Source: a virus
Strand: one strand, 5' to 3'
IMG/VR virus record: IMGVR_UViG_3300021091_000250
Location: 1 to 32,627 of that record
Length of the DNA: 32,627 nucleotides
The notes under the pieces are model-generated. The model saw nothing but the letters and a program-made list of their open reading frames with translations, was not told where the DNA came from and ran no database searches. Position numbers and translations under genes: made by a program. Below, piece after piece: positions 1 through 32,627 of the stretch; the first letter of the stretch is position 1; each line of letters opens with the position of its first letter.

Positions 1-117
1 GATGATCTTGATCCATATGATGTGGATTGGCAAGAAAAGATCAGCAAAGCTCTTGATTTACAACCTGAGGAAACTGTCAGTGTTGCGAAGATTAAGGAAG
101 AAGATGACGTGTGGTAA
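1..117 (+). CDS. C-terminal fragment of an unrecognised acidic protein
   Basis: An open frame runs from the window edge to TAA at 115-117 and gives 38 residues rich in Asp and Glu, ending in Asp-Asp-Val-Trp. The start lies outside the window. It is followed at once by a strong hairpin terminator, as expected for the last gene of a rightward unit that converges on the leftward fibre genes. The fragment is too short to assign to a family. Confidence 0.6.
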   Translation, partial: DDLDPYDVDWQEKISKALDLQPEETVSVAKIKEEDDVW

Positions 118-131
118 AGTGGGTAAATACT

Positions 132-157
132 AAAACCCTCCCTAGGGAGGGTTTTTT
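132..157. terminator. Palindromic, probably bidirectional intrinsic terminator
   Basis: A perfect 16-base palindrome (CCCTCCCTAGGGAGGG) is flanked by A-run and T-run extensions, so the stem lengthens to about ten pairs around a CTAG loop and is followed on the + strand by TTTTTTATTATTTT. It lies exactly between the end of the rightward gene (117) and the end of the leftward fibre gene (159). On the minus strand the hairpin is followed by a shorter T-rich stretch, so it may stop transcription from both sides. Confidence 0.85.
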
Positions 158-158
158 A

Positions 159-1856
159 TTATTTTGTTTTTAGTTTTGCAACCTTTGTCTCAAGTTCTTC
201 AATACGTTTCAAGGCTTCCTGTAGTGCAGCAGTTAATACAGGAACAACGTGTCTGGGATCTACACCTTGAGGAAGAATATTTCCATCCTCGTCAACTTCA
301 TCTTTTGTTCCAGTTACAGCTAGAGGAACAACTTCTTGGAGTTCATGAGCAATAAAACCTTCAGCAGAGTCCCCATTAATAATCCAATCAAAGGTACATG
401 GTTTTAGACTTAAAACTCTATCAACAGAACCTGTAAGTGGTTGAATATTTGTTTTTAGCCTATAATCCGAAGTTCCAGTGTAACTAACTGTTGTAGAAGA
501 AGCGAGTTGAATACCACCAATTACAGTGTCAGCATCTTGAACTCTCACAAAAAATCCACCAGTTGCACTTGCGTCTCCAGAGAAATCAAGATCTAATAAT
601 ATGTTATTAGAACCAACACTAGTATCACTCGATTGAATAATTGCTGCCGGCACTCCTGAAGTTTGAGATCCAACAAGAACATGTAAATCTGAAGCGGAAG
701 GAAGAGTAACTCCTATTCCCAAATTTCCAGAAATATAAGCATGACCAGATACTTGAAGATTCTGAGATGCAGTTCCTGTTAAACTTGTTGTGTTAACAAG
801 TAAATATCCAGCAGAAACTGAGGCACCACCAGTTAAAGTCTCAAATCTCTTTGTACCATCAAAATAAAGTTCTGCACCACTTGAAGCACCAGTTGCAGCA
901 AATACAGTTCTTAAAGTTCCACTTGAATTATCTGCTTGAAGTAAAATAGAACCAGAAGTTCGAGTATTTCGAATATAAATGTCACCTGCAGTATTTTGTT
1001 GATCTAGATAAGTATGAGATCCATCATGATATATTCTAAAATCATAATCAGTTGATCCAACACCTGTTCCAACCTCAAGCCCTACATTATCTGGCAATTT
1101 TAAATCATTTCTAAACGTGGATACTCCAGCAACACTGAATTGATTTGCAAATAATGAATTAGTAGAAGTTGTAATACCACCTAAAGTTGATGGGCCAACA
1201 ACACTGAATTGATTTGCAAATAATGAATTAGTAGAAGTTGTAATACCACCTAAAGTTGATGGGCCAACAACACTGAATTGATTTGCAAATAATGAATTAG
1301 TAGAAGTTGTAATACCACCTAAAGTTGATGGGCCTACTACACTAACTTGATTTGCAAATAAAGTTCCCGTAGAAGTCGTTATACCACCTAAAGTTGATGG
1401 GCCAACAACACTTAGTTGTCTAGAAAATAGAGTGCCTGTTGATGTTGTAATTCCACCTAAAGTTGATGGGCCTACTACACCAAGTTGATTGACGAATAAA
1501 GTTCCCGTAGAAGTTGTAATACCACCTAAAGTTGATGGGCCTACTACACTAACTTGATTTGCAAATAATGAATTGGTAGAAGTTGTAATGCCACCTAAAG
1601 TTGATGGGCCTACTACACTAACTTGATTTGCAAATAAAGTACCCGTAAATGTAGAGATACCTATATGAGTAGAAACACCAGTAACATAAAGTTGCGTTGT
1701 AGAAGTTCCACTACCAGCAACTGTTAGAGTATATGTTGGATTCGTAATCGCTACACCAACTAACCCAGAAGATGTTGTAGTAATTATAGTTCCAATACCA
1801 GAACTATTAGGGCCCACTTCGAGCCCATTTTTGACTTTAAAGTTTTGATTAGCCAA
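159..1856 (-). CDS. Tail fibre-like protein with 23-residue repeats and S74 chaperone domain
   Basis: 565 residues. The N-terminus (MANQNFKVKNGLEVG) is of a type I associate with cyanophage fibre proteins. Residues of about 60-250 are eight tandem 23-residue units of the type STLGGITTSTNSLFANQ. A beta-rich middle follows. The last 103 residues begin at Ser463 in the motif SDYRLK and form a peptidase S74-type intramolecular chaperone (GFIAHELQEVVP, then a terminal coiled coil). In that family the domain trimerises the fibre and cuts itself off before the Ser. The start is TTG at 1856-1854: a GGGAG Shine-Dalgarno sits about 8 bases upstream, and the nearer ATG is in another frame that stops after four codons. 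A late-promoter-like box lies 28 bases upstream. The gene probably encodes a trimeric adsorption fibre; the receptor is unknown. Confidence 0.85.
   Translation of the reverse strand: MANQNFKVKNGLEVGPNSSGIGTIITTTSSGLVGVAITNPTYTLTVAGSGTSTTQLYVTGVSTHIGISTFTGTLFANQVSVVGPSTLGGITTSTNSLFANQVSVVGPSTLGGITTSTGTLFVNQLGVVGPSTLGGITTSTGTLFSRQLSVVGPSTLGGITTSTGTLFANQVSVVGPSTLGGITTSTNSLFANQFSVVGPSTLGGITTSTNSLFANQFSVVGPSTLGGITTSTNSLFANQFSVAGVSTFRNDLKLPDNVGLEVGTGVGSTDYDFRIYHDGSHTYLDQQNTAGDIYIRNTRTSGSILLQADNSSGTLRTVFAATGASSGAELYFDGTKRFETLTGGASVSAGYLLVNTTSLTGTASQNLQVSGHAYISGNLGIGVTLPSASDLHVLVGSQTSGVPAAIIQSSDTSVGSNNILLDLDFSGDASATGGFFVRVQDADTVIGGIQLASSTTVSYTGTSDYRLKTNIQPLTGSVDRVLSLKPCTFDWIINGDSAEGFIAHELQEVVPLAVTGTKDEVDEDGNILPQGVDPRHVVPVLTAALQEALKRIEELETKVAKLKTK
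1141..1692 (-). repeat. Tandem 69-bp repeat array, eight units, inside fibre gene
   Basis: Unit starts fall every 69 bases (1141, 1210, 1279, 1348, 1417, 1486, 1555, 1624). The first three units on the + strand are essentially identical at nucleotide level, and the others diverge progressively. Each unit encodes 23 residues. Length is always a multiple of three, so gain or loss of units would keep the frame. Confidence 0.9.
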
Positions 1857-1883
1857 GGTTCATTCTCCCTCTTGAGCTTTCAA

Positions 1884-1892
1884 GTATTTATG
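1884..1892 (-). promoter_or_regulatory. Late-promoter-like box CATAAATAC
   Basis: It matches the T4-type late element (TATAAATA; NATAAATA in cyanophages). It stands about 28 bases before the TTG start of the fibre gene ending at 159 and overlaps the TCA-TAA end of the preceding fibre gene. Confidence 0.6.
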
Positions 1893-4800
1893 AAGAACCA
1901 ATTCCAACAACGGACTCTAGATATTGAATTCTTTGAACTGCTTCTTGCAATGCAGCGGTAAGAACAACAACCATCTTAGCCGGATCAATCATTTGCGGAA
2001 TCATATTACCTTCTTCATCAACTGCATCTTTAGATCCAACGACTGCTTCTGGGAATACTTCTTGAACTTCATGAGCAATGAAACCTTCTGATCTGACTTG
2101 ACTTTCTTTCCAAGTAAACTCACATGGTTTGAACTGCATTATTCTTTCAATTCCATTTGTTGATGGAGTAATATCTTCCTTAAGTCGATAGTCAGAAGAT
2201 GTTGCATATAGAACAGCAGTTGCAGAAGAACCAGAAATCTGTCCTGTTGGGTTGGTATTTTGATCTCTGAATCTAATATAATGAGCAGAAGATGCAGCAC
2301 CAGACACATCAGCGTCACCAGAATAGAAGAGTTCTAAAAGAATTGCGTTGTGTGCTGCAGTTGCATTACTGTTTTGAATTCTAACTAATGGAGTTGTTCC
2401 CGAGTTGACTTCATGAACGTGCAATAATGTGCCTGGATTTGTAGTTCCGATGCCGACTAATCCATCACCCGTAATTCTCATTTCTTCAACATCAGCTGTT
2501 TCAAAAATAATTGGTTGAGATTGTTCAGTTATTAAATGGAGTGGGAGTGCATCCTCTTGAACTATAAAGAATCCATTTGTATCATGAGACTGAATGTAAG
2601 CATTTCGAGTTCCAGTAGATTCATGGAAAGAAATGTATGGATCACTTGCATTATCTTTAATTGCTAGATTTCCTGGAGTTGTAAATGTAGAGTTTGCAGT
2701 TGTATCACGAATTCTTATATTTCCTTGAACATCAAGTGCTGATCCAGGATTTGTGGTTCCTATACCAACAGATCCAATTCCAGTTATACGAACTTTTTCT
2801 GTTTGAGATGCTCCAATAGAAGAACCTTTTGTCCTGAAAGAAATATGACCAGAAAATGCTCCATCGTCAATAACTCTAATAGTTGCAGGAGCATTTGCAT
2901 ATCCTGCCTGAGAAGTTATATAGGTATCAAAATCTAAATCAACATATGATCCACCTCCACCAAGAGTATTATTTAATTTTAGTGCCGTTCCATTTGTTGT
3001 TATAACAACGTGAAGTTTTTCTATTGGATTTGTGGTTCCTATGCCGACAGAACCAGAAACATAAGCACCACCAGTAACTTGTAATCTTTGTGTTGAAGTT
3101 CCTGTTGAAGTTGCGGCACCAATTAATGTGTTTCCTGCAAAATAATTATTTGCTGCGGCAGTTGCAATATAAACACCATAAGGATTTGTGAGTCCTGTTG
3201 TAACATCATAAGATCCATAATACAAAGCACAAGTTCCAGAGACTGCTTGTGTAGTTGCTGCATCATTATCAATGTTTGCCCACACTGCAAAAATGTCAGT
3301 AGCCGTAGCAGTACCACCATCAATGTTAGTACGAGCTCTTATTCCTACCAAATCTCCTATTGTGCCTGAGGAGCCAGTGAGCGGTTGTGCAAGACTATAT
3401 GTTCCATAATAATTTGTAATTGTTGATGTTGCAGTTGATTCTGTATTGTTATAACATCCATAATAGCTAGTAACAGTTCCAGAAGTATGATTTAATATTG
3501 AATTATTATACGCGCCTGCGACGAAATCACTGTCACCATTGACTCGAAGAACATTGTAAATTCCAAATGCTTGGTGTTCATTTGCTGTTGATCCAGAAGT
3601 AACATCAGATTTTGTGTGAACCAACAATCCAGCTTGTTCTGCATCATTTGCTGGAGGCGTCTGAGCGCCATTCATGTGGGTGTCAATGACAACAGAGTAC
3701 GCACCTTCTGTTGAAGCATTATCAATAGTGTTAACTACATAAAGTTTTGTTCCATCATAGAATGAGTTTCCAATACCAATTACAGTTGATGTGGTTCCGA
3801 TGCCAACACCACCAGAAACATAAGCACCACCACTATGAACTTGCAAGGTTTGTGATGCAGTTCCTGTTGAAGTCGCAGTTCCAATAAGAACAGGATAAGA
3901 ACCAGTATGAGTTAGTGCAAGTCTATCAATAGCATTATTTGTTGCATTAGTCGTAAGTTGCAATGCGTATGGTGTTGTATTGTTTAATCTAACATTAAAA
4001 TTACCTCCATCTGCGGTAATATCCCACATTGGATTGTTAGTAATTCCTGTTTCTTGTAAGGAAATCTGCGGCGCTGCGCCACGAACTAATAAATCAGTAT
4101 CATCGATAAGTAATGCAGTGGATGCTGTACCAACAGCACCGATAATATGCAATTGAGTTTGTGGATTTGTGGTTCCTATGCCGACAGAACCACCAGCACT
4201 TACAACAACTGCTGAAGTTCCTGCTGCACCGACTTGTAATCTTCCTAGTGGATTTGTGGTTCCTATGCCGACAGAACCAGAGGCATTAACAACAAAAGGA
4301 GTTGCATCAGGGTTTGTTTCATCTTCTACTACAAGAGCATTACCAGAACCAAGTTGTGTAATTCTTAATGCATCAGAAGAACTATTAACTGATATGGTTG
4401 AAACACCAGAAACATTAAGTTGTTTAGAGAATAATGTGGTTCCTGTTACTGTAGTGATACCAGCGAAGGTAGAGACTCCAGAAACACTTAGTTGGTTGGT
4501 AAAGAGAGTTGATGTATTAGTTGTAATACCAGCGAAGGTAGAGACACCAGCAACACTTAGTTGGTTGATAAAGAGTGTTGATGTATTAGTTGTAATACCA
4601 GCGAAGGTAGAGACACCAGCAACACTTAACTGATTCGCAAAAAGAGTTGATGTATTAGTTGTAATACCAGCAAACGTTGATACACCAGAAACACTTAACT
4701 GATTCGCAAAGAGTGTTGATGTATTAGTTGTAATACCAGCGAAGGTAGAGACACCAGCAACACTTAGTTGGTTGGTAAAGAGAGTTGATGTATTAGTTGT

Positions 4801-5676
4801 AATACCAGCGAAGGTAGAGACTCCAGCAACACTTAACTGATTCGCAAAAAGAGTTGATTGGAATGTGCTAATACCCACATGAGTTGAGACACCAGCAACA
4901 CTTAGTTGGTTGGTAAAGAGAGTTGATGTATTAGTTGTAATACCAGCGAAGGTAGAGACTCCAGCAACACTTAACTGATTCGCAAAGAGTGTTGATGTAT
5001 TAGTTGTAATACCAGCGAAGGTAGAGACTCCAGTTACATTAAGATGTTGAGTTGTGGTAACACCAGAGACTTCTAAAGTCGTTAAAGTAGAGACATCAGT
5101 TACATTTAAGTTACGATTGACTTGAAGATCTCTAGTAACAGTAACGTCTTGTGGTGCTGTAAATTGGTTTGGAACGCTAAGTGTAGGTGTTGAACTTTCT
5201 CCAGTTCCATCAGTGACTGTGATTTGGTTTGATGTTCCAGTGATTGATTGGACATAATCACCAGTTGTGTCAGTTCCAAGAGAAACTGAATTTGGTTGAA
5301 TGGTTGCTGCTAAAGATACATTATCAGTTCCATCAAAGAAAATGGGAGAAGCAACAACATCACCAGTGATTTCAAAACTTCTAGAAGTTGCGAGTTTTGT
5401 TGCAGTGCTTGCAGTTCCAGTGATATTGGTTGCGGTGATAACTCCTGTAATAAGAGCATCACCAACAACATGAAGTCTTGATGTTGGATTTGTGGTTCCT
5501 ATGCCGACAGAACCACCAGCACTTACAACAACTGCTGAAGTTCCTGAATTGACTTGTAGAGTTCCTAGTGGATTTATGGTTCCTATGCCGACAGAGGTAT
5601 TAATCCCGAGACTTCTATCGGAATCATCAACTGTAATTAAAGATGCAAGTTGGGATAACTCTCTGTTGTTCGACAT
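1888..5676 (-). CDS. Long tail fibre-like protein with 23-residue repeats and S74 domain
   Basis: 1262 residues. The N-terminus (MSNNRELSQLASLITVDD) is followed by VGIGT-NP modules. Residues of about 210-420 are nine tandem units of the type STFAGITTNTSTLFANQ, then several beta-rich globular segments separated by 'GSVGIGTTNP' spacers. The last 102 residues start at Ser1161 (SDYRLK) and form an S74 chaperone domain closely similar to that of the neighbouring 565-residue fibre, including GFIAHEVQEVFPEAV and a final helix. A segment of about 80 residues (encoded by 2782-3049) recurs almost unchanged in the 1006-residue fibre gene. The start is ATG; the Shine-Dalgarno is weak. Probably a trimeric long or side tail fibre. 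Confidence 0.85.
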   Translation of the reverse strand: MSNNRELSQLASLITVDDSDRSLGINTSVGIGTINPLGTLQVNSGTSAVVVSAGGSVGIGTTNPTSRLHVVGDALITGVITATNITGTASTATKLATSRSFEITGDVVASPIFFDGTDNVSLAATIQPNSVSLGTDTTGDYVQSITGTSNQITVTDGTGESSTPTLSVPNQFTAPQDVTVTRDLQVNRNLNVTDVSTLTTLEVSGVTTTQHLNVTGVSTFAGITTNTSTLFANQLSVAGVSTFAGITTNTSTLFTNQLSVAGVSTHVGISTFQSTLFANQLSVAGVSTFAGITTNTSTLFTNQLSVAGVSTFAGITTNTSTLFANQLSVSGVSTFAGITTNTSTLFANQLSVAGVSTFAGITTNTSTLFINQLSVAGVSTFAGITTNTSTLFTNQLSVSGVSTFAGITTVTGTTLFSKQLNVSGVSTISVNSSSDALRITQLGSGNALVVEDETNPDATPFVVNASGSVGIGTTNPLGRLQVGAAGTSAVVVSAGGSVGIGTTNPQTQLHIIGAVGTASTALLIDDTDLLVRGAAPQISLQETGITNNPMWDITADGGNFNVRLNNTTPYALQLTTNATNNAIDRLALTHTGSYPVLIGTATSTGTASQTLQVHSGGAYVSGGVGIGTTSTVIGIGNSFYDGTKLYVVNTIDNASTEGAYSVVIDTHMNGAQTPPANDAEQAGLLVHTKSDVTSGSTANEHQAFGIYNVLRVNGDSDFVAGAYNNSILNHTSGTVTSYYGCYNNTESTATSTITNYYGTYSLAQPLTGSSGTIGDLVGIRARTNIDGGTATATDIFAVWANIDNDAATTQAVSGTCALYYGSYDVTTGLTNPYGVYIATAAANNYFAGNTLIGAATSTGTSTQRLQVTGGAYVSGSVGIGTTNPIEKLHVVITTNGTALKLNNTLGGGGSYVDLDFDTYITSQAGYANAPATIRVIDDGAFSGHISFRTKGSSIGASQTEKVRITGIGSVGIGTTNPGSALDVQGNIRIRDTTANSTFTTPGNLAIKDNASDPYISFHESTGTRNAYIQSHDTNGFFIVQEDALPLHLITEQSQPIIFETADVEEMRITGDGLVGIGTTNPGTLLHVHEVNSGTTPLVRIQNSNATAAHNAILLELFYSGDADVSGAASSAHYIRFRDQNTNPTGQISGSSATAVLYATSSDYRLKEDITPSTNGIERIMQFKPCEFTWKESQVRSEGFIAHEVQEVFPEAVVGSKDAVDEEGNMIPQMIDPAKMVVVLTAALQEAVQRIQYLESVVGIGSS
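2782..3049 (-). repeat. 268-bp block duplicated at 9381-9648
   Basis: It is collinear without gaps with 9381-9648 (constant offset 6599), with roughly ten mismatches by eye. It encodes the segment ending in GHISFRTKGSSIG-ASQTEKVRIT and starting at the TNGTALKLNNTLGGGG side. It joins two different fibre genes. Confidence 0.88.
4421..5044 (-). repeat. Tandem 69-bp repeat array, nine units, inside fibre gene
   Basis: Units start at 4421 (a 72-bp variant), then 4493, 4562, 4631, 4700, 4769, 4838, 4907 and 4976. Seven units encode the same core STFAGITTNTSTLF with one variable residue (A, T or I) before NQLSV. The unit at 4838 is a divergent insert (STHVGISTFQSTLF). Period and consensus match the array in the next fibre gene, so the two arrays are homologous. 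Confidence 0.9.
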
Positions 5677-5693
5677 TTAATTATAACTACTTT

Positions 5694-7784
5694 TTAGGTA
5701 TTTATCGATTCCAATTGAGCCTTAAGACTTTCAACTTCTGCAGAAAGTTCTTTGACTGCATTTACTAAAACTGGAATCAATGCAACGTATTCCATTGCAA
5801 GTTTAGATGGTTCATCTTCATGATCTGGAATTAAATCATTCGTATCATAAACAGATTCTGGAACAATTGTTTGAACTTGTTGAGCAATAAAACCAATTCG
5901 TTCTCGATCTGGTTCTCTCTTCATCGAATACCTAACTGGATTGATATTTTTAATTTCTTCTAATCCATAAGGAACTTCTCCAAGAATATTTTTCAGTCTT
6001 TCGTCGGAAGTTTGATCACCAACAACAGTTCCAGATGTTGTTCCTAAATGTGTAATTGTTCCAGATGTTCTTAAATCATTAGTATTATCCACCCAAAAAT
6101 AAATATTAGTACCATCTTGTTCTTCTAAAAAGAGAAAAGGTTGCGGATAAAGAATTCCCGAATGTTTAAAAGTTCCAAGAAAAGCCGATCTTGACACAGA
6201 AGACTGAGTAGCTGCATATCCAACGATTTGTATCATTGTATACTCACTGTTTGCCATTCCCCTTCCTTGTATTTCAATTCTACCGTCATTATTACTCACA
6301 ATTTTAAGTAGTTCATCTGGATTTCTGGTTCCTATGCCGACATTACCAGTTGGAAGTATGCACATCCTCTCTACTGCGTCAACATAAGAAGTTGAATTGC
6401 TAGTAGTTAAAAATCGGATACCAGCAGGGCCCTGATCGACAGCATTTGCTAAATTTAGAGAGTTATCATTATCACCTGTAGTATTTCCCTGCCAAATTGC
6501 CGCTTCTTCTAAACCACCGTCTTGTCTGAAAATAATAAATGGATTATCTCCTTCATTATTATTATCAGTATCTGCTTCAAGTATCAGTCTACAATCGCCA
6601 GATGTTCCAGATGAAATATGTAACTGTCCCTGTGGATTTGTGGTTCCTATGCCGACAGAACCAGAAAAATAACCACCACCAATAACTTGAAGTTTTTGTG
6701 ATGCTGTTCCTGTTGAGGTTGCTGTTCCAATTAAAAGACTTCCTCCACTTTTAAATACTAAAGAGGATGAAGTTGGAAGAGAACCACTAGGTCCACTTCT
6801 GAAATAAATGTCTCCATTATTTCTATGATCAAAGTATGCATTATTATCACCCCATCCAGTAATAGTAAGAGTTGTGGTAATGCCACCAGATGTTTGTAAT
6901 CCCCAAATTAATGCTGATGTAGAATCAAATCCAATATTATATGCATTTGAATTTTGTCCATCAAGTCTATGATTATAACTAGTTCCTACTCCAATATCAC
7001 CATAAACTTCTAACTTATTTGTTGGATTTGTGGTTCCTATGCCGACATTACCAGAAACATAAGCACCACCAGTCACTTGAAGTTTTTGTGATGCTGTTCC
7101 TGTTGAGGTTGCTGAACCAACTAAAACTTCCCCTCCATCTCTTAAAACTAACAGATGTGGATTTGTAGCTAAATTATTATCACTATCCACACCCCAACCA
7201 GTAGCTGAAACTGATAATCCAGCATACATCGATCCTGATGTGTTTCTATATTGAATCAAACTATTGTTAGCATTGGATCTATCAACTAAAATTACTTCTG
7301 GATCTGTCGAAATAACATGAAGTCTTGATGTTGGATTTATGGTTCCTATGCCGACATTACCAGTTGAAGTTATACGAACTCTTTCTGGACTACCAGTTCC
7401 AGCATGAAAAATAATATTATCACTTGTTCCTGATCTTATTCTTACATTATCAAAAGCATAAATTTCAGTATTTCTACCTTGAATCAGAGTTGTATCGAGA
7501 TTACCACCTACTCCTGGAATTGCACTTGTTGTTCCATATCCAATAAAATGTTCAGTATCTCCACCTAGTCTTAATCCACTAAAGAATGTGTTAGCAACTC
7601 CAATATTAGTTCCACTATAAACAACTCGAATTACTTCAGTTGATCCAGATCCAACTTCAAAATCACCTTCAACTTGAAGTTTGAATTGTGGATTTGTGGT
7701 TCCTATACCAATTCGATCATTCGCAGTATCTACGAACAAGTTATTTTGAGAAACTAAGTCACCTGTTTGTCTAGACTTTGCCAT
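5694..7784 (-). CDS. Tail fibre-like protein with divergent S74 chaperone domain
   Basis: 696 residues. The N-terminus (MAKSRQTGDLVSQNNLFVD) is followed by repeated 'VGIGTTNPxxxLxV' spacers that separate beta-rich segments. There is no 69-bp array. The C-terminal 104 residues begin at Ser593 (SDERLKNI), continue through RIGFIAQQVQTIVPESV and end in a heptad coiled coil. This is an S74-type intramolecular chaperone from a different sublineage than the two other S74 domains in the window. The ATG follows a late-promoter-like box by 20 bases; the Shine-Dalgarno is poor. Likely a trimeric fibre. The different chaperone implies a different fibre shape or history. Confidence 0.83.
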   Translation of the reverse strand: MAKSRQTGDLVSQNNLFVDTANDRIGIGTTNPQFKLQVEGDFEVGSGSTEVIRVVYSGTNIGVANTFFSGLRLGGDTEHFIGYGTTSAIPGVGGNLDTTLIQGRNTEIYAFDNVRIRSGTSDNIIFHAGTGSPERVRITSTGNVGIGTINPTSRLHVISTDPEVILVDRSNANNSLIQYRNTSGSMYAGLSVSATGWGVDSDNNLATNPHLLVLRDGGEVLVGSATSTGTASQKLQVTGGAYVSGNVGIGTTNPTNKLEVYGDIGVGTSYNHRLDGQNSNAYNIGFDSTSALIWGLQTSGGITTTLTITGWGDNNAYFDHRNNGDIYFRSGPSGSLPTSSSLVFKSGGSLLIGTATSTGTASQKLQVIGGGYFSGSVGIGTTNPQGQLHISSGTSGDCRLILEADTDNNNEGDNPFIIFRQDGGLEEAAIWQGNTTGDNDNSLNLANAVDQGPAGIRFLTTSNSTSYVDAVERMCILPTGNVGIGTRNPDELLKIVSNNDGRIEIQGRGMANSEYTMIQIVGYAATQSSVSRSAFLGTFKHSGILYPQPFLFLEEQDGTNIYFWVDNTNDLRTSGTITHLGTTSGTVVGDQTSDERLKNILGEVPYGLEEIKNINPVRYSMKREPDRERIGFIAQQVQTIVPESVYDTNDLIPDHEDEPSKLAMEYVALIPVLVNAVKELSAEVESLKAQLESINT
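5698..5706 (-). promoter_or_regulatory. Late-promoter-like box GATAAATAC
   Basis: T4-type late element about 22 bases before the ATG of the 1262-residue fibre gene. It lies within the last codons (Ser-Ile-Asn-Thr-stop) of the preceding gene. Confidence 0.6.
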
Positions 7785-7803
7785 TTATCTGAGCACTTTT
7801 TAA

Positions 7804-7812
7804 ATATTTATT
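7804..7812 (-). promoter_or_regulatory. Late-promoter-like box AATAAATAT
   Basis: T4-type late element about 20 bases before the ATG of the 696-residue fibre gene. Confidence 0.5.
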
Positions 7813-7907
7813 GATTTAATTATCATGCCCAACCACCAATAGAATCAGCAGGGCTTGACGAATGTTGGTTTTATGACTAGACTAGGTTTGTCTCCGTTGA
7901 AGAGAAG

Positions 7908-8049
7908 TTATACAGTAGGTCTAGAAGCTTCTAAGTGTGCTTGATAAGCAGCAATAACTTCTTCAGTCCATAAGGAAAGCATCGTTGGTTAAACGAGCAC
8001 TAACAAAAGAATTAATGCCACTCACCAATTCACTTTTCTTGCAAGTCAT
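7908..8049 (-). pseudogene. Possible frameshifted or fused remnant of small fibre-associated genes
   Basis: ATG at 8049 opens 28 codons that stop at 7963. Dropping one base near the end joins this to a second frame (TTATGGACTGAAG onwards) that continues to TAA at 7908 and would give about 48 residues. The second piece has its own ATG at 7982, so two overlapping mini-genes are also possible. The part reading LWTEEVIAAYQAHLEASR resembles, from memory, the C-terminal end of small fibre-adjacent proteins in marine myoviruses. No Shine-Dalgarno is evident before 8049. A decayed paralogue or recombination scar is the likeliest reading, with low confidence. Confidence 0.35.
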
Positions 8050-8064
8050 GGTCTATAAAAACGA

Positions 8065-8295
8065 CTATGCAATGTTAGCGTCTAATTCAGCCCAAGCAGC
8101 AGTGGCAATTGCTGCCACTTTAGGGTCTTCATTGGTCAAGTCATCACCAGGATTGATAACATGACGGTGATAGGTAGCAGCAATCTCTACACCATCTTTG
8201 AGAACTTGGTCTCTTCTTCTGACTTGGATTTGACCTAGGAGTAGAACTTCAATCTTATCTACTACTGATGCTTCTTGTAACTTTGGTTTTGCCAT
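8065..8295 (-). CDS. Small conserved-looking protein of unknown function next to fibre genes
   Basis: 76 residues starting MAKPKLQEASVVDKIEVLLL, with YHRHVINPGDD in the middle and an Ala-rich helical end. ATG at 8295 has a good Shine-Dalgarno (CGGAGAA, about 8 bases upstream) and a late-promoter-like box 38 bases upstream. No signal peptide or membrane segment is seen. I do not recognise a named family. Its place between two fibre genes suggests a fibre-associated or virion role, but that is inference. Confidence 0.7.
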   Translation of the reverse strand: MAKPKLQEASVVDKIEVLLLGQIQVRRRDQVLKDGVEIAATYHRHVINPGDDLTNEDPKVAAIATAAWAELDANIA

Positions 8296-8332
8296 TAGGG
8301 TAATTCTCCGAACTAAACAGGTTTAGGCAGAG

Positions 8333-8341
8333 ATATTTATG
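8333..8341 (-). promoter_or_regulatory. Late-promoter-like box CATAAATAT
   Basis: T4-type late element 38 bases before the ATG of the 76-codon gene. It overlaps the TCA-TAA end of the 1006-residue fibre gene. Confidence 0.55.
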
Positions 8342-11300
8342 AAACGAAATATGTTCCTTGAATATATAGGAATTTACTATAAAAACTTTCTGTATTGTAA
8401 TCATTATTGCTAGTGTTTCTAATATAAATTTTAGTTTCATTGCCATGAGTAAATGTATGTATTGGAACATTGATACCACTATTTTGAATTGCTACATATC
8501 CACTCCAACCATCGCCAGCAACTGTAAATGGAAGACCGTTTATAATTGCGCTAGCGTTTCCAGAACTACCAAAAACTATCTGAGCCCACCAAACAACAGT
8601 TCTTCCTATTTTTGTATATTTTCCACTGGTAGTTCCACTAAGAGTATGTCCAGTTATTGTTGGCGTCCACGTCCCCTCCTCGTAGTCATCTAAAGCATTG
8701 GCTGCTGATGTATCACCATTAAATTGAATACCCCCGGTCTTGAGGCGTAGGTATCCTTCACCAGTCATTCGCGCCACTTCAGCACTAGTAACATTTCCAG
8801 CAGCTGTAGTTTCAAAAACTAATGCAGTTTTATTCGTAGAGTCTGTCCAGTTTTCTTCTGCAGCGGCATGAATTTTGGCGACTTCCCCCATCGCTGCGGA
8901 ATTTTCGCCGCCAACAAAATTGAATCCACCAATAATATTGCCATTGCCAATGCTCGTATCTACGCGAACTAAATCAATACTTACGTAATCATTGTTTTGT
9001 GAAATAATAATCTTACGATTTGTCGGCGTCGAGGCTGGCCATGGACTTGTACTCGTCGTATTGATCAGTAATCGACCCAGGTCATCAAGTTGCATTCTTT
9101 GATCAATGGTAGTAGCGTTTCCAGTGGCAAAGTTGATCACACCATCACCCACATTGTCTGTGGCGCTTGAAATGTAGGCATAGACGCCAGGATCACTATT
9201 ATCGCCGGTATACCATTCAATTCCGCCGTTAACTTGGCCACTGGTTTTTGATGTGTCTGTGTCAGTAAAACGAAGTCGGTTGTTAGCCGCACGGGCATCG
9301 CCGCCGATTGTATTGTTATTTGCTGAAAGTTCTAGCATCGCTTGTGGATTTGTGATTCCTATGCCGACATTACCACTTGAAGTTATACGAACTTTTTCTG
9401 TTTGAGATGCTCCAATAGAAGAACCTTTTGTCCTGAAAGAAATATGACCAGAAAATGATCCATCGTCAATAACTCTAATAGTTGCAGGAGCATTTGCATA
9501 TCCTGCCAGAGAAGTTGCATAGGTATCAAAATCTAAATCAACATATGCTCCACCTCCACCAAGAGTATTATTTAATTTTAGTGCCGTGCCATTTGTTGGA
9601 ATAACAACGTGAAGTTTTCCTAATGGATTTGTGGTTCCTATGCCGACATTACCAGAAGAATCAATTGTCATTCTGGTAGTTTCATTTACATCAAAGAATA
9701 ATTTTCTATTAGAACCATTATGTCCAAAGTATCCACCCTGATCATCAATTCCAATATACATCGTATATGTACTTGTTGCACCACGAACTTCAAATAGTCC
9801 TGTTCCAGAAGCAGACGGGGTATAGTTATTTGCACCACCATCCAAATAGAATTTTGCTAATGGAATAGTTGCACCAATAGACACAGAACCACCAGCACTT
9901 ACAACAACTGCTGAAGTTCCAGCACCGACTTGCAGAGTTCCTAATGGATTATCGGTTCCTATGCCGACAGAACCAGTGGAAGTAACTAGAACTATAGAAG
10001 ATCCAGCACCAACTTGTAGAGATCCTAATGGATTTGTGGTTCCTATGCCGACAGAACCACCAGCACTTACAACAACTGCTGAAGTTCCTGAATTGATTTG
10101 CAGAGTTCCTAATGGAATTGTGGTTCCTATGCCGACATTACCACTCGCAGTTGTAGTAATAATCGTTCCACCAGCACCAACAGTTATTTGATTATCAAAT
10201 GACGCAGATCCCGTTGAACTTAAAGTTATACCAGATCCAATAGTGATTCTATTATTTGATCCATCAATTGTGATAGAACTACTACCAACAGTAAGAATAC
10301 CAGTAATTCTTGCATTTCCTTCAACTAAAAGTGTTGTAGATCCTGTTCCTACAACATGCAATTTTGTTGATGGATTTGTGGTTCCTATGCCAACGTTTGC
10401 ATTTAATCGATAAATTGAACTAGAAGTTCCACCACTAGGAGTTACCGCAGTCCAGACAGCATCACTATAAACTGGATTATAAGTAACAAATTCTAATTCA
10501 TCATTGAGTGATGCACCAGTATTTAATCCTACAGTTGTTCCATCTGTTGCAGTGTACTCATTATCATTTAATTTAGAACCGTTCAAATAAACATCAAGAT
10601 AATTATTGTTAATGTAAGTAACACTGAACTGCGTCTGCCCAGCTCCAGCAAGAACTACAGTTTTTGTACGATCAGAAACACCAGAGACTAAAGTTCCTCC
10701 CGTTACATAAGTAATGATTGATACAGTATCTCCCGCATTTGCACCAACATTTAAAACAACAGAAGTTCCATTGGTTGCAGTATATTCACTTGAATCTAAG
10801 TAAACACCATTGATATAGACATCAACATATCCAGCAGTATAACTTACATTGAAAGTTGTTTGCCCTTCAGTAGCAGTAAAGTCGGTAACGGTTCTTGAGA
10901 AAACAGTTTCAGCTCCAGAAATACTAATATCAATTGTTTTAGTTGATGAGTTATAATTAAAAGTATTTCCCGTCCCAACAAAGTTTAGAGCAGTAATAAC
11001 ATCAGTTACTACATTAACTCCAGCAGACTGAATGCCAATATTAAATCCGCCAACAGCAGTTACAACACCAGATATACGAGCATCACCTTGAACTTGTAAA
11101 GCTGATGTTGGATTTGTGGTTCCTATACCAACATTTCCAGCGGTAAAATAAACATTGTAACCAGTGCTTCCTACTCCAACTCCCCAAGGATTAACCGTAA
11201 TGACTGTAGTGCCTACACCAACTCCACCTTGATCTTGTTTAAGAAACAACTTGCCATCATAAGTATTCAGCCCTAACTCGCCTAGAGATAAATTACTTGT

Positions 11301-11357
11301 TGATGGAGTTTTTCCAGGGACAGAAGATCGTTTAATCTTAATCGTTGGTTCAGCCAT
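8337..11357 (-). CDS. Tail fibre-like structural protein ending in an EEGTWTP domain
   Basis: 1006 residues. The N-terminus (MAEPTIKIKRSSVPGKTPSTSNLSL) includes the 'LGELGLNTYDGKLFLK' type motif common at the start of phage fibre proteins. Two similar segments of about 80 residues follow (FSRTVTDFTATEGQTTFNVSYTAGYVDVYINGVYL and a second DVYLNGSKL copy), then a series of 'VGIGTTNP' spacers, then a beta-rich head. The end is DYEEGTWTPTITGHTL...YTKIGRTV...INGLPFT, a C-terminal module seen in many phage fibres, instead of S74. The ATG has GAGGA upstream and a late-promoter-like box 57 bases away. It shares a 268-bp block with the 1262-residue fibre gene. Confidence 0.83.
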   Translation of the reverse strand: MAEPTIKIKRSSVPGKTPSTSNLSLGELGLNTYDGKLFLKQDQGGVGVGTTVITVNPWGVGVGSTGYNVYFTAGNVGIGTTNPTSALQVQGDARISGVVTAVGGFNIGIQSAGVNVVTDVITALNFVGTGNTFNYNSSTKTIDISISGAETVFSRTVTDFTATEGQTTFNVSYTAGYVDVYINGVYLDSSEYTATNGTSVVLNVGANAGDTVSIITYVTGGTLVSGVSDRTKTVVLAGAGQTQFSVTYINNNYLDVYLNGSKLNDNEYTATDGTTVGLNTGASLNDELEFVTYNPVYSDAVWTAVTPSGGTSSSIYRLNANVGIGTTNPSTKLHVVGTGSTTLLVEGNARITGILTVGSSSITIDGSNNRITIGSGITLSSTGSASFDNQITVGAGGTIITTTASGNVGIGTTIPLGTLQINSGTSAVVVSAGGSVGIGTTNPLGSLQVGAGSSIVLVTSTGSVGIGTDNPLGTLQVGAGTSAVVVSAGGSVSIGATIPLAKFYLDGGANNYTPSASGTGLFEVRGATSTYTMYIGIDDQGGYFGHNGSNRKLFFDVNETTRMTIDSSGNVGIGTTNPLGKLHVVIPTNGTALKLNNTLGGGGAYVDLDFDTYATSLAGYANAPATIRVIDDGSFSGHISFRTKGSSIGASQTEKVRITSSGNVGIGITNPQAMLELSANNNTIGGDARAANNRLRFTDTDTSKTSGQVNGGIEWYTGDNSDPGVYAYISSATDNVGDGVINFATGNATTIDQRMQLDDLGRLLINTTSTSPWPASTPTNRKIIISQNNDYVSIDLVRVDTSIGNGNIIGGFNFVGGENSAAMGEVAKIHAAAEENWTDSTNKTALVFETTAAGNVTSAEVARMTGEGYLRLKTGGIQFNGDTSAANALDDYEEGTWTPTITGHTLSGTTSGKYTKIGRTVVWWAQIVFGSSGNASAIINGLPFTVAGDGWSGYVAIQNSGINVPIHTFTHGNETKIYIRNTSNNDYNTESFYSKFLYIQGTYFVS
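9381..9648 (-). repeat. 268-bp block duplicated at 2782-3049
   Basis: Partner copy of the block in the 1262-residue fibre gene. The ~96% nucleotide match contrasts with the surrounding, unrelated sequence of the two genes. It is bounded on its right by another copy of the 24-base 'VGIGTTNP' repeat. Confidence 0.88.
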
Positions 11358-11413
11358 ATGGCAATAATCCTCGGTATATACCTATAAAAAATGAAGAGTT
11401 ATATAACTCTCCA

Positions 11414-11422
11414 GTATTTATC
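11414..11422 (-). promoter_or_regulatory. Late-promoter-like box GATAAATAC
   Basis: T4-type late element 57 bases before the ATG of the 1006-residue fibre gene. It lies on the TGA stop of the giant structural gene. Confidence 0.6.
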
Positions 11423-14400
11423 AGATTGTAATTGCACTATGTACAATCTTAAACGTGGTGATTCCAGAGTATGTTGGGGTTGCAGATAGAACTAAATTCG
11501 ATCCACTGATATCAACAGAGAATGCAGCAAGTTGAACTCCTGTTGTGACTTCATTGAACTGAGAAACATAAGCAGTTGTTCCGTCATGAACTGTTCCAAG
11601 TTCAATCATTTGATGTGTTGATCCAAAGCTAACTTGAACCTGATACTTTGCACTTCTGAATGTCGTTGCAGATAACGTATGAATTCCAACATTCGAGGTT
11701 GTTGCAAGTTGAGTTGAAGTAACTCCAATACCATTGATATTGCGAATATCAATAACTGCAAGTGGATTTGTTGTGCCGATTGACACTTCTCCAGAAATAT
11801 AAGCATCACCAGTTACTTGGAGTTTTTGATCAGAAACACCAGTTGAAGTTGCAGAACCAACTACTAAAGTATCGACGAAAGTAGAAATACCAGTTACATA
11901 TGCACTTCCATTAATGACTAATCTAGTACTTGTAATGTTAGTAAAGTTTACTGGATTTCTAAATGTAGCAATGCCTGTAACATCAAGAGAACCACAAAGA
12001 GTTGGGCCAAATTGAACTGAACCAACTGTCTTAATGGCACGATCTGGATTTGTTACTCCAATTCCAATCTTATCCACAACAAGAGTAAATGAATCTCTAT
12101 CTGTGCTGATTGGAGCAAATCTCTTCCAAGAATCAGTCCAAACCCAACCTAAGTATTCTCCTGTTCCAGGGACATCATTTAGAACAATGTCTCCAGATTG
12201 TCCAGTTGTGGTTGGAGTTGCAGTTCCAACAGTGATTTCACTTGGATTATCAGAGTTGCCTTTAACTAAGAAACTTGATGCTTCAATCTTGTCCGTTGAA
12301 GTAACTTTATTTGAGAATAGAACAGGGCCAGAGAACTCACTTCGAATAAGATTTCCAACTCCACCATCAACTTTGATACGATCTCGAATCGTCAAGTCAT
12401 CAAATATTCCACTGAGTTTTCTTTCAGTGCTAGTTGTTCCATAATAATCAAAAATCGGAGCATCAAGAGTTTCTTCTTGTGCAGTATTTGAACTGAGTCT
12501 TCTATTACCAATGTAGAAGTCTCCAGACTCATTCATACCAGTGTAAACAACAATACCACCAGTCTGAGAGTTTCTTTGAGCAAGAAGTTGATCTTGAGTT
12601 GTTAGAACTTTAGCTTGTCTTTGTGGTAACGCTGTGGAATAGTTACCTGGGCCAAATCCCATGTATTCAAATGCATGATTTGATGAACGAATAAAGGAAG
12701 GCCTTCTAAACTCAGAAGGAATAACTTTTATCTTTCTAACTTCTGAATCAGAAGTGTGTGATGCTGGTTTTGTTCCCAACATACCACGAAGAACAGAAAC
12801 AGTTGCACCTGTTGGTTGATCTGTGACTCTTACGATTTCCTCATCAATTTGTAAGAAGTCTCCTTTGTTGATTAAGTTATTGGTAGAGATACCAGCTGAA
12901 GAAGCAGTTGAAGAAATATTAGCAGTCAATTGAACTGACGTTCTATCATAGAGAGGAACTAATCTCTTAGAAATATTTTCATTCGTATAAGTAGTGTTTT
13001 CTCCACTAGAAGTAATTCTTCCTTTTACAATGTATGAAGGGCCACTATAAGATGGTAAGGATAATCCTGTTCCTAAGTTAACACTGAATGTAGATAATCC
13101 AACTCTACTTTCAACTAAATATGTTCCATTGAATTGTGTTTGAGATGTCCCAATGATTGAGAATGAATTATCAACAAACAATCCATGAGATGTAGATCCA
13201 GTTGAAACTGTTGCAATTCCTGTCGTAGAATTATAAACAATTGAAGTGATTCCAATCGCTCGATCTGCAACATAGACTAATCCACCAGAGCTGTAAACAC
13301 CTCCAGATACTAAAGTTTCAACCGTAAATTGTTTTGCACCTTGAATTGAACTGATTCTAAAGATTCCGTTGTAAGGTGTTGATTCTCCACCAAATCCAGT
13401 TGTTACAACTCCAACAACTTGAACCGCTTTACCTACATCATTTCGAATTGAAGCAACTGTAAATGTAGCACCAGTTCCAACAGCACCGACAGTTGCGAGT
13501 GTTTCTCCGACTACATATCCACTTCCATTATCAACAATCTCATAAGTATTAATTGCACCAGAACTGACTGTGAGGATATTGATTGTCAATCCAGAACCTG
13601 TGCCGATTCCAGAGGAAACAAGTCTTACGTTTCTTGTATTTGCAGAATACCCAGATCCACCACCAACTTTTGTTAAGGAGAAGACTGGATTTAATCCATG
13701 AGAATTTGTTGTGAAAACAGTTGTAGCAGCACCAGAAGAGGTAATATTGGTAATACCTAATCCAACGTTTGTAACTTTTAAAAGATTTACAATAGATTCT
13801 TTTGTAATAGAATTTCTAGGATCATCTAGAACAACCCTACCAGTTGGATATCTTAGAGCAAAACTTATTGCTTGTTGTGGATCAGATTCATAATTGTCTC
13901 GATCTTGTTGAGGATAAAGATTACGAACAGGTTGTTGATATTTTTCTTCACTGAAATTAGAATCCGAAGCATCAACACTGTTCTTAATTAGAGTTAGATG
14001 GTAAATACCATCTCTTCTATTTGCAGAGTGTTCCTGAATGACTTCTCTTCTATAAACTGAGAAGACTTCATTATACTCGTTTCTAGATACAACAGGCAGA
14101 TTTTCATCTCTAACTGTCAGATCATTGGTGAAAGATCCAGGATTGTCTGTTAAAGAATACTTAAAGGTTTTGGAATCATCGACTGTTGAAATCGTGTAGA
14201 TTCCATTGAAACCTGCATCATCTTCTCCAGTGGTGTTAACTCCACTTGTAACCTTAGAAAGTTTTACAGCATCTCCAACTAAGAATCCATGTGGTTTCTC
14301 TGTTCTAACTGATGCAATTCCAGCACTCCATGAAACATCTGCAATGATCTTTGGATTTCTTAAAGTTTCAATCGTCGAGATAACTGAAGATTCATCACCA

Positions 14401-16844
14401 GAATTAATTGAAACTGACTTTGATTCCTGAAGAATAAATCCATCAGAAGGTGGTTTTGCTTCTTCAAATTCCTTTGGAATTACATATCTAACCCTATAGA
14501 TTCTATCAGTAATTGCTCGATCATCAGATCTTCTTCTAAAGTATGAAACAGGAGATTGTTCATTAAAAACACCAACTCCCAATGAAACCATTGTGGAACG
14601 AATCTCGTTATTAGCACTCGAAAGTAAATACCACTGAGAATTTGTAGAATCAAATTGAATTGGGTGCCCAAGTTCTCCAGGGGTTTTATCAACAACTCTA
14701 CTTACAATACGAATTTTTCCACCATTGGTTTGAATGTCATTAATTGGAATTGGAGTTGCTGATGTTGCATTATTAAAGTTCTCAGCAAGTTTAATATGAG
14801 TCGAAACTCCAGTTGTAACTGCATAATAAATAGATTCATTAGATAGTCCATCAGGCAAATCACCATTTTCTGCAATAACAGTTACTTTTTCACCTAATGT
14901 AAAGTTGTGATTGGATGTTAAAACAATGGTTTCATTTGATAAAATTTCATTGATTCCTGTTTCCCTATAAACGTTGAAAGACTTTTCTCTGGAAGTTGAT
15001 GTGTTTCCCTGCATGTAAATTGGGGCAGAGAAAGTAGATACAATTCCACTTGTTGTTACATTAACATATAGTCTATCGTCTTTTCTACCACCAATTTTAT
15101 AAGAATCAATTGAGTATGGAGGAGCGACATCCGAATCAGTATATTCGGCAAGATATAATTTTTCAGTATTTCCAACTCCAGCATTAATAATTGCAGATGT
15201 ATCTAAACTTAACCAAGGAATATTTTGCTCTGATGGATTCGTCTCTTTTGGTGGAATGATGTGAGTGATGTATCCAACATCATCTCTATTAAATGATTCA
15301 TTTCTAAATCCTACAGATTTTAAAGCATTAGCACCAAAGTTTGAGTTGGAGTTAGTGATTGATTGATCACCACCACTTTCTGAGACGAAATGGTTTGAAA
15401 AACCAATCGCAAAAATTGATACGTTTTGAATATATGCGTTGTTTGAACTCTTAATATGGAAATTTCGATACTCAGGTTTGTAAACAGCCTCACCATCTGT
15501 ATGAAGTGATACAGATGCTCCTAAGGTTGTTTGATCTTGATAAATTCCATTGTTATACTTCATAAACGCATTATCATCTTTTTGTAATCCAATACCAGTG
15601 AACTGAGCAACAACCATGGATTTAAATCCTGTTGCTTTTGCACCATCTGCATGTAAACCACACATACCGAAAACGGATCTTAGAGATACGTTAAAGATGT
15701 ATGGCGATGCAGAACTTACTGTGTCAGACTCAACAATAACTTTGGAGTTTGCAAGGGCACCTGCACTTGGCAAAACATTTGTTGGAACTGAACTTGCAGT
15801 GAAAGTAAACTGTTTAGGATTAGTGTCAGAAACTCCATTTACAATAAATGATCCATTATATACATTGACATCAGTAGAAATGCCAAGAATACGAACAGGA
15901 GTATCTACAGATAGATTGTGATTTACATTTGTGGTAACAGTAATTGTTGTGGTTCCTGTTACACCATTTCCAGATCGAATAGATGTAATACCCAAGTCAG
16001 AAGAAGTAACTTCTCCAACAATACGATATTCATCAACTTTGGGTTCAAAATCTTCAGAAGCTGGGAAGTCTGGAATTGATCTACCAGATGAAACACCATA
16101 AGCTTGTGCAACCTTATAGTAATACATCTGAAGATCAGTCGTATCACTATTACCAACTCCAACAACAGGATTTACACCATCAGCATACTCAAAAGATGTG
16201 AGTTTATGATGCGAGAAAGATGTTGAAGACTTGGATGAAGTATAATCCTTATAACAGAATCCATTTGGATCTGCATCAAAAATAGAAAAGGTTGAAATAT
16301 AACATGCACCTGTTATTTTAAAGATGGAGGATCTGTCAATATTTGAATTTTCTGGATTGGGTACAAATAGTGGGCGGATCTTTGTTTTACGAAGATCTAA
16401 ACCAACAATAGATGTTCCTCTTGAAATAATTACACCACCATTAACACTGTTAAAAGTGTAAAGGATATTAGATGAATCAGTAATTTCTAAATTACTTGAC
16501 TCTAAAATTCCTGTTGGAATATAACTACCGATTGTATTTCCATTTACATCTTTATAAACCGCAGTTCCAGAACTGTCATGAACACTGTATCCTGGCCTGT
16601 TGTCAATTATATGTTCTCCAGGATAAACAATAACTGTAGTTTTGTCAAACTTGTCGTTATTGCCACCAGAAAGATAAGAAAATCTTGCTGCTTCAATTAA
16701 AGCTCTTTGGATTGTTTTAAAAGGCCTAGTTAAAGAGTTTCCTTGATTACTAATTGAATCTGTCGCATCAATGTCATTGGGATTTACATATAAAAGGTTC
16801 CCTTCAACATTCTTGATAAGATTTTCTAATCTACTAAGAGCCAT
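11421..16844 (-). CDS. Giant virion structural protein (1807 residues), probable baseplate or fibre component
   Basis: The N-terminus (MALSRLENLIKNVEGNLLYVNPNDIDATDS, then GNSLTRPFKTIQRALIEAARF) is a strongly conserved signature of very large T4-like cyanophage structural proteins. The following stretch (TTVIVYPGEH, YIPTGILESSNLEI) reads like a right-handed beta-helix. The middle has repeated beta-rich modules with GGSGY motifs (KVGGGSGYSANTRNV; VDNGSGYVVGETL). The last ~200 residues resemble the fibre genes downstream (VVGSATSTGVSDQKLQVTG, then SIGTTNP), so the C-terminus is fibre-like. There is no S74 domain. Two late-promoter-like boxes precede it; the Shine-Dalgarno is weak. A baseplate-peripheral or fibre-attachment role is inferred. 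Which T4 protein it replaces is not clear. Confidence 0.8.
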   Translation of the reverse strand: MALSRLENLIKNVEGNLLYVNPNDIDATDSISNQGNSLTRPFKTIQRALIEAARFSYLSGGNNDKFDKTTVIVYPGEHIIDNRPGYSVHDSSGTAVYKDVNGNTIGSYIPTGILESSNLEITDSSNILYTFNSVNGGVIISRGTSIVGLDLRKTKIRPLFVPNPENSNIDRSSIFKITGACYISTFSIFDADPNGFCYKDYTSSKSSTSFSHHKLTSFEYADGVNPVVGVGNSDTTDLQMYYYKVAQAYGVSSGRSIPDFPASEDFEPKVDEYRIVGEVTSSDLGITSIRSGNGVTGTTTITVTTNVNHNLSVDTPVRILGISTDVNVYNGSFIVNGVSDTNPKQFTFTASSVPTNVLPSAGALANSKVIVESDTVSSASPYIFNVSLRSVFGMCGLHADGAKATGFKSMVVAQFTGIGLQKDDNAFMKYNNGIYQDQTTLGASVSLHTDGEAVYKPEYRNFHIKSSNNAYIQNVSIFAIGFSNHFVSESGGDQSITNSNSNFGANALKSVGFRNESFNRDDVGYITHIIPPKETNPSEQNIPWLSLDTSAIINAGVGNTEKLYLAEYTDSDVAPPYSIDSYKIGGRKDDRLYVNVTTSGIVSTFSAPIYMQGNTSTSREKSFNVYRETGINEILSNETIVLTSNHNFTLGEKVTVIAENGDLPDGLSNESIYYAVTTGVSTHIKLAENFNNATSATPIPINDIQTNGGKIRIVSRVVDKTPGELGHPIQFDSTNSQWYLLSSANNEIRSTMVSLGVGVFNEQSPVSYFRRRSDDRAITDRIYRVRYVIPKEFEEAKPPSDGFILQESKSVSINSGDESSVISTIETLRNPKIIADVSWSAGIASVRTEKPHGFLVGDAVKLSKVTSGVNTTGEDDAGFNGIYTISTVDDSKTFKYSLTDNPGSFTNDLTVRDENLPVVSRNEYNEVFSVYRREVIQEHSANRRDGIYHLTLIKNSVDASDSNFSEEKYQQPVRNLYPQQDRDNYESDPQQAISFALRYPTGRVVLDDPRNSITKESIVNLLKVTNVGLGITNITSSGAATTVFTTNSHGLNPVFSLTKVGGGSGYSANTRNVRLVSSGIGTGSGLTINILTVSSGAINTYEIVDNGSGYVVGETLATVGAVGTGATFTVASIRNDVGKAVQVVGVVTTGFGGESTPYNGIFRISSIQGAKQFTVETLVSGGVYSSGGLVYVADRAIGITSIVYNSTTGIATVSTGSTSHGLFVDNSFSIIGTSQTQFNGTYLVESRVGLSTFSVNLGTGLSLPSYSGPSYIVKGRITSSGENTTYTNENISKRLVPLYDRTSVQLTANISSTASSAGISTNNLINKGDFLQIDEEIVRVTDQPTGATVSVLRGMLGTKPASHTSDSEVRKIKVIPSEFRRPSFIRSSNHAFEYMGFGPGNYSTALPQRQAKVLTTQDQLLAQRNSQTGGIVVYTGMNESGDFYIGNRRLSSNTAQEETLDAPIFDYYGTTSTERKLSGIFDDLTIRDRIKVDGGVGNLIRSEFSGPVLFSNKVTSTDKIEASSFLVKGNSDNPSEITVGTATPTTTGQSGDIVLNDVPGTGEYLGWVWTDSWKRFAPISTDRDSFTLVVDKIGIGVTNPDRAIKTVGSVQFGPTLCGSLDVTGIATFRNPVNFTNITSTRLVINGSAYVTGISTFVDTLVVGSATSTGVSDQKLQVTGDAYISGEVSIGTTNPLAVIDIRNINGIGVTSTQLATTSNVGIHTLSATTFRSAKYQVQVSFGSTHQMIELGTVHDGTTAYVSQFNEVTTGVQLAAFSVDISGSNLVLSATPTYSGITTFKIVHSAITI

Positions 16845-16873
16845 GTGCTTATGATGGATTTTTTCTTCTGTTA

Positions 16874-16882
16874 GTATTTATC
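16874..16882 (-). promoter_or_regulatory. Late-promoter-like box GATAAATAC (proximal)
   Basis: T4-type late element about 30 bases before the ATG of the giant structural gene. A second box lies 16 bases further upstream. Confidence 0.6.
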
Positions 16883-16897
16883 ATCCAGAAAAATACT

Positions 16898-16906
16898 ATA
16901 TTTATT
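16898..16906 (-). promoter_or_regulatory. Late-promoter-like box AATAAATAT (distal)
   Basis: Second late-type element before the giant structural gene, overlapping the TAA stop of the 478-residue gene. With the proximal box it forms a tandem pair. Confidence 0.45.
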
Positions 16907-18341
16907 AAGTTATGATTCCAGAGATTGCATTATTATTCAGATAAGTCTTAAGTTTATTGCCAGTTGAATTTTCTTCTTTAAGTTTACCGAGGAGTTGTCT
17001 TTGCCCCCAAATCTGAATGTTTAATGTATTTCGTTCTTCTCTTAGAGCAGTTGCAATTTGCAATCGAGTATTAATTGTTGAAGTTCCAGATGCAATATCA
17101 GCCTCTGCAGCATCAGCAATAGTAATTGCATTAGTTAATGCAGTTTCTTGTGTTGGGCATGGACTTAAGTTAGTAACTCTTGCAGTGTCAGTAGGAAATA
17201 GAAGTGATTGTCCTCCTGCAGAAAAATAAAGATAACCAACATCACCCTCAGATGCATCAACCCAATTTCCACTCACTAATTTTTGTGGTTTTACAGTAAA
17301 TCCAACATCATAATAAATTTTTCCAGCGCTCACTTGAGGTTTAGATATCACGCCATTTCCATCTTGAAGATTGACTCCTTCTAATTCTGGCCTCCAACTT
17401 TGAGATGCAGAAGGATAACCTTGATTTGTAAATTCAACCTTAACACCTTTACCAATAATTGATGATTTCATAATTCCAATCGTTTGTGGAGAATATGGAC
17501 TTCTTCCAAACGAAATATCAAAATTTCCAACCTCATCTGCAGATTTTAAAATTTGAAACTCTACAAAAGATCCATCTGACTCTGGAGCAGAAACACTTGC
17601 AGAAGCATTAGATTCTACAATAAATTTATAAACAACTGACTCAGTTGAAAGTTCAGAATTGATAACAGATAAATCAGCTACTGTAGTTCCAATACCGACA
17701 ATTTCATTATTATCTATGGTAAATACTCCATCTTTTTTACAAATTAAAAGTTGTCCTGTAGTAATACCACTCAAAGTTTGACTACTATAAGATACCAAAG
17801 CAGTAACAATCGTACTTCCTGTGCCTACAGTTCCAATAAATCCGGCAACAAACGAATCAACAACATCCTCAGTATAAGCTTCATCATAATAACGAATGCC
17901 ATACAAGTTTTTGGACTGCACTGCAAGTAATCCAGAAGAATGAGAAGATGTCCCTTTAGGAGCACTAGAAATATAGGTGGTTATTCCAGTAAACCCCGAG
18001 GTTTTAGTTTTAGTGCATTTGTAAGTATGTACGTTATAATAACCATCACCACCTTGAGTCGGCTCGGTGCCAATTCCAGTTCTCCTCCAAAAAAGATTTG
18101 TTCTACAAGCCGCGGTAATTCTATTATCATAAGCAGTTTTGACATCTTGAAGTTTGTTATTGACATTTGTAATATCGTCAAAAACAACCTTATCAATACT
18201 TTTAATTGCAGTATCTAATGGCGTCTTTTCATTATCAAGAACAATGATTTTTTCTTTGAAAAATTCTGTTTGTTCTTTATTTAATTTAATTCTATTATTA
18301 ATTCTTTCTTTTATAACTTTAGAAGTTTCAGACTCAGGCAT
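16905..18341 (-). CDS. Structural-looking protein of unknown function (478 residues)
   Basis: Residues 1-85 are charged and helical, typical of a coiled coil (KVIKERINNRIKLNKEQTEF). The middle is beta-rich, with a segment YYNVHTYKCTKTKT and an 'IVGIGTTVADL' stretch recalling the fibre modules. The last ~80 residues are again helical (ALREERNTLNIQIWGQRQLLG). The coiled coil, beta core, coiled coil order suits an elongated trimeric virion component. I do not recognise a named family with certainty. It lies directly upstream of the giant structural gene and has its own late-promoter-like box, so a partner in the same sub-assembly is plausible. Confidence 0.7.
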   Translation of the reverse strand: MPESETSKVIKERINNRIKLNKEQTEFFKEKIIVLDNEKTPLDTAIKSIDKVVFDDITNVNNKLQDVKTAYDNRITAACRTNLFWRRTGIGTEPTQGGDGYYNVHTYKCTKTKTSGFTGITTYISSAPKGTSSHSSGLLAVQSKNLYGIRYYDEAYTEDVVDSFVAGFIGTVGTGSTIVTALVSYSSQTLSGITTGQLLICKKDGVFTIDNNEIVGIGTTVADLSVINSELSTESVVYKFIVESNASASVSAPESDGSFVEFQILKSADEVGNFDISFGRSPYSPQTIGIMKSSIIGKGVKVEFTNQGYPSASQSWRPELEGVNLQDGNGVISKPQVSAGKIYYDVGFTVKPQKLVSGNWVDASEGDVGYLYFSAGGQSLLFPTDTARVTNLSPCPTQETALTNAITIADAAEADIASGTSTINTRLQIATALREERNTLNIQIWGQRQLLGKLKEENSTGNKLKTYLNNNAISGIIT

Positions 18342-18352
18342 GATTAGTTCTT

Positions 18353-19081
18353 TTATTGACTATTTATTTTTCTCCACAGAGAAGGATCCAAACGACTATA
18401 TTCGCATTTAATATAATCTTCTTTCAGAGTCAAAGTTATATCTCCACAAATCGAGATTCTTTGTCCCTTTCGTTGAACCATTTGCATTGTAGAATGCATC
18501 ATTGAACTTGGAAATAAAACCACAGTTCCTTCAATTGGGGTTACAGTATAGTTATTACAGTTATATCTATTATAACCCAAAATTAGATTATATTTACCAC
18601 TGTTACTAGTTTGAAACATAAACTCAGAGACTTCATTATTATTCTCCGATTGATGAAAGCAAAGTTTATCAGAAGTCTCATTACAATTTAGATAATAACA
18701 AAAAGATATATCACTACTATTGTGAGTATGAATTTTGATATTTGGAAGATCTTCCTTGTGAATGTTCAACCAAGATTTTGTAACATACACATTCATCAAA
18801 GACTCATTGACATTTAAAACTTTCAAATACTGTCTCACATTTTGATCTAAACACTTAAAAAATTCAGAATATTTTTGTTCATGATGTAAAAAATATCTCC
18901 CAGAGTTTTCTGGAGATTGCAATTCTTCTCTAGGAAGATCTTCAGCATAATGCCAATAATCAGAGAGTTCTTGTAGATATTTATCCTTAAATTCTTGATG
19001 ACAAGTTACTTCACCTCTATAGATTACAGTTGGAAAGATTTCATAAACTTCATGATTTAGATTCACCTTTGTGTCTTGCAT
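18353..19081 (-). CDS. 2-oxoglutarate/Fe(II)-dependent oxygenase-like protein
   Basis: 242 residues. It opens with a EIFPTVIYRGEV segment typical of the 2OG-Fe(II) oxygenase group common in cyanophages. SWLNIHKED and IHTHNSSDISFCYYL (His118/His120, Asp124) supply the first iron-ligand region. PIEGTVVLFPSSMMHSTM (His196) gives the distal His, and QRISI (Arg208) the likely 2-oxoglutarate-binding Arg. Such enzymes hydroxylate or oxidise a protein or small-molecule substrate; the substrate here is unknown. I chose ATG at 19081 because GGTGG lies 8 bases upstream. A GTG four codons earlier is less well placed. The gene overlaps the preceding structural gene by 32 bases, so the two are translated together in the tail-gene operon. 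Confidence 0.8.
   Translation of the reverse strand: MQDTKVNLNHEVYEIFPTVIYRGEVTCHQEFKDKYLQELSDYWHYAEDLPREELQSPENSGRYFLHHEQKYSEFFKCLDQNVRQYLKVLNVNESLMNVYVTKSWLNIHKEDLPNIKIHTHNSSDISFCYYLNCNETSDKLCFHQSENNNEVSEFMFQTSNSGKYNLILGYNRYNCNNYTVTPIEGTVVLFPSSMMHSTMQMVQRKGQRISICGDITLTLKEDYIKCEYSRLDPSLWRKINSQ
18360..18368 (-). promoter_or_regulatory. Late-promoter-like box AATAAATAG
   Basis: T4-type late element 19 bases before the ATG of the 478-residue gene, inside the last codons of the 2OG oxygenase gene. Confidence 0.5.
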
Positions 19082-20060
19082 AATCCCAACCACCTATAGC
19101 ATACTCCCTATTATCTCCTGGATAGTCATCTGGTGTCAAGCCTTTATATTCAACTTGTAATTGATCATGTGTTACTCTTTCAGCAAACACTGTGTAATGA
19201 CAATGAACTGAAGATCCAGATGCATTTCTAACTTTTATTTTTGTTCCCCACTCAACAATTTCTTCAACATAAAGTTCTTGATATCTTCCAATCGGAGTAA
19301 GATTCACAGTGATTGTTTCTGGCTTGCAAAGAGTTCTCCAGTAGTCAGGAAGTTCAATCGTATCAGAATCTTTCAATGTTCCACGAATATAAGCACCAAC
19401 TTCTGGCCCCTCTAAACAAATATATCTCAAACGATGATCTTCTTTTGTTGGATGAGGAATGTCAAATCCTTTTCCAGCAAGAGATAGTGCTTTTTGAGCG
19501 ATAGAATAAGTTGCAGAAAGTGTTGTGACTGCATTTACGACTTCTGCAGCAGTTAAAGTTCCAGCAACTGTTAGATTTGCGTTTTCAGCAGCAACACTCG
19601 CTTCTACTCTTGCACCTGCATCAGCCTTTGCACCAGTTTCTGCTTTTGCACCTGATTGACTCACCGTTCCAACATGAACCTCATTTGCAAAAAAGTTAAA
19701 AGTAGGTGTCAATATTGTCACACTTGCAGAATTCATCGTAATCCCAGAAGTCAAATTGCAGGTTATAAGATGTTGAAGTGCATTAACAGTCAATCCATTT
19801 CCAGGATAGGGAAGTGTTCCCAATCCATCAGCACTGATATTAAGTGCGTTACCACCAGGAACAGAAGTTGGTGATGGAACAATGTTTAAAAGTGCCGTCT
19901 GTCTTGCAGCAGTAAACACAGCAGGAGCAGGTTGCCCGACAAATATAGGCCCAGCAAGTAATCCTGTACCACCAGTAACACTTACAGTTTCTGTTGGTAG
20001 AACAAGTTGTTTACCTAATGTAAGACAATCGGTTACACCAAGATTTCCAAGGTTTGACAT
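19050..20060 (-). CDS. Virion protein with C-terminal CLEGPE domain
   Basis: 336 residues. Residues 1-130 are beta-rich and Gly/Pro/Thr-rich. Residues 134-162 are an Ala-rich repetitive stretch (AKAETGAKADAGARVEASV) likely to form a helical stalk. Residues 197-300 carry the pattern GFDIPHPTKEDHRLRYICLEGPEVGAYIRG, then IELPDYW and ITVNLTPIG. I recall this C-terminal domain (HP...CLEGPE..Y.RG) from structural proteins of marine phages and some large algal viruses; its function is not known to me. It follows the spike-like gene by four bases, with GGAG before the ATG, and is followed by the oxygenase. Likely part of the spike tip or baseplate. Confidence 0.72.
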   Translation of the reverse strand: MSNLGNLGVTDCLTLGKQLVLPTETVSVTGGTGLLAGPIFVGQPAPAVFTAARQTALLNIVPSPTSVPGGNALNISADGLGTLPYPGNGLTVNALQHLITCNLTSGITMNSASVTILTPTFNFFANEVHVGTVSQSGAKAETGAKADAGARVEASVAAENANLTVAGTLTAAEVVNAVTTLSATYSIAQKALSLAGKGFDIPHPTKEDHRLRYICLEGPEVGAYIRGTLKDSDTIELPDYWRTLCKPETITVNLTPIGRYQELYVEEIVEWGTKIKVRNASGSSVHCHYTVFAERVTHDQLQVEYKGLTPDDYPGDNREYAIGGWDYARHKGESKS

Positions 20061-20063
20061 AAT

Positions 20064-20645
20064 TTATACTCCAAACACATTCGATAAAGTTTTTTGAATA
20101 TTTACAATTTGTGTGAACAGTGATCCACTGTAAAGATCTGTAGCGCAAGATGAATTAATGAACCCAGAAACACTATCTAGATAATTTTTTCCAATTAAAC
20201 TAATTGAATGAGTTCCCGTAATTGCAGTTTTTGTTCCCTTGATTTGAATATCAGGAGCTTTAATTTGAACAGAAACATTTGCACCAAGAAATATACTACC
20301 TTTCTTATCTTTTTTACTACCAGAAGCTTTGATAACTACTTGTTCAGCATCAAGAATAATCGACCCAGTTTGTGCTTGCAAAAGAATATCACCTTTTGAA
20401 GCTTTGATTACTTTAGCTGGATTGAAAGGATTCTCACTATTTGTATTAACTTTAAGATTTGCTCCAACAACTTCTAGAGAAGTTCCACCAGTTTTAAGAA
20501 TTTGTCTTCCTTTGGAATAGAACTTAATACCGTCACCTTCTCTAGTTTCCATACCCCACATGATTTTACCGTGAGGTTTCTCTTCACCACCACCGTGTAT
20601 AGAGAAAGTTTCTCTACTTAAATTAAAATACTCTTGGTTTGCCAT
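20064..20645 (-). CDS. Beta-helix spike-like protein (gp5 C-terminal/VgrG-like)
   Basis: 193 residues. The central part alternates short hydrophobic and polar residues in repeats such as ASKGDILLQAQTGSIILDAEQ and GSIFLGANVSVQIKAPDIQI, the pattern of the triple-stranded beta-helix of T4 gp5 and VgrG spikes. The N-terminus contains GKIMWGMETREGDGIKFYSKG. The ATG overlaps the stop of the gp5-like gene (TAATG), so translation is coupled and roughly equal amounts are expected. I infer that it is the membrane-piercing needle portion which in T4 is part of gp5. No PAAR tip protein is recognised in the window. Confidence 0.72.
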   Translation of the reverse strand: MANQEYFNLSRETFSIHGGGEEKPHGKIMWGMETREGDGIKFYSKGRQILKTGGTSLEVVGANLKVNTNSENPFNPAKVIKASKGDILLQAQTGSIILDAEQVVIKASGSKKDKKGSIFLGANVSVQIKAPDIQIKGTKTAITGTHSISLIGKNYLDSVSGFINSSCATDLYSGSLFTQIVNIQKTLSNVFGV

Positions 20646-22738
20646 TATTTTCTAACACAATCGATGACTGTTATTGGGCCAGTTGAATCTGGATCAACAG
20701 GTTTTCCACCACGATATCTCATGATTGGAATTAACACTGCACCCTCTCCAGTTGAAGTATTTATTTGAATAGTTGGTTTGCATCCACAGAAAATTTCTGA
20801 GGTTTTAACTTTGACTTTAATTATACCATTAATCGGCCCAATTACAATTTCCATAACTGTAGCTTTACTTGGTTTCCCATCACAGTTTAGAACCGTGATT
20901 GTATCTGTAGAAGCATAGTTGAATCCTGTTTTTTTAACGTAAACATCAAAAATAAATCCACATTTTGTTTTTGGATTTACACCAGTATCATCTCCACCAT
21001 CAGATCCACCATCAGATCCACCACCGCCACTAGATCCACCACCACTAGATCCACCACCGCCACTAGATCCACCACCACTAGATCCACCACCACTAGATCC
21101 ACCACCAGTGCCGCCTCCGGCTCCAGTGTCATCTCCACCATCAGATCCATCAGTGTAACCACTTCCACCATCATCAACAATTATATCAGTTACAGTTCCA
21201 TCATCATCAATGATGGCGGTTAAACCTCCACCACTACCATTACAATTATCTTCAACAGAAACAAAAGGAGAATCTACATATCCAGATCCACCATCTGTAA
21301 CATCAGCGCCAATGATCCCACCATCTGCAGCATCAACTAAAAGGGTAGCAGCAGCACCAAAGCCACCACCTCCACTAAAAACGATTTTGGAACTACAAAT
21401 TAAAGTATTATCACATTCACCAAAATCTTCTGATCCAAGATTGTCTAGAACTGCTCCCCAATCATCAAATGTGGTAAATTTAACACCTTCTCCAGGATCC
21501 CAAGTGGATGGTGTCGGACAAGGAACAATGTCACAACTTGAAATAATATTTAAAACAATTCCAGCATACTCAAGAGCCTGAGAAACCACGTTTCCAATTG
21601 AACCAAGGGCCCCACCAATTACATCATTAATCTGAGATAAAATTGGAGAAAGATTTTCATCAATCCAATTACTAATTTCATTAAAAATAGTGCTTAAGAT
21701 ATTGTCAACTGTACATTTTACAACATCAAATAATTTATTGATCAATCCAAAAAGAACTTCTAAAATTAAATCAAGAAGAAGATCTAAAAGTTTTTCAAAC
21801 AAACACCAAATCAAATCCATGATTGTTCTGGTTGCTTGGCCAGTCTCAGGGTGCAGTGATTTGGGGATAATTGTTCCTACAAAAGTATTAACGGCTGTTC
21901 CAACTTTTGAGAGAACAAAGTCTCTTGCCTTGGTGATTAATCCACTAATCACTCCCAACATCTTTTTAGCAAGAATCTTAATTTCACTATCAAGATTTAC
22001 GATCTCTTGTAGAACTGGATCAACATACAATTCTTGGAATTGTTGAATCTGCCTCATGCGATTCATAAATTCCGTTATGAATTTAGTAATCCTTGAGATA
22101 TCATCATTGCCACAAGGATTTGGTGTGGTAATTGGATCTAATGTTGGTTGAACAAAAGCAGCAGAAGCTTTTGTTTTGCCTGGAATTGGAACACCATTTT
22201 TTGTAGGTTCTTCTGGAGTTCCAGCATTAGTTTCTTCACCTGTTGCAACATTTTTACCACCACTTTTTTCATCTTCTTTTTGTTTAACAAGATGAAGATT
22301 TGTTCCTTCTTTTTTGGGATTGTATGCTTTAAAAGCATAACTTTCCCCTTCAGTAAGAGACTTGGCTTTCTGAAATGTTTGTCTATAAAAAGATCCGAAA
22401 ATAACTGGTTGTTGACAATCATTTCCATCCATGAAGAAACCAAGAACAGTTTCCCCACCTTGAATGTTGTGCAGATCGCCAACACCATTCATACCAGAGC
22501 CCTGTCCAGTTGGAACTAGAACATGAGCCCAAGGAAGATCTTCATCATTTAAATCTGGCGGTGGTGGGTGATATCCAAGAATTCTAACTTTAACACGATA
22601 ATATTGACAGTCTTCTTTTTCCTCAAGTGTTGCAGTTTTACTCCATCCACTTGAAGTTGGATCAGCTACTTGCCCAAGCCACCACTTAAAACCATCACGG
22701 CCAATAAAATTACTTGGGAAAAAAGTCTGTTCAATCAT
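20645..22738 (-). CDS. 5: Baseplate hub protein, gp5-like OB-fold without recognisable lysozyme domain
   Basis: 697 residues. Residues of about 15-118 match the gp5 OB-fold: FKWWLGQVAD, YYRVKVRILGYHPPPPD, LPWAHVLVPTGQGSG, GETVLGFFMDGNDCQQPVIFGSF. Residues 120-205 are a charged linker. Residues 215-400 are amphipathic and very hydrophobic (IMDLIWCLFEKLLDLLLDLIL). The C-terminus has GGSGY modules and a Gly/Ser-rich tract before a final beta-rich domain with several Cys. In T4 the OB-fold is followed by a lysozyme and a beta-helix. Here neither is visible, and separate neighbouring genes carry such functions. The start overlaps the small acidic gene by 8 bases. It probably sits at the tail tip between hub and spike. 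Confidence 0.82.
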   Translation of the reverse strand: MIEQTFFPSNFIGRDGFKWWLGQVADPTSSGWSKTATLEEKEDCQYYRVKVRILGYHPPPPDLNDEDLPWAHVLVPTGQGSGMNGVGDLHNIQGGETVLGFFMDGNDCQQPVIFGSFYRQTFQKAKSLTEGESYAFKAYNPKKEGTNLHLVKQKEDEKSGGKNVATGEETNAGTPEEPTKNGVPIPGKTKASAAFVQPTLDPITTPNPCGNDDISRITKFITEFMNRMRQIQQFQELYVDPVLQEIVNLDSEIKILAKKMLGVISGLITKARDFVLSKVGTAVNTFVGTIIPKSLHPETGQATRTIMDLIWCLFEKLLDLLLDLILEVLFGLINKLFDVVKCTVDNILSTIFNEISNWIDENLSPILSQINDVIGGALGSIGNVVSQALEYAGIVLNIISSCDIVPCPTPSTWDPGEGVKFTTFDDWGAVLDNLGSEDFGECDNTLICSSKIVFSGGGGFGAAATLLVDAADGGIIGADVTDGGSGYVDSPFVSVEDNCNGSGGGLTAIIDDDGTVTDIIVDDGGSGYTDGSDGGDDTGAGGGTGGGSSGGGSSGGGSSGGGGSSGGGSSGGGGSDGGSDGGDDTGVNPKTKCGFIFDVYVKKTGFNYASTDTITVLNCDGKPSKATVMEIVIGPINGIIKVKVKTSEIFCGCKPTIQINTSTGEGAVLIPIMRYRGGKPVDPDSTGPITVIDCVRK
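20990..21113 (-). repeat. Gly/Ser-coding GATCCACCACC short tandem repeats
   Basis: Repeats of 18 and 21 bases built on CCACTAGATCCACCACC, encoding GGGSSGGGSS-type linkers within the gp5-like gene. The near-identical units make it prone to slippage in steps of three. Confidence 0.85.
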
Positions 22739-22949
22739 CGTATACTCTGCACTCTAAAGCACCTGGATTGTCGTTACAGAAAAGTTCCAATCCAGTTGGA
22801 TCATAATCATCTTCTGGATGAGTTGTTTTATATCTCTCTAATTGCCCAAGTTCATCTTCAAGATGACGGCGACGATTTCCATTTGTAAATGGATCATCTA
22901 ATTCTTGCAAATCTTGATCAATATGTTGATCGATTGTTCTTTTTTCCAT
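22731..22949 (-). CDS. Small acidic protein between hub genes, function unknown
   Basis: 72 residues starting MEKRTIDQHIDQDLQELDD, rich in Asp, Glu, Arg and His, with a predicted helical middle (RRRHLEDELGQLERYK) and two Cys near the end. I chose ATG at 22949 because GGAG lies about 7 bases upstream. The longer frame from 22982 would start inside the gp27-like gene without a Shine-Dalgarno. It overlaps the gp5-like start by 8 bases. Its place between gp27-like and gp5-like genes suggests a hub assembly role, but no family is recognised. Confidence 0.65.
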   Translation of the reverse strand: MEKRTIDQHIDQDLQELDDPFTNGNRRRHLEDELGQLERYKTTHPEDDYDPTGLELFCNDNPGALECRVYDD

Positions 22950-22953
22950 TGGA

Positions 22954-24234
22954 TTACTCCGACTTGACTCCATAACTATCACGAATGAGTTCTAATGCAG
23001 TAAAATTATTTTCACCTAAAAAACTATGTCTCAGTTTTGATATCATATATCTTCCGCTAAGATTTCTATCATATTTATCTTTGTTTGTCTTGACATTTAT
23101 ACCAGTCTCAGAAATTTTAAGTTCTACAATTTTACCAGCACTTAATTCTAAATTCAATGGCAACGTTATTTTAACAGCATTGGCAAATAATAAGTTATAT
23201 CTCATGTATGAATTAGCTTGATCCTTAGCAACTTGTTCTGGTTCAAGTTGTTCTCCTTCTGTTTCAAGAACACCTCGATCCAAAAGTTTAAACATCAATC
23301 GAGATGGATAATCTTCCAATCCATTCAATCCAACCGACTCAGCATCTGGATTTGAAACACTCATTCCATTCTTATACTTGTCTGAAAGTTTTGTTTTAAT
23401 CACATCATAATCCATAGTATACATGTCATAAAAAATAGATAGATGTGCATAAGTTCCATGTCTTAATGATTTTAAGATATCATTGTTCTTTACAATTTGG
23501 ATATCAGAAAAAGTTCGATAATACTGAACATTTGAAGGTTGTAAAGGAGTATTTGACTGAAGTAATTGCAAAGGATCACTTTCAGTTTTAAATGTATTGT
23601 CAATATCAATGAAGTTATATCCAGATTTGGTTTCAAAAAATAAGAATCCACAAGAAACTGTTCCATCAGATTTTTTTGATGAATTGGAGGATGTATTTGA
23701 TTTTGGGCATAACCATGTAATTACATCAAAAGGCCTTTTAAATGAACCAATAAAAGAATATGAGTTTCCAGTTGAATCAATTTTAAGTTCTCTTTTTGTT
23801 TGAATTAAATTCTCTTCGTCTTTTAAAATCTTTTGAACAATTTCTGATACTTTTGCAGAATATTTTTTAACCACTCTACTTGTTTCATTTTTCAAAACAT
23901 CATCACTCATCAATCTCAAAGAAAACATCTGATTTTGTGGTGTAGGCATAATTGAGTTATTCATCACACACAGAGGATTGTTATCTTCTATTCTGAACAT
24001 AAGTTTTTGTTTTGTGGGAAAAGAAGATTCAATCTCAACATTAACCAATTCTCCACCATTGATCGGTAATCTTCCTGCAACTCCATCTCCATCCACAAAA
24101 GTCATGTCACAAACTATAGTTGGTGATAAGACATCTTCATAATAATCAATCTGAGTGATACCTCTTGTAAAATCATGGATGGTTCCATTTTTTTCTAGAG
24201 ATATTTCTTTAATTTTAAAATTTGAAATTGCCAT
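22954..24234 (-). CDS. Baseplate hub protein, gp27-like
   Basis: 426 residues, close to T4 gp27 (391). The beta-rich N-terminus (TRGITQIDYYEDVLSPTIVCDMTF, INGGELVNVEI) and the C-terminal part (LSAGKIVELKISETG, NLSGRYMISKLRHSFLGEN-NFTALEL) fit the gp27/GpD hub fold, in which a trimer forms the adaptor between the six-fold tube and the three-fold spike. The segment FDVITWLCPKS...SGYNFIDID resembles the central region. Identification rests on architecture and on the neighbouring gp5-like gene rather than a diagnostic motif. It lies one base after the M23 gene, in the same operon. Confidence 0.7.
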   Translation of the reverse strand: MAISNFKIKEISLEKNGTIHDFTRGITQIDYYEDVLSPTIVCDMTFVDGDGVAGRLPINGGELVNVEIESSFPTKQKLMFRIEDNNPLCVMNNSIMPTPQNQMFSLRLMSDDVLKNETSRVVKKYSAKVSEIVQKILKDEENLIQTKRELKIDSTGNSYSFIGSFKRPFDVITWLCPKSNTSSNSSKKSDGTVSCGFLFFETKSGYNFIDIDNTFKTESDPLQLLQSNTPLQPSNVQYYRTFSDIQIVKNNDILKSLRHGTYAHLSIFYDMYTMDYDVIKTKLSDKYKNGMSVSNPDAESVGLNGLEDYPSRLMFKLLDRGVLETEGEQLEPEQVAKDQANSYMRYNLLFANAVKITLPLNLELSAGKIVELKISETGINVKTNKDKYDRNLSGRYMISKLRHSFLGENNFTALELIRDSYGVKSE

Positions 24235-24235
24235 T

Positions 24236-25315
24236 TTACTTTGGAGATGCTAATTGGAGAACTGATAAGTAGTTAGGTTGGACAGAACCTCTACCTCCAG
24301 AAGGTGCTTGAGATCCTTGTGGTTGTTGTGATGGTTGTTGTGCAGAAGAAGGAACTGCAGCAACCTGTTGTTGAGTCGGTTGAGGTTTTAAAGCTTGTTG
24401 TTGAGATGGTTGTGGTTTTGGTTTTATTGGTTTACCAGACTGTATTTCTCTAATATAATTTGTAGGATCCAATAATGTGTTACCTTTATAAAGTTCAAAG
24501 TGAAGATGAGTGTTCCCTCCATCCTTCCCGAGAGAAACCAATCTACCTATTTTTTGTCCCGCAGAAACTTTATCTCCAGGCTTCAAAAAAGGAGTCATAT
24601 GAAGATATCTAGCATCATATCCATCATCTTGTCTTATCATAAGTCCAGACATATATTCACTACCTGCAAGATACTTATCACCAATAACAACACCACCCCT
24701 TACAGCAACAACAGGTATTCTTGGATCTGATTTTGGATCATAATTACTTTCAGTAATATCAATTCCCGCGTGATCTCTATCTCGTATTCCATCCCCATCA
24801 TCATCTCTTGGAGCACCAAAAACCTGGCCAGGTCCACCCTTAAAAGATCCTTTAGGAAGAGGATTATAATATACACCCTTATCAGTTAAAACTGCGGTTG
24901 CTGGAGCCCCTTCAGGGCCACCATCAGGAGATAAAACAGAAGGTAATCCTAGTGCAGCTCCCAATCCAGCAGCACCTAATGCAGTTCTTAAAGCAGATGG
25001 TTCGATACTTTCAAAAATATCTTCAAGATCTTTCATCATTTTTTGTCTTTCATCAATAAGAGCAACAATAGTTTGTTGATAAGTTGCATTTTCTTTTTTC
25101 AATCCCAACATTTCTTCCATAATTCCTGGAGGAATCATTTGTTCCGATTGTTTAACAGATAATGCTGATATTAACTCATTCAGTTTTTCATTATTTTTAT
25201 TTTCGGACTTAACATAATCTTTTGAAAATTTTCCAACCTGACGAATTGTTTTCCCCAAAACAGGAGTTAAACTATCAACTTTAGAACTTAAAACTTTAAC
25301 TTGTTCTACTGACAT
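24236..25315 (-). CDS. Virion M23-type metallopeptidase (peptidoglycan endopeptidase)
   Basis: 359 residues. Residues 1-105 are helical and partly coiled-coil; residues 111-130 are a small Ala/Gly-rich hydrophobic segment. Residues of about 150-288 are an M23/LytM domain: HAGID (His182, Asp186), YLHM (His239) and THLHFE (His270, His272), which together give the zinc ligands and catalytic His of the family. PGDKVSAGQKIGRL is the usual beta-hairpin. The tail is Pro/Gln-rich. Just before His182 is DDDGDGIRD, an EF-hand-like calcium loop. It probably cleaves cell-wall cross-links during infection from within the tail. It follows the tail-lysozyme gene by six bases, so the phage carries two candidate wall-degrading enzymes side by side. 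Confidence 0.85.
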   Translation of the reverse strand: MSVEQVKVLSSKVDSLTPVLGKTIRQVGKFSKDYVKSENKNNEKLNELISALSVKQSEQMIPPGIMEEMLGLKKENATYQQTIVALIDERQKMMKDLEDIFESIEPSALRTALGAAGLGAALGLPSVLSPDGGPEGAPATAVLTDKGVYYNPLPKGSFKGGPGQVFGAPRDDDGDGIRDRDHAGIDITESNYDPKSDPRIPVVAVRGGVVIGDKYLAGSEYMSGLMIRQDDGYDARYLHMTPFLKPGDKVSAGQKIGRLVSLGKDGGNTHLHFELYKGNTLLDPTNYIREIQSGKPIKPKPQPSQQQALKPQPTQQQVAAVPSSAQQPSQQPQGSQAPSGGRGSVQPNYLSVLQLASPK

Positions 25316-25321
25316 ATCTTA

Positions 25322-26593
25322 TTACCCCACTTGGATTCCCATTGAAAGAGCAGATATTGTAGATAATGGATTTCCAGAAAAAGGATCTCCTGTTGTTTGA
25401 GAGGAACCTCTCGTAGGATTAACTGGATTTTGTTGTGAAGTCAGCTCTGGAACAGATGCAATCATTCCCTGAGAAGTTTCTGCTGGGGGTTCTGTTACTT
25501 CAGAAGAAGATAGCTTGGATGGTTCAATTTGTGAAGATGCAACTTTAATAACATTTTCTGTTGGCTCACCTTCATACTTATTACTTTCAGAAGAAGATCC
25601 TGGAGCACTGGCAACACTAGAAGATCCTGGAGCACTGGCAACACTAGAAGATCCTGGAGCACGGGCAACATTAGAAGGTTTTGAAGAACTAGTACTACTA
25701 GAACTACTTACATTTCCACCATATCTTTTTAAAACATCTTGAGCATTTCTGAGTCTATTATCATCTTTAGCCTCACTTTCGCCAGGTCTTAAATATTGAG
25801 TTCTTACTAATTTAGTAGCTTCTTCTAATGTTTTAACAGATTGGAGTCTGCTTTTAGACAATCCTCCACTACCAGTACTCAATTCATGTTCAGTAAATTG
25901 AAGTTGAGCCTCTAAAGTTTCTGGATTTAATCCTTTTGACTCGGAAAATTTAACTAAAGCTGGATATCTAACTTCAGGATCCCATTGAGCAATACCTTTA
26001 TGTCCAATTGAATTAGTTGTTTTAGGATTTAAAGTTGAATTCTCTTGCAATAAATTTCCTACAATAGCAGCAGATTGTTCTTTACTATATCCTCTACTAA
26101 CAAAATAATTGAAAGCTTTTTCTGAACTTTGTGATCCACTAAGATCTCCACTAGTATCTCCATCACCACCTCCATCACCACCTCCATCACCACTCAAAAC
26201 ATTACCAATAATTGATGCAAGCCCACCAGCTGCTAATCCACCACCCAATAATGCGGACATACCACCCATACCTCCACCCGCGCCGGCGGCGCCAAGTCCA
26301 CCACCAGCAGCACCAATAACACCACCACCAATCTCTTCTTGTACTGTTTTACCCAATATCCCCTTTGTCTGTAATTCTTGCCCCTGAGTCAACGATGTAA
26401 GAAGCGTATTCTCTTGTTTTTGCCCACTAGAAACAATCGATGTCATCATTCCTAGTTCTTGGCTCAATCTCATGATCAGAGACGTTAATCCCATAAAACT
26501 ATTCGACAAATTAGCATCAGACTGATCCCTCAGACGATTCTCAGTCTGAACTTGATTCTGGAGAGCAAAGAAAGCAGAGGGATCAATTGCCAT
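25322..26593 (-). CDS. Tail-associated protein with phage tail lysozyme domain
   Basis: 423 residues. Residues 1-85 are helical. Residues 88-150 are a Gly/Ala-rich segment, then a Gly/Asp-rich linker. Residues of about 155-245 match the phage tail lysozyme type: EKAFNYFVSRGYSKEQ, AAIVGNLLQENSTLNP with Glu184 as the likely catalytic acid, and GIAQWDPE. The C-terminal third is low-complexity Ser/Pro, with three copies of APGSSSVAS-type repeats. The ATG overlaps the gp51 stop (TAATG). It probably cuts glycan strands, complementing the adjacent M23 peptidase. Its place after gp26/gp51 corresponds to the T4 hub region. Confidence 0.78.
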   Translation of the reverse strand: MAIDPSAFFALQNQVQTENRLRDQSDANLSNSFMGLTSLIMRLSQELGMMTSIVSSGQKQENTLLTSLTQGQELQTKGILGKTVQEEIGGGVIGAAGGGLGAAGAGGGMGGMSALLGGGLAAGGLASIIGNVLSGDGGGDGGGDGDTSGDLSGSQSSEKAFNYFVSRGYSKEQSAAIVGNLLQENSTLNPKTTNSIGHKGIAQWDPEVRYPALVKFSESKGLNPETLEAQLQFTEHELSTGSGGLSKSRLQSVKTLEEATKLVRTQYLRPGESEAKDDNRLRNAQDVLKRYGGNVSSSSSTSSSKPSNVARAPGSSSVASAPGSSSVASAPGSSSESNKYEGEPTENVIKVASSQIEPSKLSSSEVTEPPAETSQGMIASVPELTSQQNPVNPTRGSSQTTGDPFSGNPLSTISALSMGIQVG

Positions 26594-26766
26594 TACTGTT
26601 GTTTTTGTTTTTGTTTAAGTTCTTCGAGATATTCTTTCAACAACTCAAGATAGATTTCTCTTTCCCAAGGTAACATGTTTTCAACTTCTGTTAATGAATA
26701 TTTATGGTATTGCATGAGACTGAAGTTGACTCGATAGTAATTTTCTAAAGAATCTCTTGCAATACT
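26593..26766 (-). CDS. 51: gp51-like baseplate hub assembly protein, probably made by -1 frameshift from gp26
   Basis: The frame open after the gp26 stop encodes 57 residues: SIARDSLENYYRVNF, then SLMQYHKYSLTEVENMLPWER, ending in a charged helix with KQKQKQQ. YHKYSLTEVENMLPWER matches the gp51 type found in cyanophages. The only ATG (26715) would give just 40 residues and cut off the conserved-looking YYRVNF part. No ATG, GTG or TTG lies between the upstream TGA and 26715 in this frame. The -1 frame of gp26 enters it exactly, through T_TTT_TTC, so the product is probably a gp26-gp51 fusion of about 298 residues. In T4, genes 26 and 51 are also adjacent and act in hub assembly. Confidence 0.75.
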   Translation of the reverse strand, partial: SIARDSLENYYRVNFSLMQYHKYSLTEVENMLPWEREIYLELLKEYLEELKQKQKQQ

Positions 26767-27488
26767 TAGACGAAAAAACTTTGCAAACCCTCCAGAACGA
26801 TTGGATTTTCTTTTTCAGTAACTGGATTGACAACTACAGTTTCATAACGAAGTTTGGGCATCGTTTTGAAAAACTTTTCAATCCCCTTATATTGACGTGA
26901 ATTAAGAGTCTCTAACCAATCAATAATTTCTTGTTCCGTACAATCCGATCCTGCCCAACACTCTTCATCATCATAAACCATATCTACACATGATGCAACG
27001 ATCTTATAGGAGAGATCTAGAATATCTTGTCTACTTTGAGGATTAAAGTTTTCTTTAATGAATTGATCATAAGAAGGATACTTCATTCTCACAGTCAACT
27101 TATCTGTCAATTGAATATCAGAAGTATGTTCTGGATCTTTTTGAACTTCAATCTCATCAATATAAATGGTAAGAGGAACTTCAGTGACTCCATCATCCCC
27201 ACAGGTAATTACAAGTTCAATTGCTTCTCCAATTGACTTTCCACGAATGTTCAAAAACAGATATTCAATATCAAAAATAGGAAGATCTCTAACTTCAATT
27301 CCTTTAGTAAGGATACAAGCTTCCAATACATCAAAAAGTGCATTGTTAATTTGAGTAATATCTTCAGACTCCATTGCTAGAAGAAGAATCTTCTCTTCTT
27401 TTACAAAGAATGGGCGATACTTTATTTTTTTATTTGTCGAAGGCAAAACCAATTCATAGGTTGGTGCTGTAACTACAGGTAATGGCAT
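26766..27488 (-). CDS. 26: Baseplate hub assembly protein gp26
   Basis: 240 residues (T4 gp26 is 208). The N-terminus (MPLPVVTAPTYELVLPSTNKKIKYRPFFVKEEKILLLAME) followed by LFDVLEACI, and VRMKYPSYDQFIKEN in the middle, is typical of gp26-like proteins, which share features with tail assembly chaperones. The end (YETVVVNPVTEKENPIVLEGLQSFFV) holds the slippery codons. The gene starts 10 bases after the tail-tube-like gene. It probably works as a chaperone in hub or tail assembly, with a minority read-through product carrying gp51; that ratio is inferred from analogous systems such as lambda G/GT. Confidence 0.82.
   Translation of the reverse strand: MPLPVVTAPTYELVLPSTNKKIKYRPFFVKEEKILLLAMESEDITQINNALFDVLEACILTKGIEVRDLPIFDIEYLFLNIRGKSIGEAIELVITCGDDGVTEVPLTIYIDEIEVQKDPEHTSDIQLTDKLTVRMKYPSYDQFIKENFNPQSRQDILDLSYKIVASCVDMVYDDEECWAGSDCTEQEIIDWLETLNSRQYKGIEKFFKTMPKLRYETVVVNPVTEKENPIVLEGLQSFFV
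26772..26778 (-). promoter_or_regulatory. Candidate -1 ribosomal frameshift site T_TTT_TTC
   Basis: On the minus strand the last gp26 codons are AGT-TTT-TTC-GTC-TAA. TTTTTTC is in the correct phase for X_XXY_YYZ slippage. GGAGGG at 26793-26788, nine bases upstream, could act as a stimulating internal Shine-Dalgarno, as in E. coli dnaX. Confidence 0.72.
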
Positions 27489-27498
27489 AGTAAATTAA

Positions 27499-28200
27499 TC
27501 AAATATTTGTTGTATTTCTAGTTATATATCTGAGGTAAGTCATTGTAACATTTAAAGTCAAAATACTAGCTTGCCCATATTGAACAGGCATTTTGGAAAT
27601 ATTAATGGGAAATGCTTCCATGAATTCATATGTTAAATATGAACTTTTAGTTTTTGATGAGCCAGTATATCCAACATTTTTTTCAAATTTAGTTAGAGCG
27701 AAATTCATTCTATAAGTATCTGGATATCTTAATCTATTGATATTACTCTTACCTAAAGCAGTATTTACATTTTGTCCTGTAGAAGAACTTTTGACATTTC
27801 CATTTGCAGAAAACAATGGATTAATGTAGTTAATCCATTCTTCAAAAAATCGAATAATTTTATGATCTGCATCAACATAAAAACTTAAACCAATTGTATT
27901 GTTGTCCCCATAGACTCTTGCTCTTGGAAAGTTTTCAATCATTCCCTGATAATCACCTATGGCAGGGAAGATTTGTAATCCAGATCCAGGTAATGAAGTT
28001 GCATTACAAAACAACTCCATTTTTTCAAAAAATTTCAATCCATCAGCAGTTGATTTCAATCCAGCAGAACTTAAGTAACTTTGCAATCCAGTTGGAGGTT
28101 GCCCAAAAGTAACTTTGAACTGATTGTTCATTGATACTTTCGAGAAAGCACCTTTGATGGATTCTATCCCATATTTTAACTTGGGAACGTTTACCGCCAT
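27499..28200 (-). CDS. Tail-tube-like protein, probably tube initiator (gp54/gp19-like)
   Basis: 233 residues. The pattern of the tube fold is visible: NNQFKVTFGQPP near the start, ELFCNATSLPGSGLQIFP, FPRARVYGDNNTIGLSFYVDADHKIIRFFEEWINYINP, and a closing beta part (AFPINISKMPVQYGQASILTLNVTMTYLRY). T4 gp19 and gp54 share this fold. Lying beside hub genes, and with a gp48-like gene in the divergent operon, it more likely plays the gp54-type tube initiator role than the main tube, but a tube-like paralogue of other function is possible. The start is ATG at 28200. A TATACATA box (28234-28227), one change from the late consensus, lies upstream. Confidence 0.7.
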   Translation of the reverse strand: MAVNVPKLKYGIESIKGAFSKVSMNNQFKVTFGQPPTGLQSYLSSAGLKSTADGLKFFEKMELFCNATSLPGSGLQIFPAIGDYQGMIENFPRARVYGDNNTIGLSFYVDADHKIIRFFEEWINYINPLFSANGNVKSSSTGQNVNTALGKSNINRLRYPDTYRMNFALTKFEKNVGYTGSSKTKSSYLTYEFMEAFPINISKMPVQYGQASILTLNVTMTYLRYITRNTTNI

Positions 28201-28201
28201 T

Positions 28202-28210
28202 GATAAATAC
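28202..28210 (+). promoter_or_regulatory. Late-promoter-like box GATAAATAC for the + strand operon
   Basis: T4-type late element in the 38-base divergent gap, 28 bases before the gp4 ATG, facing right. It is the only such box found on the + strand ahead of the gp4-gp53 genes. Confidence 0.65.
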
Positions 28211-28238
28211 AGCTTTAGATCTATAGTATGTATAAGAG

Positions 28239-28682
28239 ATGTCAGAACCCCTCAAAGGCAAATATAGCCCAGTAAACTATAAAAAGTATAAAGGTGATCC
28301 CACAAATATCATTTACAGAAGTTCCTGGGAACTGAAGTTTATGAGATATCTCGATCTGAATGAAAATATTATACAATGGAGTTCTGAAGAATTTTGTATT
28401 CCATATAAAGATCCAACCACAGGGAAGTATAGACGTTATTTTCCAGATTTTTACATTAAGTATGTTGATAAAAATAAAAAGATTGTAGAATCAGTGATTG
28501 AAATTAAACCCAAAAAACAAGTCATTGGCCCTCCAGTCAATCCAAAAAGAAGAACAAAAGGTTGGATCAAAGAAGTTTATGAATATGCAAAAAATCAATC
28601 TAAATGGGATGCTGCAAAAGAATACTGTAAAGATAGATTATGGGAATTTAAAATTCTTACAGAAAACGAACTAGGAATATGA
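28239..28682 (+). CDS. 4: Head completion protein gp4 (T4 gp4/50/65)
   Basis: 147 residues (T4 about 150). The segment YKKYKGDPTNIIYRSSWELKF is a hallmark of the family, followed by PYKDPTTGKYRRYFPDFYI and VIEIKPKKQ. These give the TnsA/restriction-like arrangement Glu31, Asp70, Glu88-x-Lys90, so a nuclease-like fold is likely, as noted for this family; activity is not established here. It acts on DNA-filled heads so that tails can join. It is the first gene of the + operon and overlaps the next by ATGA. Confidence 0.88.
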   Translation: MSEPLKGKYSPVNYKKYKGDPTNIIYRSSWELKFMRYLDLNENIIQWSSEEFCIPYKDPTTGKYRRYFPDFYIKYVDKNKKIVESVIEIKPKKQVIGPPVNPKRRTKGWIKEVYEYAKNQSKWDAAKEYCKDRLWEFKILTENELGI

Positions 28683-29170
28683 GTCTATCCCAAGAAATTA
28701 AAAGTAGAGCAGGTAAAAAAGAACAAAGTTCTGAGTGGTATACAAAACAACTCAGTGATGCACTTAATCGTTTTCAAAAAGTTGAATCAGACACAAGAGA
28801 TACTGCTGGTTTAACTATTGGACAATTATATTTTTTTCGTTATACTCCACAAAAACCAAGAAAGGGATTGATTTATGATCGAAATCCCTTGGCGTTTATT
28901 GTGGAATTTAAGGGAGATCGAATATTGGGTGTTAATTTACATCATGCACCACCTCAGATTCGAAAAATCTTAGCAAAATCCCTTCTAAATAAACTAGATG
29001 CAACATCAATACCTAGAAATTGTTATCGAACATATTATCTTGCAGGGTGCAGCAATTTCCAAAAGGTTCCTGAAAAATACTGGGAAGATGTCTCAGATCT
29101 TCCCACAGAAAAATTCATAAATTCTGGATTGTTGATCGACTCTAGTAAAGGTTGGACAGAAAAAACCTAA
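28679..29170 (+). CDS. Conserved-looking T4-like protein of unknown function (163 residues)
   Basis: The central part (IGQLYFFRYTPQKPRKGLIYDRNPLAFIVEFKGDRILGVNLHHAPP) has the look of a conserved family in T4-like phages, but I cannot name it with certainty. The N-terminus is charged and helical; the C-terminus has CYRTYYLAGCSNF. The ATG overlaps the gp4 stop by four bases (ATGA) and the stop abuts the next ATG, so it is translationally coupled between a head-completion gene and baseplate genes. A minor virion or head-tail role is plausible. Confidence 0.72.
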   Translation: MSLSQEIKSRAGKKEQSSEWYTKQLSDALNRFQKVESDTRDTAGLTIGQLYFFRYTPQKPRKGLIYDRNPLAFIVEFKGDRILGVNLHHAPPQIRKILAKSLLNKLDATSIPRNCYRTYYLAGCSNFQKVPEKYWEDVSDLPTEKFINSGLLIDSSKGWTEKT

Positions 29171-29413
29171 ATGGCACAATCACCAAGTAAAAAAGTAACT
29201 ATTAATATAAATGAATATTATGTGACTTATGAATCAAACTCTGAGAGCCCTTCTGCAGGGCAAATTTTAAGTGTTGAAAAAAATAGTGTAATTTTAAATC
29301 CAACCAGTTCAGAAGCTTTAACTGTGATTAACGGCTCAACTACTCAAACAACCTTAAAAAATTCACTAAAACATGTAAATTTTGATTTATACAACGCACT
29401 TTTTGGAGGTTAG
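29171..29413 (+). CDS. Small beta-rich protein of unknown function (80 residues)
   Basis: The sequence is MAQSPSKKVTININEYYVTY followed by short alternating hydrophobic and polar stretches and many Ser/Thr. It ends in FDLYNALFGG. The ATG directly follows the previous stop (TAA-ATG), and its own last codons carry the GGAGG that serves gene 48. No signal peptide or membrane segment is seen. I do not recognise a family. Confidence 0.68.
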   Translation: MAQSPSKKVTININEYYVTYESNSESPSAGQILSVEKNSVILNPTSSEALTVINGSTTQTTLKNSLKHVNFDLYNALFGG

Positions 29414-29417
29414 TAAA

Positions 29418-30455
29418 ATGAGTTCCATGGCAGTATCGGAAGCAGCATCAACAATCGCAACTAATGCTTCAATAAGTGCGAGTAATACTGGAATAGTTGA
29501 ATCCAATCAACCATCCAATCCAGCATCAAGTGAAACTAAAAATTCAAAAAATACAAAAAGTAGAATATTAATGTACCCAGCTGGGTTACTTCAAAAGCAA
29601 AGTGATTATTTCCAAATAAAAGTTATCAAGTATACACCACCAAACAAAAGTGGTGAAATAATAGATAGTTTTTATCAAATCAAAACTCAAGCAGATTTAA
29701 GAAAAGAAGAAAGCAAAGGGACAATAATTTTACCAATGCCTTCCAAGGTAACTGATGTAAATGGAACTAACTGGGGAGAAGGATTTTTAAATCCTTTGCA
29801 AGCAGTACCAGTAGGTGTATTTGGAGCATCTGGTAACGCCCTAGAAAAAACATTATCAGGATCTCCTTTTGAGGCGATGAAAAGTCTTGCAGATACTGGC
29901 GGTAGTGCATTACAAGACACATTTAGTACAGGGGCATTTTCCTATGGTGCAGCTTATCTTACGTCACAAGCTTTAAGTAAAGTTCAAATAAACATAGATC
30001 CAAATGAACTTCTATCAAGAACCCAAGGAACAGTATCAAATCCAAATGGAGAACTTCTTTTCAAAGGGCCCAGACTTAGAGGATATACTTTTACTTATCG
30101 TTTAATTCCAAGAAATAAATTTGAAGCAACAATTATAAGAAAAATTGTAAGATTGTTTAAAGAATCAATGTTGCCTACAAAGGAAAATATTTTACTCAGT
30201 AGTCCCGATGTATTTTTCCTAGAATACAAAAGAAAAAATAATGGGAACGTAAAAGCAATAAATAAATTCAAACCATGTGCTCTTACGGACTTTAACGTAG
30301 ATAACACTCCTGGAGAAGGTTGGAACTCATATTATGATGAAAATGATGATATTGCTCAGCCAATAGCAACCACCATTCAAATGAATTTCACTGAATTGAC
30401 TCCAATATTTAGAGAAAATTACAACGAATTTGACTCCGACGATGTAGGGTACTAA
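29418..30455 (+). CDS. 48: Baseplate tail tube cap protein gp48
   Basis: 345 residues (T4 gp48 is 364). The start at 29418 is set by GGAGG at 29405-29409; an in-frame ATG 36 bases earlier lies inside the previous gene. The N-terminal 45 residues are Ser/Ala/Asn-rich. The C-terminal half holds the tube-fold segment typical of gp48: FKGPRLRGYTFTYRLIPRNK, IIRKIVRLFKESMLPTK, FKPCALTDFNVDNTPGEGWN and TTIQMNFTELTPI. It caps the hub and begins tube polymerisation with gp54. Its stop overlaps the gp53 ATG (TAATG). Confidence 0.85.
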   Translation: MSSMAVSEAASTIATNASISASNTGIVESNQPSNPASSETKNSKNTKSRILMYPAGLLQKQSDYFQIKVIKYTPPNKSGEIIDSFYQIKTQADLRKEESKGTIILPMPSKVTDVNGTNWGEGFLNPLQAVPVGVFGASGNALEKTLSGSPFEAMKSLADTGGSALQDTFSTGAFSYGAAYLTSQALSKVQINIDPNELLSRTQGTVSNPNGELLFKGPRLRGYTFTYRLIPRNKFEATIIRKIVRLFKESMLPTKENILLSSPDVFFLEYKRKNNGNVKAINKFKPCALTDFNVDNTPGEGWNSYYDENDDIAQPIATTIQMNFTELTPIFRENYNEFDSDDVGY

Positions 30456-31108
30456 TGTCATACTTTCAATACCTACCAAAATTAAGATATCCATCTCTAT
30501 CTCAAAAAGGAGATGATTACGAATATACTACCGTTACCAATCTTTTTAGAAGAGGTAAGGTTAGAGATGATATCTTAAACACCTCTGTTTTATTTAATAA
30601 GTATAGTATAGAAGGTGACGACAGGCCAGATAACGTAGCAGAAAAAGTCTATGGCGATTCAGATTTAGATTGGATTGTTTTACTTTCAAACAACATTATC
30701 AATGTTCGTGATGAATGGCCATTAGATCACAGATCTTATGACATTTATATATCAGAGAAATACCCTACAAATGCAGAAAGATATGCAGTCAAACATTATA
30801 TAACTACAGAAGTAAAAGATAATAAAGGCAAACTAATTCGCCCAGAAGGTATTATCGTTTCATTAGATAGTTATTATGATTATAAGTTTGAATATTTTTC
30901 AAATGGAAATATAGTTACTTTAACAGAAGAGTCTTTATCTATCGTAACTGTAGATTCTTATGAATATCAATTGAATGAGGATAAAAGAAATATTTACTTA
31001 GTCAAACCAAGGTTTATCACCACAGTTATTAATGATTTAGAAAAAATTATGAAATATACTGAATCATCTCAGTATATCAGTAAAGATATCAAAAAAACCT
31101 CACTATAA
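30455..31108 (+). CDS. 53: Baseplate wedge protein gp53
   Basis: 217 residues (T4 gp53 is 196). The N-terminus (MSYFQYLPKLRYPSL) followed by VTNLFRRGKVRDDI, RPDNVAEKVYGDSDLDWIVLLSNNI and RDEWPL is diagnostic for gp53, the wedge subunit that joins wedges around the hub. The C-terminus is charged and less conserved. It is the last gene of the + operon; a hairpin terminator follows within a few bases. Confidence 0.9.
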   Translation: MSYFQYLPKLRYPSLSQKGDDYEYTTVTNLFRRGKVRDDILNTSVLFNKYSIEGDDRPDNVAEKVYGDSDLDWIVLLSNNIINVRDEWPLDHRSYDIYISEKYPTNAERYAVKHYITTEVKDNKGKLIRPEGIIVSLDSYYDYKFEYFSNGNIVTLTEESLSIVTVDSYEYQLNEDKRNIYLVKPRFITTVINDLEKIMKYTESSQYISKDIKKTSL

Positions 31109-31109
31109 A

Positions 31110-31140
31110 AAAATAGCCGGAAATTTTTTCCGACTATTTT
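31110..31140. terminator. Hairpin terminator between convergent gp53 and gp32 genes
   Basis: The arms AAAATAGCCGGA and TCCGACTATTTT flank a short A/T loop. The stem has one mismatch (C-A) when read rightward, which becomes a G-U pair when read leftward. T-rich flanks lie on both sides, so it should serve both transcripts, slightly better for gp32. Confidence 0.8.
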
Positions 31141-31163
31141 GAAATCAAAAACTGATTTTGGTA

Positions 31164-32051
31164 TCAGTCTTCAGCGAGTCGTTGGAAGTAACTCAGAGTA
31201 TCATCATCCTCTTCTTCTACCACAGGCGAAGGGGTAGAACGAGACGTTGACACTGGTTGAAGATCCTCTTCCTCATTGTCAAAAGACTCATCACTAGGAA
31301 CAGGTTGACTCTTCTTATTCAGAATACTATTGAGACGAGTCTCCAGTTGTTCGTAAGTCTTGAAGTTCTGTTCTGCAACAAACTCCTTGAGAGAATACTC
31401 TTTCTTCCAAATTGATTCGAGTTCTTCATCATCAAGATTAGAAAGAACTGTAGAAGAATCAAACTCAGACTTGTCATAGTTCGGATAACCATCAACCATA
31501 CGAACTTTCAGTTTAAAGTTTGCACCCTTCCAGAGATCAAAGGCATCAATGGGAGTTTCATCCTCAAACTCAGGTTTCAAAGCACTGGTGATCTTTTCAA
31601 AGATCTTCTTACCATACTTGAACAGGAATACCTTACCCTCATTCTCGGGATGAGCAGGATCCTTAACAACATAGATGTTACTGTAGTAAGACAGTTTACG
31701 CTTACGTTGACGAACTACTTCCTGATCAGACTTGTTACCAGTATTCCAAAGTTCACGATTCATTTCCGACACTGGATCCTTACGCCCAAGAGTAGTCAGA
31801 GAGTTTTCAATATACCATCCACCAGGGCCTTGGAAAGCATGACTCCAGACTTGAACGAAAGAATCATCCTCACCATCAGGAGGAGGAAGGAAACGAATCA
31901 CGGCATAACCATTACCAGATTTATCACGCTCAATCTTCCAGAACCTATCATCAGAAGATGAAGCTGTCTTATTGAGTTTCTCTACCTCTTGAACCAGACG
32001 AGCAGTAAGTGATCCAAGGGAAGATTGTTTTTTAAGATTTGCGAAAGACAT
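31164..32051 (-). CDS. 32: Single-stranded DNA-binding protein gp32, lacking zinc-ligand cysteines
   Basis: 295 residues (T4 301). The N-terminus (SFANLKKQSSLGSL) fits the basic cooperativity (LAST-like) region. The core has FWKIERDKSGNGYAVIRFLPPP, GPGGWYIENSLTTLGRKDPVSE and KRKLSYYSNIYVVKDPAHPENEGKVFLFKYGKKIFEKI, a clear gp32 signature. The C-terminus is a Ser/Pro linker and an acidic tail (EEEDDDTLSYFQRLAED) that would bind replication partners. No Cys is present, so the T4 zinc site (His64, Cys77, Cys87, Cys90) is gone. ATG with GGAG upstream; a sigma70-type promoter lies about 40 bases away. It coats ssDNA in replication and recombination. Confidence 0.93.
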   Translation of the reverse strand: MSFANLKKQSSLGSLTARLVQEVEKLNKTASSSDDRFWKIERDKSGNGYAVIRFLPPPDGEDDSFVQVWSHAFQGPGGWYIENSLTTLGRKDPVSEMNRELWNTGNKSDQEVVRQRKRKLSYYSNIYVVKDPAHPENEGKVFLFKYGKKIFEKITSALKPEFEDETPIDAFDLWKGANFKLKVRMVDGYPNYDKSEFDSSTVLSNLDDEELESIWKKEYSLKEFVAEQNFKTYEQLETRLNSILNKKSQPVPSDESFDNEEEDLQPVSTSRSTPSPVVEEEDDDTLSYFQRLAED

Positions 32052-32092
32052 GTGTTTCTCCGTATACGTTGTATTCGATGTGTAACTTGTGT

Positions 32093-32121
32093 ATTGTAAT
32101 GGGCGAAGAGGGATTTGTCAA
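32093..32121 (-). promoter_or_regulatory. Sigma70-type early promoter for gp32
   Basis: On the minus strand TTGACA (32121-32116), a 17-base spacer and TACAAT (32098-32093) make a near-consensus promoter. The -35 box contains the TGA stop of the preceding gene. Transcription would begin about 35 bases before the gp32 ATG. Confidence 0.75.
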
Positions 32122-32333
32122 TCCTCCACAACCTCAGTTTCAGAAACTGCAGTTTCTTCTACTTCAGATTGAGGTAGAGTAACTCCCAGTTGAGTTAAAT
32201 ATTCAACGACTCCTTGCAGTTTCAGAAACATTTCCCTTTTTACTGCAGTTTGAGCATTGAGTTGTTCAAGATCTGCAGCAAGAGAACGTTGTTGATCAAG
32301 TGCAGCTTGAAGATGTTGTTGTTGATCAGTCAT
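32118..32333 (-). CDS. Small coiled-coil protein between gp59 and gp32 (positional candidate for gp33)
   Basis: 71 residues. Residues 3-35 are Gln/Leu-rich with a heptad pattern (LQAALDQQRSLAADLEQLNA), followed by LKLQGVVEYLTQLGVTLP and an acidic Glu/Val-rich tail. In T4 the gene between 59 and 32 is 33, a late-transcription coactivator, but the T4 gp33 C-terminal flap-binding motif is not visible, so the identity rests on position only. It overlaps the end of gp59 by 8 bases, and its stop lies inside the gp32 promoter. Confidence 0.65.
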   Translation of the reverse strand: MTDQQQHLQAALDQQRSLAADLEQLNAQTAVKREMFLKLQGVVEYLTQLGVTLPQSEVEETAVSETEVVED

Positions 32334-32627
32334 TTAGAATTTTCTCCTTGAGTAATTTTTTGTAAGATTCAATATCAAGATTTAAGAATGGTGTATATTT
32401 TTGAATCTTAAGACTGCATGATTCCCATACAGGATCTTGCAATACTTTATCATATTGTTTTGAAAATTTCAATATCCGATTCAGAATAATCAAAGTTTCT
32501 AATGAAATCCTCCCAGACAAATATTCTTTTAAGATTGGAGGATGTTGCCCCTTTGTCTCAAAGATAGAGTTGAACTCTTGATTATCAAAAAGAGATGAGA
32601 TTTCATTCGTAAATATATATCGCAAAC
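32326..32627 (-). CDS. 59: Helicase loader gp59, C-terminal part (gene runs off the window)
   Basis: The frame is open to the window edge. The visible 100 residues align with the end of T4 gp59: ISLETLIILNRILKF with T4 ISFETFILLDSFLN, and PVWESCSLKIQKYTPFLNLD with NLVWNNYSIKLKAYRKILNID. gp59 loads the gp41 helicase onto gp32-coated forks, in line with the neighbouring gp32 gene. The first visible possible start (TTG at 32625) is only the window edge effect; the true start is outside. Confidence 0.85.
   Translation of the reverse strand, partial: LRYIFTNEISSLFDNQEFNSIFETKGQHPPILKEYLSGRISLETLIILNRILKFSKQYDKVLQDPVWESCSLKIQKYTPFLNLDIESYKKLLKEKILND

Follow-up and report, generated by a model that had tools for sequence, protein, structure and literature searches.

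Gene content and anatomy of the gp26/gp51 locus

The analysed stretch of DNA, hereafter the window, comprises 32,627 nt (positions 1 to 32,627 of IMG/VR record IMGVR_UViG_3300021091_000250). Judged by the PHROG and Pfam families that its proteins match (tail fibre-like proteins, baseplate hub, DNA end protector, head closure, tail tube cap and single-strand DNA binding protein), it represents the structural region of a T4-like virus of the cyanophage type. Among annotated records Synechococcus phage DSL-LC02 comes closest, its gp26 being 70% identical. Neither an Rfam family nor a tRNA was found in the window. The features of the locus are as follows.

27499–28200, minus strand: tail tube-like protein, adjoining gp26 upstream (PF23849 Phage_TTP_2, E 1.8e-14; PHROG_45 tail tube, E 1.6e-25)
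26766–27488, minus strand: gp26, short form of a putative tail assembly chaperone (TAC-N), 240 aa, ending ...LEGLQSFFV and stop (PF12322 T4_baseplate, E 6.8e-65; PHROG_150, E 7.5e-69)
26788–26793, minus strand: internal Shine-Dalgarno-like GGAGGG, 9 nt 5' of the slippery heptamer
26772–26778, minus strand: slippery heptamer T TTT TTC, in X XXY YYZ phase relative to the gp26 0 frame
26766–26768, minus strand: TAA stop of the gp26 0 frame, from the sequence
26707–26765, minus strand: predicted stimulatory hairpin, starting 6 nt past the heptamer, from folding
26593–26772, minus strand: gp51 portion in the -1 frame, RLSIARD...KQKQQ and stop, 59 aa, C-terminal extension of the putative long form (TAC-NC, 298 aa) (PHROG_634, E 1.9e-25; PHROG_150 positions 236-278; dN/dS)
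26713–26715, minus strand: internal ATG, the gp51 start for usual gene callers, overlapping the 3' arm of the hairpin
25322–26593, minus strand: 423-aa protein with a phage lysozyme domain, adjoining gp51 downstream (PF18013, E 6e-27)

On the minus strand gp26 ends ...CTG GAG GGT TTG CAA AGT TTT TTC GTC TAA. TTTTTTC is thus found in the phase for -1 slippage where the first-pass annotation, made from the letters of the window alone, had placed it, and GGAGGG (26793–26788) lies ahead of it with the nine-base spacing given there. The -1 frame runs straight into gp51, as also claimed: it is open from the slip site to a TAA at 26595–26593, 59 codons past the slip, and encodes RLSIARDSLENYYRVNFSLMQYHKYSLTEVENMLPWEREIYLELLKEYLEELKQKQKQQ, so that the fused gp26-gp51 product has 298 residues, in agreement with the earlier estimate. 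ATG, GTG and TTG are absent from this frame ahead of the internal ATG (26715–26713), and no Shine-Dalgarno match precedes that ATG. The earlier assertion that gp51 has no start before its internal ATG holds for these three codons, but what supports it is the codon content, not a stop close upstream, the -1 frame being open in that direction as far as 26814.

The two reading frames are flanked upstream by the tail tube-like gene and downstream by the 423-aa lysozyme protein, which is a candidate tape measure only; in phage HTVC008M the gene order is tube initiator, gp26, gp51, one ORF and "putative tail tape measure", the annotated tape measure thus lying two genes downstream. The 423-aa protein has a PHROG tape-measure match, mostly across the lysozyme domain, and is a possible tape-measure/hub protein. 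It contains a short tandem repeat (25515–25671) of about three copies of VASAPGSSS-type units. The next gene (24236–25315) encodes a 359-aa protein with an M23 peptidase domain, and in many relatives a single large protein of some 600-1000 aa stands in for both, under annotations such as endolysin, internal virion protein or hypothetical protein; the two genes may represent a split tape-measure/hub protein. Elsewhere in the window, three large consecutive proteins (159–7784), each carrying a Peptidase_S74 (endosialidase chaperone) domain towards its end, are probably tail fibres or spikes, and a 2OG-Fe(II) oxygenase-like gene shares 44 bases with the ORF before it (18353–19093 and 19050–20060).

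Conservation of the slippery heptamer

The junction was compared across 202 loci from IMG/VR and GenBank, dereplicated to 87 that differ by at least 10% of their bases. The loci were fetched with peptide patterns located upstream of the junction, and the fetch was therefore made without selection for the slip site. A T-run heptamer (TTTTTTC, TTTTTTT or TTTTTTA) in -1 slippage phase near the gp26 stop was present in 84 of the 87 junctions, in phages of Synechococcus, Prochlorococcus, Pelagibacter, Vibrio, Pseudomonas, Stenotrophomonas, Xanthomonas, Aeromonas, Citrobacter and Rhizobium. The three junctions without it were those of T4 gp26, where its absence was expected, Klebsiella phage May (Ackermannviridae) and Vibrio phage D509. 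Apart from one outlier, the -1 frame of the relatives stays open for 53-70 codons; their +1 frame is closed within 27 codons. The alignment that the first-pass annotation had proposed as a check thus came out in its favour.

Klebsiella phage May (L073, about 3225–3241) and Vibrio phage D509 (L085, about 2207–2223) have a gp51-like -1 frame and no canonical heptamer, their gp26 genes having only ATTTTC and CTTTTC, respectively, ahead of the stop; perhaps single-tRNA slippage or another mechanism operates there. The unannotated record of Pseudoalteromonas phage vB_Psh_XG4 (L090) has a gp26 that ends CGT TTT TTA GTA TAA, i.e. with the TTTTTTA variant, and a gp51 in the -1 frame.

Codon choice and coding selection

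Codon usage at the junction is biased. The first Phe codon of the heptamer is TTT in 83 of 83 relatives (background 67%) and the second is TTC in 71 of 83 (background 33%), while the codon preceding the Phe pair has T as its third base in all 83, though it may encode Ser, Asp, Asn, Ala or Arg. In the EG motif, from which GGAGGG arises, Glu is encoded by GAG in 44 of 59 cases, compared with 28% elsewhere in gp26. These counts come from related sequences, which are not independent events, and do not translate into probabilities. GGAGGG or GAGGG occurs at the same 9-nt spacing in 44 of 83 relatives, and 25 others show a shorter purine match at a distance of 7-9 nt.

Selection on the extension was assessed from 32 disjoint pairs of sequences. 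For codons 2-21 past the slip, dN/dS was 0.127 in the -1 frame, compared with 1.76 and 1.92 in the other two frames, and for codons 22-45 it was 0.063 in the -1 frame. Since codons 2-21 precede the internal ATG and are under purifying selection, this stretch is evidently translated in the -1 frame.

RNA structure downstream of the slip site

A hairpin that the first-pass annotation did not contain was found downstream of the slip site. Its outer stem, 8 perfect base pairs beginning 6 nt 3' of the heptamer, is formed by GUAUUGCA (26765–26758) paired with UGCAAUAC (26714–26707), and an inner stem continues it. The predicted minimum free energy is -16.1 kcal/mol (z -4.46), a stability equalled in none of 200 shuffled sequences, and the 60 nt that follow showed no structure (z 0.01). 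An identical outer stem is present in L002, L003 and L089. In the relatives as a whole the downstream RNA has a mean z of -1.44, compared with about -0.2 in flanking controls; other clades have different hairpins at a similar distance, in several clades the hairpin is weak or no convincing one is present, and the hairpin of the window is clade-specific. GGAGGG, heptamer and hairpin are present at the spacing proper to dnaX-like signals, and the first and last of these would have a stimulatory role.

The related clade L034-L051 forms a comparable stem from UACUGCA and UGCAGUA. Compared with the window (26765–26707), its 5' arm has moved by 2 nt while its 3' arm still lies within the conserved MQY codons, as though the structure had been built anew.

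Homology to gp26 and gp51 of T4

The -1 extension is assigned to PHROG_634 ("baseplate hub assembly catalyst"). It has a further match to PHROG_150, at positions 236-278, immediately past the part covered by gp26. PHROG_150 spans the gp26 part and the extension, which implies that some of its members carry both in one chain. T4 gp51 is such a case: it has 249 residues, with PF12322 over residues 1-201 followed by the gp51 tail. PF12322 and PHROG_150 are matched by gp26 of the window and of T4, and PHROG_634 by the window extension and the tail of T4 gp51, with an alignment that is continuous through the junction; T4 gp26 terminates at the FF position that corresponds to the end of the short form in the window. 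In T4 the short and long forms are two genes on opposite strands, and the same two-gene state is found in Aeromonas phage ZHF, whose gp51 is a gp26 domain plus gp51 tail in one open frame. T4 gp51 hence is the same fusion in a single gene beside a short gp26, which makes gp26 and gp26-gp51 the probable short and long tail assembly chaperones. From this homology, the short/long organisation and the gene order, a chaperone role is the likely one for the two products in the window. The G/GT-like pair proposed in the first-pass annotation is supported by the T4 arrangement and by the location past a tail tube-like gene. Its addition that the pair serves the hub repeats the traditional T4 label, and tail assembly chaperone is the better name.

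An AlphaFold model of gp26 built with an alignment had a pLDDT of 86.2 (34.5 without alignment). Searched against the PDB, the model gave no significant fold match; the highest listed probability, 0.66, went to 2ob9_B, the tail assembly chaperone of HK97 (2.4 A over 60 columns), although its E value was 1.8. A gp26 sequence profile searched against the PDB gave weak, irrelevant matches only. Among predicted viral structures the model matched baseplate hub subunits of T4-like phages.

It could be argued that the frameshift is real and that its products are hub structural or assembly proteins in the T4 sense, not chaperones of the G/GT type. The PHROG and Pfam families are named "baseplate hub" and "base plate protein", gp26 and gp51 of T4 are classically tied to hub assembly (PMC3004832), and the structural match to the HK97 chaperone is non-significant. 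Against this stand the short/long pairing of the gp26 forms, the location past the tail tube-like gene, and the tail assembly chaperone genes of T4-like phages already identified in print (Vladimirov et al. 2022, as cited in later papers), and we regard hub proteins as an unlikely identity for the pair.

gp51 as a separate gene

GenBank and RefSeq annotate a stand-alone gp51, and a separate small protein could in principle be started at the internal ATG, at a rare ATT-type codon or by re-initiation after the gp26 stop. In P-SSM2 the annotated gp51 start directly follows the gp26 stop, and several clades have an ATG 2-4 codons past the slip, where re-initiation may yield a stand-alone gp51. However, the annotated gp51 has 30 aa in P-HM2, 40 in DSL-LC02 and 45 in S-RIM2 and is missing from ACG-2014b and d, lengths that vary because the start is not conserved. 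No ATG, GTG or TTG occurs through codon 12 in 43 of 82 loci, gp51 of L062 and L068 is entirely without Met, and only 2 of 82 loci combine a start codon close to the slip with at least 4 nt of Shine-Dalgarno match. GGAGGG is itself more than 20 nt away from candidate gp51 starts, the sequence ahead of the ATG is kept by selection, and the codon bias of the heptamer would be left unexplained by a separate gp51. A stand-alone gp51 was therefore rejected, on account of the non-conserved start, the scarcity of nearby Shine-Dalgarno matches and the selection ahead of the ATG; its probability is very small, and we do not think that the internal ATG is the main start of gp51.

That the usual short gp51 gene call is wrong, as the first-pass annotation suspected, follows from the very probable frameshift. 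None of the frameshift-type loci combined the lack of a slippery site with a good gp51 start and Shine-Dalgarno sequence. T4 is without the slip site, but its gp51 is a full-length fused gene.

Specificity of the signal

The window contains GGAGGG-N9-TTTTTTC a single time, and none of its 100 shuffled versions had the pattern. Broadly similar heptamers are found at about 40 of 10,096 in-frame positions of the window's genes; among these, only the gp26 site and an overlapping GGGTTTG at the same gene end lie within 50 nt of the end of their own gene. A wide alignment of gp26 (A1) held no stretch conserved enough for a search pattern. IMG/VR was scanned with the DNA pattern GGAGGG-N9-TTTTTTC-N3-TAR-N3-TNG, and each locus was checked by profile HMM for gp26 in the upstream ORF and gp51 in the -1 frame. 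The scan returned at least 80 loci, and 80 of the 80 matches listed were gp26/gp51 junctions, in a scan that was less than fully blind, as the last part of the pattern was derived from the window. That the junction is a sequencing error, a pseudogene or a chance T run has next to no likelihood and was rejected: indel errors are common in homopolymers, but the same arrangement is present in isolate genomes and in metagenome contigs of many projects, the heptamer is kept in nearly all junctions, and the gp51 frame is under strong purifying selection.

Discussion

The anatomy of the sequence, its conservation, the coding selection in the -1 frame and the homology to the one-gene fusion of T4 are observed at this locus. 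A programmed -1 frameshift at the end of gp26, giving a short and a long tail assembly chaperone, is very probable on these data; the frameshift called in the first-pass annotation is supported by the heptamer, its codon bias, the -1-frame selection, the downstream structure and the pattern scan, and the case for it is stronger than that annotation had made it.

Genes 26 and 51 would then form one coding unit. Most ribosomes would terminate at the gp26 stop and release the short chaperone of 240 residues, while a minority would pause at the gp26 end, with GGAGGG paired to 16S rRNA behind and the hairpin ahead. The paused ribosomes would slip back one base on U UUU UUC and read the -1 frame into gp51, yielding the long chaperone of 298 residues. 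By analogy with lambda G/GT and T4 gp26/gp51, both forms may cooperate when the tail tube is assembled around the tape measure or hub.

Frameshifted tail assembly chaperone genes were reportedly described in 2004 by Xu, Hendrix and Duda, in lambda G/GT and more widely. Lambda G/GT resembles the window in having a short protein and a -1 extended form, but its slippery heptamer is a different one, and it was not found as a sequence relative in any search made here; set against it, the window site is flanked by an internal Shine-Dalgarno sequence and a hairpin. Escherichia coli dnaX has an internal Shine-Dalgarno sequence about 10 nt before the -1 heptamer and a downstream hairpin, a three-part signal shared with the window. 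The slip in dnaX, on AAAAAAG, gives the shorter product, whereas that on UUUUUUC in the window would lengthen the protein.

The tail assembly chaperone genes of T4-like phages were identified by Vladimirov, Gautam and Davidson (2022, Virology 566:9-15; cited in PMC12846349 and PMC10885494), and the title of their paper favours a mechanism different from frameshifting. The PRFect paper (PMC10885494) refers to that work for some T4-like phages with one short and one fused long gene, and the Adele paper (PMC12846349) for poly-T slippery sequences in T4-like TAC-N genes. As in the window, the T4-like chaperones have a short and a long form with a common N-terminal domain, and the homology runs via PF12322, PHROG_150 and PHROG_634; T4 uses two separate genes on opposite strands, whereas the window has one gene and a probable -1 frameshift. 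The chaperone locus of Vandenendeviridae and Andersonviridae is described in PMC12846349 as having a conserved stop-free -1 frame and an invariant GTTTTT at the TAC-N end; its open -1 frame is like that of the window, but the families differ and the poly-T motif is shorter. In the literature searched, no paper describing a gp26-gp51 frameshift in cyanophages was found. Identification of the T4-like chaperones and poly-T slippage in their genes are both prior art, and that the window is a further case of a known phage trick is well supported.

On balance we favour, with some reserve, the broader proposal that T4-related phages other than the T4 subfamily make their long chaperone by the UUUUUUC frameshift as the ancestral and near-universal route, many lineages combining the heptamer with an internal Shine-Dalgarno sequence and some also with a hairpin, in a three-part signal as in dnaX. 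The two-gene state of T4 would then be a derived replacement, and the "hub assembly catalyst" gp51 annotated in hundreds of genomes would not exist as a protein of its own.

In the frameshift-type records inspected, gp51 is either absent or annotated as a separate gene of about 30-60 codons with varying starts, and in none is it joined to gp26. The reading proposed here would correct this systematic error, by which gp51 has been miscalled with unstable starts, or missed, in many cyanophage records, and it provides a simple sequence signature by which the tail chaperone locus can be recognised in metagenomes. It also offers a test case in which one short/long pair is made either by frameshifting or by two genes, and the chaperone locus points to the next gene or genes as tape-measure candidates of cyanophages.
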